Of a DNA stretch of 64,000 nt, positions 1 to 64,000 are shown in pieces (position 1 is the first letter of the stretch; the number at the start of each line of letters is the position of its first letter). Position numbers and translations under genes: made by a program. The notes beneath the pieces are model-generated. The model saw only the letters and a program-made list of their open reading frames with translations, was not told where the DNA came from and did no database searches. Source of the DNA: Leucobacter rhizosphaerae (lineage in GTDB: Bacteria > Actinomycetota > Actinomycetes > Actinomycetales > Microbacteriaceae); the NCBI RefSeq assembly GCF_022919175.1, contig NZ_CP095043.1:1922001-1986000 (forward strand), written 5' to 3'.

Positions 1-522
1 GCCTCATACGGCCCGTACGGCCGCGCGATGGTCCGGATCTGCAAGGAGGAGTCCTTCCACCAGCGGCAGGGCTTCGAGATCCTCTACGAACTCTCGCACG
101 GCACCCCCGAGCAGAAGCAGATGGCGCAGGACGCGGTGAACCGCTGGTACTGGCCCTCGCTCATGATGTTCGGCCCGAGCGACGACGCCTCCCCCAACTC
201 CGCGCAGTCGATCCAGTGGAAGATCAAGCGCTTCTCCAACGACGAGCTGCGTCAGCGCTTCGTCGGCATGTGCGTGCCGCAGTTCGAGGCGCTCGGGCTC
301 GAGTGCCCCGACAAGGATCTGCGCTACGACGAGGAGACGGGCCAGTGGATCACGGGGAAGATCGACTGGGACGAGTTCACGCAGATCCTCGACGGCCGCG
401 GTCCCGCGAACACCGACCGCCTGCGCAACCGTCGCGAGGCCCACGAGAACGGCGCCTGGGTGCGCGAGGCCGCGGTCGAGTACGCCCGCAAGGAGCGCGA
501 GCGCAGCCGCTTCGCGGCCTAG
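1..522 (+). CDS. paaA: PaaA, phenylacetyl-CoA epoxidase catalytic subunit (5'-truncated by window edge)
   Basis: C-terminal 173 residues of the catalytic subunit of the ring-1,2-epoxidase that turns phenylacetyl-CoA into its 1,2-epoxide using O2 and electrons from PaaE. The frame is open from base 1, so the gene starts outside the window. The visible diiron helix is EESFHQRQG at local residues 16-24, whose Glu and His belong to the PaaA metal-site EExxH motif. It is followed by the family's [20 protein letters not shown] segment. The first in-frame ATG (base 28) is internal. PaaB follows after 64 bp with a good ribosome site (GAAGGAGA). The order paaA-B-C-D-E is the classical one and makes identification secure. 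Confidence 0.97.
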
Positions 523-586
523 CCCGCTCGATCCACCGACTGCACACCACACTGCGAGACACTGCACGACACTGAAGGAGACAAGG

Positions 587-892
587 ATGTCGACACCCGG
601 CGAAGCGGGCACCGAGGCCTGGCCCCTGTGGGAGGTGTTCATCCGCGCGAACCGCGGCCTGAGCCACGTCCACGCGGGATCCCTGCACGCCCCCGACGAG
701 GCCATGGCGCTGCGCAACGCGCGTGACCTCTACACGCGCCGCAACGAGGGCGTCTCGATCTGGGTGGTGCCCGCCGCGGCGATCACCACGAGCGACCCCG
801 ATTCCAAGGGCGTCTTCTTCGAGTCGCCGGCCGGGAAGAACTACCGCCACGCGGTGTACTACACGCGTGCGGAGGGGGTGAAGCACCTGTGA
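587..892 (+). CDS. paaB: PaaB, phenylacetyl-CoA epoxidase structural subunit
   Basis: A 101-residue subunit of the PaaABCE monooxygenase, close to the usual length of about 95. It bridges PaaAC heterodimers and has no catalytic residues of its own. It shows the family pattern WPLWEVFIRANRGLSHVH near the N-terminus and ALRNARDLYTRRNEGVSIWVV in the middle. Start ATG 587 lies 7 nt after AAGGAGACAAGG. Its TGA stop overlaps the GTG start of paaC by 4 bp (GTGA), so the two are translationally coupled. Confidence 0.96.
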   Translation: MSTPGEAGTEAWPLWEVFIRANRGLSHVHAGSLHAPDEAMALRNARDLYTRRNEGVSIWVVPAAAITTSDPDSKGVFFESPAGKNYRHAVYYTRAEGVKHL

Positions 893-1749
893 GCCACGAC
901 GTCGAACTCGATCCGCACGCGGATCCCCACGGTGATCTGCACGGCCACGGCGACGTGAGCGTCGACGAGCTCCGCCTCGCCGACGAGTTGCCGGGATCCG
1001 GCACCACCGCCACCCCCGACATCGCCGAGTACGCGATGCGCCTCGGCGACGACGCGCTGATCCTGTCGCAGCAGCTCGGCTGGTGGGTCGCGAAGGGCCC
1101 GGAACTCGAGGAGGATCTCGCCCTCAGCAACATCGCTCTCGACCTGCTCGGGCACGCCCGCGCGCTGCTGCACTTCGCCGGCACCGCGTCCGGGCGGTCG
1201 GAGGACGACCTCGCGTTCTGGCGCGACGAGCACGAATTCCGCAACTGCTGGCTCGTAGAGCAGCGCAACGGGCACTACGGCGACACGATCGCGCGCCAGT
1301 TCCTCTTCTCCGCGTACCAGGCCGAGCTCTACCGCGAGCTGCAGCAGAGCACCGACCCCACGCTCCGCGCGATCGCCGGCAAGGCCGAGCGCGAGGTGCG
1401 CTACCACCTGGATCACTCGGCGCAATGGATCCTGCGGTTCGCGGGCGGCACCGACGAGTCGCGTCGCCGCATCATCATCTCGCTCCGCGACGTGTGGCCG
1501 TACGTCGACGAGCTCTTCGTCGACGACGAGCTCACCGAGCGGCTGACCGGGGCCGTGCCGCGCCCCTCCTCGCTGCGGGCCGGATTCGACCGCACCGTGT
1601 CGACGGTGCTCTCGGAGGCCGCACTCGAGATCCCGCAGGCGCAGCCCGCGTGGGCGCAGGGCCGATCCGGAATCCACAGCACGCTCATGGGCCACCTGCT
1701 CACCGAGCTGCAGTGGCTGCCGCGCCGCCACCCCGGAGCATCATGGTGA
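889..1749 (+). CDS. paaC: PaaC, phenylacetyl-CoA epoxidase structural subunit
   Basis: A 286-residue ferritin-like helical subunit that pairs with PaaA. Recognisable family blocks are QQLGWWVAKGPELEEDLALS near residues 62-81 and LDLLGHARALLHFAG at about 85-99, followed by the HEFRNCWLVEQ region. A GTG start at 889 is chosen because it overlaps the paaB stop. The N-terminus is longer than the 250-residue E. coli protein and rich in His, Asp and Glu, so an internal start (for example Met at base 1036) cannot be ruled out. The stop overlaps the paaD ATG by 7 bp. Confidence 0.94.
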   Translation: MSHDVELDPHADPHGDLHGHGDVSVDELRLADELPGSGTTATPDIAEYAMRLGDDALILSQQLGWWVAKGPELEEDLALSNIALDLLGHARALLHFAGTASGRSEDDLAFWRDEHEFRNCWLVEQRNGHYGDTIARQFLFSAYQAELYRELQQSTDPTLRAIAGKAEREVRYHLDHSAQWILRFAGGTDESRRRIIISLRDVWPYVDELFVDDELTERLTGAVPRPSSLRAGFDRTVSTVLSEAALEIPQAQPAWAQGRSGIHSTLMGHLLTELQWLPRRHPGASW

Positions 1750-2252
1750 CGACGCTCCGCCCCGCCGACCCCGCCGCCGCGCGGGTCTGGGACATCGCGG
1801 CGCAGGTGCCGGATCCCGAGGTGCCGGTGCTGACCATCGAGGATCTGGGCGTGCTGCGCTCGGCCTCCGTCGGCTCCGACGGCGTGCGCGTCGTGCTCAC
1901 CCCGACCTACTCCGGCTGCCCGGCGATCGACCAGATGCGGGACGACGTCACGTCCAAGCTGCGCGAGGCCGGCTACGAGCGGGTCGAGGTCGACTACACC
2001 CTCTCGCCCGCGTGGACCACGGACTGGATGAGCGAGGCGGGCAAGCACAAGCTCGAGGAGTACGGCATCGCACCGCCGAACTTCCGCGCCGCCGGCCGCC
2101 AGGGCCCGGTGCTCGTGCAGATGGCGGTGAAGTGCCCGCGCTGCCACTCCACCAGCACCCGCGAGATCGCGCGCTTCGGCTCGACCTCGTGCAAGTCGCT
2201 CTACGAGTGCACCGCCTGCCTCGAGCCGTTCGACTACTTCAAGGTCCACTAG
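1743..2252 (+). CDS. paaD: PaaD, DUF59/MIP18-family iron-sulfur maturation protein
   Basis: A 169-residue protein needed for assembly or maturation of the epoxidase. An N-terminal DUF59 domain (about residues 12-90) carries the family Cys in YSGCPAID (C59). The C-terminal zinc-ribbon-like module contains C131-x2-C134, C150 and C156-x2-C159, as in other PaaD proteins. The frame is open far upstream of base 1743, but that part is antisense-like reading through paaC in another frame. ATG 1743 gives the normal length and a 7-bp overlap with paaC. A 117-bp gap with short tandem repeats separates it from paaE. Confidence 0.95.
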   Translation: MVTTLRPADPAAARVWDIAAQVPDPEVPVLTIEDLGVLRSASVGSDGVRVVLTPTYSGCPAIDQMRDDVTSKLREAGYERVEVDYTLSPAWTTDWMSEAGKHKLEEYGIAPPNFRAAGRQGPVLVQMAVKCPRCHSTSTREIARFGSTSCKSLYECTACLEPFDYFKVH

Positions 2253-2310
2253 GCGCCTCGCCGCACGACCGGGTACCACCTGCCCGGCCACCCCAGACTT
2301 CACCGCACAT

Positions 2311-2357
2311 CAGGCTCGATCGCCCACCAGGCTCGATCGCCCACCAGGCTCCGCCAC
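2311..2357. repeat. 17-bp tandem repeat between paaD and paaE
   Basis: The unit CAGGCTCGATCGCCCAC occurs at 2311-2327 and again, identical, at 2328-2344. A shortened third copy (CAGGCTCCGCCAC) runs to 2357, ending 5 bp before the paaE ribosome site AAAGGGA. Each unit contains the palindrome CGATCG. No function is evident. Confidence 0.85.
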
Positions 2358-2369
2358 GAAAGGGATCCC

Positions 2370-3479
2370 ATGGCCGCCACCAACCTCGGCGCAAAGAAGC
2401 GCGCGACGTTCCACGAGCTCACGGTCGCCGAAGTGCGCCCGCTGACCGACACGAGCGTCGAGGTCACCTTCGAGGTGCCCGACGACCTCGCGGGCGAATT
2501 CAACTACCTCGCCGGGCAGTACCTCGCGCTGCGCACCACCATCGACGGAGAGGACGTGCGGCGCTCGTACTCGATCTGCCGTCCGCCGGCCGACGGCCGG
2601 ATCTCCGTCGCGATCAAGCAGGACCTCGGCGGCCTCTTCTCCAACTGGGCGAACACCGAGCTCGCCGCCGGCGACACCCTGCAGGTGATGACCCCGCAGG
2701 GCGCCTTCACCTCGAATCTGCGCGAGCTCGACGGCCGTCACGTCGTCGGCATCGCGGCGGGATCCGGGATCACGCCCATCATCACGATGGCGCACCGGGT
2801 GCTGCAGCAGAGCGAGACGAGCCGCTTCGACCTGCTCTTCACGAACCGCTCCTCGCTCGACGTGATGTTCGTCGAGGAGCTCGCGGACCTGAAGGACCGC
2901 TACCCGCGGCGCTTCGCGATCCACCACGTGCTCTCGCGCGAGCAGCGCTCGGCGCCGATCATGTCGGGACGCCTCGACGAGGAGCGCCTGCGCACGATCC
3001 TGAGCTCCGTGATCCCCGTGGGCATGGCCGACGAGTGGGTGCTGTGCGGGCCGTTCGAACTGGTGCAGCTGTGCCGGGATCTGCTCGCCGAGCACGCGGT
3101 GGATCCCTCGCACGTGCGTTTCGAGCTGTTCTCGACGGGTGAGCCGGGCGCCGCGCCCACCCGCGCCCGCCCCGTGAAGGTGCGCGAGGGAGAGAATACG
3201 TACCGGATCGACTTCACCCTCGACGGCACGTCGGTGTCGGTCGACAGCCCCGTGAGCGCGAACGAGACGATCCTGAACGCGGCGCTCCGCGTGCGCCCCG
3301 ACGTGCCGTTCGCGTGCGCCGGCGGCGTCTGCGGCACCTGCCGCGCGCGCGTGGTCACCGGATCGGTCTCGATGACCGAGAACTACGCGCTCGAGGCCGA
3401 CGAGATCGACCGCGGCTACGTGCTCACCTGCCAGTCCCACCCGCAGTCCGACACGGTCGTCGTCGACTACGACGCGTGA
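2370..3479 (+). CDS. paaE: PaaE, phenylacetyl-CoA epoxidase reductase
   Basis: A 369-residue reductase that passes electrons from NADPH through FAD and a plant-type [2Fe-2S] cluster to PaaA. The FAD domain (about 10-115) has RSYS at 65-68. The NAD(P) domain (about 120-235) has GSGITP at 131-136 and CGP at 226-228. The C-terminal ferredoxin domain (about 280-365) ligates iron with C316, C321, C324 and C354. ATG 2370 follows GAAAGGGATCCC. Domain order and length match the family (about 356). Confidence 0.96.
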   Translation: MAATNLGAKKRATFHELTVAEVRPLTDTSVEVTFEVPDDLAGEFNYLAGQYLALRTTIDGEDVRRSYSICRPPADGRISVAIKQDLGGLFSNWANTELAAGDTLQVMTPQGAFTSNLRELDGRHVVGIAAGSGITPIITMAHRVLQQSETSRFDLLFTNRSSLDVMFVEELADLKDRYPRRFAIHHVLSREQRSAPIMSGRLDEERLRTILSSVIPVGMADEWVLCGPFELVQLCRDLLAEHAVDPSHVRFELFSTGEPGAAPTRARPVKVREGENTYRIDFTLDGTSVSVDSPVSANETILNAALRVRPDVPFACAGGVCGTCRARVVTGSVSMTENYALEADEIDRGYVLTCQSHPQSDTVVVDYDA

Positions 3480-3508
3480 TCCGTGCGGCTTCGAGCAAAG
3501 GACCCCTC

Positions 3509-4306
3509 ATGATCACCCTGACCATCACCGACGGCGTCGCCGAGGTCGTCCTCGACGCCCCCGAGCGCCTGAACTCCCTCGGCCCCGAGGAGGTGCGCGA
3601 GCTCTCCGCGGCCTACACCGAGGCAGAGCGAGCCGGCGTGCGCGCGCTCGTGCTGCGCGGCGAGGGCCGTGCGTTCTGCGCCGGGCGCGACATCTCGGGG
3701 GTGGATCCTCGCGGGGACGACGTCATCGGGTACCTCGAGGGCCTGATCCAGCCCCTCATGGAGCAGATGAGCCGATTCCCCGCGCCGACCTTCGCGGTCG
3801 CCCACGGCGCGTGCCTCGGGGTCGGGCTCGGGCTGCTCATCGCGACCGACGTGGTCTACGTCGCCGAGTCCGCGAAGATCGGCAGCCCGTTCGCCAACCT
3901 CGGCGCGACCCTGGACTCGGGCGGGCACGCGCTGTTCTTCGAGCGCCTGGGCGCCCACCGCACGCTGGACCTCATCTACACGGGGCGGCTGATGTCGGGA
4001 GCCGAGGCCGTCGCCGCTGGGCTGTTCTCCCGGGCCTTCCCCGACGACGAGGTGCTGGCGGCGACACGCGAGGCGGCCGCGCGGGCGTCGACCGGGGCGA
4101 CGCAGGCGTTCCTCGCGTCGAAGGCGCTCGTCGAGGAGCTGCGGGATCGGCGCGTGGGGCTCTGGGCCTCGATGTCGGACGAGAACCGCGCCCAGGCCGC
4201 GCTGTGCGACACCGCGGACTACCGCGAGGGCTTCGCCGCGTTCCAGGAGAAACGGCGGCCGGTGTTCGGCGGCGGTACGGCGGCATCTGATGCGGCGGGC
4301 GAGTAG
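3509..4306 (+). CDS. paaG: PaaG-like enoyl-CoA hydratase/isomerase
   Basis: A 265-residue crotonase-fold enzyme. In this pathway PaaG isomerises ring-1,2-epoxyphenylacetyl-CoA to the oxepin-CoA, while PaaF hydrates the later enoyl-CoA. The oxyanion-hole motifs are GRAFCAGRDIS (about 53-63) and GACLGVGLGLLIATD (about 99-113). The C-terminal TADYREGFAAFQEKRRPVF closely follows the PaaG ending, which is why I prefer PaaG over PaaF. The longer open frame from 3314 overlaps paaE and is not used; ATG 3509 follows AAAGGACCCC. It lies 29 bp after paaE and 10 bp before paaI. Confidence 0.85.
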   Translation: MITLTITDGVAEVVLDAPERLNSLGPEEVRELSAAYTEAERAGVRALVLRGEGRAFCAGRDISGVDPRGDDVIGYLEGLIQPLMEQMSRFPAPTFAVAHGACLGVGLGLLIATDVVYVAESAKIGSPFANLGATLDSGGHALFFERLGAHRTLDLIYTGRLMSGAEAVAAGLFSRAFPDDEVLAATREAAARASTGATQAFLASKALVEELRDRRVGLWASMSDENRAQAALCDTADYREGFAAFQEKRRPVFGGGTAASDAAGE

Positions 4307-4316
4307 GGTGGGCGGG

Positions 4317-4766
4317 ATGAACGCCCACACCACACCCGAGACCAGCGCAGACTCGACGCCCGAGGCGCGCAACTGGGTCGCCGAGAACGGCTCGGGAGAG
4401 CTCGCGGACGCGATGGGCATCGAGTTCCTCGAGTACACGATCGAGCGCACCGTCGGGCGCATGCCCGTGCACGGCAACCGGCAGACGGTCGGCTACATGC
4501 ACGGCGGCGCGTACGTGGTGCTCGGCGAGTCCCTCGGCTCCATGGCCGCGAATCTGCACGCCGGGCCGGGCCGACTCGCGGTCGGCATCGACATCAACGC
4601 GACGCACACGCGCTCGGCGACCGAGGGCTACGTCACGGGTGTGTGCACCCCGGTCCACCTGGGCCGCACGCTCGCGGTGCACGAGATCGTCGTGACGGAT
4701 GAGCAGGGGCGGCGGTGCTGCACCATGCGCATCTCGAACCTGATCAAGGACATGCCCGCGCGGTAG
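4317..4766 (+). CDS. paaI: PaaI-type hotdog-fold acyl-CoA thioesterase
   Basis: A 149-residue hotdog thioesterase that hydrolyses hydroxyphenylacetyl-CoA-like dead-end esters and so releases trapped CoA. The catalytic region MHGGAYVVLGESLGS (about 62-76) has the HGG turn and the acidic residue. An alternative ATG at 4290 would add nine residues and overlap paaG; ATG 4317 gives the usual length. It is the last recognisable gene of the paa operon. A 265-bp gap with an 82-bp palindromic element and two sets of tandem repeats follows. Confidence 0.9.
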   Translation: MNAHTTPETSADSTPEARNWVAENGSGELADAMGIEFLEYTIERTVGRMPVHGNRQTVGYMHGGAYVVLGESLGSMAANLHAGPGRLAVGIDINATHTRSATEGYVTGVCTPVHLGRTLAVHEIVVTDEQGRRCCTMRISNLIKDMPAR

Positions 4767-4817
4767 GGGCGCTGCGGGTCGCTGGTTCGGGATCGGGCGC
4801 TGACTCGGGATCAGGCG

Positions 4818-4899
4818 TCAATCACTCAGGAGATCTCACGCATGACGGGCGGGTTCCCGCGGATCCCGCCGCAATGATTGACATCTCCTGCGCAATTGC
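4818..4899. repeat. Intergenic 82-bp palindromic element, divergent copy D
   Basis: It has the same core length as three other copies in the window: GGAGATCTCAC at 4829 and ATCTCC at 4883 are 54 bp apart, exactly as in the others. The outer arms pair at only about 7 of 11 positions. The central stem GGCGGG (4848-4853) with CCCGCC (4865-4870) is perfect. It lies between the convergent ends of paaI and a TPR-like gene. Confidence 0.75.
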
Positions 4900-4917
4900 A
4901 GGGCGGCCGCCCGACAC

Positions 4918-4971
4918 CGCACGGTCGCCCGAAACCGCACGGCCGCCCGAACCCGCACGGTCGCCCGAACC
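4918..4971. repeat. 18-bp tandem repeat, three units
   Basis: The unit CGCACGGYCGCCCGAAMC occurs at 4918-4935, 4936-4953 and 4954-4971, with partial copies on both sides. It is non-coding, in the gap between convergent genes. Confidence 0.85.
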
Positions 4972-4990
4972 CGCACAGCACGGGCCCTGG

Positions 4991-5044
4991 CTCAGCCGGG
5001 ATCCCGAGGGCTCAGCCGCGATCCCGAGGGCTCAGCCGCGATCC
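4991..5044. repeat. 20-bp tandem repeat covering the 3' end of the TPR-like gene
   Basis: The unit CTCAGCCGCGATCCCGAGGG occurs at 4991-5010 (one mismatch) and 5011-5030. A third, incomplete copy from 5031 contains the stop codon of the minus-strand TPR-like gene (TGA at 5034-5032). The repeat therefore duplicates that gene's terminal codons downstream. Confidence 0.8.
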
Positions 5045-6369
5045 GGCCGCGGATCTGCACCGCCGAACGCCGCCACCCGATCCCACAGCCAGTCGGCCAG
5101 GCTCGCGGCGACCTCCTGGTCCTCGCCCTCGGGACCGCGCCGGTAGATCCGGCCGGCGTAGCCCTCGATCAGGTAGACCCCGGCGTCATCGGTGCAGAGC
5201 TGGGTGTCATAGGAGACCTCGGCCTGCCACTGCGGCCAGGCGGCGGGATCCGCCTCGATCGCATCGTCCATCGCGCTGATCTCGGCCGCGCTCATCAACC
5301 GAAATCGCTCACGCGTGCCCCAGAGCGACGGTGCACCGGCATCGGATCCAGCACCCGCACCGGCATCGGACCCAGCAGCCGCAGCAGCACCCGCACCCGC
5401 GCCGGGTTCCTGCCCATCGTGCCAGGCGAGGAGCGTGTCGTCGCCGCCGCTCTCCCGTGCCGCGTCCCGGCCGAGGGGCGCCCGGAGGGATCGCCGCAGA
5501 TCCTCGGGCATCACCTCGTCGAGGGCCGACAGCGCCTCCGGGATCCCGGTCCCGAAGAGCTGATCGCGCAGGATCCGCCAGGCCATCTCCCCGGAACCGG
5601 CGGCGCGATGATCGTCCATCGTGTGCGTGCCGTTCCGGATCGGCTCGAGGAACGCGCGCGCGAGCGTGAGGCCGATGTGGGCGACCGAGTCCGTGGGATC
5701 CTCGCGCAGCACTCGCAGGAACAGTTCCTCCGCGTCGTCCGCCCGGTAATCGGTGAGATACGCGAAACCCAGTGTGGTCGCGAGGAGCGGCTCGCTCGGG
5801 TCGGCCGCCACCGCCTCCTGGGCCGCGGGGAGGAACCGCTCGGGCGGAGCCCCCGAGGCGAGCAGCCGCGCGGCGCGCTGGCCGAGCGCGTCGGCGTAGC
5901 GCCCGGTGTCGACGCGCGCGCAGTGCTCGACCGCCGCGTCGATGCGTCGCCAGCCCTCCTCGCGCTGCCCCGTGAAGATCAGCGCGCTCGCGTGGTCCAT
6001 GAGATCCAGCCAGTCGACCTCGCCGCTCTCCCGGAGCACGATCTCGGCGAGCCGCAGCGCCTCCTCGTACCGCTCGTCGGAGAACTCGAGATCCCGCAGC
6101 TTCTTGACGGCATTGACGTACTGGCGATCCCGACGGCCCATCAACTCCTGCAGCAGCCGCCGGGCCTCCGCGACCTCACCGCACGCCTCCCGGTGCAGGG
6201 CGAGGAGGATGATCATGCCGGTGAACGACGGCTCCCGCGCGAGCACACCCTGGGTCAGTTCCGGGATCCGCGGATGCTCCGGTTGGAAGTCGTAGAGCTC
6301 CCAGGCGAGATCCCGGTCCCGCTCGATCGACTCGCGTTCGATATCGCGTGCGTCACCTGTCTCAGACAT
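5032..6369 (-). CDS. TPR-like protein of unknown function, paralog 1
   Basis: A 445-residue soluble protein not assignable to a characterised family. Residues 15-280 are helical repeats of TPR type (for example LAWELYDFQPEHPRIPEL, then RRLLQELMGRRDRQYVNAVKK). An Ala/Gly/Asp-rich linker (about 325-355) follows. A C-terminal domain of about 90 residues carries MSAAEISAMDDAI, a Trp-rich turn and the ending SLADWLWDRVAAFGG. The upstream gene encodes a paralog with the same architecture (EMAWR, LLSWHDGQ and SLADWIWDR are shared). It is the last gene of a minus-strand cassette behind an AAA+ ATPase, 17 bp after the paralog. I infer that it is a partner or substrate adaptor of that ATPase. Confidence 0.8.
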   Translation of the reverse strand: MSETGDARDIERESIERDRDLAWELYDFQPEHPRIPELTQGVLAREPSFTGMIILLALHREACGEVAEARRLLQELMGRRDRQYVNAVKKLRDLEFSDERYEEALRLAEIVLRESGEVDWLDLMDHASALIFTGQREEGWRRIDAAVEHCARVDTGRYADALGQRAARLLASGAPPERFLPAAQEAVAADPSEPLLATTLGFAYLTDYRADDAEELFLRVLREDPTDSVAHIGLTLARAFLEPIRNGTHTMDDHRAAGSGEMAWRILRDQLFGTGIPEALSALDEVMPEDLRRSLRAPLGRDAARESGGDDTLLAWHDGQEPGAGAGAAAAAGSDAGAGAGSDAGAPSLWGTRERFRLMSAAEISAMDDAIEADPAAWPQWQAEVSYDTQLCTDDAGVYLIEGYAGRIYRRGPEGEDQEVAASLADWLWDRVAAFGGADPRPDRG

Positions 6370-6385
6370 GCCTCACCCTCTCCCG

Positions 6386-7758
6386 TCAGGCACGGCCCGG
6401 CCGTCGCTCCTCGCCGCCGAACGCCACGATCCGGTCCCAGATCCAGTCCGCGAGGCTCGCCGCGACCTCACGATCCTCGACGCCGGCACCGCGCTCGAAT
6501 AGCCGACCGCCCGTGCCTTCGAACAGGAACGCGCCGTTGTCGTCCGTCGCGATGATCGTGAAGTACTCGCCCTCGGTGCTCCACTCGGGCCAGGCGGCGG
6601 GATCCCGCTCGATGGCGTCCTCCATCGCGTCGATCTCGGCCGACGACATCAGGCGCGCGGGCCCCTCGGCGCCCCAGGCGTCACCGGTGCCGGGATCCTG
6701 CCCGTCGTGCCACGACAGCAGCGTCGCATCGCCGCGGGTCGCCTTCGCCAGCCCCGTCCGCAGTCGGCCCCGGAGCACCCGGACGAGCGCGCGCGGCAGC
6801 ACCCGGTTCAGCGCGGCGAGTGCATCGTCGAGTCCGATCTCGAAGAGCTGCTCCGACATCATGCGCCAGGCCATCTCGCCGGCGCCCCCGCGCGGAGGTC
6901 CTCCATCGTGGCCTCGCCCCGCTCGATCGGGCCGAGGAACCCCCGCGCGATGATCACCCCGCTCTGCGCGACAGTGTCGGTCGGATCCTCCCGCAGCACG
7001 CGGCGCAGCAGGGCCTCCGCCTCCGCCGCGCGGTAGTCGAAGAGATAGGCGTACGCGAGCGCGGTGGAGAGCACGGGCTCGGTCGGGCTCGCGGCGATGG
7101 CCGCCTCGGCCGCGGGGAGGAAGCGCTCGGGGGGCGCCCCCGTCGATAGGAAGCGCGCGGCCCGCTGGGCCAGCGCGCGGGTGTGCCGCTCGGGATCGGT
7201 GCGCGCGCTGAGCGCGACGGCGTCGTCGATGCACCGCCACCCCTCCTCGGGGTCGCCCGTGAAGATCAGGCCGTTGGCGCGCACCATGCGGTCCATCCAG
7301 TCGGCTTCCGGATCCTCACGGAGCACCAGGTCGGCGAGGCGGAGGGCCTCCACGTGGTTGCGGTCGGAGGCTTCGAGGTCACGGAGGATCCGCAGGGCGC
7401 TCAGGTACTGGCGATCCTGCCGTCCGAGGAGGTCGCGAAGCAGGTGCCGCGCCTCGTCGAGGTCGCCGCAGGCTTTCCGGTGGAGCGCGAGCAGAATGAC
7501 CATGCCGGTGAACGTGGGTTCGCGGAGCAGGACGCGCTGCGCGAGCTCCGGGATGCGCGCGTGGGTGGGCTGCACCTCGAACAGCTCCCAGGCGAGGTCG
7601 CGATCCCGCTCGATCGCCGCCTGCTCGAGGTCGCCGTCGGCCCAGACCGGGGGCGCATCGGGATCCCCCGGCGATCCCGGCTGCCCCGATGCTCCAGGGC
7701 CCGCTTGCCCCGGTTGCCCGGCTGCCGCGGACCTCCCGAACGGGTTCCAGGCGTTCAT
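6386..7758 (-). pseudogene. TPR-like protein paralog 2, split by a -1 frameshift in a G run
   Basis: ATG 7758 overlaps the AAA+ stop (ATGA). The first frame runs to a stop at 6859 (about 300 residues) and matches paralog 1 up to MEDLRAG. The remaining domain (EMAWRMMSEQLFEIG through SLADWIWDRIVAFGGEE) continues in the next frame down to 6386. One missing G in the minus-strand G5 run (C5 on the plus strand, 6885-6889) accounts for the break. With G6 the joint reads MEDLRAGGAGEMAW and aligns without gaps to MDDHRAAGSGEMAW of paralog 1. An N-terminal Pro/Gly/Gln linker (about residues 9-35) is absent from paralog 1. It could be a real lesion, slippage-prone phase variation, or a sequencing error. 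Confidence 0.85.
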
Positions 7759-9071
7759 CGCATGCCGCGCTGCACCCGATAGGCCCGCAGCTGGTCGAAG
7801 GTGCCGTCGTCGACGCCGTACTCGATCACCGGGGCGACCTGATCGAACCAGGAGGTCGTCGACGGCGTGATCCCGGCGGCCGCATCGAGCAGCGCCTGCG
7901 TCGTCACGGGGATGATCTTGCCGGCGCTCATCGAGGCCGTCATCGACTGCTGCAGCGCGATCTTCCCGACCTGCGCGATATCGGCGCCCGAGAAGCCGTC
8001 GGTCGCCTCCGCGACCGCGACCACATCGACGTCGTCGGCGGGCTTGCCCGCGAGGTCTCCCTGCAGGATCGCGGCCCGCGCGACGGTGTCGGGAGGCAGC
8101 ACGAGCACGGTCTTGTCGATGCGCCCGGGGCGGCGCAGCGCGGGATCGATGTCCCACGGCCGGTTCGTCGCGGCGAGGAAGTAGACGCCCTCGTTCTGGC
8201 TCGACACCCCGTCGAGCTCCTCGAGCAGCTGGGTGACGATCATGCGCATCGACTGCGAACCGCCGCCGCCCGACGAGCGACGACCTCCCAGCGCGTCGAA
8301 CTCGTCGAAGAAGATCACGCACGGCGAGGCTGCACGAGCATCGTGGAACACACTCCGGATCGCCTTCTCACTGTCCCCGATCCATTTGCTCAGCAGGTCG
8401 GCGAGGGTGACGTGGATGAACGACGCGCCGAGGTCGCCCGCGATCGCCCGCGCGATGTAGGTCTTGCCGCACCCGGGCGGGCCGTACATGAGCAGCGAGC
8501 CGCCGGCCGTCTGCCCGAAGGCGGCCGCCAGCTCGGGGTTGCGCAGCGGCGCGAGGAAGGTCGAGTCGAGGTGCTGCTTGACCTCGGCGAGGCCCGCGAC
8601 GTCGGAGAGGGTCACCGCGGGGCGCTCGGCGTCCCAGAGCCCCGGCTGCGATGGGGCCTGTCCGTCCGCGGGACCCGCCGAGCCGCCGATCCCGACGCCT
8701 CCGCCTGGTCCACTCGCGTCGTCCGCGCTGGGGGCGGGGATCGGGGCTGGTGTGGTTCCGGTCGGTCCGGACGTTCGACCCGGGAACCGCTCACTCGGGG
8801 CTGCGGGCGGGGCGGCGGGCGGCGGCGTGCGCGTGTCCCGCGGGGCCTCGCTCGGCCCACCGCCGCGCATCCGCACCGCCATGAGGCGCGCGCGAAGCAG
8901 CTTCACGCGCGCGGGATCCGCGCCGTGCGCCTCGAACGCCTGCAGCTCCTCGGCCGCGCGATCCACGTCGTGCTGCAGCAGCAGCGTTACGAAGTCCTCA
9001 CGCAGGGAGAGATTCTGCGGATCCGCCGCCACTTCGGCCCCGATCACCTCGAGAAAGTCATCGTTCTGCAT
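7755..9071 (-). CDS. AAA+ ATPase of the classical (SpoVK/VPS4-like) clade, function unknown
   Basis: A 438-residue cytosolic ATPase with no membrane segment and no protease domain. Residues 1-70 are helical, 71-150 form a Pro/Gly/Ala linker, and about 152-400 form the AAA+ module. That module has Walker A GPPGCGKT (197-204), Walker B CVIFFDE (251-257), sensor-1 N303 and the second region of homology with candidate arginine fingers R313, R314 and R317. The pore-loop region KWIGDSEKAIR fits a substrate-threading hexamer. The start at 9071 is set by AAGGGGAG. It is the first gene of the cassette and its stop overlaps the next start. It is not the mycobacterial proteasomal ATPase (no coiled coil, no terminal HbYX) and not FtsH. 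Confidence 0.88.
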   Translation of the reverse strand: MQNDDFLEVIGAEVAADPQNLSLREDFVTLLLQHDVDRAAEELQAFEAHGADPARVKLLRARLMAVRMRGGGPSEAPRDTRTPPPAAPPAAPSERFPGRTSGPTGTTPAPIPAPSADDASGPGGGVGIGGSAGPADGQAPSQPGLWDAERPAVTLSDVAGLAEVKQHLDSTFLAPLRNPELAAAFGQTAGGSLLMYGPPGCGKTYIARAIAGDLGASFIHVTLADLLSKWIGDSEKAIRSVFHDARAASPCVIFFDEFDALGGRRSSGGGGSQSMRMIVTQLLEELDGVSSQNEGVYFLAATNRPWDIDPALRRPGRIDKTVLVLPPDTVARAAILQGDLAGKPADDVDVVAVAEATDGFSGADIAQVGKIALQQSMTASMSAGKIIPVTTQALLDAAAGITPSTTSWFDQVAPVIEYGVDDGTFDQLRAYRVQRGMR

Positions 9072-9220
9072 CGCGCTCCCCTTCGTGTCGCCTCCGATTC
9101 TGTCAGATGCGGATCGGCGCGCGGTGGGGGTGGTGCCGGCGGTGGGCGGCGTGCTTCGCGCACCGCGCCGATCCAACCTCGTCCACCCCGCTCTCGTCCG
9201 CGCCGGTCAACCCCGCCCCT

Positions 9221-9306
9221 CGCCACTTAGGGCGGAGATCTCAGGAATATCGGAGCGGATGCCAGGAAACCGTCCGCAATTGGTGAGATCTCCGCCCTAA
9301 GTGGCG
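9221..9306. repeat. Intergenic palindromic element, copy A (perfect 23-bp arms)
   Basis: The left arm 9221-9243 is the exact reverse complement of 9284-9306; it begins CGCCACTTAGGGCGGAGATC. The 40-nt centre contains a second short stem, GCGGA (9255-9259) with TCCGC (9273-9277). It lies 77 bp past the stop of kdgK. The core 9223-9304 has the same length (82 bp) as the other three copies. Confidence 0.9.
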
Positions 9307-9310
9307 CGGA

Positions 9311-9355
9311 AGCGCGGCGAGCGGAAGCGCGGCGAGCGGAAGCGCGGCGAGCGGA
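9311..9355. repeat. 15-bp tandem repeat, three perfect units
   Basis: The unit AGCGCGGCGAGCGGA occurs at 9311-9325, 9326-9340 and 9341-9355, followed by a degenerate piece. It directly abuts palindromic element A. Confidence 0.9.
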
Positions 9356-9382
9356 GGCGCGGGGTGCACGCACCCGCCGCGC

Positions 9383-10342
9383 TCAGCGCTGCACGGGATC
9401 CACAGCGCCGAGCAGTGCGAAATCCTGCCTGCGCGGCAGCCCCTCCCAATCCCCGGCGGTGAGGCAGGCGAACGCCCCGGCCGTCACCGCGGTCTCGAGG
9501 CGCAGCGGCAGCGAGGATCCCGCGAGTCGCTCCGCAAGGTACCCCGCGACGAAGGCGTCTCCCGCCCCGACCGTGTCGACCGCGGTGACCGGCACGGCGG
9601 CGCGCTCCAGGGTCTGCTCGCCCGCGGACGCGAAGCACCCCCGCTCGCCCAGCTTGATGACGGCCTCCTGCGGGCCGAGCGCCCGCAGCCCCGCGGCCAG
9701 CTCCGGCACGGAGCGATGGCCCAGCAGGATCGCCGCCTCGTCGTCGCCCGCGAACACGATGTCGGCGAGCGCCACGAGCTCGGTGAGCCGCGCCGCCGCA
9801 TCCACCCGGTTCCAGAGGGCGGCACGATAGTTGAGGTCGATCGATGTGAGCACCCCGGCGGCACGGGCCCGGCGCAGCGTCGACTCCGTGGCCTCCGAGG
9901 CCGACTCGGAGAGCGCGGGCGTGATCCCGGTGACGTGCACCAGTGCCGCCTGCTCGATGAGGGCGTCGGGCACGTCGGTGGGAGCGAGGCGGGATCCCGC
10001 ACTGTGCTTCCGGTAGTACACGACCTTCGAGGTGCCGCTCGTCGGGCGCTCCTTCAGCATGAGACCGGTCGGCGCGTCGGGATCCCGGATCACCCAGGGC
10101 TGCACCCCCTCGGCGCGGAGCTCCCGCTCGATCAACTCGCCCACGCTGTCATCGCCCAGGCGCCCGCACCACACGGCGTCGATCCCGAGCCGACTGAGCC
10201 CGATCGCGACGTTCGACTCGGCGCCGCCGAAGCCGAACTCCAGCGCGCGCTGCGTCACGAGGCGGCCCGGCTGCTGCTGGCGCAGCAGCCCCATCGACTC
10301 CCCGATCGTGAGGACGTAGGGCTGCGTGCCGGGACGGATCAT
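9383..10342 (-). CDS. kdgK: 2-keto-3-deoxygluconate kinase (PfkB family)
   Basis: A 319-residue ribokinase/PfkB sugar kinase that should phosphorylate 2-keto-3-deoxygluconate to KDPG with ATP. PfkB signature 1 is near FGGAESNVAIGLSRLG (38-53). Signature 2 is DTVGAGDAF (256-264), with catalytic base D262. It follows the aldolase gene with an ATGA overlap and is last in the operon hydroxyacid dehydrogenase-kduD-aldolase-kdgK. PfkB enzymes are hard to assign by motif alone; the KDG assignment rests on the neighbouring KDPG aldolase, KduD and KduI. Confidence 0.88.
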   Translation of the reverse strand: MIRPGTQPYVLTIGESMGLLRQQQPGRLVTQRALEFGFGGAESNVAIGLSRLGIDAVWCGRLGDDSVGELIERELRAEGVQPWVIRDPDAPTGLMLKERPTSGTSKVVYYRKHSAGSRLAPTDVPDALIEQAALVHVTGITPALSESASEATESTLRRARAAGVLTSIDLNYRAALWNRVDAAARLTELVALADIVFAGDDEAAILLGHRSVPELAAGLRALGPQEAVIKLGERGCFASAGEQTLERAAVPVTAVDTVGAGDAFVAGYLAERLAGSSLPLRLETAVTAGAFACLTAGDWEGLPRRQDFALLGAVDPVQR

Positions 10343-11001
10343 CGCGCACCCCCGAACCCGGCGTCCGCGATGCGCGCCGTGAGCTCACGTGCGCGCGCGG
10401 TCAGCGCGGCGAGATCGCCGCCCCGGAACGCGTCCTGCAGCAGCGGACCGCCCAGGCTCACCGCGCACGCGCCGGCCCGGAGCCAGTCGAGCGCTCCGTC
10501 GATGCTCACGCCACCCGAGGGCACGACCTCGATGCCGGGGAACGGCCCCCGGAGATCCGCCACGTACCCCGGGCCGAGCTGCGACGCCGGGAACACCTTG
10601 ACCGCGGTGGCACCGAGGGCCCAGCCGGCCTGCAGCTCCGTCGGGGTGAAGCCGCCCGGGAACACCGGCAAGCCCGCGTCCACGGCGACGCCGATCACCG
10701 CGGCGTTGGTCGTGGGGGTCACGAGATAGCCGCACCCGGTGGCCACGGCACGCCGCGCCTGCCCCTCGTCGGTGACGGTGCCGATCCCGATCTGCGCGGT
10801 CGCACCGAAGCGTTCGATCAGCCGAGGCACGGCCTCGAGCGTGCCGGGCGTGCTGAGCGTGACCTCGAGGTGCGTGACACCCCCGGCGAGGAGCGCGTCG
10901 ATGACGGGCGTGTAGGCCGCGGCGTCGGCGGCGCGCAGCACGGCGACGACCGGCGAGGTGCGGAGCGACTCCGGGATCGGCCGCCTGGTCTCGGCGCTCA
11001 T
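10339..11001 (-). CDS. eda: KDPG/KHG aldolase
   Basis: A 220-residue class I aldolase splitting 2-keto-3-deoxy-6-phosphogluconate to pyruvate and glyceraldehyde-3-phosphate. Active-site residues are visible: R23 in VVAVLRA, E46 in THLEVTL and Schiff-base K135 in AVKVFPAS, then the phosphate-binding PSGGV. ATG 11001 overlaps the kduD stop (ATGA), preferred over the in-frame ATG at 11013. The length is typical (about 213). Confidence 0.92.
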   Translation of the reverse strand: MSAETRRPIPESLRTSPVVAVLRAADAAAYTPVIDALLAGGVTHLEVTLSTPGTLEAVPRLIERFGATAQIGIGTVTDEGQARRAVATGCGYLVTPTTNAAVIGVAVDAGLPVFPGGFTPTELQAGWALGATAVKVFPASQLGPGYVADLRGPFPGIEVVPSGGVSIDGALDWLRAGACAVSLGGPLLQDAFRGGDLAALTARARELTARIADAGFGGAR

Positions 11002-11741
11002 CGGCCGAGCCATCCGCCGTCGACGGGCAGCACCGTGCCGTGGATATAGTCCGCGTAGGGGGTGCAGAGGAATACGACCGCGCTCGCGATGTCCTCGGGC
11101 CGCGCCCACCGTCCGGCCGGGATCCGCTCGCTGAGCTGGCGGAACCGCTCGGCGTCGGCGAGCAGCGCCTCGTTCATCTCGGTCTCGACGTACCCCGGAG
11201 CGATGGCGTTGACGTTCACCCCGCGCCCGGCCCACTCGTTGCTGAGCGCCTTCACGAGCTGCGCGACCGCGCCTTTGGAGGCGGCGTAGGCGGGCACCCG
11301 CATGCCGCCCTGGAACGACAGCAGCGAGGCGAGCGTGACGATCTTGCCCTGCCCGCGCTCGACCATGTGCGCACCGAAGCCCTGGCTGAGCTGGAACACC
11401 GCGCTCGTGTTGATCGCCATGACCCGGTTGAAGTCCTCGAGCGGGAAGGCGACCGAGTCGTGCCGGATCTGCGTGCCCGCGTTGTTCACCAGGATGTCGA
11501 CCGCGCCGATCGTGTCGATCGCGTCGCGAATCGAGGCCGCATCGGCGAAGTCGACGGCGACGTGCGCGAGCGCGCGCCCCTCGTCGGCGGCGAGCTGCTG
11601 CAGGTCCGGCGACGGTGCACTGCGCTGGAGCGTCGTCACGTCGGCGCCGCTGCGCAGCAGCGCACCGGCGATCGCCTCGCCGATGCCGCGCGAGGCGCCG
11701 GTGACCACAGCGGTCCGGCCGCTGAGCGTGCTATCGAACAT
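10998..11741 (-). CDS. kduD: KduD, 2-deoxy-D-gluconate 3-dehydrogenase / DKII dehydrogenase
   Basis: A 247-residue short-chain dehydrogenase that reduces 3-deoxy-D-glycero-2,5-hexodiulosonate to 2-keto-3-deoxygluconate. The cofactor motif TGASRGIG is at 14-21 and NNAG at 86-89, with catalytic S139, Y152 and K156. The C-terminal block IPAGRWARPEDIASAVVFL and the ending VDGGWLGR are characteristic of KduD among SDRs. It overlaps the upstream hydroxyacid dehydrogenase by 11 bp and shares ATGA with the aldolase. Confidence 0.9.
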   Translation of the reverse strand: MFDSTLSGRTAVVTGASRGIGEAIAGALLRSGADVTTLQRSAPSPDLQQLAADEGRALAHVAVDFADAASIRDAIDTIGAVDILVNNAGTQIRHDSVAFPLEDFNRVMAINTSAVFQLSQGFGAHMVERGQGKIVTLASLLSFQGGMRVPAYAASKGAVAQLVKALSNEWAGRGVNVNAIAPGYVETEMNEALLADAERFRQLSERIPAGRWARPEDIASAVVFLCTPYADYIHGTVLPVDGGWLGR

Positions 11742-12750
11742 CGCTCGCCCCCTGAGCGCGGCCGCTGAGCGCCGCGGCGTTCACGGTGTTGGCGACCACG
11801 CGGCCCTCGCAGACGTCGAGAATGTTCTCCATCGCGCGGCGCTTCAGCTCGGCGAAGGACTCCTCGCTGTACCACGCGGCGTGGGGGGTGAGCATGACCT
11901 GGTCGAACGCGACGAGCGGGCTCGTCACCGGCAGCGGCTCCTCCTCGAAGACGTCGAGCCCGGCGCCCGCGACGATCCCGCTCCCGAGCGCGCGCACGAG
12001 CGCGGCGGTGTCCATCACCCCGCCCCGGCAGGTGTTCACGATCTTCACGCCGCGCCGCATGCGCGCGAAGGCCTCGTCGTTGATCAGGTGCCGGGTCTGC
12101 GGGATCAGCGGGAGGTGGAGCGACAGCAGATCCGCCTGTGCGAGCAGCTCCTCCGGTGACACGACCTCGGTGCCGTCGGGGGTGGTCGATCCCGGAGCGA
12201 ATCGCGGGTCGGTGCCGATGACCCGGAAGCCGAGGCCGCGCGCCTTTCGCGCCGTCGCCTCACCGATCAGGCCCAGGCCGTACACGGCGAACGTCGACGC
12301 CGAGAACCGGTGCAGCGGCCGCACGGGATCGAGCTGCGCCTCCCCGCGACGGAGCCCCTTGTCGAGTGCGGGGAGTCCTCGCATCAGGGACACCGCATGG
12401 GCGATGGCGTGGTCGCTGACGTCCTCGGTGCCGTAGTCGGGCACGTTGCAGACGGCGACGCCGTGCGCGGTCGCCGCATCGACGTCGACGGTATCGACGC
12501 CCACCCCGTAGCGGCCGACGGCGGCCAGCCCTGGAAGAGCCGCGAGCACCGCGTCCGTCACCGGGGCGTACTGCGTGAGCAGCGCCGTGGCCCCGCGACC
12601 CGCGGCGATGACCTCGTCCGCAGTGGCGCAGGACGCGAGGATCAGCTCGAAGCCATACCGCTCGGCGACCTCCCGCTCGATCTCCACACTGCCGTGATCA
12701 CAGTCCGTGATCACCACTCGCCGCGCTTGCTGCTGCACTGATGCCTCCAT
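11731..12750 (-). CDS. D-isomer-specific 2-hydroxyacid dehydrogenase
   Basis: A 339-residue member of the D-2-hydroxyacid dehydrogenase (PGDH/CtBP-like) family. It has the nucleotide motif GLGLIG (about 159-164), the catalytic Arg in NTCRGG, the Glu in VFEEEPLP and the His in LTPHAAW. The substrate is unknown. As first gene of the uronate operon it may reduce a keto-acid side product or intermediate. ATG 12750 lies just after a KdgR-like operator; a longer upstream start is excluded by that operator and the IclR gene. Confidence 0.85.
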   Translation of the reverse strand: MEASVQQQARRVVITDCDHGSVEIEREVAERYGFELILASCATADEVIAAGRGATALLTQYAPVTDAVLAALPGLAAVGRYGVGVDTVDVDAATAHGVAVCNVPDYGTEDVSDHAIAHAVSLMRGLPALDKGLRRGEAQLDPVRPLHRFSASTFAVYGLGLIGEATARKARGLGFRVIGTDPRFAPGSTTPDGTEVVSPEELLAQADLLSLHLPLIPQTRHLINDEAFARMRRGVKIVNTCRGGVMDTAALVRALGSGIVAGAGLDVFEEEPLPVTSPLVAFDQVMLTPHAAWYSEESFAELKRRAMENILDVCEGRVVANTVNAAALSGRAQGASDVR

Positions 12751-12756
12751 CGGAAT

Positions 12757-12786
12757 CGAAATTTTGAAACATCATTTCATATTTCG
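12757..12786 (-). promoter_or_regulatory. KdgR-like operator upstream of the kduD-eda-kdgK operon
   Basis: TGAAACATCATTTCA (12765-12779) is a near-palindrome that matches the TGAAAC-N3-GTTTCA core known for enterobacterial KdgR boxes. It is flanked by a second, perfect pair of arms, CGAAAT (12757-12762) and ATTTCG (12781-12786). It sits 7-36 bp upstream of the first start codon, a good position for repression. Its binding by the adjacent IclR protein is inference. Confidence 0.7.
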
Positions 12787-12805
12787 ATGGAAACGCAAAG
12801 CGGCC

Positions 12806-13627
12806 TCAGGCCGTGAGCACCTCGGGCGCTCCGAGCACCTGGGAGACTCGGCGGGCGGCACGACCGACCATTGCACCGAAGCGCTGCTCGGTCTCCTCGG
12901 AGTCGATGCGGGCGGTCGGGCCCGCGAGACTCAACGCCGCGCACACACTGCCGGTGAAGTCGTAGATGGGGGCGGCGAAGCCGCGGATCCCGTCGCGGTT
13001 CTCGCCGTTGTCGATGGCGTACCCGCGCTCCCGCGTCTGCGCCAGGTCGAGGTGGAGCGCCTCGAAGGTCGTGATGGTGCGGGAGGTGCGGCCCGAGAGC
13101 ACCTCGGGCAGGTGCTCCTGCCGCACGTCGCTCGGCAGCTGCGCCAGGATCGCCTTGCCGATCGCCGTGGCGTAGGCGGGGATCGAGTCGCCGACCTTGC
13201 TGAAGATGCGGATGGGCTGCGGGCTGTCGACGAGCTCGATATAGACGACGTCGGTACCGGAGAGCACCCCGAGGTGCGCGGTCTCGCCCGACTCCGTGAC
13301 CAGGTCGCGCAGCACGGGGAGCGCGGCCTTGCGGGTGTCAAGCCGGCTCAGGTACTCCGACCCCAGCTTCGCGGTGAGCATGCCGAGCGAGTACACGCCG
13401 AGCTCCTCGTCGAAGTGCAGCAGGTTCCGGCGGGCGAGCGTGAGGAGCATCCGCTGCGTCGTCGCCTTGCTGAACCCGAGGATCCCGGTGCACTCGGCGA
13501 GCGTCACGCCCGGCCGCGGCGCGGCGGCGATGTACTCGAGGATGTCCACCGCCTTCTCGAGGCTCTGGGTTCCGGTGACCCGTTCTCCGGACGTCAGCCC
13601 GCCCGTTGAAATCACGCGTCCAGCCAT
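12806..13627 (-). CDS. IclR-family transcriptional regulator (KdgR-like)
   Basis: A 273-residue regulator. An N-terminal winged helix-turn-helix (about 18-80: SLEKAVDILEYIA, then FSKATTQRMLLTLARR) is followed by an IclR effector domain (about 95-265). ATG 13627 is chosen because GGAG lies 9 nt upstream; the 19-residue longer frame has no such site. It is flanked on both sides by uronate genes and by two TGAAAC/GTTTCA-type boxes. I infer that it represses both operons and is relieved by a keto-deoxy sugar acid, as for KdgR. Confidence 0.88.
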   Translation of the reverse strand: MAGRVISTGGLTSGERVTGTQSLEKAVDILEYIAAAPRPGVTLAECTGILGFSKATTQRMLLTLARRNLLHFDEELGVYSLGMLTAKLGSEYLSRLDTRKAALPVLRDLVTESGETAHLGVLSGTDVVYIELVDSPQPIRIFSKVGDSIPAYATAIGKAILAQLPSDVRQEHLPEVLSGRTSRTITTFEALHLDLAQTRERGYAIDNGENRDGIRGFAAPIYDFTGSVCAALSLAGPTARIDSEETEQRFGAMVGRAARRVSQVLGAPEVLTA

Positions 13628-13696
13628 TCGATCTCCGCCTTTCTCGGTGGCAGACCCTCGCATCCTCGCGAGGCGGCAGCACACCCTCTCATCTTA

Positions 13697-13718
13697 CGAA
13701 CCGACGGGGGTCGGTTCG
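13697..13718. promoter_or_regulatory. Perfect 9-bp hairpin in the iclR-cupin divergent region
   Basis: CGAACCGAC (13697-13705) is repeated inverted at 13710-13718 with a GGGG loop. It lies about 70 bp upstream of the IclR start, in its leader or promoter. Autoregulator site or transcript hairpin cannot be told apart. Confidence 0.6.
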
Positions 13719-13725
13719 ATTCGTG

Positions 13726-13774
13726 TTGACAACATTTCACCATTTATGAGACAGTGTTTCAAATTTAATTGAAA
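13726..13774 (+). promoter_or_regulatory. Promoter and KdgR-like operators upstream of the cupin/ABC operon
   Basis: A consensus -35 TTGACA is at 13726-13731. The -10 region (about 13749-13755) is weak and is covered by TGAGACAGTGTTTCA (13747-13761), which resembles the TGAAAC-N3-GTTTCA KdgR core. A further inverted repeat TTTCAA-N6-TTGAAA follows at 13757-13774. Overlap of operator and -10 suggests repression. Confidence 0.65.
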
Positions 13775-13824
13775 GATCGCGTCACCTGCACTCCGGGCGA
13801 CGTCGCCAGAAGGGTTCACATCTC

Positions 13825-14190
13825 ATGACTGCATTCCCGTTCGACCCGGTCAGCCGGGGAGATCTCGCCACCGCAGTGCTCGGCGAGAGTGCGAACCCTG
13901 CTCGGCTCATCTCCGGCACCCCCGAGGCGTCCGAGCTCGTGCTCCACGAGGACGCCACGACTGAGATCGGCGTGTGGGAGATCACCCCCGGAAGCTTCCA
14001 CTCCAGCAAGGTGGGCGTCTCCGAGTTCATGTACTTCCTCAGCGGATCCGGCACCATCACCCGGGAGTCCGGCGAGGTCGTCGAGATCACCGCCGGCAGC
14101 TTCGTTTCCCTCCCCGACGGATCGCACGTCGTCTGGGACGTGACCGAGACCTCGCGCAAGCTGTACATCATCACCCAGACTCAGGCCTGA
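13825..14190 (+). CDS. Small cupin-domain protein (DUF861/Cupin_3 type)
   Basis: A 121-residue single-domain cupin. The pattern EIGVWEITPGSFHSS (about 47-61), FMYFLSGSGTITRESGE (about 68-84) and HVVWDVTETSRKLYII (about 103-118) is that of the Cupin_3 group. The usual first metal motif is modified (EF instead of paired His), so metal binding is uncertain. It is the first gene of the plus-strand uronate operon, 32 bp before the permease. It may bind or isomerise a sugar acid; no reaction can be assigned. Confidence 0.8.
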   Translation: MTAFPFDPVSRGDLATAVLGESANPARLISGTPEASELVLHEDATTEIGVWEITPGSFHSSKVGVSEFMYFLSGSGTITRESGEVVEITAGSFVSLPDGSHVVWDVTETSRKLYIITQTQA

Positions 14191-14222
14191 CCCCAGGCCC
14201 CGCGCCCATCCGAGGATCGACG

Positions 14223-15965
14223 ATGACCCTGAGCACCACCGGGATTCCCACAGTCCGCCCGCCGAAGCGGTCGCTGTTCGACGCAGCGCGCCTGCCGAAG
14301 ATCGCCCTCGCGCTCGCCGCGGCCGGGTTCTTCATCATCTTCTTCTTCTGGCCCCTCCTCGACGTGGTGCTGCGCAGCATCAGCGTCGACGGGGTGATGG
14401 ACTGGGCGAACCCGCAGTTCACGCTGGAGAACTACCTCACGATCCTCCAGGACGAGTACCTCCACCTCGTCGAGTGGCGCACAGTGGTGCTCGCCGTCAA
14501 CTCGACGGTCCTCGCACTGCTGCTCGGCTTCCCGACCGCCTACTTCATCTCACGGCTCCCCGCCCGCGTGGCCGGGGTCGTGCTGCTCCTCATCCTGATC
14601 CCGTTCCAGGTCTCCATCGTCGTGCGGCTCTTCGCCGTGACCTCGATCCTCAGCCCGAACGGCCTGCTGAGCGAGGCGAGCCAGGCGCTCGGCGGCGAGA
14701 AGTTCTCCCTCCTGTACACGCAGGGCGGCACGCTGCTCGGCACGGTGATGTACCTCCTGCCCTACATGATCCTGATCCTGTACTCGGGCATGACGAGCAT
14801 CGACCACAACGTGATCCTCGCCGCGCGCACTCTCGGCGCCTCCGGCGTGCAGATCTTCTTCAAGGTGTTCCTGCCGCTCGTGCGCACCTCGATCTTGAGC
14901 GGCACCCTGCTGTGCTTCATCCTCGCGCTCAGCTTCTTCATCGTCCCGGCGATCCTCGGCGGGCCGCAGGAGCAGACGGTGGCCGTCTACATCCAGCAGC
15001 AGATCGACCTGTTCCAGTGGGGCGTCGCGTCGGCGCTCGGCGTGGTCCTCCTGCTCGCGACGCTCATCCTCTACGTTGCGGTGCTGCGCATCGGCGGCGG
15101 GTTCCAGGCCCCCGGCATGGGCGCCTCGCAGGCGAAGGGCGTGAGCCAGGATCAGCGGTTCTCCTGGTCGGGCGGCACCATCGTCACCGGCGCCCTCACC
15201 CTCGTCTCCCTGCTCGTGCTGCTGGTGCCGGTGCTCATCGTCTTCCCGCTCTCGGTCGGCGAGACCCAGACCGTCGTCTTCCCGCCCCGCGGCTTCACGC
15301 TCGAGTGGTACGGCGAGGTCGTGACCACAACCACCTGGCTCGACCCCATCGTCCGCAGCCTGCTCGTCGCGACGCTCACCGGCTTGGCCTCGACGGCGCT
15401 CGCGCTCTACCTCGCCCGCGTTGTGCAGACGGCGAAGTCGGAGCGGACGAAGCTGATCATCTCCGGGCTCGCCTTCGCCCCGATCATCACCCCGGCGATC
15501 CTGCTCGCGATCGGTATCTACGCGGTCGAGCTCCGGCTGAAGCTCGCGGGCACGATCCCGGGTCTCGTGTTCGCGCACACGCTGGTCTCGTTCCCGCTCG
15601 CCTTCGCGATCCTGAACACCTCGCTGGCATCACGGGGACTCGACCTCGAGACGGCCGCCTGGACGATGGGCGCCTCGCGCATCTCGGCGTTCTGGAAGGT
15701 CACCGTGCGCGGCATGATCCCCGCGATCCTGTCGGCCTTCGGCCTCGCCTTCGTCACCTCCTGGGATGAGGTCGTGCTCGCGCTCTTCCTGCAGACCGGT
15801 CCGGTCAAGACGCTGCCCGTCACGATCTACCAGTACCTCGAGAGCGGCATCGTGCCGACCGTGCCCGCCATCGCGGCGCTCCTGACCCTGCTGGTCATCG
15901 CAGTCATCATCATCCAACGCATCATGCAGTCTCGGAAAACCGCGGCCGCCAAGAACACGAAATGA
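14223..15965 (+). CDS. ABC importer permease, fused PotB-PotC type
   Basis: A 580-residue inner-membrane protein in which two polyamine/iron-type permease domains are joined in one chain. The first half (about 25-290) and second half (about 315-575) each have about six membrane spans and an EAA loop, AARTLGASGVQIFFKVFLP and AAWTMGASRISAFWKV. ATG 14223 follows GAGGATC; an upstream open frame overlaps the cupin and is discarded. The stop overlaps the ATPase start (ATGA). Context suggests uptake of unsaturated uronates or oligouronides, not polyamines; this is inference. Confidence 0.9.
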   Translation: MTLSTTGIPTVRPPKRSLFDAARLPKIALALAAAGFFIIFFFWPLLDVVLRSISVDGVMDWANPQFTLENYLTILQDEYLHLVEWRTVVLAVNSTVLALLLGFPTAYFISRLPARVAGVVLLLILIPFQVSIVVRLFAVTSILSPNGLLSEASQALGGEKFSLLYTQGGTLLGTVMYLLPYMILILYSGMTSIDHNVILAARTLGASGVQIFFKVFLPLVRTSILSGTLLCFILALSFFIVPAILGGPQEQTVAVYIQQQIDLFQWGVASALGVVLLLATLILYVAVLRIGGGFQAPGMGASQAKGVSQDQRFSWSGGTIVTGALTLVSLLVLLVPVLIVFPLSVGETQTVVFPPRGFTLEWYGEVVTTTTWLDPIVRSLLVATLTGLASTALALYLARVVQTAKSERTKLIISGLAFAPIITPAILLAIGIYAVELRLKLAGTIPGLVFAHTLVSFPLAFAILNTSLASRGLDLETAAWTMGASRISAFWKVTVRGMIPAILSAFGLAFVTSWDEVVLALFLQTGPVKTLPVTIYQYLESGIVPTVPAIAALLTLLVIAVIIIQRIMQSRKTAAAKNTK

Positions 15966-17083
15966 GGATCGGCATGTCTTCCACCCACGCGGCCGTGCCC
16001 AGCAAGCGCGGCGAGGTCATCGTCGACCAGGTCAGCTGCGACTTCAGCGGCAATCGAGTGCTCCACGAGACCGATCTCGCGGTCGAGGCCGGCGAGTTCT
16101 TCACGCTGCTGGGCCCCTCGGGATCCGGCAAGACCACGCTGCTGCGCATCATCGCCGGGCTCATCGATTTCACCTCGGGAAGCGTCGCGATCGACGGCAG
16201 CGATGTCACGCACCTGCCGACGCAGCAGCGCGACATCGGCTTCGTGTTCCAGAACTACGCGCTCTTCCCTCACCTGACGGTCGCGCAGAACATCGCGTTC
16301 GGCCTCAAGATCCGCAAGGTCCGCGGGCCGCAGCTCGCGAAGCGCGTCGATGAGATGCTCGAGCTGACCGAACTCGGGGCGCTGCGGGATCGCCACCCGT
16401 CCCAGCTCTCCGGCGGACAGCAGCAGCGCGTGGCTCTCGGGCGCGCGCTCGCGCAGCGGCCCCGGGTGCTGCTGCTCGACGAGCCGCTCGGGGCGCTCGA
16501 CCGCCGCCTCCGCCAGGACCTGGGCGCCGAGATCCGGCGCATCCAGCAGGAGTCGGAGACCACCGCGATCTACGTCACCCACGACCAGGAGGAGGCGTAC
16601 ATCCTCTCCGACCGCATGGGTGTCATGGAGGCCGGCTACATCCGTCAGGTCGGGGCTCCCCGCGAGGTCTACAGCTCCCCCAACAGCGGCTTCGTCGCGA
16701 GCTTCCTCGGCGAGACGAACAGCTTCGCCGCCGAGGTCGTCGCGCAGGACGTGACCGGCACCGCGGTGCGGGCGGGCGAGTTCGTCGTCACGACCTCCGG
16801 CGGACCGCGTCTCGCGGTGGGCGACGCGTGCACGCTGAGCGCACGCCCCGAGCAGATCCGGCTGAGCGCCGACCTCGGCTCCGTGCCCGCGGGCTACGAG
16901 CCGGTGGCGCACGTCACCGTGACGGATGCCCGCTTCTTCGGGCAGACGATCCGTGTGCGCCTCGCCGACGCGAACGGCACGTACCTCGTCGACCTCGACA
17001 GCGCCGAGCCGATCCCCGAAGCCGGCGCCCCCGCCGTGATGAGCGTCCGCACTCGCAGCGCGGTCCTCATCCCCTCCTCGTAA
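15962..17083 (+). CDS. ABC importer ATP-binding protein (PotA-like)
   Basis: A 373-residue ATPase. Walker A is GPSGSGKT (about 51-58), the Q-loop region FVFQNYALFPH, the signature LSGGQQQR (about 148-155), Walker B RVLLLDEPLGALD and H-loop VTHDQEEA. A C-terminal TOBE domain (about 290-370) is typical of the polyamine/iron/sulfate group. ATG 15962 overlaps the permease stop; Met5 (15974) is an alternative. Translationally coupled to the permease. Confidence 0.93.
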   Translation: MRIGMSSTHAAVPSKRGEVIVDQVSCDFSGNRVLHETDLAVEAGEFFTLLGPSGSGKTTLLRIIAGLIDFTSGSVAIDGSDVTHLPTQQRDIGFVFQNYALFPHLTVAQNIAFGLKIRKVRGPQLAKRVDEMLELTELGALRDRHPSQLSGGQQQRVALGRALAQRPRVLLLDEPLGALDRRLRQDLGAEIRRIQQESETTAIYVTHDQEEAYILSDRMGVMEAGYIRQVGAPREVYSSPNSGFVASFLGETNSFAAEVVAQDVTGTAVRAGEFVVTTSGGPRLAVGDACTLSARPEQIRLSADLGSVPAGYEPVAHVTVTDARFFGQTIRVRLADANGTYLVDLDSAEPIPEAGAPAVMSVRTRSAVLIPSS

Positions 17084-17132
17084 TCCCCAGGTAGCACCCC
17101 ACCCCAGCATGCATCCAAGGAAGGACACGCAT

Positions 17133-18236
17133 ATGAAAAAGAATCTGACCCGAGGGGCATCCCTCGGCGCGCTCGCCCTCGCCGGCGCGCTCGCCCTCAC
17201 CAGCTGCAGCGGAGGCGGCGACGCGTCCGAGGCATCGAACGGGGGCGGCGAGATCTCCGGCGACATCCTGTTCTACGACACGAGCGGCGGCGACGTCTGG
17301 GAGGGCCTGAACGAGACCCTCTTCGCCGACTTCACCGAGGAGACCGGTGTGAAGGTCGTCGACGACTACAACGAGGCGTCCACGAAGTTCTTCGCCGCCG
17401 CGCAGAACGGTGCGGTCGACTGGAGCCTCGTATTCCTGCCCTCGCTGAGCGACGCGCAGCAGGCCGCCGACAGCGGCTACCTCGCCGAGATCGACACGAG
17501 CGTCGTGCCGGTCGACCAGCTGGCCGAGGGTACCTACTCCGAGACGGGCATCGAGGTCGGCACGTTCGGCATGGTGCTCGCTTGGAACACCGACACCTGG
17601 CCGCTCGACGGGGAGCACCCGCAGACTTGGGAGGACCTCTACGACACCGAGAAGTTCCCGGGCCAGCGCTGCCTCTTCAACAACCCGCAGTACGGCTGGA
17701 CCCTCGAGTCCGCGCTGCTGGCCGACGGCGTGGCCGCCGACGACCTGTACCCGCTCGACACCGAGCGCGCCTTCGCGAAGCTCGGCACCATCAAGGACAA
17801 CGTGACCTGGTGGTCGAGCGGCGCGCAGTCGATCGAGAGCTTCGAGAATGGCTCGTGCGACCTCGGCATCGTCTGGGCGAACCGCGCGTTCACCGCGGCG
17901 CAGAACGACTTCCCGATCTCGGTCAGCTGGGATCAGGCGGGCTACGCCAACAGCGTGTGGGCGATCCCCGCTGACGCGCCGAACCCCGAGGCCGCGCAGG
18001 CGCTGCTGAAGAGCGTCATCGAGAACACCGAGGGCCAGATCGCCTTCGCCTCGAAGGTGCCGACCCCGATCCCCGCGTCGAGCACGGGCGTCAGCGTGAG
18101 CGACTTCCCCGAGGACATCCAGCCCTTCCTCCCCGTCGGTGACAACGTGACGACCGCGATCACGCTCGACGCCGACTACTACAAGGAGAACAACGCCGAT
18201 CTGACGGACCAGTTCAACCGCTGGGTCGCGCAGTAG
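17133..18236 (+). CDS. ABC importer solute-binding lipoprotein (PotD/PotF-like)
   Basis: A 367-residue extracytoplasmic lipoprotein. The signal peptide MKKNLTRGASLGALALAGAL ends in lipobox LTSC with C25 as lipid anchor, followed by a Gly/Ser/Glu linker. The mature part is a family-1 polyamine-type periplasmic binding fold (opening ILFYDTSGGDVWEGL). ATG 17133 is preferred to 17109 because AAGGAAGG precedes it at 9-10 nt. It is followed at once by a strong hairpin, which would give this gene an independent 3' end and high transcript level. Confidence 0.92.
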   Translation: MKKNLTRGASLGALALAGALALTSCSGGGDASEASNGGGEISGDILFYDTSGGDVWEGLNETLFADFTEETGVKVVDDYNEASTKFFAAAQNGAVDWSLVFLPSLSDAQQAADSGYLAEIDTSVVPVDQLAEGTYSETGIEVGTFGMVLAWNTDTWPLDGEHPQTWEDLYDTEKFPGQRCLFNNPQYGWTLESALLADGVAADDLYPLDTERAFAKLGTIKDNVTWWSSGAQSIESFENGSCDLGIVWANRAFTAAQNDFPISVSWDQAGYANSVWAIPADAPNPEAAQALLKSVIENTEGQIAFASKVPTPIPASSTGVSVSDFPEDIQPFLPVGDNVTTAITLDADYYKENNADLTDQFNRWVAQ

Positions 18237-18255
18237 GCGGCGCTCCGCACAGACC

Positions 18256-18297
18256 GCGGGGCGCCGAATCGACACGCCCAACGTTTCGGCGCCCCGC
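18256..18297 (+). terminator. Hairpin after the solute-binding protein gene
   Basis: GCGGGGCGCCGAA (18256-18268) is exactly inverted at 18285-18297 with a 16-nt loop, 20 bp after the stop codon. There is no T run, as is common in actinobacteria. It may reduce read-through into the next two genes or protect the upstream mRNA. Confidence 0.75.
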
Positions 18298-18354
18298 CGC
18301 ACTCCCGCACCACCGTTCCACCCGCTCCACCCCACCGACGAAAAGGACTCACCC

Positions 18355-19326
18355 GTGAAGATCGTTTGCATCGACGGAGAATCGCAGTACGCCGAGATCG
18401 TGCGCCGCGACGTCATCGAGCCGCTCCGAGCGGCCGGCCACCAGCTCGACTGGTTCGAGGAGCGCTTCGCCGACGAGGAGGCGACGATCGCCCGCGCCCA
18501 GGGCTACGACGCGGTGTACATCATCGCGGACCAGGGTCCGCTGCCCCAGAAGTTCCTGTCGTCGGTGCCGAGCCTGAAGCTCGTCAGCTTCGTCGGCACG
18601 GGCGCGCACCGGTTCGTGGATGTCGCTGAGGCCGAGAGCCTCGGGATCACTGTCACCAACGTTCCCGACTTCGCGAGCCGCAGTGTCGCCGAGCACGCCA
18701 TCGCGCTCGTGTTCGCCGTGGCGCGGCGCGTCACCGAGGGCGACCGCATCGTGCGGGCCGGCGAGTGGGCCAAGCACCAGGGGCTGAAGCTCCGCGGGCG
18801 CACGCTCGGCGTCGTGGGCACCGGGGCCATCGGCCGCGAGGTCATCCAGATGGGCGCCGCGCTCGGCATGGACGTCGTGTACTGGAACCGCACCGTGCGT
18901 CCCGAGATCGAGGCGGAGCTCCCCGGCCGTCGCGTCGAACTCGATGAGCTCTTCCGGGTGAGCGACGTCGTGTCGCTGCACCTGACGCACACCCCCGAGA
19001 CCGAGGGCCTCGTCTCGGCGGAGCTGCTCGGCAGCCTGAAGCCGTCGGCGATCCTCGTCAACACGGCGCGCGCCGAGATCCTCGACCACGAGGCTCTGTT
19101 CGCCCTGCTGCGCGAGAACCGCCTCTTCGGGGCCGGGCTCGACGTCTTCGAGACCGAGCCGCCCGCGCTCGACCAGCTCCCCGTCGACCAGCCGAACCTC
19201 GTGCTCACGCCGCACGTCGGCTTCCACACCGACGAGGCCGACGAGGTGTTCGCAATCGCGGGCCGCAACATCGTCGCCTTTGCCGAGGGCAACCCGACGA
19301 ACGTCGTCCGCAGCGCCGACCTCTAG
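18355..19326 (+). CDS. D-isomer-specific 2-hydroxyacid dehydrogenase
   Basis: A 323-residue NAD(P)-dependent dehydrogenase of the D-2-hydroxyacid family, distinct from the copy at 11731-12750. Motifs: GTGAIG (about 156-161) for the dinucleotide, catalytic Arg in NTARAE, Glu in VFETEPPA and His in LTPHVGFH. GTG start with AAAAGGA upstream. It lies between the ABC importer and kduI and probably acts on a keto-acid of the same pathway; the substrate is unknown. Confidence 0.85.
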   Translation: MKIVCIDGESQYAEIVRRDVIEPLRAAGHQLDWFEERFADEEATIARAQGYDAVYIIADQGPLPQKFLSSVPSLKLVSFVGTGAHRFVDVAEAESLGITVTNVPDFASRSVAEHAIALVFAVARRVTEGDRIVRAGEWAKHQGLKLRGRTLGVVGTGAIGREVIQMGAALGMDVVYWNRTVRPEIEAELPGRRVELDELFRVSDVVSLHLTHTPETEGLVSAELLGSLKPSAILVNTARAEILDHEALFALLRENRLFGAGLDVFETEPPALDQLPVDQPNLVLTPHVGFHTDEADEVFAIAGRNIVAFAEGNPTNVVRSADL

Positions 19327-19361
19327 ACCCCGACACCCACCGAACGAAGTAGAAGGAATCC

Positions 19362-20186
19362 ATGGAAATCCGCCACGCCACCCACCCCGACGAACTCGGA
19401 CGCATGAGCGACGAGGAACTGCGCGCGCGGTTTGTCCTCAGCAACCTCTTCGAGGCCGGCCGCCTCACCGTGGTCTACAGCCACGAGGACCGCATGGTGC
19501 TCGGCGGGGTGCAGCCGGTGCCCGGCACCCCGGTGCAGCTCGAGAACTACCCGGAGCTGCGCGCCGACTACTTCTGCCAGCGGCGCGAGCTGGCCGTGAC
19601 CGCGCTGAGCGGATCCGGCACCGTGGTCGTGGACGGGGAGCGCTACCCGCTGTCGTACATGGACGCGCTCTACATCGGGCGGGGGGCGCGCGACATCTCG
19701 TTCGAGGCCGAGGCCGAGGACACGAACTTCTTCCTGTCGTCGGCGGTGTCGCACAGCGACTACCCGACCACCCTCGTGCCCCAGGCCGAGGCGCTCACCA
19801 CGGAGACCGGTGAGCAGGAGACGGCGAACCGCCGGGTCGTGCGCAAGCACATCCACGAGGACGGCGTGCAGAGCAGCCAGCTCGTGCTGGGCATCACGGC
19901 GCCGAAGACCGGCAACGTGTGGAACAGCATGCCGCCCCACACCCACGACCGCCGCACGGAAGTGTACGCCTACTTCGATCTCGCCGAGGACGACCGGGTG
20001 TTCCACTTCATGGGTCTGCCCGGGCAGACCCGCCACGTGGTGCTCAAGAACCGCGACGTGGTGATCTCGCCGTCGTGGTCGATGCACTTCGGCGTGGGCA
20101 CGACGAACTACTCGTTCCTGTGGGTGATGGCGGGCGAGAACCAGTCGTTCGGCGACATGGACCAGATCTCGGTGCCGCAGATCTAG
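19362..20186 (+). CDS. kduI: KduI, 5-keto-4-deoxyuronate isomerase
   Basis: A 274-residue cupin-fold isomerase that converts 5-keto-4-deoxyuronate, the spontaneous form of the unsaturated uronate released by lyases, into 3-deoxy-D-glycero-2,5-hexodiulosonate for KduD. Zinc ligands are visible as H193, H195 and E200 in PPHTHDRRTEVY and H242 in SPSWSMHFG. The length equals the E. coli enzyme (278). ATG 19362 has AGAAGGAATCC upstream. With KduD, the kinase and the aldolase it completes the path from unsaturated uronate to pyruvate and G3P. Confidence 0.95.
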   Translation: MEIRHATHPDELGRMSDEELRARFVLSNLFEAGRLTVVYSHEDRMVLGGVQPVPGTPVQLENYPELRADYFCQRRELAVTALSGSGTVVVDGERYPLSYMDALYIGRGARDISFEAEAEDTNFFLSSAVSHSDYPTTLVPQAEALTTETGEQETANRRVVRKHIHEDGVQSSQLVLGITAPKTGNVWNSMPPHTHDRRTEVYAYFDLAEDDRVFHFMGLPGQTRHVVLKNRDVVISPSWSMHFGVGTTNYSFLWVMAGENQSFGDMDQISVPQI

Positions 20187-20511
20187 TTCGACGCGGATCT
20201 GAGTGCCGTAGACCTCGGTCGACGCGTCAGGAGGGGGGTGTTCCGGTTCGCCGGGGCGCCCCCTTCGGTGTTCTCAGGTGGGACGGCTCCGCCAATCGTG
20301 CCCACCCCTGCCCTGTCGGCCCATCCCGGTCCACCTCGCCCTCCCCCACGACGCCCACGCCGCACCAATTGCGGCGGAGATCTCACGAATAACGGAGCGA
20401 ATCCCCGAAAACGCTCCTGCACGGGTGAGATCTCCGCCGCAATTGGCGCGGTGGTGCGATGAGCGGAGGCGCCAGACCGCCCACCACCCTCAATCCCCAG
20501 GCACCACTGCC
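20187..20511. other. 325-bp gap between convergent kduI and aldehyde dehydrogenase genes
   Basis: It contains palindromic element B (20365-20446). Nothing else recognisable; no conserved open frame. Confidence 0.65.
20365..20446. repeat. Intergenic palindromic element, copy B (perfect 22-bp arms)
   Basis: The left arm 20365-20386, beginning CCAATTGCGGCGGAGATC, is exactly inverted at 20425-20446. Inside, GGAGCG (20394-20399) pairs with CGCTCC (20412-20417). Compared with copy A, the outer arm sequence differs (TTGCGGC versus TTAGGGC) but base pairing is kept, which points to selection for structure or to a palindromic protein site. Confidence 0.9.
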
Positions 20512-21918
20512 CTACCCCAGCGCGATGTCTGGCGTCTCCTCGTCCTCGTGCAGCGACGTCCAGACCGACTTCAGCCGCGTGTAGAGCTCCACCGCCGCCC
20601 GGCCGCCCTCGCGCCCGTATCCGGACCGGCCGATGCCGCCGAACGGGACCCGATCCGAGATGACGCCGTAGGTGTTGATCCAGATCGTCCCGGCGCGCAG
20701 CCGGTCCGCCACGCGGTGCGCCCGCGCGACATCACGGGTCCACACGCCCGCAGCCAGTCCGTAAGACGTGTCGTTCGCGCGCTCGACGGCCTCGCGCTCC
20801 GTCTGGAAGGTATCGATCACGGCGACGGGGCCGAAGACCTCCTCGCGCACGATCTCCATGTCCGGGGAGACGTCGGCGAGCAGCGTCGGGCGCACGTAGT
20901 ACCCCTCGCCGGGCGCGCTCGGCAGCTCGGCCTGCGCGAGCACCGTCGCTCCCGCCGCGACGGCGTCGCGCACCATGCGCTCGGTCTTCTGCTGCTGGGT
21001 CTGCGTCGTCTGCGGGCCGACCTCGGTTGCAGGATCGAGCGGATCCCCCACCCGCACCGCGCGTGTGCGCTCCGCGAGCCGCTGCAGCAGCGCGGGCGCA
21101 CCAGAGCGCTCGACGAGGATCCGGCTCCCGGCGATGCAGGCCTGCCCGGCATTGCCGAACACGCCGCTCACGAGCCCCTCGACGGTCCGGTGCTCCGGGG
21201 CGTCGGCGAACACGAGCTGCGCCGACTTTCCCCCGAGCTCGAGCGCGGTCGGCACCAGGTTCGACGCTGCGGCTCGCGCGATCGCGGCGCCCGTGGCGTC
21301 GTGCCCGGTGAACACGATGAGCGCGATCCGGGGGTCGCCGGTGAGTGCCTCCCCGGTCTCGCGGCCTCCCGGCAGCACGCGCGCGACGCCCTCGGGCACC
21401 CCTGCCTCGCGCAAGAGCCCCTCGAGGCGCAGTGCGCTCAGCGGGGTCTCGGGCGACGGCTTCAATAGGCAGGCGTTGCCGAAGGCGAGGGCGGGGGCGA
21501 GCTTCTTCGTCGCGAAGATCAGCGGGGCGTTCCACGGCACCACGGCTGCAACGACCCCGTGCGGTTCGCGCTTCGCGTAGGTGAGGAAGTCGCCCTCGAC
21601 CGGGATCACGTCACCGGTCGTCGAGGCGGCGAGCTCCGCGAACACCCGGAAGGATCCGGCAGCGCGGCGCACCATCGCCAGGCTGGACGCGATGGGCGCC
21701 CCCAGGTTCCGCGCCTCGATGGTCGCGAGCTCCGCCTCCTCCTCGAGCATCAGGTCGGCGACGCGGCCGAGGATCCTGCCACGCGCCATCGGCGTCATGT
21801 GCGACCACTCCGCGAAGCCGCGCTCCGCGTCCGTGATCGCGGCGCGCACCGCATCGGTGGGCGTGTCCGCGATCTCCGCGAGCACACTCCCGTCTGCCGG
21901 AGAATACACAGTGGTCAT
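20512..21918 (-). CDS. NAD(P)-dependent aldehyde dehydrogenase
   Basis: A 468-residue aldehyde dehydrogenase, slightly short at the N-terminus for the family. Catalytic C261 in NAGQACIAG, general-base E227 in LELGGK, oxyanion N130 in VPWNAP and cofactor-binding K153 in KPSPETP. It oxidises an aldehyde to the acid. It lies 84 bp downstream of the ubiX-ubiD fusion, with a hairpin between, so it may belong to the same operon. Benzaldehyde- or semialdehyde-type substrates are plausible from context only. Confidence 0.88.
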   Translation of the reverse strand: MTTVYSPADGSVLAEIADTPTDAVRAAITDAERGFAEWSHMTPMARGRILGRVADLMLEEEAELATIEARNLGAPIASSLAMVRRAAGSFRVFAELAASTTGDVIPVEGDFLTYAKREPHGVVAAVVPWNAPLIFATKKLAPALAFGNACLLKPSPETPLSALRLEGLLREAGVPEGVARVLPGGRETGEALTGDPRIALIVFTGHDATGAAIARAAASNLVPTALELGGKSAQLVFADAPEHRTVEGLVSGVFGNAGQACIAGSRILVERSGAPALLQRLAERTRAVRVGDPLDPATEVGPQTTQTQQQKTERMVRDAVAAGATVLAQAELPSAPGEGYYVRPTLLADVSPDMEIVREEVFGPVAVIDTFQTEREAVERANDTSYGLAAGVWTRDVARAHRVADRLRAGTIWINTYGVISDRVPFGGIGRSGYGREGGRAAVELYTRLKSVWTSLHEDEETPDIALG

Positions 21919-21960
21919 GGCGTCTCGCCCTTTCGTCGTCGTTCGATCTACCGCGCGCCT

Positions 21961-21977
21961 CGGGCCGCGGCGGCCCG
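21961..21977 (-). terminator. Short GC hairpin between ubiX-ubiD and aldehyde dehydrogenase
   Basis: CGGGCCG (21961-21967) pairs with CGGCCCG (21971-21977) around a 3-nt loop. It is flanked by direct repeats of CGATCTAC. No T run; attenuation or RNA processing are equally possible. Confidence 0.45.
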
Positions 21978-22002
21978 ATCTACAACGCGCCCCGCGCCGC
22001 GG

Positions 22003-23949
22003 TCACCCCTCGGGCACCCGCACCCGATCCCGGCCCGGGATCACCGCCGGCACCGGCGGTTCGGCGCGCAGCGGCCGGGTCGCATCGAGCCCCATCCGCG
22101 ACGTCGTGCCGTCGGGGTCGAGGCTCCGATCGACCGGGTTGCCGCGCCCGCGCCCGATCAGGTGCAGGTCGCGGTCGGGCTGGAACGACGTGGCGATCGC
22201 GCGCTCCACCGCGTCGAGGTCGTACACGTCGACGTCGTGATCCACCACGACGACCTGCTTGAGGTCCCGGTGCCCCGCGAACGCCGAGACGATCACGTCG
22301 CCGGGATCCCCCGCGATCCGGCGCCGCACGCTCACCACGGCGTGGAACTTGCGCAGCCCGCCGAGGGTGACGTGCACCTTTTCCACGCCCGGTACCGCGG
22401 CGCGGGTCGACCGCAGCAGCACGGCCTCGTTCGGAAGCCCCATGATGTTGAGCTGCGCCACCGAGCCGGAGACCAGCCCGTGGTAGATCGCGCCGCGGCG
22501 CATCGTGAGCGCGCTCGCCCGGAACACGCGCTCGGGGCCGTGCTCGTAGGTGCCGTCGAACTCGGCGAACGGCCCCTCCTCGGCGGTGACGTTGGGAAGG
22601 ATGTGCCCCTCGAGCACGATCTCCGCGTCCGCCGGGATCCCGATCGGCACCGAGACTCCCGTGGCGAGGCGCACCGGCTCGCGACGCAGCGCACCGACGA
22701 TCCCGAGCTCGTCGAAGCCGTAGGGCGCTGCGCTCCCCGAGGTGGCGGCCGCCAGGTACGCCCCGGCGTCCAGCCCGAGCACCACGGCCACCGGCATCGG
22801 CCTCCCAGCGCGGTCCGCGGCCTCGAGCATGCGGTGCAGGTGGCGCTGCACCACGACGATGCCGGTCTCGCGCGGGCCGCGCACCTGCATGCGGTGGTAC
22901 GAGAGGTTCCGCACCCCCTCGTGCTCCCCGATCACGACCCCCGAGGTGATGTACGGGCCGGCGTCGTGCTCGTGGTGTGTGAGGATCGGCAGCTGCGTGG
23001 TGAGGTCGACGTCATCGCCCTCGAAGATGAGTTCCTGCACCGGCGCCGTACCGGCCGCGGCATCCCACGCCTCCGGCACCACCGGGTGCGTGAGCGCCTC
23101 GAGATAGCGCTCGGCCAGGTCCTCGGCGCGCACACCGAGGCTCGTCGCGATCACCTCCCGGCTCGCGGTCGTGTTCATCACGACGGGGTGCGCGCTGCCG
23201 GCCACGTCCTCGAACAGCACCGCCCGGCCGGTCCCGGCCTCGGCGGCGGTCGCGCAGACCTCGAAGCGTCGATCCAGGCGGTGCGGGATCCGCAGCAGGC
23301 GCCCCGCGCGCTCCAGCCGCTCGAGCTCCTCCCGCAGCCCGCGCGAGGCGATCCCGGATTCACGCATGATCCCCCCTCTCCGGCCGGGCAGCCCCTGCCA
23401 TCGCTGCGTGTGCTCCAGCGGGATCCCCGCGAGATCGAATGCGCGCCCGACGGTCTGCTGCACGATGTCGTCGACGGTCTGGGGGTGCAGGTAGAACGCG
23501 GGCATCGGCGGCATCACGATGCCCCCGTTGAGCGTGACCTGCTCCATGAGCTTGATGTGCCCGAGGTGGAACGGGGTCTCGCGGAAGAGCAGCACGAGCG
23601 GACGCCGCTCCTTCAGCATGACGTCCGCCGCGCGCACCACGAGGTTCGCGTCGTAACTGTGCGCGATCGCGGAGAGGGTGGTGACGCTGCACGGTGCGAC
23701 GATCATCGCGTCGCACCGGAAGGATCCACTCGCGAGCGGCGCGGCGAGGTCGTGGTTCTTGTGGGTATGGTCCGCGAGCGCCCCCAGCTCGGCTGCCGTC
23801 AGCCCGGTCTCCTCGTGCAGCGTCTGGAGCCCCGAGCCGGTCACGATGAGGTGCGTCTCGAGGTCGGGCACGTCCGCGGCGCAGCGCAGCGCCTCGACAC
23901 CGAGCGCCGCGCCCGAGGCTCCCGTGATCGCAACGACGAGCCGCCTCAC
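22003..23949 (-). CDS. ubiX-ubiD: UbiX-UbiD fusion: flavin prenyltransferase plus prFMN-dependent decarboxylase
   Basis: One open frame of 648 residues. Residues 1-185 are UbiX/Pad1-like (flavin site ITGASGAALG, then MIVAPCSVTTLSAIAHS), which makes prenylated FMN. Residues 195-640 are UbiD-like, a reversible decarboxylase using that cofactor. Expected residues are N348, R353, H370 and E447 around the metal/cofactor and E458 and E463 in EEGPFAEFDG. The junction contains a G6 run (23371-23376) directly before Met195 (ATG 23367), which is a perfect ribosome site. One extra G would end UbiX at an 8-bp overlap. So this is either a true fusion or two genes joined by a one-base loss. ATG 23949 overlaps the dehydratase stop. 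Confidence 0.85.
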   Translation of the reverse strand: MRRLVVAITGASGAALGVEALRCAADVPDLETHLIVTGSGLQTLHEETGLTAAELGALADHTHKNHDLAAPLASGSFRCDAMIVAPCSVTTLSAIAHSYDANLVVRAADVMLKERRPLVLLFRETPFHLGHIKLMEQVTLNGGIVMPPMPAFYLHPQTVDDIVQQTVGRAFDLAGIPLEHTQRWQGLPGRRGGIMRESGIASRGLREELERLERAGRLLRIPHRLDRRFEVCATAAEAGTGRAVLFEDVAGSAHPVVMNTTASREVIATSLGVRAEDLAERYLEALTHPVVPEAWDAAAGTAPVQELIFEGDDVDLTTQLPILTHHEHDAGPYITSGVVIGEHEGVRNLSYHRMQVRGPRETGIVVVQRHLHRMLEAADRAGRPMPVAVVLGLDAGAYLAAATSGSAAPYGFDELGIVGALRREPVRLATGVSVPIGIPADAEIVLEGHILPNVTAEEGPFAEFDGTYEHGPERVFRASALTMRRGAIYHGLVSGSVAQLNIMGLPNEAVLLRSTRAAVPGVEKVHVTLGGLRKFHAVVSVRRRIAGDPGDVIVSAFAGHRDLKQVVVVDHDVDVYDLDAVERAIATSFQPDRDLHLIGRGRGNPVDRSLDPDGTTSRMGLDATRPLRAEPPVPAVIPGRDRVRVPEG

Positions 23950-25706
23950 GCCGGCTGCCGTTCCGTCGAGTGCGCCCCCGAGCCGGAAACCGCAGCGGCA
24001 TTCGCAGCCGATTCGGCGTCCGCATCCGCCTCATCCTCGACCGCGGAGCGGAAGTCGCATCCGTCCGGCGCCTGCATGACCTCGGCCCGGTGCAGCTTGG
24101 CGAACGCGCTCTTCCTCGCCAGCAACCGGATCTCGGGCTCCCGGCTCGCGAGCGTCTCCTCGTCGACGAGCAGGTCGAGACGCCGCTCCCGCACGGAGAG
24201 CCGGATCAGATCGCCGGTCCGCACCTTCGACAGGGGCCCGCCGAGCGCCGTCTCCGGCGAGATGTGCAGCACGACCGTGCCGTACGCCGTGCCGCTCATG
24301 CGCGCATCAGACAGCCGCACCATGTCGGTGACACCCTGCGCGAGCAGTTTCTTGGGGATCGGGAGGTAGCCCGCCTCTGGCATGCCCGAGGCGATCGGGC
24401 CGCCGTTCTGCATCACCAGGAAGTCGTCCGCGGTGACGTCGAGGTCGGGATCATCGATCCGCTCGGCGAGGTCCTCGGGCGACGTGAAGACGACGGCGCG
24501 GCCGGTGCGCTCGAAGAGCTCGGGCGTCGCGGCGGCCCGCTTCAGGATCGCTCCCGTGGGGGCCAGCGACCCGAACAGGGTGACGAGACCGCCGACCGGG
24601 TTCACCGGGTCACTGGCGGGCCGCACCACCGCATGATCCCGGTACGTGTCCTCGGGGTCGATGTGGTCGCGGAGCGTGCCGCCGCCGATCGTCGGCGCGT
24701 CGAGGTCGAAGAGGTCCGGCAGCTCGCGCAGCACCGCGCGCACCCCGCCGGCGCGGTGGAAGTCCTCCATGTACCCGTCGCCGGTGGGCTTCAGGGAGAC
24801 GATCACCGGTGTCTCATCGCTGAGCTCGTTGAAGCGCTCCAGATCGACCCGCACCCCGGCCCGGCGGGCCATGGCGGTGAGGTGGATGAGCGCGTTCGTG
24901 GAGCCGCTGATCGCGAGCAGCATCCGCAGGGCGTTCTCGACCGAGCGCTCGGTCACGAAGGTCCGGGGCGACGGTCCGCCATCGCGGGCAAGCTGCGCGG
25001 CGCGGCGGCCGCTCTCCTCGGCGATCCGCAGCCGATCCGCCGCCACAGCCGGAATGGTCGCGGAACCCGGCAGCGCAAGCCCCAGGGTCTCGACGATGCT
25101 CGCCATCGTGCTCGCCGTCCCCATCACCGGGCAGGTGCCGGCGGTCGACGCGAGCCGCTGCTTCACGAGATCGAGCCGGGCCCGCGTCATCGTTCCCGCG
25201 CGGTACTGCCCCCAGTACCGGCGGCAGTCGGTGCACGCTCCCAATCGCTCGCCCTCGAAGCTCCCCGTCATCATCGGACCGACCGGGAGCACGACGGTCG
25301 GCACGTCGGCCGACAGCGCCGCCATCGTCTGGCCCGGGATCGTCTTGTCACAGCCGCCGACCATCACCACGGAGTCCATGGGCTGGCCCTTGATCATCTC
25401 CTCGGTCTCCATCGCCAGCATGTTCCGGAAGTACATGGACGTCGGGTTGAGGAATCCCTCGCCGAGCGAGATCGTCGGGAAGACCATGGGCAGCGCGCCC
25501 TCCATGAGCGCCCCGCGCTTCACGGCCTCGATGAGCTCCGGAGCGAGCCGGTGGCAGTTGTTGTAGTCGCTCGCGGTCCAGGTGATCCCGACGATGGGTC
25601 GGTCGAGCGCCTCCTCGCTGTATCCCATGCTGGACGCGAAGGCCCCCCGCAGGTAGGCCGCGAACTCGGGGTCGCCGTAGTCGGTGAGTCCATTGGTGAT
25701 TCCCAT
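23946..25706 (-). CDS. IlvD/Edd-family dehydratase (likely sugar-acid type)
   Basis: A 586-residue iron-sulfur dehydratase that removes water from a 2,3-dihydroxy acid to give a 2-keto-3-deoxy acid. Cluster cysteines are C51 (NNCHR), C119 (GGCDKT) and C192 (GTCPVMG); two extra Cys lie in GACTDC. The C-terminal 28 residues are an Ala/Asp/Ser-rich tail. A longer frame upstream overlaps the reductase gene; ATG 25706 with AGGAGGAAG is clear. With aromatic-type neighbours it is probably not the valine-pathway enzyme. It may act on a dihydroxy acid made by the Rieske system; the substrate is unknown. Confidence 0.85.
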   Translation of the reverse strand: MGITNGLTDYGDPEFAAYLRGAFASSMGYSEEALDRPIVGITWTASDYNNCHRLAPELIEAVKRGALMEGALPMVFPTISLGEGFLNPTSMYFRNMLAMETEEMIKGQPMDSVVMVGGCDKTIPGQTMAALSADVPTVVLPVGPMMTGSFEGERLGACTDCRRYWGQYRAGTMTRARLDLVKQRLASTAGTCPVMGTASTMASIVETLGLALPGSATIPAVAADRLRIAEESGRRAAQLARDGGPSPRTFVTERSVENALRMLLAISGSTNALIHLTAMARRAGVRVDLERFNELSDETPVIVSLKPTGDGYMEDFHRAGGVRAVLRELPDLFDLDAPTIGGGTLRDHIDPEDTYRDHAVVRPASDPVNPVGGLVTLFGSLAPTGAILKRAAATPELFERTGRAVVFTSPEDLAERIDDPDLDVTADDFLVMQNGGPIASGMPEAGYLPIPKKLLAQGVTDMVRLSDARMSGTAYGTVVLHISPETALGGPLSKVRTGDLIRLSVRERRLDLLVDEETLASREPEIRLLARKSAFAKLHRAEVMQAPDGCDFRSAVEDEADADAESAANAAAVSGSGAHSTERQPA

Positions 25707-25708
25707 GG

Positions 25709-26899
25709 TCAGAGCTTCCTCCTGAGGTCGACGATGGACGGCACGGTCTTCAGGTAGTCCACGATGCGGTTCATGCTCTCGATCGCGACGAGCTTGCCGC
25801 CCAGATAGCGCTCGACGAACCAGCTGTCGTCGTCGGACGTCACGACGTCCGTGGTCTCGACGCTCGGCGGCACCCAGCCGGCGAGTCGGATCGACACGCC
25901 CACCTGGTCCGACCAGAAGGTCGGGGCGCCGGTCTCCCGCAGTTCCTTGCCCGCGATCACCCCGGCGAGCGTCTTGGCCTGCGACGTCGCGTTGAACACC
26001 GACTCGACGCGGGCCTCCTGTCCGCCCGGCGTGCGGAAACTCGCGACGTCGCCGATGGCGTAGAGCCCGGGGATGGTGGTCTCGCACTGCTGGTCGACGA
26101 GCACCCCGCGCCCGCACTCCGCACCGATCGCCTTCGCGAGCTCGAGGTTCGCGAGCGCTCCGACCGCGAACACCACCTGGTCCGCGGTGATCTCGGTGCC
26201 GTCCGCCAGCCGCACCCGCACCTCGTCGCCGTCCTCGCTGAGCTCGGCCACGAGGCACCCCAGGTGGATCGTCAGGCCCCGCTCCTCGTGGCGATCCTGC
26301 AGCCACCGAGAGGTGAAGCCCGACGCGCGACCCGTGAGCAGCGACGGGCTCGCTTCCACGAGCGAGACCTCGAGCCCCGACGCGGTGAGCGCACTCGCGG
26401 TCTCGAGGCCGAGGTACCCGCCGCCGACGACGAGGAAGCGGCGCGCGCCCGTCGCGATCGCGTCCTGCAGCCGCAGGGCGTCCTCGTAGCTGCGCACCGC
26501 GTGCACGCGGGTCGTCTCTCCCCACGGGGCAGGCACGGCACGGGCGCCCGTGGCGAGCACGCACACGCCGTACTCGATGACCCGACCGTCGTCGACGGTG
26601 ACCGTGCGCCGCTCGGGATCGATCGCCGTGACGGATCGACCCGTCTCCACGGCGACGTCGATCTTCTCGTAGCCGGCCGCGCCGAGGAACGCCAGCCGGT
26701 CGATGTCGGCCCGCGACTTCATCACGCCCTTCGACAGCGGGGGCCGGTCGTAGGGGAGGTACGGCTCTGCGCCGAAGACCCGAACGCTGCCCTCGTACCC
26801 CTCGCGGCGGAGCGACTTCACGAGTTCGGCCGCGGCCTGTCCGGCACCGATGACCACGACGTCCTCGCGCGACGCCGTGACGGCGTGCTCGGCACTCAC
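25709..26899 (-). CDS. FAD-dependent ferredoxin reductase
   Basis: A 396-residue NAD(P)H:ferredoxin reductase of the aromatic dioxygenase type. FAD motif GAGQAAAE (18-25), NAD motif VGGGYLGLE (about 157-165) and second FAD motif YAIGDVASF (about 283-291). A C-terminal reductase domain follows (about 320-390). It most likely feeds the [2Fe-2S] ferredoxin encoded at 32490, since no other reductase lies near the Rieske genes. It overlaps the aldehyde dehydrogenase stop (ATGA) and is 2 bp from the dehydratase start. Confidence 0.9.
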   Translation of the reverse strand: MSAEHAVTASREDVVVIGAGQAAAELVKSLRREGYEGSVRVFGAEPYLPYDRPPLSKGVMKSRADIDRLAFLGAAGYEKIDVAVETGRSVTAIDPERRTVTVDDGRVIEYGVCVLATGARAVPAPWGETTRVHAVRSYEDALRLQDAIATGARRFLVVGGGYLGLETASALTASGLEVSLVEASPSLLTGRASGFTSRWLQDRHEERGLTIHLGCLVAELSEDGDEVRVRLADGTEITADQVVFAVGALANLELAKAIGAECGRGVLVDQQCETTIPGLYAIGDVASFRTPGGQEARVESVFNATSQAKTLAGVIAGKELRETGAPTFWSDQVGVSIRLAGWVPPSVETTDVVTSDDDSWFVERYLGGKLVAIESMNRIVDYLKTVPSIVDLRRKL

Positions 26900-28356
26900 C
26901 GCAGGCCGCCGATGCAGACGTACTTCAGCTGGGTGTACTCCTCGAGGCCGAAGTGCGAGCCCTCCCGGCCGTAGCCGGAATCCTTCACCCCGCCGAAGGG
27001 CGCGACCTCGGTCGTGGTGAGCGACTCGTTCACCCCGACCATGCCGAACTCGAGCGCTTCGCTGACCGCAATGATGCGGCGGTAGTCGTTCGTGTAGAAG
27101 TACGCCGAGAGTCCGTAGACCGTCGCGTTGGCGCGCGCGATGACCTCCTCGGTCGTATCGAAGATCGAGATCGGGGCGATCGGGCCGAAGATCTCGGAGC
27201 GCACGATGTCCATGTCGTCGGACACGTCCGTGATCACCGCGGGCTGCACGAACGCGCCCGTGAGCCGCTCACCGCCCGCCAGCACCCGCGCGCCCTGTGC
27301 ACGGGCGACGTCGAGCATGCGCACCACGCCGTCGGCGGCGCCGGCGTTGATGAGGGGCCCGATCTCCGTGCCCGCCGTCATGCCCGACCCCACGCGCAGG
27401 GCGGCGGCCTGCTCGGCCAGACGCCGCGAGAACTCCTCGGCGACGCCGCGCTGCACGAAGATGCGGTTCGTGGCCACGCAGGTCTGTCCCGCGTTGCGGA
27501 ACTTGCTCGCCATCGCGCCGCGCACCGCGAGCTCGAGATCGGCGTCGTCGAAGACGATGAGGGGCGCGCTGCCGCCGAGTTCCAACGACAAGTGTTTGAG
27601 CGTGTCCGCGGATTCACGCGCGAGCTGCTTGCCCGTCGGCGTGGATCCGGTGAACGAGATCTTGCGCACCAGCGGGTGCGCCGTGAACGCTCCGCCGATC
27701 TCGCCGCCCCGACCCGTCACGACGTTGAAGACCCCGGAGGGGATCCCCGCCGCGTCGGCGAGCAGGGCGAGCGCGAGGGCGCTGAGGGGCGTCTCGGCGG
27801 CGGGCTTCGCGACCACCGTGCAGCCGGCGGCGAGCGCCGCACCGGCCTTGCGGGCGATCATCGCCGCCGGGAAGTTCCAGGGGGCGATGACCCCGACGAC
27901 CCCGAGGGGCTCGCGCTGCACGAGGAGGCGCCGGTCGGCTGTGTTCGCCGGGATCGTCTCGCCGTACAGGCGCCGGCTCTCCTCCGAGAAGAACTCGAGG
28001 TAGGCCTGGGACTGCCGCAGTTCGTTGCGCGCCTCCTGGAGCGGCTTGCCCTGCTCCGCGGTGAGGATCCGCGCGAGCGGCTCGAGGAACTCCCCGATGA
28101 GGTCGTGCCAGCGTCGGAGCAGCACCGAGCGCTCCTTCGCCGGCGTGCGCCGCCAGGAGGCGAACGCAGCGTGGGCGGCCTCGACGGCCCGGTCCACGTC
28201 CGCTCCGCCCATCGCGGGGACCGTGCCCACGATCGCCCCCGTCGCCGGGTCGAGCACGTCCTGCGTGCGGGCGTCGATCCCGCCCCGCCAGCCCCCGCCG
28301 ACGAAGGCCTGGGCCCGTGCGGGAAGCGCGTCCAACTGCGCGAGCATCTCTTCCAT
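26896..28356 (-). CDS. Succinate-semialdehyde-type aldehyde dehydrogenase
   Basis: A 486-residue aldehyde dehydrogenase of the GabD-like group. Active site C293 (NAGQTCVATNR), E259 (LELGGSAP), N161 (APWNFPAAM) and K184. ATG 28356 with GAGGAGAT upstream gives the standard length; a 16-residue longer start has no ribosome site. First gene of the minus-strand operon that continues into the reductase, dehydratase and UbiX-UbiD. The GabD-like motif AAETPLSALALA supports a semialdehyde substrate. Confidence 0.9.
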   Translation of the reverse strand: MEEMLAQLDALPARAQAFVGGGWRGGIDARTQDVLDPATGAIVGTVPAMGGADVDRAVEAAHAAFASWRRTPAKERSVLLRRWHDLIGEFLEPLARILTAEQGKPLQEARNELRQSQAYLEFFSEESRRLYGETIPANTADRRLLVQREPLGVVGVIAPWNFPAAMIARKAGAALAAGCTVVAKPAAETPLSALALALLADAAGIPSGVFNVVTGRGGEIGGAFTAHPLVRKISFTGSTPTGKQLARESADTLKHLSLELGGSAPLIVFDDADLELAVRGAMASKFRNAGQTCVATNRIFVQRGVAEEFSRRLAEQAAALRVGSGMTAGTEIGPLINAGAADGVVRMLDVARAQGARVLAGGERLTGAFVQPAVITDVSDDMDIVRSEIFGPIAPISIFDTTEEVIARANATVYGLSAYFYTNDYRRIIAVSEALEFGMVGVNESLTTTEVAPFGGVKDSGYGREGSHFGLEEYTQLKYVCIGGLR

Positions 28357-28447
28357 GCGGCATCTCCTCACCAACTGCACCCTCGTGCCGCTCCCCGGCA
28401 GCACTGCTGAATGACCTCATCGTAGAATCGCGGGAACCCGCCTGATA

Positions 28448-28461
28448 TGTGCGCCGGCACA
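28448..28461. promoter_or_regulatory. Putative PucR box (TGTGC-N4-GCACA) in a divergent promoter
   Basis: TGTGCGCCGGCACA, with perfect 5-bp arms, lies between the aldehyde dehydrogenase operon and the MFS gene. Nearly the same 14-mer precedes the Dpp-type operon (40554) and diverged copies precede the Rieske and hydroxyacid dehydrogenase genes. The adjacent PucR-family protein is the obvious candidate to bind it; this is inference. Confidence 0.7.
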
Positions 28462-28593
28462 ACCATGCCGGGCTCCTTTGGGCGGCGGCACGTTCCGGGT
28501 CGCGCGCGTGCACGAGACGATATGTTCTGGGCGAACTTCTGCCCGACGACGGCGGGAACCGCCCGAGAGCGCGGAGCAGCGGTGGTGGATCCC

Positions 28594-29862
28594 ATGAGAC
28601 TTCCCAGAGCCTTCTGGTTGCTCTTCGCGGCGACGCTCGTCGCCCGCACCGGCTTCTTCGTCGAGTCCTTCCTGACCATCTTCATGAAGAGCGACGTCGG
28701 GTTCTCGCCCAGCCAGGCGAGCCTCGTGATGGCGCTCTACGGAGCCGGGGGTGCGCTCACCACGCTCCTGAGCGGCCCGCTCATCGATCGCTTCGGCCCG
28801 CGGGCCGTGCTGACCGTGGCGCTCACGGCCACGGCGCTCGCGGCCGGCGTGCTCGCGCTGCAGCCGCCCGCGTGGCTCGTCGCCCCGATCGTGCTCGGGG
28901 TCGGGTCGTTCGGGCAGGTGATCATGCCCGCGTCGAACACGATCGTCGCCGAACGCGTGCCGCGGTGGCAGCAGCGTCGCGCGTTCTCGCTGATGTTCGT
29001 CGCCCTCAACGCGGGCCTCGCGGTGGGCCCGCTGATCGGCGGTTTGCTGTCCTCCGTCTCGTTCCCCGCGATGTTCGCGACGGGGATGGCGCTGATCCTG
29101 ATCGGCGCGCTGCTCTCCGGGAGGATCCGCCCGGAACGCCCGGACACAGCCGAGCGCCCGGACTCCCCTGAACGCCCGAGCCACGAAGGCATCGCGCCGA
29201 AGCCGGCCCGCCGCGCGCCCTGGCTCGCCGGGTTCGCCGTCGTGCGGCGCGATCGCCTCTTCCTGGTGTTCGTCCTCACCAACTGCCTCTTCATGGGGGT
29301 GTACCTGCAGGTGTTCGTGACGCTGCCGCTCTTTATGGTCACCGACGGTCTCGGCCCGAGCGGCTACGGGGTGCTGATGGCGCTCAACGGCACGCTGCTC
29401 GTGCTGCTGCAGCTGCCGGTCGATCGAGTGCTGCGACGCTTCCCCGTGGCGCCGCTGCTGGCGGTCGGCGCGGCGCTCCTCACCGCGGGCACCGCGCTCA
29501 ACGCGGGCGCGTCATCCCTCTGGGCGTACTGCCTGATCGCGCTGCTCTGGACCGCGGGCGAGCTCATCAACATGCCGCTCGCCGCCAGTGTGACCGCCGG
29601 CATCGCGCACTCGGAGCACCGCGGCCTCTACCTGGCCTGCCACGGCCTCGCGTTCCCCGTCGGCATGACGATCGCCTCGCTGGTCGGCGGCTTCGCCCTC
29701 GAGCACCTGCCCCAGCCCAAGCTCCTCTGGATCTTCGTGGCCGTACTCGGTGCGGGCGTGGTAGCGCTCCGGATCCTCACCGCCCGCGCCATCGGTCGTC
29801 GCCTCGCCGAGACGAGCGCAGAGCCGAGCGGCGATCCGAGCGCAGATCCGAGCGCCGCCTGA
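28594..29862 (+). CDS. MFS transporter
   Basis: A 422-residue major facilitator with about 12 predicted membrane spans. The loop 2-3 motif A region GPLIDRFGPRAV and a charged central loop (about 175-200, rich in ERPD) separate two six-helix halves. The start is set at ATG 28594 with GGTGG before it; open sequence upstream includes the putative PucR box and is not used. Drug/H+ antiporter-type fold; export or uptake direction is not visible. It may carry the aromatic substrate or a product of the island. Confidence 0.85.
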   Translation: MRLPRAFWLLFAATLVARTGFFVESFLTIFMKSDVGFSPSQASLVMALYGAGGALTTLLSGPLIDRFGPRAVLTVALTATALAAGVLALQPPAWLVAPIVLGVGSFGQVIMPASNTIVAERVPRWQQRRAFSLMFVALNAGLAVGPLIGGLLSSVSFPAMFATGMALILIGALLSGRIRPERPDTAERPDSPERPSHEGIAPKPARRAPWLAGFAVVRRDRLFLVFVLTNCLFMGVYLQVFVTLPLFMVTDGLGPSGYGVLMALNGTLLVLLQLPVDRVLRRFPVAPLLAVGAALLTAGTALNAGASSLWAYCLIALLWTAGELINMPLAASVTAGIAHSEHRGLYLACHGLAFPVGMTIASLVGGFALEHLPQPKLLWIFVAVLGAGVVALRILTARAIGRRLAETSAEPSGDPSADPSAA

Positions 29863-29872
29863 CGACTCGCCG

Positions 29873-31408
29873 TCAGCCCATCTCCATCGCGCGCACGGCG
29901 AGGTAGAAGTTCACGAGATCCTCGAACGAGTTCAGGTCGCAGCCCGTCAGCTTCTCGATGAGCCGCAGACGATAGCGCAGGGTGTTGCGGTGCACGAAGA
30001 GCGCCTGCGCCGCCTCGGCGCTCTGGCAGTCGGCGTCGAGGTAGACCTGCAGCGTGTGCACGAGGTCGGAGTCGTTGTCGCGGTCGTACTCGAGCAGCGA
30101 GCGGAGGATCTGCTCGCCGACACTGCGCAGCGGCACCTTCAGGCTTGCGAGCATGAGCCGGGGCAGGTGCATCGAGCCCCGAGAGGATGACGAGATCCCG
30201 GATCGCATCGATCCCTGAGCCTCCAGCCACGACAGGCGGAGCCCGGCGACGCCGGAGTACGGACTGCCGACGCCGATGCGCGTCTCCCCCAGGCGGTCGA
30301 GGTGGCGGTGGAGCGCCTGTTCGAGCTCGTCCACGGGCACCTGCTCCGAGCACATCACCGCGACGATGCCGTCGACGAGCGCCACGGCGTAGCTCCCCGA
30401 ACCCGCCGGCACGAGCGTCTCGACGTTCCACGGAATGTCCTCCAGCAGTCGCGGCGCGCACTCGACCCGCGCCAGCACGACGCGGTTCGGCGACTCGAAG
30501 CTCATGCCCCCGCGCGCTAGACGACGCTGCGCCTCGAAGTCCGCGAGATCTCCCTGGATGTAGTCGCTGATCACCTGCCCCAGCAGCTCGCGGCGACCGT
30601 GCTGCTCGGCCTGCCGACGTGAGAGCTCCAGCGCGACGAGTCCGAGGGCGAACCGCATGATCTCCGGCGCGGCGCCGACCCCGAGCGTGCAGACGAACGC
30701 CACGCGCTGGTCCGAGATGAGCACCGGATACACCGAGGTGCCCTCGATCGTGTCCCCCGCGCCGAGGGTGGTGCGGCGGGCGATGATCTCCTCGATCGGC
30801 CACGGCGTCGAGGTCGGCTGGCTCGCGATGAGGTTGCCCCAGTAGTCGACGACCGCGACCGGCACGGTGAGGAGGCGCCGCAGCCGAGTGAGCAGTCCCT
30901 CCATGCCCAGACGCGAGGTGAGCGCCTCGGTGAGGTCGGTGTGCGCCTGCAGGGTGCTCTGGACGGCGGCGAACTTGTCGCCCAGCGTGTAGTCGACGAT
31001 GTACTCGCCGATCGATCGCAACGTCGTGGTGAGCGGCACCGAGATGAGCGGCAGGCCGTACTGGCTCGCGGCGTCGATCATGCGCTGCGGCACGACCTGG
31101 TGGGAGAGCCCGACGGCGATACCGACGGCGGTCACCCCGACGGAGGAGATCCGCTGGATGAACCGCTCGATCTCCGGGGACTCGGGATCCTCCCACGCGC
31201 TGCCGAGGGTGAGGATCAGCTCGTCGCCGAGCAGGTAGGGCGCCGGGTCGACCATCTCCGTGACCGTGACCCAGCGGATGCTCCGGTCGAGGAGGTACTC
31301 CGGCACCTGCACGGCCTCGAGGTTCAGGGAGCGCTCGGCGAGCAGCGTCCGCAGCGTCGCGTACGAGCCGAAGCGGCTCTGCGTGGAATCCCCGGACCTG
31401 TGGCTCAC
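29873..31408 (-). CDS. PucR/CdaR-family transcriptional regulator
   Basis: A 511-residue regulator with an N-terminal PucR domain (LRTLLAERSLNLEAV then LLGDELILTLGSAW), a GGDEF-like middle and a C-terminal PucR helix-turn-helix (about 445-505; ALFVHRNTLRYRLRLIEKLTG). The GTG at 31408 is chosen because GAGGGAG lies 8 nt upstream and it starts 24 bp after a large palindrome. An ATG at 31471, overlapping the upstream stop, would add 21 residues encoded by that palindrome. Likely senses an aromatic or purine-like effector and controls the surrounding island. Confidence 0.85.
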   Translation of the reverse strand: MSHRSGDSTQSRFGSYATLRTLLAERSLNLEAVQVPEYLLDRSIRWVTVTEMVDPAPYLLGDELILTLGSAWEDPESPEIERFIQRISSVGVTAVGIAVGLSHQVVPQRMIDAASQYGLPLISVPLTTTLRSIGEYIVDYTLGDKFAAVQSTLQAHTDLTEALTSRLGMEGLLTRLRRLLTVPVAVVDYWGNLIASQPTSTPWPIEEIIARRTTLGAGDTIEGTSVYPVLISDQRVAFVCTLGVGAAPEIMRFALGLVALELSRRQAEQHGRRELLGQVISDYIQGDLADFEAQRRLARGGMSFESPNRVVLARVECAPRLLEDIPWNVETLVPAGSGSYAVALVDGIVAVMCSEQVPVDELEQALHRHLDRLGETRIGVGSPYSGVAGLRLSWLEAQGSMRSGISSSSRGSMHLPRLMLASLKVPLRSVGEQILRSLLEYDRDNDSDLVHTLQVYLDADCQSAEAAQALFVHRNTLRYRLRLIEKLTGCDLNSFEDLVNFYLAVRAMEMG

Positions 31409-31431
31409 CGCTGCTCCCTCGCCCTCGACGC

Positions 31432-31463
31432 TGAGGAGCCGGGCACGTGTGCCCGGCTCCTCA
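31432..31463. promoter_or_regulatory. 32-bp palindrome between hydroxyacid dehydrogenase and pucR
   Basis: TGAGGAGCCGGGCAC (31432-31446) is exactly inverted at 31449-31463, with GT between. It begins 4 bp after the dehydrogenase stop. It can fold as a 15-bp stem, acting as terminator or attenuator, or serve as an autoregulatory site for the PucR protein. Confidence 0.75.
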
Positions 31464-31467
31464 CGGA

Positions 31468-32427
31468 TCATCCCCCGAAAATCTCATCCCAGTTTAGCGG
31501 CGTCTCCGGGCGCCGCCCGGCAAGCCCGTCCTCGAGGTTGCGGATCGCGAGCTCCACCATCGCGCGTCGCGTCTCCTCCGTCGCGCTGCCGTTGTGGGGC
31601 TGCAGGATCACGTTGTCGAACTCCACGAGTGGGCTCGACACGGGGAGCGGCTCCTCCTCGAAGACGTCGAGCGCGGCGCCCGCGATCGTGCCCTCGCGGA
31701 GCGCGGCCACGAGGTCGTCGGTGTTGACGACGGCGCCGCGGGCCATATTGATGAGGTAGGCGCTCGGCTTCATGAGCGCGAAGTCCTCACGCACGAAGAA
31801 TCCGCGGGTGCGCTGCGTGAGCGGGGTGTGCAGCGTGACGAAGTCGGAGCGCTGCAGCATGTCCTCCCACTCCGCCCACTCGGCCACGCCCGACGCATCG
31901 ATCTCGGGGTTGCGCGAGCGGTTGTGGTAGAGCACCGTGATCCCGAGCGGGGCGACGATCTCGGCGAGTCGCCGACCGATCCGGCCCATGCCGACGACCC
32001 CGAGGGTGGTGCCGTGCACATCGTGCGTCAGCGGCGGCCAGGCGCGCTCCCACGAGCCGTCGCGAACGTAGCGGTCGTACGTGACGATACCGCGGCCGAG
32101 CGCGAGGATCAGGCCCAGGGTGAGTTCGGCGACCGCGTTGTCGAGCACCCCCGGGGTGTTGGTGACCACGATGTTGGCCGAGGTGGCCGCGGGCACATCG
32201 ACGCTGTCGTAGCCGACCCCGTGGTTCGAGACCATGCGCAGCGACGGCAGCTGCGCGATGACCGCGGCGTCCACCGGCGTGCCGCCGTCCATGAACCAGC
32301 CGGCCGGTTCGCCGTACTGCGCGAGGTTCGAGGTCTCACCCTCGGGGACGTCGACCAGTCGGTAGGTCTCCGCGAGCCTCGCCCGCAGATCGTCGGGGAG
32401 GGACGACGAGATGAACACTGTTTCCAT
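31468..32427 (-). CDS. D-isomer-specific 2-hydroxyacid dehydrogenase
   Basis: A 319-residue NAD(P)-dependent dehydrogenase, third of its family in the window. Motifs: GMGRIG for the cofactor (about 151-156), catalytic Arg in NMARGA, Glu in VFEEEPLP and His in LQPHNGS. The start is uncertain: ATG 32427 gives the standard length, while ATG 32448 would add seven residues. It lies 62 bp after the ferredoxin gene and may be co-transcribed with the Rieske genes. Substrate unknown. Confidence 0.85.
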   Translation of the reverse strand: METVFISSSLPDDLRARLAETYRLVDVPEGETSNLAQYGEPAGWFMDGGTPVDAAVIAQLPSLRMVSNHGVGYDSVDVPAATSANIVVTNTPGVLDNAVAELTLGLILALGRGIVTYDRYVRDGSWERAWPPLTHDVHGTTLGVVGMGRIGRRLAEIVAPLGITVLYHNRSRNPEIDASGVAEWAEWEDMLQRSDFVTLHTPLTQRTRGFFVREDFALMKPSAYLINMARGAVVNTDDLVAALREGTIAGAALDVFEEEPLPVSSPLVEFDNVILQPHNGSATEETRRAMVELAIRNLEDGLAGRRPETPLNWDEIFGG

Positions 32428-32448
32428 GCGTGGAACGCACCTTTCCAT

Positions 32449-32462
32449 TGTGCGCCGGCGAG
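32449..32462. promoter_or_regulatory. Possible degenerate PucR box
   Basis: TGTGCGCCGGCGAG matches 11 of 14 positions of the box at 28448; only one arm is intact. It lies just upstream of the hydroxyacid dehydrogenase start. Confidence 0.4.
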
Positions 32463-32489
32463 TGCCGGCCGGTCGTGGGACGTGACCCG

Positions 32490-32819
32490 TCAGAGATCGA
32501 GCTGGCGGGTCGGAATGTCGACCTCGATGCCGTCGAATTCAGGCTCCATCGGGATCTGGCAGGCGAGGCGGCTCGTCTCACCGAGCTCGGGCACGATCGT
32601 GAGCAGCGCGGCCTCGCTCGGCTCGGGTTCGGGCAGACGGGTCGCCCACTCCGGCCGCACCTTCACGTGGCACGTTCCGCAGATCGCCCCTCCTCCGCAG
32701 TCGGCGACGATGCCCTGCACCCCTTCCTGGCGGGCGCCCTCCATGAGGGTCCAGCCGTCGGGGACATCGATCTCGTCGCTCGACTCGCCGTCCGACGAGT
32801 GCAGCACCGCGCGCACCAT
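32490..32819 (-). CDS. [2Fe-2S] ferredoxin, adrenodoxin/putidaredoxin type
   Basis: A 109-residue electron carrier. Cluster ligands are C41, C47 and C50 in DCGGGAICGTCHV, and C87 in RLACQI, the C-x5-C-x2-C spacing of vertebrate-type ferredoxins. It should pass electrons from the FAD reductase (25709-26899) to the Rieske oxygenase. ATG 32819 overlaps the beta-subunit stop by one base (TGATG). A plant/vertebrate-type ferredoxin next to a Rieske oxygenase, in place of a Rieske ferredoxin, resembles class IIA/IIIA-like hybrids. Confidence 0.93.
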   Translation of the reverse strand: MVRAVLHSSDGESSDEIDVPDGWTLMEGARQEGVQGIVADCGGGAICGTCHVKVRPEWATRLPEPEPSEAALLTIVPELGETSRLACQIPMEPEFDGIEVDIPTRQLDL

Positions 32820-33346
32820 CAGATGAACACCGTGAGCGCCTTGGCCAGCAGCACGCTCTGGTCGAGGTGGACCGTTCGGTGCTTCAGGAGCCAGCCGCCC
32901 TCGGACTCGACGAGGGTGTCGATCCGCTTCCCGACGAAGTGGTTGACCTCGTCGTCGATGCGGTTCTGGTAGACGAAGACCCGCGAGCGGGCCGTCACCT
33001 CGCGCGCGCCCGGCTCGCCCTCCACCGAGACCAGCACGGTGTTCGTGATGAGGTGGGACACCCGAGACGGCGGTTCCTCGGCCCAGTGGATGTTCGTGAG
33101 GATCTGCTTGACCCGCTTCTCCAGGGTCTCGTAGCCCTCGTCCATCCAGGCGTTGTCCAGCTGCTCGCGCGTGAACTCGTTGTCGCGCATCCGCGGAACG
33201 TTCCGCACGAGCGGGATGAAGTAGCGGACCTCGGGGTGCAGCAGCGTGAGCCACTCGGCGTACTCGCGGTAGTCGAGAATATCGGCCTCGCGGTAGAAGA
33301 ACTGCGTGACCTCGTGCAGCAGTTCGATGTCGTCGCGTTTCGTCAC
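32819..33346 (-). CDS. Aromatic-ring-hydroxylating dioxygenase beta subunit
   Basis: A 175-residue small subunit of the SnoaL-like fold, which supports the alpha3beta3 hexamer. Characteristic stretches are LHEVTQFFYREADILD near residues 10-25 and YAEWLTLLHPEVRYFIPL near 30-47. A GTG start at 33346 overlaps the alpha stop (GTGA) with GAGGAG upstream; an ATG at 33472 lies inside the alpha gene and is rejected. Confidence 0.93.
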   Translation of the reverse strand: MTKRDDIELLHEVTQFFYREADILDYREYAEWLTLLHPEVRYFIPLVRNVPRMRDNEFTREQLDNAWMDEGYETLEKRVKQILTNIHWAEEPPSRVSHLITNTVLVSVEGEPGAREVTARSRVFVYQNRIDDEVNHFVGKRIDTLVESEGGWLLKHRTVHLDQSVLLAKALTVFI

Positions 33347-34755
33347 GATTCTCCTCGTTTCTCCTCGGCCTGCCGTGCGGATTTCGTCGGGATCAGGCGG
33401 CCGGGTTTCGGCCCGGGTCCGACGCCGGGGTGCAGCTCCCGCCACGAGGCCGCCTTCATGAACTCGGCCCACCGGCGGTAGAAGATGCGGGCGTTCTCCT
33501 CGGTGAAGACGCCGTTCTCGACCGCGCCCTCGAGGTGCGGCACCTCGCGCGCGTGACCGAGGCCCATCTCGTAGTTGAAGTAGATGCTGCGCGAGATCTC
33601 ACCGCGGCTGGAATCGGTCGCGTACGACCAGTTCTCCATGTCGTCGGACTCCGTCAGGCCGCCGGGTCCGGAGTAGCTCAGGTGGTAGTGCCGGGCCATG
33701 TCCTTCACGGCGTCGGGCGCGTCCTTGTCGACCAGGAAGATCCGCCACATCTCCATCTCGGTGGGCGAGATGGGGTGGAACACCGCGATCGTCCGTGGCT
33801 GCCGCCCGTGGAACGACATGTTCGGGAAGATGGTGCCGACCGTCATGCTCACCCGCGGCTCGTCGCCGAAGCGCTCGACGCGCCGCTCGTGGCTCTGGCG
33901 GTAGTACTCTGCCACCTCGGGGTTCGTCTGCCACTGCGGCTGGAACTCCGGCTCGGCGAAGTATGGCATCTCGCCGATGACCCCGTGCCCGAGCTTCGGG
34001 AAGCCGAGGGTGGTGACGTCGTCCGGCTCGTCGTCGCGGCGACCCGTGCCGCCCGAGGGGTTGATGCCGACGAGGTCGACGGAGCGGTGCGAGATGTCGT
34101 GGTAGTTGTCGCCGATGAAGTTCTCGGGCGCGAACTTCCAGTTCGACGGCACGCGCCACTTCAGGATGCCGCCGATCATCTCGTTGTTGCCCGGGGAGCC
34201 GTCGCGGCCGTCGAGCGCGTAGTCGAGGTATTGGCGCATGTCACCGAGGTAGTCCTCGAACTCCGGCGCCTCCGGATCCCACGACGCCCAGACGGTGCGC
34301 TTGTAGACCTTGACCCGGGGCGCCCGCACGAGGCCCCAGTCCTTCTTGTCGAGTTCGCCGTGGTAGTAGGTCGCGTGCCCGGGGACGCCGGCGAGATCGC
34401 CGGGCGTCTCGACGATGCGGCCGTCCATCGAGTACGACCAGCCGTGGTACGGGCAGGAGAAGGTGCGCGCGTTGCCCATGTCGTTGCGGCAGAGGCGCAT
34501 GCCGCGGTGGGTGCAGGTGTTGAGCAGCACGTGCACCTCGCCCTCCATGTCGCGCGTCACGATGACGGTGTCCGTGCCCATCTTCGACACCACGTAGTCG
34601 CCGTTCTTCGCGATCTGATCCTCGTGGGCGACGAACAACCAGGCTCGCGCGAAGACGCGCGAGAGCTCCTCCTTGAACACCTCCTCGTCGACGAAGATCT
34701 CCCGGCTCACGAGCCCGGTCTCCTGGACGATCAGCTCATCGATCGGCTTCGGCAT
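33343..34755 (-). CDS. Rieske aromatic-ring-hydroxylating dioxygenase alpha subunit
   Basis: A 470-residue catalytic subunit that adds O2 across an aromatic ring. Rieske cluster ligands: C81 and H83 (CTHRG) and C101 and H104 (CPYHGW). The mononuclear iron site and bridging Asp appear as D216, H219 and H223 in GDNYHDISHRS. ATG 34755 is 6 nt after AGGAGG. The substrate cannot be read from the sequence; biphenyl/PAH/phenylpropionate-type relatives have this length. Order alpha-beta-ferredoxin with GTGA and TGATG overlaps implies tight co-translation. Confidence 0.93.
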   Translation of the reverse strand: MPKPIDELIVQETGLVSREIFVDEEVFKEELSRVFARAWLFVAHEDQIAKNGDYVVSKMGTDTVIVTRDMEGEVHVLLNTCTHRGMRLCRNDMGNARTFSCPYHGWSYSMDGRIVETPGDLAGVPGHATYYHGELDKKDWGLVRAPRVKVYKRTVWASWDPEAPEFEDYLGDMRQYLDYALDGRDGSPGNNEMIGGILKWRVPSNWKFAPENFIGDNYHDISHRSVDLVGINPSGGTGRRDDEPDDVTTLGFPKLGHGVIGEMPYFAEPEFQPQWQTNPEVAEYYRQSHERRVERFGDEPRVSMTVGTIFPNMSFHGRQPRTIAVFHPISPTEMEMWRIFLVDKDAPDAVKDMARHYHLSYSGPGGLTESDDMENWSYATDSSRGEISRSIYFNYEMGLGHAREVPHLEGAVENGVFTEENARIFYRRWAEFMKAASWRELHPGVGPGPKPGRLIPTKSARQAEEKRGES

Positions 34756-34837
34756 TGCATCCTCCTTGATTGTCGGCGCCGCACCGCGACGAAACGGTGT
34801 TGGTGCTCACGCTATTCATGGCTCCGTCGCCACTACA

Positions 34838-34851
34838 TGTCTGGGCGCACA
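34838..34851. promoter_or_regulatory. Possible PucR box upstream of the Rieske operon
   Basis: TGTCTGGGCGCACA keeps the outer TGT and GCACA and the 14-bp length of the box at 40554 (10 of 14 identical). It lies 83 bp before the alpha-subunit ATG, at promoter distance. Confidence 0.5.
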
Positions 34852-34864
34852 GCAAGTGCGGGCA

Positions 34865-35854
34865 TCACTGTGCTGCCGCATAAGCATCGTCCGTGGCCGG
34901 TTCGAGCAGCCGGCACGCCGCCGCCCGGTCGGTCGAAAGGGTGATCAGCTCGGGCACCACCCGGTCGCATCCCTCGAACCGGAACGCGCAACGCGGGTGG
35001 AACACGCACCCGCTCGGGGCGTTCGCGGGATCCGGCACCTCCCCGACCAGCGTCTCGGGTCGCCGTCCCGTGCCGTCGGGCACGGGGATCGCGGCGATGA
35101 GGGCCTGGGCGTAGGGGTGCTGCGGATCGCGCCAGACGTCCTTCGTGGGCCCGGTCTCGAACACTCGACCGAGGTACATGACCACGACCCGGTCGGCGAT
35201 CGCGCGCACCACTGCGAGGTCGTGCGAGATGAAGACGAGCGCGATGCCCTCGCTGCGGCAGACGTCGACGAGCAGGTTCGCCGCGTAGGCCTGGGCGGAG
35301 GCGTCGAGCGCCGAGATCGGCTCATCCGCGACGATGACCTTCGGCTTCGTGGCGATGGCCCGCGCCAGCGCGATCCGCTGCCGCTGCCCGCCCGAGAACT
35401 CGTGGCTGTACTTCATTGCGGCCGACGGCGGCAGACCGACCTTGCGGAGCACGTCGGCGACCTCGTTCACCGGGTTCACGCCCGTCTCCCGACGGTGCTT
35501 GATCCGCAGGGCGACCACCTCGGAGATCTGCGCCCCGATGGTGCGGCGCGGGTTCAGCGCGGCTGCGGAATCCTGGAAGATCATCTGCACCGGGAGCTGC
35601 GCGCGGTCGCGCCGCCGCCGCCCGAGCGTGTGCACCGGCACCCCGTCGAAGGTGATGCTGCCCTGCGAGAGCGGCGCGAGGCCCATGATCCCCTTCGCGA
35701 GCGTCGACTTGCCGCACCCGCTCTCGCCGACGACACCGAGGATCTCGCCCGGGGCGAGGTCGAAGCTGACGTCGTTCACGGCCTTGATGACCATCCGATC
35801 GCCGCGGCGGTACTCGATCGAGACCCCGTCGACGCTGAGCAGCGCATCCCTCAT
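34865..35854 (-). CDS. Peptide/nickel-type ABC importer ATPase (DppF-like)
   Basis: A 329-residue ATPase. Walker A GESGCGKST (about 44-52), signature FSGGQRQR (about 157-164), Walker B VIVADEPISALD and H-loop ISHDLAVV. The C-terminal oligopeptide extension has the Cys-rich GCVFHPRCAFRFEGC. ATG 35854 overlaps the DppD-like stop (ATGA). Last gene of the importer operon, 109 bp before the Rieske promoter. Confidence 0.92.
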   Translation of the reverse strand: MRDALLSVDGVSIEYRRGDRMVIKAVNDVSFDLAPGEILGVVGESGCGKSTLAKGIMGLAPLSQGSITFDGVPVHTLGRRRRDRAQLPVQMIFQDSAAALNPRRTIGAQISEVVALRIKHRRETGVNPVNEVADVLRKVGLPPSAAMKYSHEFSGGQRQRIALARAIATKPKVIVADEPISALDASAQAYAANLLVDVCRSEGIALVFISHDLAVVRAIADRVVVMYLGRVFETGPTKDVWRDPQHPYAQALIAAIPVPDGTGRRPETLVGEVPDPANAPSGCVFHPRCAFRFEGCDRVVPELITLSTDRAAACRLLEPATDDAYAAAQ

Positions 35855-36819
35855 GAGCGGACTCCTTTCACATGGCAGGCGACCCGGTGCCCCGGTGCGA
35901 CCTCGAGCAGCAGCGGTCGGCGATCCCGGCACACGGGCTCCACGTAGCCGCACCGCGGGCTGAAGCGACAGCCCTCGACCCACTCCCCGGCGGCCGGCGG
36001 TGTGCCGCGCATGGGGAGGAGCTCGATCTCGTCGCCGTCGCCGCGGTGCGGCACCGCTGCAAGCAAGGCCTCGGTGTACGGGTGGGTCGGGTGCTGGAAG
36101 ACCGCCGAGGCGGCGGCCGTCTCGACGACCTCGCCCGCGTAGAAGACGGCGAGCCGATCCGCGATGCTCGAGAGGACCCCCAGGTCGTGCGTCACGATCA
36201 TGACCCCGATGTCGAACTCGCGCGTCAGGTTGAGCAGCAGCTCGATGATCCCCGCCTGCACGGTGACGTCGAGCGCGGTCGTCGGCTCGTCCGCGATCAG
36301 CAGCGACGGATTGCAGGCGAGCGCCGTGGCGATCGCGACGCGCTGCCGCATGCCGCCGGAGAGCTGATGCGGGTAGGCGCCGAGCGTCTTGGCGGGATTG
36401 GGCAAGCGCACGAGATCGAGGAGCTCCGCCGCCCGGGTGCGGGCCGCGGCCCGGCGGACGCCCTGGTGCTTCCGCAGATGGTCGGTGAGCTGGGCCTCGA
36501 TCGTGAGCATGGGGTGCAGGCTGCTGAGCGGATCCTGGAACACCATCGCGATGTCGTTGCCCCGGATCTTGCGGAACTCGCGCTCGCCGAGCGACGTCAG
36601 TTCGCGGCCCTCGTAGCGGATGGATCCCGTCACCTCGGCGTCGGCGGGCAGCAACCCCATGACGGCCATCGCCGTGAGGGTCTTGCCGCTTCCGCTCTCT
36701 CCGGCGATCCCCAGGACGTTGCCGCGGTCGACCCGGAGATCGACCCCCTCCACGATCGGCACCATCCGTCCGTTGATCGGGAGCGCGATGCGCAGATCTT
36801 CGACCTCAAGCAGACTCAT
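35851..36819 (-). CDS. Peptide/nickel-type ABC importer ATPase (DppD-like)
   Basis: A 322-residue ATPase. Walker A GESGSGKT (about 40-47), signature LSGGMRQR (about 153-160), Walker B LLIADEPTTALD, H-loop VTHDLGVL and C-terminal Cys-containing extension GCRFSPRCGYVEPVC. It pairs with the DppF-like ATPase. ATGA overlaps on both sides. Confidence 0.92.
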   Translation of the reverse strand: MSLLEVEDLRIALPINGRMVPIVEGVDLRVDRGNVLGIAGESGSGKTLTAMAVMGLLPADAEVTGSIRYEGRELTSLGEREFRKIRGNDIAMVFQDPLSSLHPMLTIEAQLTDHLRKHQGVRRAAARTRAAELLDLVRLPNPAKTLGAYPHQLSGGMRQRVAIATALACNPSLLIADEPTTALDVTVQAGIIELLLNLTREFDIGVMIVTHDLGVLSSIADRLAVFYAGEVVETAAASAVFQHPTHPYTEALLAAVPHRGDGDEIELLPMRGTPPAAGEWVEGCRFSPRCGYVEPVCRDRRPLLLEVAPGHRVACHVKGVRS

Positions 36820-37754
36820 GACTTCCTCCGCTTCCGCTGCACCGAGCGTTTGAGCTTAGGGTCGAAGGCGTCGCGCAGCCCATCCCCCAGCAGATTGAAC
36901 GCGAGGGCGACCGTGACGATCGCGAGCCCCGGGAACACCGCGATCCACCACGCGTTGAAGTGGTTCACCCCGGCGGAGATCATCGCGCCCCACTCCGGCA
37001 TCGGCGGCTGCGCGCCCACGCCGAGGAAGGACAGGCTCGCGAGCAGCAGGATCGCGGCACCCACATCCTGCGTTGCGAGCACGAGCGTCGGCCCGGCGAT
37101 GCTCGGCATGAGGTCGACGACGATGGATCGCCCGGAGCCCATGCCCGCGAGCCGACTCGAGATCACGAACTCGGCGTCCCGGTAGCCCATCACGAGACCC
37201 CGCACGGTGCGCGCGTACATCGGCCAACTGACGATGATGCCCGCGAGCACCGCGTTCTGCACGCTCGCGCCGAGCGCGGCGGCGACCGCCATCGCGAGGA
37301 TCACCACGGGGAACGCGAAGAAGAGGTCCACGAGACGCATCAGCGCCTCGTCGATCCAGCCGCCGAAGAAGCCGGCGATGAGGCCGATGATCGTACCGAT
37401 GAGCATCGCGCCGACGACGAGGATGATCGCGAACACCAGCGAGATCCTCGCACCGTGGATCACGCGGCTGAACACATCTCGGCCGAGCTCGTCGGTGCCG
37501 AAGAGGTGCTCCGCCGAGGGCGGCATGAGCGCGGTCGCACCCTGCGCCGTGGCGCTGTAGGGGGCGATCTGGTCGGCGAAGACGATGACGATCACCCAGA
37601 TCAGCACGATCCCGAGGCTGATGGCGAAGAGCGGCATGCGGAGCACCCGGCTCATTCGGGCCCACGCGGCAGCGGCCTTCATGCGGCGGCGCTCGACCGC
37701 GGCGGGGATCGAGGTCGTCGTGTCCGGCACCGCGGCGTCGGAAGATGCACTCAT
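36816..37754 (-). CDS. Peptide/nickel-type ABC importer permease (DppC-like)
   Basis: A 312-residue membrane protein with about six spans, an N-terminal leader (MSRVLRMPLFAISLGIVLIW) and the EAA-type loop near SSRLAGMGSGRSIVVDLMP. The periplasmic segment HLFGTDELGRDVFSRVI is a DppC hallmark. ATGA overlaps with both neighbours. Confidence 0.92.
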   Translation of the reverse strand: MSASSDAAVPDTTTSIPAAVERRRMKAAAAWARMSRVLRMPLFAISLGIVLIWVIVIVFADQIAPYSATAQGATALMPPSAEHLFGTDELGRDVFSRVIHGARISLVFAIILVVGAMLIGTIIGLIAGFFGGWIDEALMRLVDLFFAFPVVILAMAVAAALGASVQNAVLAGIIVSWPMYARTVRGLVMGYRDAEFVISSRLAGMGSGRSIVVDLMPSIAGPTLVLATQDVGAAILLLASLSFLGVGAQPPMPEWGAMISAGVNHFNAWWIAVFPGLAIVTVALAFNLLGDGLRDAFDPKLKRSVQRKRRKS

Positions 37755-38833
37755 GTGAGTCTCACTCTCGGATCGAGCACCATGTAGCAGAGGTCGACGA
37801 TCAGGTTGACGAGGATGTACGCGGTGGACACGAAGAGCGTGACACCCATGATCGCGCTCAGGTCACCGGTGGTCGCCGAGCGATAGGCGTAGAGCCCGAG
37901 CCCCGGCCAGTTGAAGACGGTCTCGATGAGCACCGTACCCGCGAGCAGACCGCCGAACGCGACGCCGGTCACGGTCAGGATCGAGCCGGAGGCGGCCCGC
38001 AGCACGTAGCGGCGCACCACGGTGCCGCCCGCGAGCCCCTTGGCGCGGCCCGAGCGCACGTAGTCGTTGCCCAGCACCTCGAGCACCGAGGCGCGGGTGA
38101 TGCGGATGATCAGCCCGAGGGTGCTGAGGCCGAGCACGATCGACGGCAGGATCAGGTGCTGCAGCGCCGACACGAAGATGGCGGGTTGTCCCGCGAGGAT
38201 CGAGTCGATGAGCAGGAACCCCGTGCCGCCCTGGATCTTCGGCAGGTTCGGGTCCACTCGGCCGCCGCTCGGCAGCCACTGCAGCTGCGCGAAGAAGATC
38301 ATGATCATGACGATGCCGAACCAGAAGATCGGCGTGCTCACCCCGAGCAGGGCGAGCACTCGCGCGAAGTGATCGGGGAACTTGTTGCGATAGAGCGCGG
38401 CGGCGAGGCCCACGAGCACGCCCGTCACCACGGCGAGGATGATCGTCGCGAAGACGAGCTCCAGGGTCGCGGGGGCGTACGTCATGAGATCCTGCAGCAC
38501 CGGCCGCTGCGTCTGCTGCGACATGCCCCAGTCGCCGCGGAGCAGGCCGGTGAGGTACACCCAGTACTGCACGATGAGGGGCTGGTCGAGCCCGTACTTC
38601 GCGCGGTACGCGGCGACGATCTCCGGATCGGCGGCGGCGCGCTCGCCCAGCGCCGCGACGGCCGGGTCGATCGGCACGAGGGCGGTGAGCACGAAGGTCA
38701 CGACCGTAACCCCGAACGCCAGGAAGATCGTCAGCCCGAGACGCCGGAGCGTGTAGTGCAGCACCGGGTGCCGGGACCACCGGAGCGCACGCGCCCCGGC
38801 AGTCCCGGTCTCGGTGTCGAGTGAAGATGCCAC
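37751..38833 (-). CDS. Peptide/nickel-type ABC importer permease (DppB-like)
   Basis: A 360-residue membrane protein, six spans, with the DppB block GLDQPLIVQYWVYLTGLLRG after the first span and the EAA-type loop near GRAKGLAGGTVVRRYVLR. The N-terminal 25 residues form a soluble extension. It starts 6 bp after the binding-protein stop. Confidence 0.92.
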   Translation of the reverse strand: MASSLDTETGTAGARALRWSRHPVLHYTLRRLGLTIFLAFGVTVVTFVLTALVPIDPAVAALGERAAADPEIVAAYRAKYGLDQPLIVQYWVYLTGLLRGDWGMSQQTQRPVLQDLMTYAPATLELVFATIILAVVTGVLVGLAAALYRNKFPDHFARVLALLGVSTPIFWFGIVMIMIFFAQLQWLPSGGRVDPNLPKIQGGTGFLLIDSILAGQPAIFVSALQHLILPSIVLGLSTLGLIIRITRASVLEVLGNDYVRSGRAKGLAGGTVVRRYVLRAASGSILTVTGVAFGGLLAGTVLIETVFNWPGLGLYAYRSATTGDLSAIMGVTLFVSTAYILVNLIVDLCYMVLDPRVRLT

Positions 38834-38839
38834 GGTGGT

Positions 38840-40432
38840 CTACTGCTCGAGCGTCAGCGTGTCCAGGGACGTCTGGCCCGAGACCTCCATGTTCAGGTTG
38901 CCCACCCGCTTCGACGTGACGAGGTTCTGCGGCACCTCCACCACCGAGATGAAGCGGTTGGTGTCGCGGATGGCGCGTGCCCATGCCTCGTACGCGGCGG
39001 CCCGATCCTCGGGATCGATCGCCTGGCGGGCCTGGTCGGCGAGCGCCGCGATCTCGGGGGCCTCCTCGGCGGTCCAGTGGATGCGCTCCGCGAGGAGCCC
39101 ACCGGGGCTGTGGATCAGGAACTGGCTCGCATCGGCGTAGTCCGGCGGGAAGGGCCAGAGCGCCGCCTGGACCTTGCCCTCCTGATTCGCCGTGCGCGAC
39201 ACCTGGGTGGGCGCGCCGTCGAGCTCGACCTTCATGCCGATCTCCTCGAGGTCGGACTGGATCTTCTGCGCAAAGAGACCCATATCCTGGCCGCCGACGG
39301 CGTAGTCGCTGCCGAACGAGATCGACAGGGTCTGATCCGCCATGCCGCTCGCGGCGAGCGCCGCCTTGGCGCCCTCGACGTCACGCGTCAGTCCTTCGCC
39401 CTCGGGGATCGAGCCGGCGAGTGTGGTCGGGATCACGCCCGTGCCCTGCCGGGATCCCTCGCCCGCCATCGCGACGATGCCGTCGTAGTCGAGGCCCAGC
39501 GCCACGGCCTTACGGAAGTCGTCGTTCACGGTCGGGCCGCCCGAGTTGGTGAGGGCGAAGTAGACGACCTGCGGCAGCGGCTGGCTGAGCACGTTCACCG
39601 AGCTCTCGTCGAGCTCGGAGACCTGCGGCGACGACAGCGACACGGTCATGTCGGAGCCGCCGTTCTGGATGTTCAGGATCTGCTGCTGGATGCTGCGCGA
39701 GTTGCGGACGAGCACCTTCGAGAAGTCGGGGGCATCGCCTCGCCAGGACTCACTGGCGACGAGCTCGACCTCGGCATTGGGCTCGTAGCTCGCGAGCGAG
39801 TACGGCCCGGACCCGAAGGACCGCGTGGAGAACACGTCGCCGGCGGCGTCGGCCTGCGCGGCGGTCTCGTCGGCGACCGCGCCCTCCTCCGCGACCGCGG
39901 CCGAGTCGTAGACCGAGAAGCTCTCGCTGACGAGCATGGCCGGCAGCTCGGGCTTCGGCACATCGCTCGTGATGACCACCACGTCGTCACCGTCGGCCGA
40001 GACGGTCAGCCCCTCCATGAGGTACGACGCCGGACCCTGCAGGTTCTTCAGGCGATCGAGCGAGAAGACCACGTCGTTCGAGGTGAGCGTGCCGCCGCTT
40101 TCGAACTCCACGTCGTCGCGGAGCGTGAACCGGTACTCGGTCGCGTCGTCGTTCATCTCCCACGATTCGGCGAGCTCACCCTCGATCTCGTCCGAACCCG
40201 GGGCGTAGCCGAGCAGCTGCTCGTAGACCTGGGCGTTGATGGTCGACGCCGAGACGTCGAAGGTCAGAGCCGGATCGAGCGTCGTGAGCTCCAGGCCGAG
40301 GTCGTAGATCAGGGTGGCGTTCGCGTCACCGGTCTCCCCCACCGACACCGGGCTCGAACACGCCGCGAGGGCGGTCACCGACCCGAGCGTCAGCGCGACC
40401 GCTGCTGCCCTGCGTAGTTGTGTGCTTGCCAT
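38840..40432 (-). CDS. Peptide/nickel-type ABC importer solute-binding lipoprotein
   Basis: A 530-residue SBP family-5 protein. The signal peptide ends at the lipobox LAAC (C25). The mature domain opens LIYDLGLELTTLDPAL, as in DppA/OppA. ATG 40432 with GGAGGACAAG is chosen; the frame is open further but lacks a ribosome site. Family-5 proteins near Rieske genes in actinobacteria may import aromatic or amide-linked substrates as well as peptides; context suggests it feeds this island. Confidence 0.92.
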   Translation of the reverse strand: MASTQLRRAAAVALTLGSVTALAACSSPVSVGETGDANATLIYDLGLELTTLDPALTFDVSASTINAQVYEQLLGYAPGSDEIEGELAESWEMNDDATEYRFTLRDDVEFESGGTLTSNDVVFSLDRLKNLQGPASYLMEGLTVSADGDDVVVITSDVPKPELPAMLVSESFSVYDSAAVAEEGAVADETAAQADAAGDVFSTRSFGSGPYSLASYEPNAEVELVASESWRGDAPDFSKVLVRNSRSIQQQILNIQNGGSDMTVSLSSPQVSELDESSVNVLSQPLPQVVYFALTNSGGPTVNDDFRKAVALGLDYDGIVAMAGEGSRQGTGVIPTTLAGSIPEGEGLTRDVEGAKAALAASGMADQTLSISFGSDYAVGGQDMGLFAQKIQSDLEEIGMKVELDGAPTQVSRTANQEGKVQAALWPFPPDYADASQFLIHSPGGLLAERIHWTAEEAPEIAALADQARQAIDPEDRAAAYEAWARAIRDTNRFISVVEVPQNLVTSKRVGNLNMEVSGQTSLDTLTLEQ

Positions 40433-40553
40433 TCTTGTCCTCCATCGCGACTCACTGGCGAATGCTGCGTATGACAGATCTTCAGGACTCGCGGACTCCG
40501 CCGTTGGCTTCGCGAGTTGTGACAAGCCTCCTGGGTCGCCGAACACCCCTCTA

Positions 40554-40567
40554 TGTGCGGCGGCACA
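40554..40567. promoter_or_regulatory. Putative PucR box upstream of the Dpp-type operon
   Basis: TGTGCGGCGGCACA differs by one base from the box at 28448 and shares the preceding TA. It lies 121 bp upstream of the solute-binding protein ATG. Confidence 0.7.
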
Positions 40568-40934
40568 AGACTGACGGACATGCGTAGTGACCCCGAACAG
40601 TTCGCGGACCCATCGGTTACATTCGATGCGCAGCGACTTCGGAGCGTCATCGGATCGACGCAATTCCGCGGAATCATCTGATGATTTTGGGGGTTCGGCT
40701 GAGGTTGGAGCGCTGGTTCGGACGAGGTCGTCCGGAGCTCGTGCGCCCGAGTCGCCCCCTCAGACGCGACCCGTCATCGAGCTGCCATCGTTTCCGCGAG
40801 ATGCCCCCGTCTCAGCGCCGAGGAGGTGGCATCTCGTATGGAGGGTGGCAGGTCAGCGGGGGTAGGTGGCCGGGGCGCTGTGACGTGCTTGGCGCACCAC
40901 ACCGTGCGGGATCCCGCACCTCTGCGCAATCCTG

Positions 40935-41020
40935 CGCCACTTCCGGCGGAGATCTCACGAAAGGCGGAGCGGATCCCCGGAAACCATCTGCAATGAGTGA
41001 GATTTCCGCCGTAAGTGGCG
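40935..41020. repeat. Intergenic palindromic element, copy C
   Basis: The arms 40935-40958 and 40997-41020 pair with two mismatches; the left arm begins CGCCACTTCCGGCGGAGATC. Inner stem GCGGAT (40969-40974) with ATCTGC (40986-40991). It lies 60 bp past the YhgE-type stop. The 82-bp core is co-linear with copies A, B and D without gaps. Confidence 0.9.
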
Positions 41021-41053
41021 GGCAGGGGTACCCGGTGGTTCAGGAGCAAGACC

Positions 41054-41075
41054 GGGGAGGGCCGAAGCCCTCCCC
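41054..41075 (-). terminator. Terminator hairpin after the YhgE-type gene
   Basis: GGGGAGGGC (41054-41062) and GCCCTCCCC (41067-41075) form a perfect 9-bp stem with a CGAA loop, 5 bp past the stop. No T run. Confidence 0.8.
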
Positions 41076-41080
41076 GCCCG

Positions 41081-43132
41081 CTAGTGCCGCGCGCTCCGCG
41101 CCCGCACCACGGCGAACGCCGTCAGCGCGAGGCCGGCACAGGCCCAGAGAGCCAGCACCAGCGCCGAACCGTCGGCGCCGTCCGCACCGCTCGCGATCGC
41201 CTGGAAGCCCGAGAACGCCGCGCCGATAGGACTCGCGTCCCCGATGGCCGCGAGCGGTCCGGGAACGGTCGACACGATCCCGACCGCGAACGCCACGACC
41301 AGCAGCGCGAACGCGATGAACCGACCGAATCCGCCGAGCAGTGCCGACAGTCCCTGCACGACGAGGGAGAACGCGATCCCGGCCAGCAGCGCGAGGCCGA
41401 AGAACCCCAGGCCCTGCCCGAGGTCGTAGCCGAGCGCGATGGGGAGCACCACCCCGGCGATCGCTCCCTGCAGAGCACCGAGCGCGAGTGCGGGCAGCGC
41501 GCTCCGCACTGTGATCGAGCCGACCCCTCGAGCCGCATCCGTCGTGCGGCGCCACAGCGGCGACAGCACGAGGAACATCGCCAGGGCTCCGGCCCAGAGG
41601 GCGATCCCCGCGAACAGCGGCACGCCCGAGGCGTTGAAGAGCTCGTCGCTCGCGCCCCGCGCCTCGACGGGTGCCACCGCGGTCTCGGCGAGCGACTCGC
41701 TCTCCGCCTGCGTGTAGTTCGGGATCCCGGCCACGGCCTCACCCAGCCCCTTCGCGAGCTCACCCGCGCCGTCGGCCGACTGCGTCGCGCCGTCCGCGAG
41801 CTGCGCGGCACCATCGGCGAGCTCGGGGGTGTTTGCTGCGAGTTCCGACGTACCGGTCGCCAGTGCTGCCACGCCCGTCGAGAGCTGGGCCGTCCCGGCC
41901 GCGAGCTGAGACGCGCCGGTCGAGAGCTGCGCGGCACCACCGGCGAGACCCTCAGCGCCCGCCGCCAGTTGCTCTGCGCCGGACGCGGCCGCGGTTGTGC
42001 CGGCCGCGAGCGCCGTCCCTCCGGCCTTGAGCTGTTCGAGCTGCGAATCGGGGGCGGAGGCAGCAGTGAACCCCTCGATGAGCTGGTTCAATCCAGCCAC
42101 GGCTTGCTCGACTGTCTGCCCGTCGCCTGGCGGCACAATGCCCGCGGCAATGAGATCGCGCATGCCGGTCAACGGAGCGATCGCACCGCCGGCGCCCTGC
42201 TGCAGCCCCGTGAGTGCCTCGTTCACTCCCGCCGTGTAGCCGTTCAGGTTGGCGGCGAGCCCTGCCATTCCGGGGTTGGCCGCGCCGTCACCCGTCGCGA
42301 ACAACCGCACCCCGGCAGCGAGTTCCCCGGCACCGGTCGCGAGTTCGCTCGTGCCCGTCGCGAGGGCTCCGGCACCCGTGGACAGCGCCCCCGCCCCCGT
42401 CGACAGCTCGGTCGTGCCCGACGACAGCTCCTGCACGCCGTCCGACAGCTGCGCCGTGCCGTCGGCGAGCTGCGACGCACCATCGGCCAGCTGCGTGCCG
42501 CCGTCGGCGAGCTGCGACGCACCATCGGCCGCCTCGCCGATCCCGTTGCCCAGCTCAGTCATGCCCACGAAGATGTTGCCGACGAACTGCGATCCGAGCT
42601 GCTGGTTCAGCACGGACGTGGCCGTCTGCGTCACGATGCCCGAGAGCGCGGTGTCGATCAGCCGACCCTGGTCGCTCTCGGAGATGTCGATGTGCGCGGT
42701 CTCGGCCTTCTCGGGCCCCTCGGAGAGCGAGGTCGCGGCAGCGGAGAAGTTCTCCGGAATCGTGATCACGGTCGCGTAGCGGCCGTCCTTCAATCCCTGC
42801 TCGGCGTCATCCTCGTCGGTGAGCATCCACGTGAAGTTCGACGGCGCCTCATCGTCGCTCGCCCCCGCCGAGCTCCCTGCATCCCCGCCGATGAGCTCGC
42901 CGGCGAGCACACGCCCGAGCGGCACGGTCTGACCGTCGACCTCGACCGGCACGTCGTTGTTCACGACGGCCGCGGTGATGGTGTCGAGGCGCTCGCTCGG
43001 GTTCCAGAGCCCCCAGAGCAGCACCCCCGCGACGGTGAGCGGCACGAGGATCAGGCCGAGGATCGTGGTCCAGCGCACGGGCTTGGTGCCCGTGACCCGG
43101 GTGAGTGCCGGGCGCGGCAGCGTCGAGGTCAT
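41081..43132 (-). CDS. YhgE/Pip-type membrane protein with heptad-like Ala/Gly repeats
   Basis: A 683-residue membrane protein. One N-terminal span (about 23-44) anchors a long extracellular region (about 45-510), then about five C-terminal spans (about 520-675) form an ABC-2-like permease block. The external part carries many copies of a seven-residue pattern such as GASQLAD and GTSELAT (about 200-275 and 380-470), typical of YhgE/Pip. Such proteins are linked to export, phage reception or type VII secretion; the role here is unknown. ATGA overlap with the upstream MMPL gene. One unusual block replaces the repeats at about 275-370. Confidence 0.85.
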   Translation of the reverse strand: MTSTLPRPALTRVTGTKPVRWTTILGLILVPLTVAGVLLWGLWNPSERLDTITAAVVNNDVPVEVDGQTVPLGRVLAGELIGGDAGSSAGASDDEAPSNFTWMLTDEDDAEQGLKDGRYATVITIPENFSAAATSLSEGPEKAETAHIDISESDQGRLIDTALSGIVTQTATSVLNQQLGSQFVGNIFVGMTELGNGIGEAADGASQLADGGTQLADGASQLADGTAQLSDGVQELSSGTTELSTGAGALSTGAGALATGTSELATGAGELAAGVRLFATGDGAANPGMAGLAANLNGYTAGVNEALTGLQQGAGGAIAPLTGMRDLIAAGIVPPGDGQTVEQAVAGLNQLIEGFTAASAPDSQLEQLKAGGTALAAGTTAAASGAEQLAAGAEGLAGGAAQLSTGASQLAAGTAQLSTGVAALATGTSELAANTPELADGAAQLADGATQSADGAGELAKGLGEAVAGIPNYTQAESESLAETAVAPVEARGASDELFNASGVPLFAGIALWAGALAMFLVLSPLWRRTTDAARGVGSITVRSALPALALGALQGAIAGVVLPIALGYDLGQGLGFFGLALLAGIAFSLVVQGLSALLGGFGRFIAFALLVVAFAVGIVSTVPGPLAAIGDASPIGAAFSGFQAIASGADGADGSALVLALWACAGLALTAFAVVRARSARH

Positions 43133-45987
43133 CGCACCTCTCCTTCCGAGATCTGAGCGAGCACCGCGGCCGGGTTCACGGCCCCGGGCGCCGCGGCGGG
43201 TGGCGTCGTGGCCGGCTCGGGATCGGGATCCGCCACGACCGCCGATGCGTCGTCGAGTCGCACGAGGGTGATTCCGTCGGGCAGGATCCGGTCGGCGAGC
43301 GCCCGGTCCCCGAGCACGACCACCGTGAAGCCCGCGGTACGACCGCGCGCATCGTCGGCGCCGCGCAGCTCGGCCATCCGCGCCGCCATCGCCGAGCGCA
43401 TGGCGTCGACGCGGTCGAGCGGGATCGGGGCCTCAGCGGCCGCGCGGAGATCAAGCAGCAGCACGGCGGGGTGATCCCGCAGCGCCTCGCGCAGCGACGT
43501 CGTGTCGGCCCACGCCGACCGCGAGCGCAGCGACGACGCCCGCTCGGGCAGCAGCAGACCGTCCACCTTGAGCGTGCCGGCCTTCACCGGTCCGCGTCCG
43601 GTGATCGCGCGGGCGAGTGGCAGCGAGGCCGGGTGCCGGGGATCCAGCAGCAGCCCCTGGCCGTGCGCGAGGCGCAGCCCGTCGACCTTCACCCCGCCCG
43701 GCAGCAGGAGGCGGTCGGCCGCGATCGCCGCGTGCGGCATGTCCGCGGGCCACTCGGCGTGCGCGAGCTCGCGCGCGAGCCCCTCACCCTCGACGTCGAA
43801 GGACGGCAGCACCTTGGCGAGCCAGCGCGGCATGCGCCAAGCGCGGTCCCCGAGGAGCGCGAGCACCGCGGGCACGAGGGTCATGCGCACGATGAACGCA
43901 TCGACGAACACGCCGACCGCGAGGCCGAGCGCGATCACCTTGATGCTCGGATCCCCCTCGGGCACGAACGCCGCGAACACCGCGAACATGATCAGCGCGG
44001 CGGCCGTCACGACCTTCGCGCTGCCCACGAAGCCGCGCCGGATCGCCGACTGCGCGTCGGCGCCGTGCACGTACTCCTCGCGGATGCGGGAGACCAGGAA
44101 CACCTCGTAATCCATCGCGAGCCCGAAGAGCACGCCCATGAGAATGATCGGCATGAAGCTCAGGATCGGGCCGGTGGACGCCACGTGCAGCAGGTCGCCG
44201 AACCAGCCCCACTGGAACACCGCGACCACGGCGCCGAAGGCCGCGCCCACGGACAGCAGGAAGCCGAGCGTCGCCTTGATCGGCACCCACACGGAGCGGA
44301 ACACCATGGCGAGCAGGATCAGCGACAGCCCGACCACGAGAATCCCGAACGGCAGCAGCGCCTGCATGAGCAGCGCCGACACATCGATCGCGACCGCGGT
44401 GAAGCCGGTCACGGCGAGGCTGACGCCGTACTCCGCTTCCCACTCGTCGTGCATCTCGCGCAGGGTGTGCACCAGCTCCGTGGTGCTCTCGGCGTGCGGC
44501 CCTTCGTCGGGCACGACCTGGATGATGCCGGTGTCCGCCCCCTGGTTCGGGGTCGAGAGCGGCACATCCGCGACGCCCGGCACCTTGCGCACCTCGTCGG
44601 CGAGATCCTCCATGAGGCCGAGCGGATCGGTGCTCGTGATGATCGACCCCGTCAGCAGCAGCGGTCCGTTCGCACCTTCACCGAAGTGCTCCCCCGTGAG
44701 CTCGTAGGTGACGCGCGCCGGATCCTCGGCGCTCAGCGACGTCGCGTTCGGAAGCGCCAGGCGGAGGTCCAGTGCCGGCACCGCAGCGACGCCGAGCAGC
44801 ACGAGGATGGAGAGGATCGTGACGAGGGGGCGCTTGGTGGCGACGCCCACCCAGCCGCCGAAGAACCGGTCGGCGCGCGACGGCGCGCGCAGCGCCTCGG
44901 CGTGCGCGGTCGCGTCGGCGGATGCGCCCTCCGCGGCGCTCTCGCGCAGTGCGCGGCGCTGCTTCTTGGGCAGGATCTTCATGCCGGCCATCGCCATCAC
45001 GGCGGGGGTCAGGGTGATGGCGATGAGCACGGCGATCGCGACCGCGGCCGCGGCCGCCACACCGAGTGCGGTGAGGAACGGGATGCCCGCGACCGAGAGG
45101 CCGACGAGCGCGATGATCACCGTGAGCCCGGCGAACACCACGGCCGAGCCCGAGGTCGCGGTCGCCCGTGCGATGGACTCGTCCACGCTGAGCCCGGCGC
45201 GCAGCTGCTCCTGGTGCCGGCTCACGATGAAGAGGGTGTAGTCGATGCCGACCGCGAGCCCGAGCATCAGCGCGAGCATGGGCGTGGTCGATGTCAGGTC
45301 GACGAACGCGGTGACGAAGAAGAGGCCCGCGATCGAGACGCCGACGCCGAGGATCGCGATGAGCAGCGGCATGCCGGCCGCGATGAGCGAGCCGAGCGTG
45401 AGGATCAGCACGACGAACGCGATCAGCACACCGATCGCCTCGGTCGGGCTGATGGCGGGGACCGAGGTCGAGAGCGCCTCGCCGCCGTAAGAGGCCTCGG
45501 CCCCGGCCGGGAGCTGATCCCGGATCTCGTCGGTGGTCTGCTCGATCGCGGCGATGGTGTCGGCCGAGACGCTGCTGACCTCGCCCTCGATCTGCACCGT
45601 GATGAGCGCGGCCTGCCCGTCGTCGGAGAGTCCGCCGCTCGCCTGCTCGCTGAACGGGGTCTGCACGGCGGTCACACCGTCGGCGTCCTCGAGGTCCGCC
45701 GAGGCATCCTCGATGATGGTCCTGTACGGGGCGTCCTCGACGCTCTCGCCGTCGGCGGCGACCACGATGATGGTGGCGCTCGTGCCGCTCACCTCGGGGA
45801 AGGTGAGGCCGAGCTGGGTGATCGCCTCCTGCGACTCCGTGCCGGGGATCGTGATCGGCGCGTTGGCGCCCTGGCCGAACAGCGCGGCACCCGTGCCGAG
45901 CAGCGCGAGCACTGCGATCCAGAGGATGAGGACGAGCGTCTTCGCGCGCGTCGCCCATCGGCCGAGGGCATAGAGGATCGTGGACAT
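43129..45987 (-). CDS. MMPL/RND-type transporter with a degenerate ABC-ATPase-like C-terminal domain
   Basis: A 952-residue inner-membrane transporter. Residues 1-728 form two MMPL halves, each with one span, an extracellular porter domain and about five spans (for example MLALMLGLAVGIDYTLF in half 1 and PIILMGVLFGLAMDYEVFL in half 2). Residues about 755-915 read like an ABC ATPase whose active motifs are lost: a P-loop position with LDPRHPAS instead of GxxGxGKS, a Walker B-like AVLLLDLRAA without the Glu, and VVVLGD instead of THD. ATG 45987 with GGAAGG upstream; the longer frame runs into the tetR region. Probably exports a lipid or drug, with the YhgE-type protein. Confidence 0.88.
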   Translation of the reverse strand: MSTILYALGRWATRAKTLVLILWIAVLALLGTGAALFGQGANAPITIPGTESQEAITQLGLTFPEVSGTSATIIVVAADGESVEDAPYRTIIEDASADLEDADGVTAVQTPFSEQASGGLSDDGQAALITVQIEGEVSSVSADTIAAIEQTTDEIRDQLPAGAEASYGGEALSTSVPAISPTEAIGVLIAFVVLILTLGSLIAAGMPLLIAILGVGVSIAGLFFVTAFVDLTSTTPMLALMLGLAVGIDYTLFIVSRHQEQLRAGLSVDESIARATATSGSAVVFAGLTVIIALVGLSVAGIPFLTALGVAAAAAVAIAVLIAITLTPAVMAMAGMKILPKKQRRALRESAAEGASADATAHAEALRAPSRADRFFGGWVGVATKRPLVTILSILVLLGVAAVPALDLRLALPNATSLSAEDPARVTYELTGEHFGEGANGPLLLTGSIITSTDPLGLMEDLADEVRKVPGVADVPLSTPNQGADTGIIQVVPDEGPHAESTTELVHTLREMHDEWEAEYGVSLAVTGFTAVAIDVSALLMQALLPFGILVVGLSLILLAMVFRSVWVPIKATLGFLLSVGAAFGAVVAVFQWGWFGDLLHVASTGPILSFMPIILMGVLFGLAMDYEVFLVSRIREEYVHGADAQSAIRRGFVGSAKVVTAAALIMFAVFAAFVPEGDPSIKVIALGLAVGVFVDAFIVRMTLVPAVLALLGDRAWRMPRWLAKVLPSFDVEGEGLARELAHAEWPADMPHAAIAADRLLLPGGVKVDGLRLAHGQGLLLDPRHPASLPLARAITGRGPVKAGTLKVDGLLLPERASSLRSRSAWADTTSLREALRDHPAVLLLDLRAAAEAPIPLDRVDAMRSAMAARMAELRGADDARGRTAGFTVVVLGDRALADRILPDGITLVRLDDASAVVADPDPEPATTPPAAAPGAVNPAAVLAQISEGEVR

Positions 45988-46081
45988 GCGGGCCTTCCGG
46001 TGGCGTCTGCAAGGATCGAGCACCCGCGTGGATCGAACGACAGCGGAGGTCGAACCGTCGTGCCGGCCGCTCCCACCAGTC

Positions 46082-46119
46082 GATACACAGGTGTATCGGT
46101 TTCGATACACAAATGTATC
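46082..46119. promoter_or_regulatory. Tandem TetR-type operators between MMPL and tetR genes
   Basis: GATACACAGGTGTATC (46082-46097) is a perfect 7-bp inverted repeat; GATACACAAATGTATC (46104-46119) has one mismatch. Their starts are 22 bp apart, two DNA turns, so two dimers could bind on one face. The position fits control of both divergent genes. Confidence 0.85.
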
Positions 46120-46162
46120 CGTCCCAGCCTCCGAAGCGGCTGAGTATGCGATGATGAGGGCC

Positions 46163-46957
46163 ATGTGCCCCGAATCCGACGCGTCGCCCGCGCCACTGGC
46201 GACCGCTGGATCGGTGCCGAGCACCGGATCGACGGCGAGCACCGGATCTATGTCAAACACCGAAGCGGCGCCCAGCGCACGACGGCAGGAGACCCGAGGC
46301 CGACTGCTCGACGCCGCAACCGAGGTATTCACGGAAGAGGGGCTGCAGGGCGCGTCCGTCGAGGCGATCTGCAGTCGGGCCGGATTCACCCGCGGCGCCT
46401 TCTACTCGAACTTCTCCAGTAAAGAGGAGTTGTTCCTCGCCCTCCTCGAGCGCGAGTTCTCCCGCCGGGCCGCCGACCTCGAGGCCAAAGCGCTCGAGCT
46501 CGAACCCACACTGCGCGAGCGCGGCTGCATCTCGCCGCCCGAAGCGGCGCAGTACATCGTGGAGTTCTTCGCGCCGTCGCGCAACGCCTCCGCCTGGTTC
46601 GTGCTCGAGGCAGAGTTCCTGCTGCTCGCGATGCGGGATCCCTCCCTCGCTCCGGGGCACGACACCTTCATGGACCGCTTCTACGCGAATATCTCGGGCG
46701 CGGTCGACCGGGTGATCGCCGCGGCAGGCCGCCGCTTCGTGATGCCAGTCGAGCGCGCGATGCCCGTACTCAGCGGCGTCTACGAGCAGGTGCTGCGGAC
46801 CTCCGTGCTCGCGGGGGACGAGCCCGATGGTGCACTGGATCAGCTCGGCGAGCGGCTCGCGGAGCTGCTGTTCGCGATCACCGAGGTGTCGGAGGCGCCG
46901 AACGCCGGCGGCACCGGCGCACCCGCGTCCGCTGACGACGCACCCGCCCCCCGCTGA
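46163..46957 (+). CDS. TetR-family regulator
   Basis: A 264-residue regulator. Helix-turn-helix at about 44-90 (RGRLLDAATEVFTEEG, then ICSRAGFTRGAFYSNFSSKEEL), then a ligand-binding domain. The first 30 residues are a low-complexity Ser/Thr/Gly/Ala tail partly made of a GSTAST-like repeat. The start is uncertain: ATG 46163 has GAGGG before it; ATGs at 46151, 46154 and 46250 (235 residues) are alternatives. It is expected to repress the divergent MMPL-YhgE operon through the tandem operators. Confidence 0.85.
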   Translation: MCPESDASPAPLATAGSVPSTGSTASTGSMSNTEAAPSARRQETRGRLLDAATEVFTEEGLQGASVEAICSRAGFTRGAFYSNFSSKEELFLALLEREFSRRAADLEAKALELEPTLRERGCISPPEAAQYIVEFFAPSRNASAWFVLEAEFLLLAMRDPSLAPGHDTFMDRFYANISGAVDRVIAAAGRRFVMPVERAMPVLSGVYEQVLRTSVLAGDEPDGALDQLGERLAELLFAITEVSEAPNAGGTGAPASADDAPAPR

Positions 46958-46993
46958 CGCAGGCCGCGCTTGCACGCGGACTCACCCGCACGC

Positions 46994-47674
46994 TCACATG
47001 CGGCAGCACGCATCCGCGCAGGGCTCGCGCTCGGCGGCATCTGCGGACGCCGTCGCGGGGGTGGCGCAGCACACGTCTCCGCGGAGGGCAGCGACACCCT
47101 CGCGGATCGCCAACGCGGCGATCACGAGGGCCGCCACGGAGTCCGCCCAGGCCCACCCGAGCAGGCTGTTGAGCACAAGGCCCACGAGCAGTGCGGCCGA
47201 GAGATACGTGCAGATGAGCGTCTGCTTCGAGTCCGCCACCGCGGAGGCGGAACCGAGCTCCCGGCCGGTGCGGCGCTCGAACCAGCTCAGGAACGGCATG
47301 ACCGCCAGGCTGAGGGCCGCCAGCACGATCCCGACCGTCGAGTGCTCCGGTTCGCGGAGACCGGCGAGCGACAGCACCGCGTCGACCGTGACGTACGCGG
47401 CGAGACCGAAGAAGGACACCGCGATCACCCGGAGCGCGACCCGCTCGCGCCGCTTCGGATCCGGCGCCGCGAACTGCCAGGCCACCGCCGCCGCCGAGAG
47501 CACCTCCACGATCGAGTCGAGGCCGAACCCGATGAGCGCCGCGGACGACGCGATCCCTCCCGCGATGAGGGCGATGACCGCCTCGATCACGTTCCAGGTG
47601 ATCGTGATCGCCACCACGATCCGCACGCGGCGCGAGAGCACGTCGCGTCGCGCGGGCGTCAGGATCGCGGTCAT
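46994..47674 (-). CDS. Cation-efflux-like transporter with Cys-rich tail
   Basis: A 226-residue membrane protein with about six spans and CDF-like features: ASSAALIGFGLDSIVEVLSA in the second span region and VADSKQTLICTYLSA in the fifth. It lacks the usual C-terminal cytoplasmic CDF domain and ends instead with a short tail bearing five cysteines (CCATP, then EPCADACCRM). ATG 47674 overlaps the CmtR-type stop. Coupling to a Cd/Pb-type sensor suggests efflux of soft divalent metal. Confidence 0.85.
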   Translation of the reverse strand: MTAILTPARRDVLSRRVRIVVAITITWNVIEAVIALIAGGIASSAALIGFGLDSIVEVLSAAAVAWQFAAPDPKRRERVALRVIAVSFFGLAAYVTVDAVLSLAGLREPEHSTVGIVLAALSLAVMPFLSWFERRTGRELGSASAVADSKQTLICTYLSAALLVGLVLNSLLGWAWADSVAALVIAALAIREGVAALRGDVCCATPATASADAAEREPCADACCRM

Positions 47675-48030
47675 CCCTCGCCTCGCTGCTCGCAGCAGCC
47701 GGCGACCGCGCATCCCGGGTCCACGCAGGGCACCTCCGCGTCGACCGCGAGCGTGACGTCGACGAGCGCCGAGAGCGCGGCGCCGATATGCGGATCGGCG
47801 ATCTCGTAGCGCGTGCGGCGGCCCTCGGGTTCCGCGACCACGATGCCGCATCCTCGCAGACACGCGAGGTGATTCGAGACGTTCGTGCGCGTGAGACCGA
47901 GGTCGAGCGCGAGCTGCGCCGGGTAGCCCGGCCCCTCGACCAGGGCGAGGAGGATCCGGGAGCGGGTAGCGTCCGCCATCGCGCGACCGAGCCGGTTCAT
48001 GACGTCGAGACGGGAGGTAATGGTCAGCAT
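47671..48030 (-). CDS. cmtR: CmtR-type ArsR-family metal sensor
   Basis: A 119-residue winged-helix repressor. The three cysteines that bind Cd(II)/Pb(II) in mycobacterial CmtR (C57, C61, C102) are present at exactly the same numbers (NHLACLRGC and AEVPC). The C-terminal tail adds C107, C112 and C113. ATG 48030 lies inside its own operator and has no ribosome site; a 35-residue longer frame is unlikely. It probably represses itself and the downstream transporter gene until metal binds. Confidence 0.92.
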   Translation of the reverse strand: MLTITSRLDVMNRLGRAMADATRSRILLALVEGPGYPAQLALDLGLTRTNVSNHLACLRGCGIVVAEPEGRRTRYEIADPHIGAALSALVDVTLAVDAEVPCVDPGCAVAGCCEQRGEG

Positions 48031-48040
48031 GTACTGACCA
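48021..48040. promoter_or_regulatory. CmtR operator overlapping the cmtR start codon
   Basis: TGGTCAG-N6-CTGACCA is a perfect inverted repeat whose centre contains the minus-strand start codon (48030-48028). A further CTGACCA (48052-48058) gives a second half-site. A TATGGT-like -10 lies just upstream of the start on the minus strand, consistent with a leaderless mRNA. Confidence 0.8.
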
Positions 48041-48085
48041 TACAGCGAATACTGACCAATGTGAAGGTGTGCGGAACTCTGCGGA

Positions 48086-48775
48086 TCACTCGTGCACGGG
48101 CTTGGCGTACTCCGGCGGGGCCCCGACCTCGGCAACCGTGTGCCCGCTGCAACACTCCCGGGTCACCGACGCCCGCTCGATCCGCGACACCATGAACCAC
48201 CGCATCGCATCGCGCAGCCGGCACCACCCGACCAGGTACCAGCGGCCGTTCGTCGAGGCGAACAGCACCGGCTCGACGTCGCGGGTGGTCGTGTCACCGT
48301 TCCCGGACGTGTACCGGATCCGCACCACTCGCTGCTCGGCCATCGCCTCTTCCAGTGCCGACCTGACGGCGCGCGACGGCGCGGGATCCCGATCGACCCA
48401 GACCCGCGCGGCCAGCTCGCGGGCGCGCCGGCGCGTGCGCGGGTCGAGGGCGTCGAGGATCTTTCGGGCGCCCGCCGCTGCCAGGTCCGAGAACGGCGCA
48501 TCGCGCGCCGCGCTGGCCGCCGTCAGCAGCGCTACCGCCTGCTCCGAGGAGAGGGACACCTGCGGCATAGACACGCCTGGGGCGAGCCCGTACCCGCCGC
48601 CCGGGCCGGGCCGGGACCAGACCGCCGAGCCACTGCGCTCCAGCGCCGCCAGATCCCGTTTGATGGTGCGCACCGACACCTCGAACTCCCGCGCGAGGCG
48701 CTCGGCGGAGGTGCCGCGCGAGCCGGCCCGACGCAGCATCTCGGTCAGGGCGTGGAGGCGTTCAGTTCGCTTCAT
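48086..48775 (-). CDS. WYL-domain transcriptional regulator (YafY-like)
   Basis: A 229-residue protein with an HTH_11 domain (residues 1-60; TSAERLAREFEVSVRTIKRDLAALE) and a WYL domain (about 125-225; VLFASTNGRWYLVGWCRLRD). The WYL triad is visible as W-Y-L in GRWYLV. Divergent from the alpha/beta hydrolase, with a 17-bp palindrome between, which it probably binds. Confidence 0.9.
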   Translation of the reverse strand: MKRTERLHALTEMLRRAGSRGTSAERLAREFEVSVRTIKRDLAALERSGSAVWSRPGPGGGYGLAPGVSMPQVSLSSEQAVALLTAASAARDAPFSDLAAAGARKILDALDPRTRRRARELAARVWVDRDPAPSRAVRSALEEAMAEQRVVRIRYTSGNGDTTTRDVEPVLFASTNGRWYLVGWCRLRDAMRWFMVSRIERASVTRECCSGHTVAEVGAPPEYAKPVHE

Positions 48776-48796
48776 CGGAACCCACTCGCATATTCA

Positions 48797-48813
48797 TGTC
48801 ACTAATAGTGACA
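48797..48813. promoter_or_regulatory. 17-bp palindromic operator between WYL regulator and hydrolase
   Basis: TGTCACTA (48797-48804), A, TAGTGACA (48806-48813): perfect 8-bp arms, 34 bp before the hydrolase ATG and 21 bp before the regulator ATG. Likely the WYL protein's site; inference from position. Confidence 0.8.
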
Positions 48814-48847
48814 CTCTGCTGTCCCGGGGTGCTGCGAGAGTGGGGCC

Positions 48848-49579
48848 ATGACTCCCACCAACGGCACCCCATCCATCATCCTCATCGCGGGCCACTGGCT
48901 CGGCGGCTGGGCCTGGGACGAGGTCCGCGCCCTGCTCCCCGCCGAGCGCTTCCGCGTCGCCGCGCCGACCCTGGCCGGACTCGACGGCGACGACCCGGAT
49001 CGGTCGCGGGCCACGCTCGACGACCAGCTCGCCGGCATCCTCGACGCGATCGGGCACGCCGGCGGCTCGCGGGAGCACCCGGTGACGCTGGTCGCCCACA
49101 GCGGGGCGAACGCGCCGGTGACCCTCGCCCTCGACCGTCACCCCGAGCTGGTGCGCCGGATCATCTGGGTCGATTCCGGTCCCGTCGCTCCCGGAACCGC
49201 GTTCGCGCCGGACGCTCCGGAAGATCTCGCCGAGTTGCCGCTGCCCCCCTTCGATGCCCTCGGCGCGCAGGCGAGTCTGGCGGGCCTCGACGCCAACATG
49301 CTCGCGCGCTTTCGCGCTCGGGCCGTCCCGGAGCCCGGGCCCGTGCTCCGCCAGTCGGTCGACCTCTCGAACGACGCGCGCCTCGCGGTGCCCACCACCC
49401 TGGTGTGCTGCTCGATCTCGAGCGCGCAGGTCCGCGAGCTGGCCGACGCGGGGCATCCGATGTTCGCCGAGGTCGCGCGACTCGCGCACCTCGAGACCGT
49501 CGACCTGCCCACGGGGCACTGGCCCATGTGGAGCCGCCCCGGCGACCTCGCGGCGATCATCGCGTCTGCCGTCTCCTGA
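48848..49579 (+). CDS. Alpha/beta hydrolase
   Basis: A 243-residue hydrolase. Oxyanion region GHWLGGWAWDEV (15-26), nucleophile S85 in VAHSGAN (a shortened form of the GxSxG elbow) and the likely catalytic His at about 224 in TGHWPMWS. No signal peptide. The substrate is unknown; an esterase controlled by the divergent WYL protein is the simplest reading. Confidence 0.85.
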   Translation: MTPTNGTPSIILIAGHWLGGWAWDEVRALLPAERFRVAAPTLAGLDGDDPDRSRATLDDQLAGILDAIGHAGGSREHPVTLVAHSGANAPVTLALDRHPELVRRIIWVDSGPVAPGTAFAPDAPEDLAELPLPPFDALGAQASLAGLDANMLARFRARAVPEPGPVLRQSVDLSNDARLAVPTTLVCCSISSAQVRELADAGHPMFAEVARLAHLETVDLPTGHWPMWSRPGDLAAIIASAVS

Positions 49580-49583
49580 CACC

Positions 49584-49615
49584 GCGGTCGTCTGACCCCA
49601 CGGCTCAGACGCCGC
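49584..49615. terminator. Hairpin between convergent hydrolase and azoreductase genes
   Basis: GCGG-T-CGTCTGA (49584-49595) pairs with TCAGACGCCGC (49605-49615), an 11-bp stem with one bulge. CTCAGACGCCGC is repeated directly at 49618 inside the azoreductase end. Confidence 0.7.
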
Positions 49616-49618
49616 GAC

Positions 49619-50254
49619 TCAGACGCCGCCGACCGGCACCGTCGCACCCCACTCGAAGGCACCGCTGAGCGCGGCCTCGAACTCGCCTTCGGCCTCCACA
49701 ACCCCGAGGCTCGGGATCCGGTCCACCAGCGTGCGCCGTGCCGCGACGACCGTCACCTCCATGCCGAATCCCCCGCCGAAGAGCTGCCGCAGCGGCGCGC
49801 TGACGAACGCATCGATCACCGGGTCGGGGCCGCCGCCCTGCGTGGTGACGATCAGCGCGGAACGGCCCGCGAACGGCTGCGTCGGGGTGTCGAACGCCGC
49901 CGTGATGCCCGGCACGTGCACCAGATCGATCCACGCCTTGAGCGTCGACGGCACCGCGTAGTTGTACATCGGGGCGCCGAGGACCACCGCGTCCGCCGCG
50001 AGCAGCTCCGCGATCAGTTCGCGCTGCAGCGCGTCAGTGGCCTCGTCGAGCGGCTCGCCCTCGCGCAGTCGCTCGGGCCAGTGCTGCGAGCGCTCGCGCA
50101 GGTGCGGCGGCGGATCGAGGTGCAGATCCCGCGTCACGACATCGAAGTCCGCGCCCCGGGACTGCCACCCGCGTGCGCACTCGGCCGTGAGGATCCGGCT
50201 CCGCGAGGCGGGATCGGCGATCGCGGAGTCGAGGTGCAGCAGCGTGGGCATCAT
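49619..50254 (-). CDS. azoR: FMN-dependent NADH-azoreductase / NAD(P)H quinone oxidoreductase
   Basis: A 211-residue flavodoxin-fold reductase. FMN phosphate loop near LLHLDSAIADPASRSR, flavin-binding APMYNYAVPSTLKAWID (about 94-110) and TTQGGG (about 137-142), all typical of AzoR. It reduces quinones or azo compounds by two electrons. It follows the E2 gene after 13 bp, so it may be the last gene of that operon. Confidence 0.9.
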   Translation of the reverse strand: MMPTLLHLDSAIADPASRSRILTAECARGWQSRGADFDVVTRDLHLDPPPHLRERSQHWPERLREGEPLDEATDALQRELIAELLAADAVVLGAPMYNYAVPSTLKAWIDLVHVPGITAAFDTPTQPFAGRSALIVTTQGGGPDPVIDAFVSAPLRQLFGGGFGMEVTVVAARRTLVDRIPSLGVVEAEGEFEAALSGAFEWGATVPVGGV

Positions 50255-50267
50255 CGGCCTCCTTCGG

Positions 50268-51635
50268 TCAGATCAGAATACTCATCGGGTGCTCGATGCG
50301 CTGCTGGAAGGCGGCGAGCCACTCCGCGGCGAGCGCACCGTCGAGCACACGGTGGTCGGCCGACAGCGTCACCGTCATGACCGTGGCGACGCCGAGCGAT
50401 CCGTCCGCCTGCACCACGGGACGCTGCTCGGCCGCACCGACCGCCAGGATCCCGGACTGCGGTGGGTTGAGGATCGCCGAGAACTCGCTCGTCCCGTACA
50501 TCCCGAGGTTCGAGACCGAGAACGAGCCGCCCTCGAGCTCGTGCTGCTTGAGCTTGCCGTCGCGGGCGCGGCCGGCGAGATCCCGGATCTGCGCCCCCAG
50601 CTGCCCCAGCGAGAGCTTCTCCACCCCGCGCACGACCGGCGTCAGCAGCCCGGCGGGCACCGAGACCGCGATCGCGATGTCCACGCCGTCGAACGTGCGC
50701 GTGGCTTCGTCCGTCCAGATCGCGTTCGCCGCGGGCACATCGGTGAGCGCTCCGGCAACGGCCTTCACGACCAGGTCGTTCACCGACACCTTCACCCCGT
50801 CGATCGCATTGATCTGCGATCGGAGCCCGAGCAGGGCGTCCATGCGGCAGTGCGCGACGAGGTAGAAGTGCGGCACGGTCGACTTGCTCTCGGTGAGTCG
50901 CCGCGCGATCGCGCGCCGCATGCCGGTGTGCGGGGTGTCGACGTACCCGGCCCCGGGCAGCGCCTGAGGGGTCGCTGCGGGTGCGGGCGTCGCGGCGGCC
51001 GGTGTCGCGGGCGCCTCTGTCGGAGCTGCGGTCGCGCGATCCGCCGCGGGCTGGAGCGCCTCGACATCGCGCCGCACGATCCGACCGTTCGGGCCGCTCC
51101 CGGTTACGCCCTGCAGGTCGAGCCCGCGCTCGCGCACGAGCTTCCGCACGAGCGGGCTCGCGAACTGCCGGTCGCCGGCGTCGGCTTCGGGCGCCGCCGC
51201 GGATCGCTCGGGTTCGGGATCGGCCGTCTGCGCCACCACGGGCGCCTCCTCGAGCGCGGGCGCCTCCTCGGGTGCGAGGTCCGCGTCCTGCGCCGCAACC
51301 GAACCCTCGGCCTCGGGCTCCGCTGCTCCGGCTTCCGGGACGACGGCCGGGTCGCCGTCGACGCCCGCCTCGGCGAGCGCCTCGTCCGCCGACTGCCCGC
51401 CGGTCGCGAGCACGGCGATGGGCGTGCCGACGGCGGCCGCGACCCCGGCATCCAGGAGGAGGCCCGCGAGCACTCCCGCGTCCTCCGCTTCGTACTCGAC
51501 CGTGGCCTTCTCGGTCTCGATCTCGACGATCGGCTGGCCCGAGGTGATCTCGTCGCCGACCGCGACCATCCAGCCAGCGATCGCCGCCTCAGCCGTGCCG
51601 GTCGCGATCTCCGGCATCCGCACGATGATGGCCAT
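50268..51635 (-). CDS. 2-oxoacid dehydrogenase E2 (dihydrolipoyl acyltransferase)
   Basis: A 455-residue E2. A single lipoyl domain (1-78) carries K43 in ETEKATVE. An acidic Ala/Glu/Pro linker (about 80-165), an E3/E1-binding domain (about 166-202; FASPLVRKLVRERGLDL, then SGPNGRIVRRDV), a second linker, and the catalytic domain (about 235-455) with SADHRVLDG follow. ATG 51635 overlaps the E1 stop by one base (TGATG). Lipoyl-dependent complex with the fused E1; no E3 gene is nearby, so it must share a genomic dihydrolipoamide dehydrogenase. Confidence 0.93.
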   Translation of the reverse strand: MAIIVRMPEIATGTAEAAIAGWMVAVGDEITSGQPIVEIETEKATVEYEAEDAGVLAGLLLDAGVAAAVGTPIAVLATGGQSADEALAEAGVDGDPAVVPEAGAAEPEAEGSVAAQDADLAPEEAPALEEAPVVAQTADPEPERSAAAPEADAGDRQFASPLVRKLVRERGLDLQGVTGSGPNGRIVRRDVEALQPAADRATAAPTEAPATPAAATPAPAATPQALPGAGYVDTPHTGMRRAIARRLTESKSTVPHFYLVAHCRMDALLGLRSQINAIDGVKVSVNDLVVKAVAGALTDVPAANAIWTDEATRTFDGVDIAIAVSVPAGLLTPVVRGVEKLSLGQLGAQIRDLAGRARDGKLKQHELEGGSFSVSNLGMYGTSEFSAILNPPQSGILAVGAAEQRPVVQADGSLGVATVMTVTLSADHRVLDGALAAEWLAAFQQRIEHPMSILI

Positions 51636-53824
51636 CACTTGCCTCCCATTGCTGCGCGCACGCGTTCGAGGCCTTCGACGACCTCTTCGGTGCCGGCGAT
51701 GGCGGCACGCTCGAGCACCTTCGAGATGCTCGGGCTCGCCTCGCCGCCGGTCACTCGGTCGACCGGCTGGTCGAGCCAATCGAAGTAGCGGCGCTGGATC
51801 TCATCGGCCAGCCAGGCACCGTAGGAGGAGCCACGAGCGCCCTGCTCCACGATGAGCACCGCGTTGGTCTTCCGAATGCTCTCGCCGATCGTGTCCCAGT
51901 CGATCGAGGCGCGGTCGAGCCAGCGCAGGTCGATGACCTCCGCGTCGATCCCGGTCTGCTCGACGGCCGCGAGCGCGTCGTCCACCATCGACAGGTAGGT
52001 GAGCACCGTGACATCCGCCCCCTCGCGCCGCACCGCGGCCGCGCCCGGCGGGATGATGTAGTCGAGGTCGGTGTCGGGAATGCGATCCGCCTTGCCGTAC
52101 AGCCCCATGTGCTCGATCACGAGCACGGGATCTTCGAGGGCGAGTGCGGCGTTCATGAGCCCGACGTAGTCGGCGGCGTTCGAAGCCGCCACGATGCGCC
52201 AGCCGGCCTGCGTCGCGAAGATGCCGGCCGGGTCCATGAGGTGCTGCGAGCCGTAGCCCGAGCCCATGGCGACCTTCGTGCGGAGCACGAGCGGCACCGT
52301 GTTGTTGTCGCCGAACATGTGGCGGGCCTTGCCCACCTGGTTGAAGACCTGGTCGGCCGCGACCCACATGAAGTCGGGGTACATGAACTCGACCACGGGT
52401 CGGATCCGTCCGTCGAGCGCTGCGCCGCCCGCGAACCCGAAGAACGCGTTCTCGCTGATGGGGGTGCCGACGACCCGCTTCGAGCCGTATTTCTGCGCGA
52501 GCCCCTTGGTCGCGCCGTTCGTGCCGCCGCCGAGCCGGTGCACGTCCTCGCCCAGCACGACGATGCGATCGTCGGCCGCCATGCGGCGGTCCATCGTCTC
52601 CGCCACGGCATCGACGAACTTGATGTCGCGCCACTCGCCGCCGATCTCCGCGGGCTCCTTCGCCTCCCACGCGTCGAGCTCGGAGGCGTCGCCGCGGATC
52701 CCCGTGTCGACGACCGCGGGATCGGGCCACAGCGCGGGCCGGATCCGTCGTTTGCCCTCGCGCTCCGGGTCGTCCTCGATGACCTTCGTCACCGCGTCGG
52801 ACATGGCCTGTTTGGCCTGATCCCGCACCGCCGCGGTCTCGGCCTCCGACAGGTACCCGAGTTCCTGCATCTTCGACGCGACGAGCAGCAGCGGATCGCG
52901 GGTGCGCCACTCCTTCTCCTCGGCCTTCGGGCGGTATCCGAAGGCACTGCCCGGGAAGGGGCCGTTCTGGTGGAAGAAGCGGTACACCTCGGCCTCGATG
53001 ATCGCCGGGCCCTCACCCGCGCGCATCTGCGCGAGCGCCTCCTGGGTCGCGAGATGCACGGCGAGCGGATCCATGCCGTCCACGCGCCACGACGGCACCC
53101 CGAAGCCCTGTCCGCGCACGGAGAATCGCGGATCGGCCGTCGCCTCGCTCGCGTGCGTCGACACCGCGTAGAGATTGTTCTCGATGAAGAACAGGATCGG
53201 GGTCTTCCACGCCGCCGCCAGGTTCATCGACTCGAGCACGGAGCCGATCTGGCTCGAACCGTCGCCGAAGTAGTTGATCGAGACGTCATCGGTCCCGGCG
53301 AACTGCTGCGCCCACGCGTTGCCCGCCGCGAGCGGTGCCCCGCCGCCGACAATGGCGTTCGTGCCGAGCGCGCCGGCCTCGAGCCACTGCAGGTGCATCG
53401 ATCCGCCTCGGCCGCCGGAGAAGCCGCTCGCGAGCCCCAGGATCTCGGAGAGCGTGCGGTCGAGCATGGCCTGCATATCGGCGTCGACGAGCGCGCTCAG
53501 GTCGAGCGCTCCGCCCGACACGTGCGTGATCGCCTTGGCGAGGAACTGGTGGTGCCCGCGGTGCGAGCCATTCACGCCGTCGGTCGAGCGCAGGGTGAGG
53601 ATCGAGCCCACGGCGCCGCCCTCCTGGCCGATGCTCGAGTGCGCGGGTCCGTGGACGAGGCCGGCGCCTGCGAGCTCCAGCACCGACTCCTCGAAGGTGC
53701 GGATGAGCTGCATCTGCCCGAGCATCGTGGCGAGCAGCGCCGGGTCGGCCTTCTTCCAGTCGGCGGCGGTGGTGGTCAGCTCGACCCAGGGCACGCCCGT
53801 CTCGAGTGTGCGGCGTCTCGGCAT
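51635..53824 (-). CDS. 2-oxoacid dehydrogenase E1, alpha and beta subunits fused
   Basis: A 729-residue thiamine-diphosphate enzyme. The N-terminal alpha part (about 30-375) has the TPP motif GDGSSQIGSVLESMNLAAAW and ENNLYAVSTH. The beta part (about 395-725) opens FVDAVAETMDRRMAADDRIV and has the GYGSQHLMDPAGIF region. The two are usually separate subunits. ATG 53824 is preceded by GGAGAAG. The substrate (pyruvate, branched-chain, acetoin or other) is not decidable. Divergent from a VOC protein and GntR regulator with FCD-type operators between. Confidence 0.9.
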   Translation of the reverse strand: MPRRRTLETGVPWVELTTTAADWKKADPALLATMLGQMQLIRTFEESVLELAGAGLVHGPAHSSIGQEGGAVGSILTLRSTDGVNGSHRGHHQFLAKAITHVSGGALDLSALVDADMQAMLDRTLSEILGLASGFSGGRGGSMHLQWLEAGALGTNAIVGGGAPLAAGNAWAQQFAGTDDVSINYFGDGSSQIGSVLESMNLAAAWKTPILFFIENNLYAVSTHASEATADPRFSVRGQGFGVPSWRVDGMDPLAVHLATQEALAQMRAGEGPAIIEAEVYRFFHQNGPFPGSAFGYRPKAEEKEWRTRDPLLLVASKMQELGYLSEAETAAVRDQAKQAMSDAVTKVIEDDPEREGKRRIRPALWPDPAVVDTGIRGDASELDAWEAKEPAEIGGEWRDIKFVDAVAETMDRRMAADDRIVVLGEDVHRLGGGTNGATKGLAQKYGSKRVVGTPISENAFFGFAGGAALDGRIRPVVEFMYPDFMWVAADQVFNQVGKARHMFGDNNTVPLVLRTKVAMGSGYGSQHLMDPAGIFATQAGWRIVAASNAADYVGLMNAALALEDPVLVIEHMGLYGKADRIPDTDLDYIIPPGAAAVRREGADVTVLTYLSMVDDALAAVEQTGIDAEVIDLRWLDRASIDWDTIGESIRKTNAVLIVEQGARGSSYGAWLADEIQRRYFDWLDQPVDRVTGGEASPSISKVLERAAIAGTEEVVEGLERVRAAMGGK

Positions 53825-53874
53825 GTGCTTCTCCAGTGATCGATCGTCGGTACTGCCCCCGACGATACGGTCAA

Positions 53875-53947
53875 TTGGATTCAATCGCAAGCCAATCTCG
53901 CCAATTGTTCCGCACTTCTCGGCGCATTAGTGAATATTTGGATACAA
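53875..53947. promoter_or_regulatory. Two FCD-GntR-type operators between E1 and VOC genes
   Basis: TTGGATTCAA (53875-53884) and TTGGATACAA (53938-53947) fit the TTGnATnCAA pattern of FadR/FCD-type GntR sites. They are 63 bp apart, about six turns. One lies 51 bp from the E1 start, the other 30 bp from the VOC start. The GntR protein at 54540 is the likely binder. Confidence 0.7.
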
Positions 53948-53976
53948 TCAGGAAGAAATCAACCCGAGGAGGCGTC

Positions 53977-54501
53977 ATGGCAATACCCGGCATTCGCGGC
54001 ACCGATCACATCGGATTCACGGTCCCCGACCTCGACGAGGCGCACCGGTTCCTCGTCGACATCCTGGGCTGCGAGCCGATCTATACGCTCGGCGCCAAGC
54101 GCTCGGACGACGACTGGATGCAGACCCACATCGGCGTGCACCCGCGCACGGTGATCTCCGAGATCCGCTTCTACCGCCTCGGGCACGGCACGAATTTCGA
54201 GGTCTTCCTCTACGAGCCGGCCGACGGGCAGCTCCCCGAGCCGCGCAACAGCGACATCGGCGGCCACCACCTCGCGTTCTACGTCGACGATCTCGACGTC
54301 GCCGTCGCCTACCTGCGGGAGCAGGGGGTCGAGGTGATGGGCGAGCCGACCGCAAGCGCGCAGTCGGCGAAGGGGCAGCGCTGGATCTACTTCCGCTCCC
54401 CCTGGGGCATGCAGTTCGAACTGGTGAGCTTCCCGGACGGCAAGGCGTACGAGTCGGGTGCCGAGCGGGTGCTGTGGCATCCCGCGCACCCGCAGAACTG
54501 A
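53977..54501 (+). CDS. VOC (glyoxalase/dioxygenase-fold) protein
   Basis: A 174-residue VOC-family protein with two beta-alpha-beta-beta-beta modules (about 6-80 and 92-155). Possible metal ligands are H11 in GTDHIGF, the His in GGHHLAFYV and the Glu in MQFELVS. ATG 53977 with GAGGAGG. Such proteins include lactoylglutathione lyases, extradiol dioxygenases and isomerases; substrate unknown. Probably co-transcribed with the GntR gene 38 bp downstream. Confidence 0.87.
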   Translation: MAIPGIRGTDHIGFTVPDLDEAHRFLVDILGCEPIYTLGAKRSDDDWMQTHIGVHPRTVISEIRFYRLGHGTNFEVFLYEPADGQLPEPRNSDIGGHHLAFYVDDLDVAVAYLREQGVEVMGEPTASAQSAKGQRWIYFRSPWGMQFELVSFPDGKAYESGAERVLWHPAHPQN

Positions 54502-54539
54502 CGTACGGTGGTGGGGTGACGAACAGCCGAGGAGACGAC

Positions 54540-55226
54540 ATGGCGACGACCGAAGCCCCCGGCCAGCGCGGCGGCGACGCCGGGGCGCGCGTCGCCGAGC
54601 GCCTGCGCGAGGAGATCCTGCGCGGCGCGCTCAGCCCGGGCGACCGGATCCTGCAGGAGGAGCTCGCGGAGCGCTTCGGTGCGAGCCGGGTGCCGATCCG
54701 CGAGGCGATCCGGATCCTGGTGCACGAGGGGCTCGTGACCACGGTCGCGAACTCCGGCTCCTGGGTCGCCCGTCTGACCCTCGCCGAGTGCGAGGAGGTG
54801 TACCTCATGCGCGAGCGGCTCGAGCCGCTGCTGCTGCGGTACAGCGCGCCGCACCTCACGGACGCCGACTTCGCGGAGCTGCAGTCGCTGGCGGCGCGCG
54901 TCGCGGACGCCTCCACCGCGGGAGACGTCGACGGGTTCCTGCGCTTCGACCGCCAGTTCCACCTTGCGAGCTACGCGCACGCCGAGACCCAGCAGCTCGG
55001 CGACCTCATCTCGAAGCTGTGGAACAGCACGGCACCGTACCGGCGCGCGTACGTCGCGACCTGGTCATCGGATCTCCAGCGGCTCGCCAACGACGAGCAC
55101 CACCTGCTCATCGAGACGCTGCGCGACCGCGACATCGACGAGGCCGAGCGGGTGCTCGCCGGACACATCCGGCGCACCCGGCGGCAGCTCGCGAGGCACC
55201 CGGAGATCTTCGGCGGGGAAAGCTAG
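54540..55226 (+). CDS. GntR/FCD-family transcriptional regulator
   Basis: A 228-residue regulator. Winged helix at about 14-80 (AERLREEILRGALSPGDRI, then ERFGASRVPIREAIRIL) and an FCD ligand domain (about 95-220) with DRQFH and a final HHLL helix that contribute metal/ligand His residues. ATG 54540 has GAGGAG 9 nt upstream. Its stop codon TAG and the convergent stop of the M24 gene share the same CTAG (55223-55226). Confidence 0.9.
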   Translation: MATTEAPGQRGGDAGARVAERLREEILRGALSPGDRILQEELAERFGASRVPIREAIRILVHEGLVTTVANSGSWVARLTLAECEEVYLMRERLEPLLLRYSAPHLTDADFAELQSLAARVADASTAGDVDGFLRFDRQFHLASYAHAETQQLGDLISKLWNSTAPYRRAYVATWSSDLQRLANDEHHLLIETLRDRDIDEAERVLAGHIRRTRRQLARHPEIFGGES

Positions 55227-56521
55227 TACTCGTTGGCGATGAAGAGCTCCTGGGCCGGGAACTTCGTCAGTACCGTCGTCCCGGTGTCCGTGACGACCAG
55301 CTCCTCCTCGATGCGAGCCGCCGAGACCCCGTCGGAGGCAGGGAAGTAGGTCTCCATCGCGAACACCATGCCCGGCCGGATCTCCACCGGATCCTCGAAG
55401 GAGTTCAGCCGGGAGATGATGGGGCGTTCATGCAGCCCGAGCCCCAGGCCGTGCGCGAACTGCAGTCCGAACGCCGCGAGCTCATTGTCGAACCCGAAGT
55501 CCTGCGCCTTCGGCAGCACCTTCGCGACGTCGTCGCTGCCGACCCCCGGGCGGACCGCATCGATGGCCGCGTCCATCCACTCCCGCGCCCGCGCGTAGGC
55601 GTCCTTCTGGATCTGCGTGGCAGAGCCGACGCCGAAGGTCCGGTAGTAGCACGTCCGGTAGCCGTTGAACGAGTGGATGATGTCGAAGAAGGCCTGGTCC
55701 CCGGGCCGGATGACCCGGTCGGTGAAGTTGTGCGGGTGCGGGTTGCACCGTTCGCCCGAGATCGCGTTCACCGCCTCGACCTGCTCGGAACCCATGGCGT
55801 ACAGTCGCTCATTCGCCAGCGCGACGATCTCGTTCTCTCGGATTCCGGGCTTGAGCACGTCGACGATGTCCTGGTACACCCCGTCGACCATCGCCGCGGC
55901 CTGGTTGAGCAGGGTGATCTCGTCGATGGACTTGATGACGCGGGCGTCCAGCATCGGCTGCTGGGCGTCGGCGATGCGCAGCCCCTGCCGCTCCATCTCG
56001 AACAGGAAGGGCGGTTCGATGATGTCGACGCCGATCGGGGCGTCGGCGAGGCCCTCGGAGGCGAGGATCGACCTGATCTCGGCGATGGCGGTCCGCATCA
56101 GCCCGGCCCGGGGCGCGACCGCTCCCCGGAACCCCAGGAACCCGGCACGGTAATCCTCCTCCGAGGCCCACTGCGAGTACAGCTGATGGTGCTTCACCGC
56201 GGACCCGAAGTCCCAGAGGATCGGATCCCGGCCCGGCAGCAGCAGCGCGTATCGGATCATCTTGTCGCCGAGCGCCCCGCCGATCCAGGTCTGCGTGGTG
56301 TACCGAATGTTGTAGAAATCGAAGAGCAGGAAGGCGCCGCACCCCGAGGCCGCGAGCGCCTCCTGCGCACGTCCCAGGCGGTATCGCCGGAGGCGGTCGA
56401 AATCGACCCGCGATTCGTAGTCGACCCCGGCGTGGCCGGGAGCCGGAATCGGCCGGCTCCAGTCGTACTCGGGTGACAGCTCGGAACGCCGGTGTCCCGG
56501 CCGAGCATCGGGTGCGGACAT
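55223..56521 (-). CDS. M24 (pita-bread fold) hydrolase with an altered metal site
   Basis: A 432-residue protein with a creatinase-type N-terminal domain (about 45-195) and an M24 catalytic fold (about 205-425). The first metal Asp (D280), His (H357) and Glu residues (E390, E405/E406) are present. The second bridging Asp, normally in SDxTRTF, is Cys here (C291 in TCYYRTF). So the two-metal aminopeptidase site looks broken, as in non-peptidase members such as creatinase or DddP-like lyases. ATG 56521 with GGAGAG. Last gene of the ADH-SDR-M24 operon. Confidence 0.87.
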   Translation of the reverse strand: MSAPDARPGHRRSELSPEYDWSRPIPAPGHAGVDYESRVDFDRLRRYRLGRAQEALAASGCGAFLLFDFYNIRYTTQTWIGGALGDKMIRYALLLPGRDPILWDFGSAVKHHQLYSQWASEEDYRAGFLGFRGAVAPRAGLMRTAIAEIRSILASEGLADAPIGVDIIEPPFLFEMERQGLRIADAQQPMLDARVIKSIDEITLLNQAAAMVDGVYQDIVDVLKPGIRENEIVALANERLYAMGSEQVEAVNAISGERCNPHPHNFTDRVIRPGDQAFFDIIHSFNGYRTCYYRTFGVGSATQIQKDAYARAREWMDAAIDAVRPGVGSDDVAKVLPKAQDFGFDNELAAFGLQFAHGLGLGLHERPIISRLNSFEDPVEIRPGMVFAMETYFPASDGVSAARIEEELVVTDTGTTVLTKFPAQELFIANEY

Positions 56522-56611
56522 GTCTCTCCAGTCGATCTCGGGACGGGTGGTTCGGGACGGGTGATCCGGCACGGGCCGCGCGGGATCGCGGCCCGCACCA
56601 AGCTGGCTCGG

Positions 56612-57334
56612 CTACTGCGCGGTGTAGCCGCCGTCGAGCACGAGCTCCGCGGCGGTCATGTAGCTGGATTCGTCACTCGCGAGGAACAGCGCGCCGTTCG
56701 CGATCTCGCGGGAGGTGCCGAGACGCCCGAGCGGGGTCTGCGCGAGCACCCCTGCGGTGATCTCCGCGTCCTGCGCCTCGATGAGCGGGGTGTCGATCAG
56801 GCCCGGATGCAGGGAGTTGCACCGGATCCCGTCGCCGATGTACGACAGTGCGACGTTCTTGCTGAGCAGTCGGACCGCCCCCTTGGACGCGGTGTACGCG
56901 GCGACACCGGCGGCGCCGGCGATCCCCCAGATCGACGAGGTGTTGATGATCGAGCCGCCACCGGCAGCCTGCATGTGCGGAATCACCGCCCGGCACCCGT
57001 AGAAGACACCATTGAGATTCACGTCGATCACACTCCGCCAGTCGTCGAGCGCGATGGTCGCCACCGGCTCGTACGACTGCACGATCCCGGCGTTGTTGAA
57101 GAGCACGTCGATGCGCCCGTGCTCCGCGATGATCGCGTCAACGACCCGACCCCAGGCCTCCTCGGAGGTGACGTCGAGCTCCACGGCGGTGATCCGATCG
57201 GACTCGTAGGCGCTGCCGGGGCGGAGATCCGCGGCGATCACGATCGCGCCCTCCTCCGCGAACCGCTCGGCGGTGGCGCGCCCGATGCCGCCTGCCGCCC
57301 CCGTGACCAGTGCGATCTTGTCGTTCAGCCTCAT
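56612..57334 (-). CDS. Short-chain dehydrogenase/reductase
   Basis: A 240-residue classical SDR. TGAAGGIG (11-18), NNAG (80-83), catalytic Ser (133/134), Y147 and K151 (YTASK), with D36 after beta-strand 2 favouring NAD over NADP. ATG 57334 has GGAGG. It lies 36 bp after the alcohol dehydrogenase. Substrate unknown; with its neighbours it likely oxidises a hydroxy compound. Confidence 0.9.
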   Translation of the reverse strand: MRLNDKIALVTGAAGGIGRATAERFAEEGAIVIAADLRPGSAYESDRITAVELDVTSEEAWGRVVDAIIAEHGRIDVLFNNAGIVQSYEPVATIALDDWRSVIDVNLNGVFYGCRAVIPHMQAAGGGSIINTSSIWGIAGAAGVAAYTASKGAVRLLSKNVALSYIGDGIRCNSLHPGLIDTPLIEAQDAEITAGVLAQTPLGRLGTSREIANGALFLASDESSYMTAAELVLDGGYTAQ

Positions 57335-57370
57335 TGCGTCCTCCAGTGATCTCGGTCGTGCGTGCGTCGG

Positions 57371-58345
57371 CTAGAGCGCCGCGGTCAGTTCGACGTGCAC
57401 CTTCAGGTTGCGCGACGCGTCCCGCGACGCGGCGATCGCGTCGATCGCGCCATCGATGGGGAATCGCTCCGTGACGAGCGGCGAGAGGTCGATGCCGGTG
57501 CGCTCCAGGAAGCGGATCGCCTCCGGCCATACCCCGGGCGAGCCGATGGTGCCGACGATGCTGAGCCCCTTCGACTGGATCAACCCGAGCGGGGCTGACG
57601 CCTCACTGCCCACGTTGATGCCGATGAAGCCGAGCCTGGCGCCGTGCGCGGCGATGCGGATCGCGTTGGCCATCACGTTCGGATTGCCGCTCGCCTCCAT
57701 GACCACACTCGGACCCCGCTCGTCGGTGAGCGACGCGAGCAGCGCCTCCGCCTCTGCCGGATCGACCGCGTGATCGGCACCGAGCTGCAGCGCGGCGTCG
57801 CGACGCGCGGCCGATGGCTCGACGGTCACGACCACGGCGCCGAGCGCGTGCGCCGCAGCCGTGGTCATCAGGCCGACAGGGCCGGCGCCGAGGACCGCGA
57901 CCGTGTCACTCGCGTTGATGTTCCCCACGGACATGAGCGCGTGGTACGCGACCGTGAAGGTCTCGATGAGCGCCGCGCTCGAGTAGTCGATGCTCGCCGG
58001 GATGCGGTGCAGCCACTCGGGCCGCGCCACGAAGAAGTCGGCGATCGCGCCGCTGATCGAGAATCCGAAGTGATCCTCCCCGATCACGCACTCGCCGACG
58101 ACCCGGTCTCCCACCGAGAAGTCGGTGACCCGCTCCCCCACGGCGACGATTTCGCCCGCCCACTCGTGCCCCGGGATGATCGGGTAGCTGAACGGGATGA
58201 TGTAGCGCCCCTCGAGGAGCTCGATGTCCGAGTGGCAGATCCCGACAGAGCGAGCCGCGACGAGCACCTCGTCGGCTCCGATCTCCGGAACCGGGAGCTC
58301 GGAGACCTCCGGGGTGTTCTCGTCGAGGAACTGCAGCGCTTTCAT
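57371..58345 (-). CDS. Zinc-type MDR alcohol dehydrogenase lacking the structural-zinc loop
   Basis: A 324-residue medium-chain dehydrogenase. Catalytic-zinc residues C37, H60 and E61 (GICHSD and GHEW) and cofactor motif LGAGPVG (about 152-158). The four-Cys structural-zinc lobe normally after residue 90 is absent; only C86 (VGECVIG) is there, and the protein is correspondingly short. It resembles the threonine/sorbitol dehydrogenase branch. First gene of the operon ADH-SDR-M24, divergent from the PRISE reductase. Confidence 0.88.
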   Translation of the reverse strand: MKALQFLDENTPEVSELPVPEIGADEVLVAARSVGICHSDIELLEGRYIIPFSYPIIPGHEWAGEIVAVGERVTDFSVGDRVVGECVIGEDHFGFSISGAIADFFVARPEWLHRIPASIDYSSAALIETFTVAYHALMSVGNINASDTVAVLGAGPVGLMTTAAAHALGAVVVTVEPSAARRDAALQLGADHAVDPAEAEALLASLTDERGPSVVMEASGNPNVMANAIRIAAHGARLGFIGINVGSEASAPLGLIQSKGLSIVGTIGSPGVWPEAIRFLERTGIDLSPLVTERFPIDGAIDAIAASRDASRNLKVHVELTAAL

Positions 58346-58427
58346 CAGATAACTCCTTTGTCGGCCGAATGATCACCGGTGGGCGCACCCTCGCCCCACC
58401 CGATTCATTCAGGCACACTAAGCAAAA

Positions 58428-58448
58428 CGTACAGTCTTAGCGTACACT
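58428..58448. promoter_or_regulatory. Direct repeat in the ADH/PRISE divergent promoter
   Basis: CGTACAGT (58428-58435) and CGTACACT (58441-58448) repeat with 13-bp spacing, and ACAGT/ACTGT form an imperfect inverted repeat across them. Possible operator or -10 elements (TACAGT, TACACT). No regulator gene is adjacent. Confidence 0.45.
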
Positions 58449-58493
58449 GTTTCGCAGTCCAGACCATAGTCAGAACGTTCAAAGGGGATCTCC

Positions 58494-59573
58494 GTGCCAG
58501 AGCATCACAGCGCGCAGCGCGCACTCGTCGTGGGAGCCAGCGGCATCTCCGGACAGGCCGTCTGCCGGCGGCTCATCGCCGAGGGCTGGGAGGTCACCGG
58601 CCTGAACCGCTCGGAGCTCAGCCTCGACGGGGTGCAGGGGCTCCAGGCGGACCTGCTGCGGCCCGAGACCCTGGAGCCCCTCCGCGATCTCGCGCCCCAC
58701 GCCGTCTTCATCACTACGTGGATGCGCATGGAGACCGAGGCCGAGAACATCCGCGTGAATCGCCTCGCGATGGCGAATCTCCTCGCGGCTCTCGAGCCGG
58801 CCGGATCGGTCGCGCACATCGCGTTGATGACCGGACTCAAGCACTACCTCGGCCCGTTCGAGGCCTACGCGAGCGGCGCCTCGGCCGACACCCCCTTCCA
58901 CGAGGAGGAGCCGCGCATCGAGATCCCGAACTTCTATTACGCACAGGAGGACGAGCTCTTCGCGTCGGCGGAGCGCCTCGGTTTCACGTGGAGCACGCAT
59001 CGCGCGCACACGGTGATCGGTTTCGCGACGGGCAACACCATGAACATGGCGCTCACGCTCGGCGCCTACGCGGAGATCTGCCGCGCGACCGGCACGCCCT
59101 TCATCTTCCCCGGGTCGGCGACCCAGTGGAACGGCGTCACCGACGTCACCGATGTCGACCTCCTCTCCGAGCAGATGGTCTGGGCGGCGACCACCCCGGC
59201 CGCCGCAGACACGGCATTCAACATCACCAACGGCGACGTTTTCCGGTGGCGCTGGATGTGGCCGCGGATCGCCGAGCACTTCGGCGTGCCGTGGGAGGGG
59301 CACAATGGCGAGGACCGGCCCCTGGAGGCCCGGATGGGCGGGGCTGCAGAGATCTGGGCGCGGATCGTCGCCGAGCACCACCTCGTGGAGCCGGATCTCG
59401 CCCGCGTCGCGTCGTGGTGGCACTCGGACAGCGACCTGGGCCGTCCGATCGAGTGCTTCGCCGATATGCGCCGCAGCCGCGAGCGCGGCTTCGACAACAA
59501 CCGGGTCTCGCTCCGCAGCTTCCTCGACGCGTTCGACCGCTACCGAGCGGCGGGCGTCCTGCCGGCCCGCTGA
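58494..59573 (+). CDS. PRISE-type NAD(P)-dependent reductase (VEP1/iridoid-synthase-like)
   Basis: A 359-residue Rossmann-fold protein of the progesterone-5-beta-reductase/iridoid-synthase group. Cofactor motif VVGASGISGQ (12-21). Active-site motifs characteristic of PRISE enzymes are TGLKHYLGPFE (about 113-123, catalytic Lys) and NFYYAQED (about 145-152, catalytic Tyr). Such enzymes 1,4-reduce activated enones. GTG start 58494 with AAAGGGG. Followed by a very strong hairpin. Confidence 0.87.
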   Translation: MPEHHSAQRALVVGASGISGQAVCRRLIAEGWEVTGLNRSELSLDGVQGLQADLLRPETLEPLRDLAPHAVFITTWMRMETEAENIRVNRLAMANLLAALEPAGSVAHIALMTGLKHYLGPFEAYASGASADTPFHEEEPRIEIPNFYYAQEDELFASAERLGFTWSTHRAHTVIGFATGNTMNMALTLGAYAEICRATGTPFIFPGSATQWNGVTDVTDVDLLSEQMVWAATTPAAADTAFNITNGDVFRWRWMWPRIAEHFGVPWEGHNGEDRPLEARMGGAAEIWARIVAEHHLVEPDLARVASWWHSDSDLGRPIECFADMRRSRERGFDNNRVSLRSFLDAFDRYRAAGVLPAR

Positions 59574-59578
59574 CCCCA

Positions 59579-59637
59579 CCCCGCACGCAGCAGAGCCGCG
59601 GCCTGAGTGATCAGCCGCGGCTCTGCTGCGTGCGGGG
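59579..59637. terminator. Bidirectional terminator with a perfect 24-bp stem
   Basis: The arms 59579-59602 and 59614-59637 are exact reverse complements around an 11-nt loop; the left arm begins CCCCGCACGCAGCAGAGCCG. It lies 5 bp after the PRISE stop and 33 bp from the stop of the convergent ABC gene. Confidence 0.9.
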
Positions 59638-59670
59638 CGCCCTCGCTCAGGACGCGCTGGCTGCCCCGGG

Positions 59671-62175
59671 TCAGGACGCGGCGACCCGGTTCTTGACCCG
59701 CGCGCGAACGACGGAGTAGACCACGGCGGCGACCAGGATCATGAGCCCCTGCAGGTAGTACTGCCACGACTGGTCGAGCTTCAGGAAGAACATCGCGTTC
59801 AGCACCTGGGTCAGCAGGAGCGCGCCGAGCAGGCTGCCGACGAAGGTGCCCCGCCCGCCGAACAGGCTCGTACCGCCGAGCACCACCGCGGTCACGCTGG
59901 TGAGGGTGTAGTTGACGCCCTGGGACGCGTCGCCGACCCCGAGCTGGGCCATCAGCATGAGCGCTCCGAGGAAGGTGAGCAGGGACGCGAAGATGTACGC
60001 GCTGATCACGGTGCGGTTGATCTTCACGCCCACCCGACGCGCATTCGCCTCGTCCGAGCCGGTGGCGCGGAGCTTCCACCCCCAGATCGACTTCTTCAGC
60101 GCGAACTCGAGCCCGGCAGTGCAGACGAGGAGCAGGAGGAAGGCGACCGGGATCATGCCGAACACCTTGAACTGGATCACGTCCGACACCGCGGTGTCGA
60201 TGTTGCCGCCCGGAGTGGGACGCAGGATGAAGCTGAAGCCCTGCAGCGCGAAGTACACGGCGAGCGTCGCGGCGATCGCCGTGAACTTCAGGTATCTGAT
60301 CAACAGTCCGTTCACGAGCCCGGTCGCGATCGACACCAGGATCATGGCCGCGAGCCCGAGCAGCATGGACGCGACTTGGGCCCCGCCCGAGAAATAGAAC
60401 GAGGCGATGACCACGAGCATGCCCGCGAGCGGTCCGACCGACATGTCGATGCCGCCGAGCAGCAGCGCCATCGTCTGCCCGAGCGCGATGAAGCCGAGCG
60501 CCGTCGTCAGGGTCAGCACGGAGGTGACATTGAAGGCGTTGAGGTACTTGTCGTTCAGGCCGAGGATGTACCCGGCCAGGCCGATGATCACGACCCCGAG
60601 CAGCAGCACCGGCGCGTAGTCCCCCTGCAGGAACCGCGACAGCCGACTCGTTCCACCGGGGCGGGCGTTGACGGCCGTGAGCGTCTCGGTCTTCGAGCTC
60701 ACCGCGGTGTGCACCATGCGGTCCTCCTGAATGTCGTCACCGACGAGGTCGGCGACCACTTGGCCGCGCGACAGCACGATGACGCGATCGCACAGCCCCT
60801 CGAGCTCCTTCGCGTCGGACGAGGCCACGATCACGGGGGTGCCCTGCGCGGAGATCTCGCGGATGATCCGGTAGAGCTCGGCCCGCGCCCCGACATCGAC
60901 GCCCTGCGTCGGTTCGTGAGCGAGCACGAGCTTCGGCCGGGCGAGCACGGTGCGCGCCATCACGACCTTCTGCTGGTTGCCGCCGGAGAGGGCGGACACC
61001 TCGGCGTCGAGCGAGGGCGCCTTCACGGCCAGGGAGCGCAACTGCTCCGTCACGAGGTCGAGCTCGGCCCGTTTGCTCAGCCCCGGACCCTTCCGGAACC
61101 GCTTGAGGGCCGCGATCGCGGCGTTCTCGCGCACGGTGAGCCGCATGATGAGGCCCTCGTGGTGCCGGTCTGCCGGCATGTAGCCCGACGAGCTGAGCAG
61201 CGCCTTCGCGCTCAGCTCCTGTCCGTCGATCACCACGGACCCCTCGTGCGGGGCGAGACCTGCGAGGGCGCGCATGAGCTCCTCCTGGCCGTTCCCCACG
61301 ACGCCGGCGATGCCGATGATCTCCCCCGGCTTCGCCGAGAACGAGACATCGTGCACCCCCTCGGCGCTGAGGTGCTCGATGACCAGGTTGGGGGCGTCGT
61401 CATTCGCGGGGTGCTTGTCGGGAAAGGCCGATGCGAGGCGGCGACCGACGATCAGGGAGAGCAGTTCGTCGTCGGTGACGTCGCTGATGTCGGCGTCCGC
61501 GCGGGCCACGTGCCCGTCGCGGAGCACGGACACGCGCTGCGCGAGCTGCCGGACCTCGGCCATCCGGTGGGTGATGTAGACGATCGCCGTTCCCTCGGCC
61601 GTCCACTCGGCGACGAGGTCGAACAGCATGGCGACCGCCTCGCTGCCGAGCGGCGCGGTCGGCTCGTCGAGCACCAGCACCTTCGGATGCACGGCGAGCG
61701 CCTTGGCGATCTCGAGGAGGTGCTTCTGCGCGACACTGAGGTTCTCGACGCGATCGGCGAGGTGAACGTTGAGACGCACGCGCCCGAGGAGCTCGCGCGC
61801 GACGTCCGCGGCGGGCCGGCCCGCGAAGACCGAGGACGGCAGTGCGACCCGGAGGTTCTCCAGCACGGTGAGATCCGGGAGCACCGCGGGGTGCTGGTGC
61901 ACGATGGCGATGCCGAGCGCGGTCGCCTGCGTGGGGGTGAGCGAGCTGAAGGTCTCGTCGCCCACGGTGATGGTGCCGCTGTCCGGGATCAGAGATCCCG
62001 TCGCGACGTTCATCAGCGTCGACTTGCCGGCACCGTTCTCACCGAGGAGCGCATGGACCTCACCCGCGTGGATGGTGAGGGATACGTCGGTGAGCGCGGG
62101 CACACCCGAGAAGCTCTTGCCGATCCCGTCGAGGGACATGACGGGCCGTTGCGCACTGGCGTCGCTCTGCTGCAC
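59671..62175 (-). CDS. Sugar/nucleoside-type ABC importer: RbsA-like ATPase fused to RbsC-like permease
   Basis: An 834-residue fusion. The first nucleotide-binding domain (about 13-235) has Walker A GENGAGKS (45-52), signature LSVAQKH and Walker B LVLDEPT. The second (about 255-495) has a degenerate P-loop (VVGNGQEE), signature LSGGNQQK and a Walker B in which Asp is His (LVLAHEPTQGVD). Residues about 515-834 are a permease of about nine spans with the RbsC-type loop GSDEANARRVGVKINR. GTG 62175 is set by AAGGAAACC; a longer ATG frame has no site. Confidence 0.9.
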   Translation of the reverse strand: MQQSDASAQRPVMSLDGIGKSFSGVPALTDVSLTIHAGEVHALLGENGAGKSTLMNVATGSLIPDSGTITVGDETFSSLTPTQATALGIAIVHQHPAVLPDLTVLENLRVALPSSVFAGRPAADVARELLGRVRLNVHLADRVENLSVAQKHLLEIAKALAVHPKVLVLDEPTAPLGSEAVAMLFDLVAEWTAEGTAIVYITHRMAEVRQLAQRVSVLRDGHVARADADISDVTDDELLSLIVGRRLASAFPDKHPANDDAPNLVIEHLSAEGVHDVSFSAKPGEIIGIAGVVGNGQEELMRALAGLAPHEGSVVIDGQELSAKALLSSSGYMPADRHHEGLIMRLTVRENAAIAALKRFRKGPGLSKRAELDLVTEQLRSLAVKAPSLDAEVSALSGGNQQKVVMARTVLARPKLVLAHEPTQGVDVGARAELYRIIREISAQGTPVIVASSDAKELEGLCDRVIVLSRGQVVADLVGDDIQEDRMVHTAVSSKTETLTAVNARPGGTSRLSRFLQGDYAPVLLLGVVIIGLAGYILGLNDKYLNAFNVTSVLTLTTALGFIALGQTMALLLGGIDMSVGPLAGMLVVIASFYFSGGAQVASMLLGLAAMILVSIATGLVNGLLIRYLKFTAIAATLAVYFALQGFSFILRPTPGGNIDTAVSDVIQFKVFGMIPVAFLLLLVCTAGLEFALKKSIWGWKLRATGSDEANARRVGVKINRTVISAYIFASLLTFLGALMLMAQLGVGDASQGVNYTLTSVTAVVLGGTSLFGGRGTFVGSLLGALLLTQVLNAMFFLKLDQSWQYYLQGLMILVAAVVYSVVRARVKNRVAAS

Positions 62176-62252
62176 GTTGGTTTCCTTCGTTACTGATTCC
62201 GAGTGCGTTGGCGGAGGCCGCACGGCCCCCGCCAACGCACCCGGTGATCTGA

Positions 62253-63362
62253 CTAGTTGCCGATGAGGGCTGCCTGGTCCTCGCCCGACAGCGCGGAGGA
62301 GGAGAGGTAGATGTCATCCGGCAGATCCGGCTCGCACTGCACGGGCGCATCGGTCGAGGTGGAGTCCTCGAAGACGCCGCCGGCGTACGCGGTGTCGGCG
62401 GGCACCTCACCGCCGGTGGCGCGCGCGATGGCGTGCTGCACGGCGAGGGCGATGTTGTCGGTTCCGGTCTTGATCGTCATCATCTTGAAGTCCGGGTTCG
62501 CCTCCTGGTTGTCGGTCCAGAAGCAGCCGAGCACATTGCCGTCGGAGGCCGCGAGCGCCGGGATCGAGCGTCCGGCCTTTTCGAACTCGGGGAGCGCTCC
62601 GACGAGCGAGGGGCCGTAGTCGGAGACGATCACGTCGATCTGCGGGTGCTTCGCGATGGCCGCGGTCAGTACCTGCTGCGTCTTCGCCGGATCCCAATCG
62701 GTGATCTCGAACGGCTGCTCGCCGATGAACTCGTACTTGTCGTCGCTCAGCACCTCGTCGAGGCCGCTCTTCTCGTCGAGTCCCTGCGTGGTGCCCGCCG
62801 GGCCGCTCAGGAAGAGTACCTTGGCGCCGTCGGGGAACTGCTCCTTGATCCAGTTGCCGAAGGTGCGTCCGTCCTCGACGTAGTCGGAGCCGACCCAGAT
62901 GTCGTAGTCCTCACCCTCGGCACCGCCGACACCGTCGCGGTAGGGCACGGTCACGACGCCGGCGTCGTGCGCGGAGCGGAGTGCGGGAAGGATCGCCTCA
63001 CCGGAGGCGGTGTGCACCACGATCGCGTTCGATCCGGTCGCCACCGCACCGTTGATGTCGGAGATCGCCTTCTGGGTGTCACCCTGGCCGTCGATGATCT
63101 CGAACGACGTGACGCTCGGGCACTTCTCGGCCTCCAGCTTGCCCGTCTCAGCCGCGATCTTCCGCCAGCCGTTGACGATGTAGCCGTCGAGGAACGTGAC
63201 GCTCGCCTCGTCGGGTCCGCACCAGGCCGGGGCATCGCCGGTGCCGCCGCCCGATCCGCCACCAGCTTCGTCGCTGGTGCCGCCGCTCGAGCACGCGGTG
63301 AGGAGAAGCAGGCCGGCCGAGAGCGCCGCAGCTCCGGACAGCAGTTTCTTGGAGATTCTCAT
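62253..63362 (-). CDS. Sugar-type ABC importer solute-binding lipoprotein
   Basis: A 369-residue lipoprotein. The signal peptide ends at LTAC (C24), followed by a Gly/Ser linker, then a Peripla_BP_4-like (ribose-binding type) fold with GQGDTQKAISDINGAVATGS early in the first lobe. ATG 63362 has AAAAGGAACC. It lies between the fused ATPase-permease and a second permease and should supply their ligand, probably a sugar or sugar-like alcohol. Confidence 0.9.
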   Translation of the reverse strand: MRISKKLLSGAAALSAGLLLLTACSSGGTSDEAGGGSGGGTGDAPAWCGPDEASVTFLDGYIVNGWRKIAAETGKLEAEKCPSVTSFEIIDGQGDTQKAISDINGAVATGSNAIVVHTASGEAILPALRSAHDAGVVTVPYRDGVGGAEGEDYDIWVGSDYVEDGRTFGNWIKEQFPDGAKVLFLSGPAGTTQGLDEKSGLDEVLSDDKYEFIGEQPFEITDWDPAKTQQVLTAAIAKHPQIDVIVSDYGPSLVGALPEFEKAGRSIPALAASDGNVLGCFWTDNQEANPDFKMMTIKTGTDNIALAVQHAIARATGGEVPADTAYAGGVFEDSTSTDAPVQCEPDLPDDIYLSSSALSGEDQAALIGN

Positions 63363-63413
63363 GCTGGTTCCTTTTCTGTGAATCGGTGGATGAAACAATC
63401 GAAGGTGTTCGGC

Positions 63414-64000
63414 TCAGGCCGAAGCGGGTTCCGCCGCGGCGGATCTCCGGGACAGCAGCCATCTGCGCACGCGACCCCAGTTGATGGTGTAGATCGCGAC
63501 GCCGAGCACCAGCGCCCCCGCCTGCATGAGCGTGCGCGCCGCGTACGGGACGCCGAGGGCGAGCGAGAACTGCTCGAGCTGGGTGAGGAAGAAGGCCGCG
63601 ACGATGGTCGCCACGGGGAAGCCGCGCCCACCGAGGAGCGAGGTCCCACCGAGCACGACGACCGCGACGGAGGGCAGCAGGTAGTTGTTCCCGAGGTACG
63701 CCGTCGGCTGGGCCACGATCCCCGCGAGCATGATGCCGGCGAACGAGTAGAGCAGCTGTGCCCAGACGTACGCGCTGACCTTGTGCGTGCGCACCCGGAG
63801 GCCCATGGCGCGCGTCGCGGCCGGGCTCGCGCCGACCCCCTCGAACCGACGGCCTGCGACGGTCTTCTTCAGGAGGAGCGACACGAGGAGCAGCACGACG
63901 ACCAGCATCAGCAGGGTGTTCGGGATCCCGAGCACGTTGCCGTTGGTGATGCTCGCGAGCAGGGACGTCGTGGTGCGGGGCACCCCGCCCGAGATCGCGA
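63414..64000 (-). CDS. RbsC-like ABC permease, 5' end beyond the window
   Basis: C-terminal 195 codons of a ribose-type permease; the frame is open to base 64000 (upstream codons read A-I-S-G-G before VPRTTTSLL), so the true start lies outside. About five membrane spans, the conserved GVGASPAATRAMGLRVRTHKV loop and LLPSVAVVVLGGTSLLGGRG. The transporter therefore has two permease domains: this protein and the one fused to the ATPase. Confidence 0.9.
   Translation of the reverse strand, partial: AISGGVPRTTTSLLASITNGNVLGIPNTLLMLVVVLLLVSLLLKKTVAGRRFEGVGASPAATRAMGLRVRTHKVSAYVWAQLLYSFAGIMLAGIVAQPTAYLGNNYLLPSVAVVVLGGTSLLGGRGFPVATIVAAFFLTQLEQFSLALGVPYAARTLMQAGALVLGVAIYTINWGRVRRWLLSRRSAAAEPASA

Follow-up and report, generated by a model that had tools for sequence, protein, structure and literature searches.

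The window, a stretch of 64,000 nucleotides from Leucobacter rhizosphaerae (contig NZ_CP095043.1, positions 1,922,001 to 1,986,000), contains four copies of an intergenic palindrome. The original prediction of these four palindromes was correct with respect to their positions and to their mutual alignment, which is free of gaps. Copy A (4816..4901; 90-mer at contig positions 1926814-1926903) lies between convergent genes and has a diverged right arm. Copy B (9221..9306; 1931219-1931308) is located between two minus-strand genes, and its outer arms form 23 perfect pairs. Copy C (20363..20448; 1942361-1942450) is again flanked by convergent genes and has perfect outer arms of 22 pairs, and copy D (40935..41020; 1962933-1963022) separates two minus-strand genes. 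None of the copies is assigned to a strand. A scan of the window for two core 10-mers positioned 34-46 bp apart, with at most two mismatches in each, returned exactly four matches, whereas 200 scrambled versions of the 10-mers gave 0.065 matches on average. The copies are identical to one another at 53 to 72 of 86 positions. They were said to lie 50-180 bp past the stops of operons, and our own gene calls give distances of 47 and 128 bp for copy A, 74 bp for copy B, 174 and 61 bp for copy C, and 58 bp for copy D. No Rfam family scored above its gathering threshold in the window.

The repeated unit is longer than the 82-bp core that had been described. Within the modelled 90-mer, both the mirror pairing and a conserved end base start only at base three, and the unit therefore measures 86 bp. 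Perfect outer arms, which had been claimed for two copies, are present in copies B and C but not in copy D, which contains one mismatch, or in copy A, where pairing is clearly imperfect and 28 of the 43 mirror pairs are formed, compared with 33, 32, and 31 in the other three copies. The folding of single-stranded DNA relative to shuffled sequences differs in the same set, with z-scores of -2.3 for copy A, -10.0 for copy B, -10.3 for copy C, and -5.8 for copy D.

The nested hairpin is composed of four boxes of about 13 bp, two in direct and two in inverted orientation. From its end inward, the element consists of box 1, in which CAC and GGA enclose a variable segment, a GATCT-like spacer, a similarly built box 2, and about eighteen central bases, followed by the mirror image of this arrangement. 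In copy B, box 1 (9224..9236, plus strand, 13 bp) is of the CAC-N7-GGA type, and box 2 (9242..9254, plus strand) follows a GATCT spacer in direct orientation with a period of 18 bp. The central 18 bp (9255..9272, not assigned to a strand) contain the inner stem and loop. Box 3 (9273..9285, minus strand) is the inverted mirror partner of box 2, and box 4 (9291..9303, minus strand) is that of box 1. Both the likeness between copies and the pairing end at the unit boundaries.

Further copies had been expected elsewhere in the genome, and a covariance-model search of its single contig of 3,337,834 bases found them at 35 or more places at E<0.001. The model was built from 48 copies from this and other genomes; 18 of the training copies came from the genome itself, so that 17 of the 35 places lie outside the training set. 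The count is a lower bound, obtained by scoring 150 of 2783 candidates, and excludes weak places with E-values of 0.41 and 6.7. BLAST with copy B identified about 17 additional complete or partial copies in the same genome. The copies have no orientation bias relative to the replichores (p 0.49 for whole copies and 0.72 for loops). They lean to the half of the chromosome containing the origin (23 of 35; KS p 0.05 for the distance to dnaA at 2146089), and a function as a mark of the replication origin or terminus was rejected, as this excess is weak.

As far as our searches extended, the palindrome family is almost restricted to Microbacteriaceae. An exact-pattern scan of a collection of species genomes, from which the genome of the window and those very near to it may be absent, found 41 stretches. 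All those with cores of 59-62 bp belong to Microbacterium or Microbacteriaceae, and four stretches from other groups, with cores of 45-55 bp, look like chance matches. In the genus of the window, at least 33 of 54 genomes, including its own, contain matches at E<=0.1, when 80 candidates per genome were scored; the remaining 21 had no match at this threshold, which diverged copies may escape. With 11 candidates scored per genome, so that copy numbers are low bounds, at least 22 of 396 genomes of the order and at least 16 of 394 genomes of the class matched, 20 and 15 of them, respectively, from Microbacteriaceae, with the genome of the window included in each case. Nucleotide searches of plasmid records with one copy and of phage records with another copy gave no match. 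One IMG/VR contig (L110, 1044-1133) matched the palindrome pattern weakly, with 25.6 bits under the model.

The elements have a strong preference for the 3' ends of genes and favour convergent genes. Gene contexts were determined with a small purpose-written caller based on codon bias. In the genome of the window, 36 places, including the weak place 2289822 (E 0.41), which was counted as convergent, comprise 18 in co-directional, 13 in convergent, and four in divergent gaps, and one over a weakly called gene (p 0.05 for convergent versus divergent); 15 of the 18 co-directional copies are closer to the 3' end. For the relatives, we chose 97 places by hand from 240 strand rows, leaving out second strands, orthologous copies of PS02067, re-fetched M. 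suaedae loci, and edge-cut as well as several weak places. Four of the 97 places have no gene on one side, and three overlap a called gene. The relatives' 83 distinct gaps that contain elements divide into 36 convergent, 39 co-directional, and eight divergent ones, compared with 61 convergent, 220 co-directional, and 58 divergent junctions among all junctions of these loci (p 3e-5 for the preference of convergent over divergent gaps). Of the co-directional copies in relatives, 28 of 41 are closer to the 3' end, and the nearest stop is at a median distance of 42.5 bp.

This location could be explained if the elements were two-way transcription terminators or stabilisers of 3' ends. Transcription of either strand would then give an RNA hairpin that ends or protects the transcript, and its pairing would be maintained by selection. 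The enrichment between convergent genes in both data sets and the short distance to the nearest stop fit such a function, and so does the orientation of the elements relative to genes, which is unbiased (8 versus 10), as a two-way device needs. The 3'-end preference agrees with the terminators suggested in the original prediction, but that suggestion is weakened by two observations. No run of six or more T in twelve bases was found at any of the 70 arm ends of the genome's own copies, and ordinary terminators are therefore unlikely. Furthermore, 25 of the 42 gene ends next to elements leave enough space for a separate hairpin, and a strong one is present at 20 of these 25 (80%), compared with 67% of 98 element-free gene ends, for which window lengths were not matched to those of the element-side ends. 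The other 17 of the 42 ends leave fewer than 46 nt before the element, which could be the first hairpin there. A terminator scanner found no match at copy D, and its sole match in copy C was a five-pair inner hairpin on the minus strand. In addition, termination has no use for a fixed length, repeated boxes, or the conserved GGAGAT/ATCTCC, and 21 of the 54 genomes of the genus had no match at the threshold used, which diverged copies may escape.

The pairing of the arms bears on the same explanation. Among the 35 own copies, 73.2% of the cells of paired columns are paired, compared with 68.2 +- 0.8% after shuffling, and 127 cells have changes on both sides, compared with 86 +- 7. The covariation of the arms is 0.221, compared with 0.150 +- 0.010 in a shuffle control that leaves the kinship of copies in place, and it is far lower when the structure is slid along the alignment. 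Covarying arms are in line with selection for an RNA hairpin, and the compensatory change that had been predicted is present across copies, but it was not detected between two species that are about 97% identical (genomes G449 and G450). In 19 of their 22 orthologous pairs of copies, those without insertions or deletions, 18 changes at paired positions comprise ten that break a pair, eight one-sided changes that keep it, and none that is two-sided. Taken together, the covariation across copies and the lack of two-sided change between the close species indicate that pairing is kept in the long term and not by quick compensation. Substitutions are only slightly less frequent in the elements (53 of 1978 positions, 2.7%) than in their flanks (126 of 3405, 3.7%; p 0.048). 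We consider termination or stabilisation of transcripts an improbable explanation of the family as a whole, and it is possible that the hairpin contributes to ending or guarding transcripts at convergent genes alongside mobility.

Copies that are close to each other on the chromosome are more alike than others. In the genome of the window, pairs of copies less than 20 kb apart are identical at 61.7 of 90 positions on average, compared with 54.0 for other pairs, a value that was reached in one of 5000 permutations. The identity declines to 58.4 for pairs within 50 kb (5 of 5000 permutations) and to 56.5 for those within 100 kb (41 of 5000). There are two local sets, one made up of copies B, C, and D of the window and the other of three copies at 2.323-2.336 Mb, and all six pairs within them are in direct orientation. 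Among all 11 own pairs closer than 20 kb, orientation is even, with five direct, five inverted, and one tie. Four of the six pairs of the local sets have flanks without any likeness; the flanks of copies B and C are weakly alike on both sides, and those of the pair 2322999-2323805 are alike on the left.

The same holds for genome G449, in which 20 of the 22 copies were compared. Its copies less than 300 bp apart are identical at 79.0 of 90 positions (0 of 5000 permutations), those 0.3-8 kb apart at 70.3 (42 of 5000), and the others at 65.8. All six pairs of the closest class are direct, and in the intermediate class three are direct and three inverted. Close pairs from relatives, 142-250 bp apart and taken as encountered from seven genomes, were in direct orientation in 13 of 13 cases. 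In an additional close pair (L052, 3825/4057), of which one member is weak, the direct orientation is only just ahead, with 52 versus 47 of 90 identical positions. Gapped alignment of the flanks of the 13 close pairs detected no likeness in seven, likeness on one side in five, and likeness on both sides in one. Ordinary tandem duplication explains the pairs with shared flanks, that is, the five with one flank alike and L243 with both, and gene conversion between old copies would also generate likeness between neighbours.

Based on this local likeness, the dispersal of the copies, and the sharp ends of the unit, we consider it on balance probable that the palindromes form a non-autonomous, REPIN-like dispersed family, which is copied locally by some agent and occurs almost only in Microbacteriaceae. 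REP/BIME-like or non-autonomous mobile elements were among the possibilities named originally; dispersed copies, sharp 86-bp ends, and neighbour likeness limited to the element support that part, but no insertion was caught. Copies may arise by local, element-specific copying at a slow rate. The agent could be replication-coupled template switching, or a nuclease or recombinase for which either the hairpin or the boxes serve as the recognition site. Selection against insertion elsewhere would then leave copies past the 3' ends of genes, where a symmetric hairpin may also form a two-way barrier to transcription or exonucleases. Against local copying speak the facts that no insertion event was caught and that no enzyme was found. 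The even orientation over all own pairs closer than 20 kb and the weakly similar flanks of copies B and C also count against it. All 22 copies found in genome G449 are at matching sites in G450, which speaks against current movement, as does the only slightly lower substitution rate of the elements relative to their flanks. Relatives whose neighbouring genes are 76-84% alike do not share the site of copy C, which therefore offered no empty-site comparison.

A more specific form of the explanation dispenses with a transposase altogether. The hairpin would cause template switching at replication forks, which would place copies onto the same strand at nearby gene ends, create tandem arrays at the element edges, and homogenise the boxes, so that mobility would be a by-product of replication. 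We regard this as an unlikely, though specific, possibility. If it were true, switching of forks at hairpins would amount to repeat mobility with neither an own nor a borrowed transposase. Tandem repeats start at the right edges of the 90-mers of copy A (4904..4978, plus strand, period 18) and copy B (9309..9367, plus strand, period 15). Tandem repeats were found beside elements in 8 of 46 flanks, compared with 11 of 219 control windows from other gaps (p 0.008, in a test made after the arrays had been seen), and five of the eight begin at the edge of the element. Elsewhere in the genome, such repeats also start at the edges of the copies at 1522260, 3112661, and 2698502, and the periods of these and the two repeats in the window are 12-28. 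The family provides a clean case in culturable actinobacteria, since its unit is sharply bounded, its box words are specific to lineages, and neighbouring copies resemble duplicates of each other, and it makes the spread of repeats without a transposase a testable question.

The likeness between boxes could instead point to a cluster of four sites for a DNA-binding protein that organises the nucleoid or chromosome, with the hairpin as a by-product of two direct and two inverted sites and a box word that drifts with the taste of the protein. Across genomes, box 1 and box 2, which do not pair with each other, are identical at a fraction of 0.54 of positions within the same element, compared with 0.31 +- 0.03 after shuffling. 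This count is based on 55 parsed elements out of 56, mostly one per genome, with box 2 misplaced in some. In the same 55 elements, agreement is 0.68 and 0.66 for the two paired combinations of boxes and 0.48-0.53 for the remaining unpaired ones, whereas boxes dealt between elements as a control agree at 0.29-0.36. The period of the boxes, 18 bp in most elements but 19 bp in Microbacterium elements of the GAAGGA group, would suit a binding protein, as would a difference of one whole 18-bp box unit, gained or lost, at an orthologous site in two close species (L216, 473-562, compared with L231). Within the genome of the window, however, when two odd copies are left aside, the likeness of boxes 1 and 2 within an element scarcely exceeds that between elements (0.394 versus 0.357 +- 0.027), whereas the pairing boxes 1 and 4 are alike (0.593 versus 0.489 +- 0.028) and boxes 2 and 3 have a weak excess (0.476 versus 0.417 +- 0.029). 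For unpaired boxes, agreement beyond the genome-wide word is thus absent or slight. The comparison across genomes with that within the own genome indicates that the box word, which differs by lineage and tends to be common to all boxes of one element, is mainly a trait of the lineage, and the palindrome a trait of the element. The small number of sites, about 35, and the weak chromosome-wide pattern in their distance to dnaA also speak against a binding protein, and we give this explanation a rather low probability. The two odd copies, at 3021514 and 3156058, differ in their box words, most of which are CTCAGGCGG- and ACGCGGA-like, and look like the entry of a second subfamily; the box words of one of them are close to those of relatives.

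A linked REP-associated transposase, for which a test had been suggested, was not found. RAYT transposases (PF01797) were absent from all 54 genomes of the genus and from all 17 genomes behind named Microbacterium or Microbacteriaceae loci, and controls were positive in 5 of 14 genomes. Proteins encoded beside the elements did not point to a common neighbour gene; the 68 next to own copies and the 53 near clusters in relatives form an ordinary mixture. The 25 most frequent Pfam families of neighbours included neither a transposase nor a recombinase, out of 131 in the own genome and 99 in relatives. A larger transposon bounded by the same ends was considered and rejected for the own genome. There, all 65 half-element matches at E<0.02 (150 of 2844 candidates scored) lie inside complete copies, the half-element model detected no autonomous transposon with the same ends, and the best lone match spans 23 bp with an E-value of 0.06. 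Target-site duplications were not evident, as the 35 own and 56 other copies have no excess of direct repeats at the unit ends; the sole direct-repeat excess in multiple copies is a two-base match inside the element at offset 16 (12 versus 2.85). It is very unlikely that the palindromes are ordinary MITEs whose autonomous transposon is absent from the genomes seen, since their inverted-repeat ends, dispersed copies, and patchy presence are countered by the lack of target-site duplications, an internal region that is almost absent, a search of the own genome that found no end standing alone, and no match to plasmids or phages for the single copy tried on each.

The reading as a locally copied, non-autonomous family can be compared with known systems, to which the palindromes look similar in form, that is, in anatomy, pairing, and gene-end location. 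REPINs are described as extragenic pairs of REP palindromes with two conserved regions around a spacer, in which spacer length and the power to form a hairpin are kept (PMC3116915). The study regards the paired form as the unit that replicates, describes compensatory changes, and notes that copies cluster, and RAYT transposases are thought to spread the units (PMC3116915). Its abstract calls the distribution of REP doublets over extragenic space random (Bertels and Rainey 2011, PMC3116915). As described there, REPINs share with the family presented here an extragenic hairpin palindrome of two conserved regions around a spacer, present in many copies, compensatory change, and copy clusters. Unlike REPINs, the elements have two boxes per arm, near copies are the most alike, and no RAYT accompanies them in the 54 and 17 genomes.

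GTAG- and CGTC-tagged REPs are 20-40 bp long and have one end marked by a GTAG or CGTC motif that stays unpaired (Di Nocera et al. 2013, PMC3733652). Most of them follow genes, in gaps flanked by co-directional or convergent ones, and the CGTC group is said to have no dedicated transposase (PMC3733652). The elements resemble these REPs, as there described, in their placement downstream of genes and in co-directional and convergent gaps, and the CGTC group also in the lack of a dedicated transposase, but they are 86 bp long, contain no GTAG, and have end words that are mostly in paired columns. A GTAG tag within ten bases of either end was found in none of the 35 own copies. The most frequent end words of own copies are CGCC (25 of 70 ends) and CGTC (12 of 70), mostly in paired columns; CGTC is never at both ends of one copy and occurs at 5 of 60 ends in relatives. 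Since the search for the transposase was negative, no copy carries GTAG, and only 12 of 70 ends carry CGTC, we did not file the family as a member of the REPINs or REPs. Actinobacterial terms had no match in the accessible text of PMC3733652, nor did a term search in that of PMC6006769.

ERIC, YPAL, Correia/NEMIS, and RIB are MITE-like repeated intergenic palindromes, some of which lie past gene ends, and families of this type have target duplications and IHF sites. They occur in other bacteria, and the elements are like them, by description, as repeated intergenic palindromes. Among the literature matches listed, in one case the best 10 of 102, no paper was recognisable as dealing with this palindrome family.

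The elements mark gene ends and some points of rearrangement in these genomes. An integron-like attachment site, with the end boxes of attC in mind, was considered on account of a segment with an open reading frame bounded by elements, and dropped because the copies are dispersed. Two Microbacterium strains (L047, 4811-5461; L022, 2284-2965) have this segment, which spans about 470 bp and contains a small open reading frame, enclosed by a pair of elements, and a third strain has one element and lacks the segment (L062, 5465-5555). In the M. oxydans group, some breaks in the alignments between strains, this segment included, coincide with elements, at loci that were chosen for holding elements and thus imply no rate.
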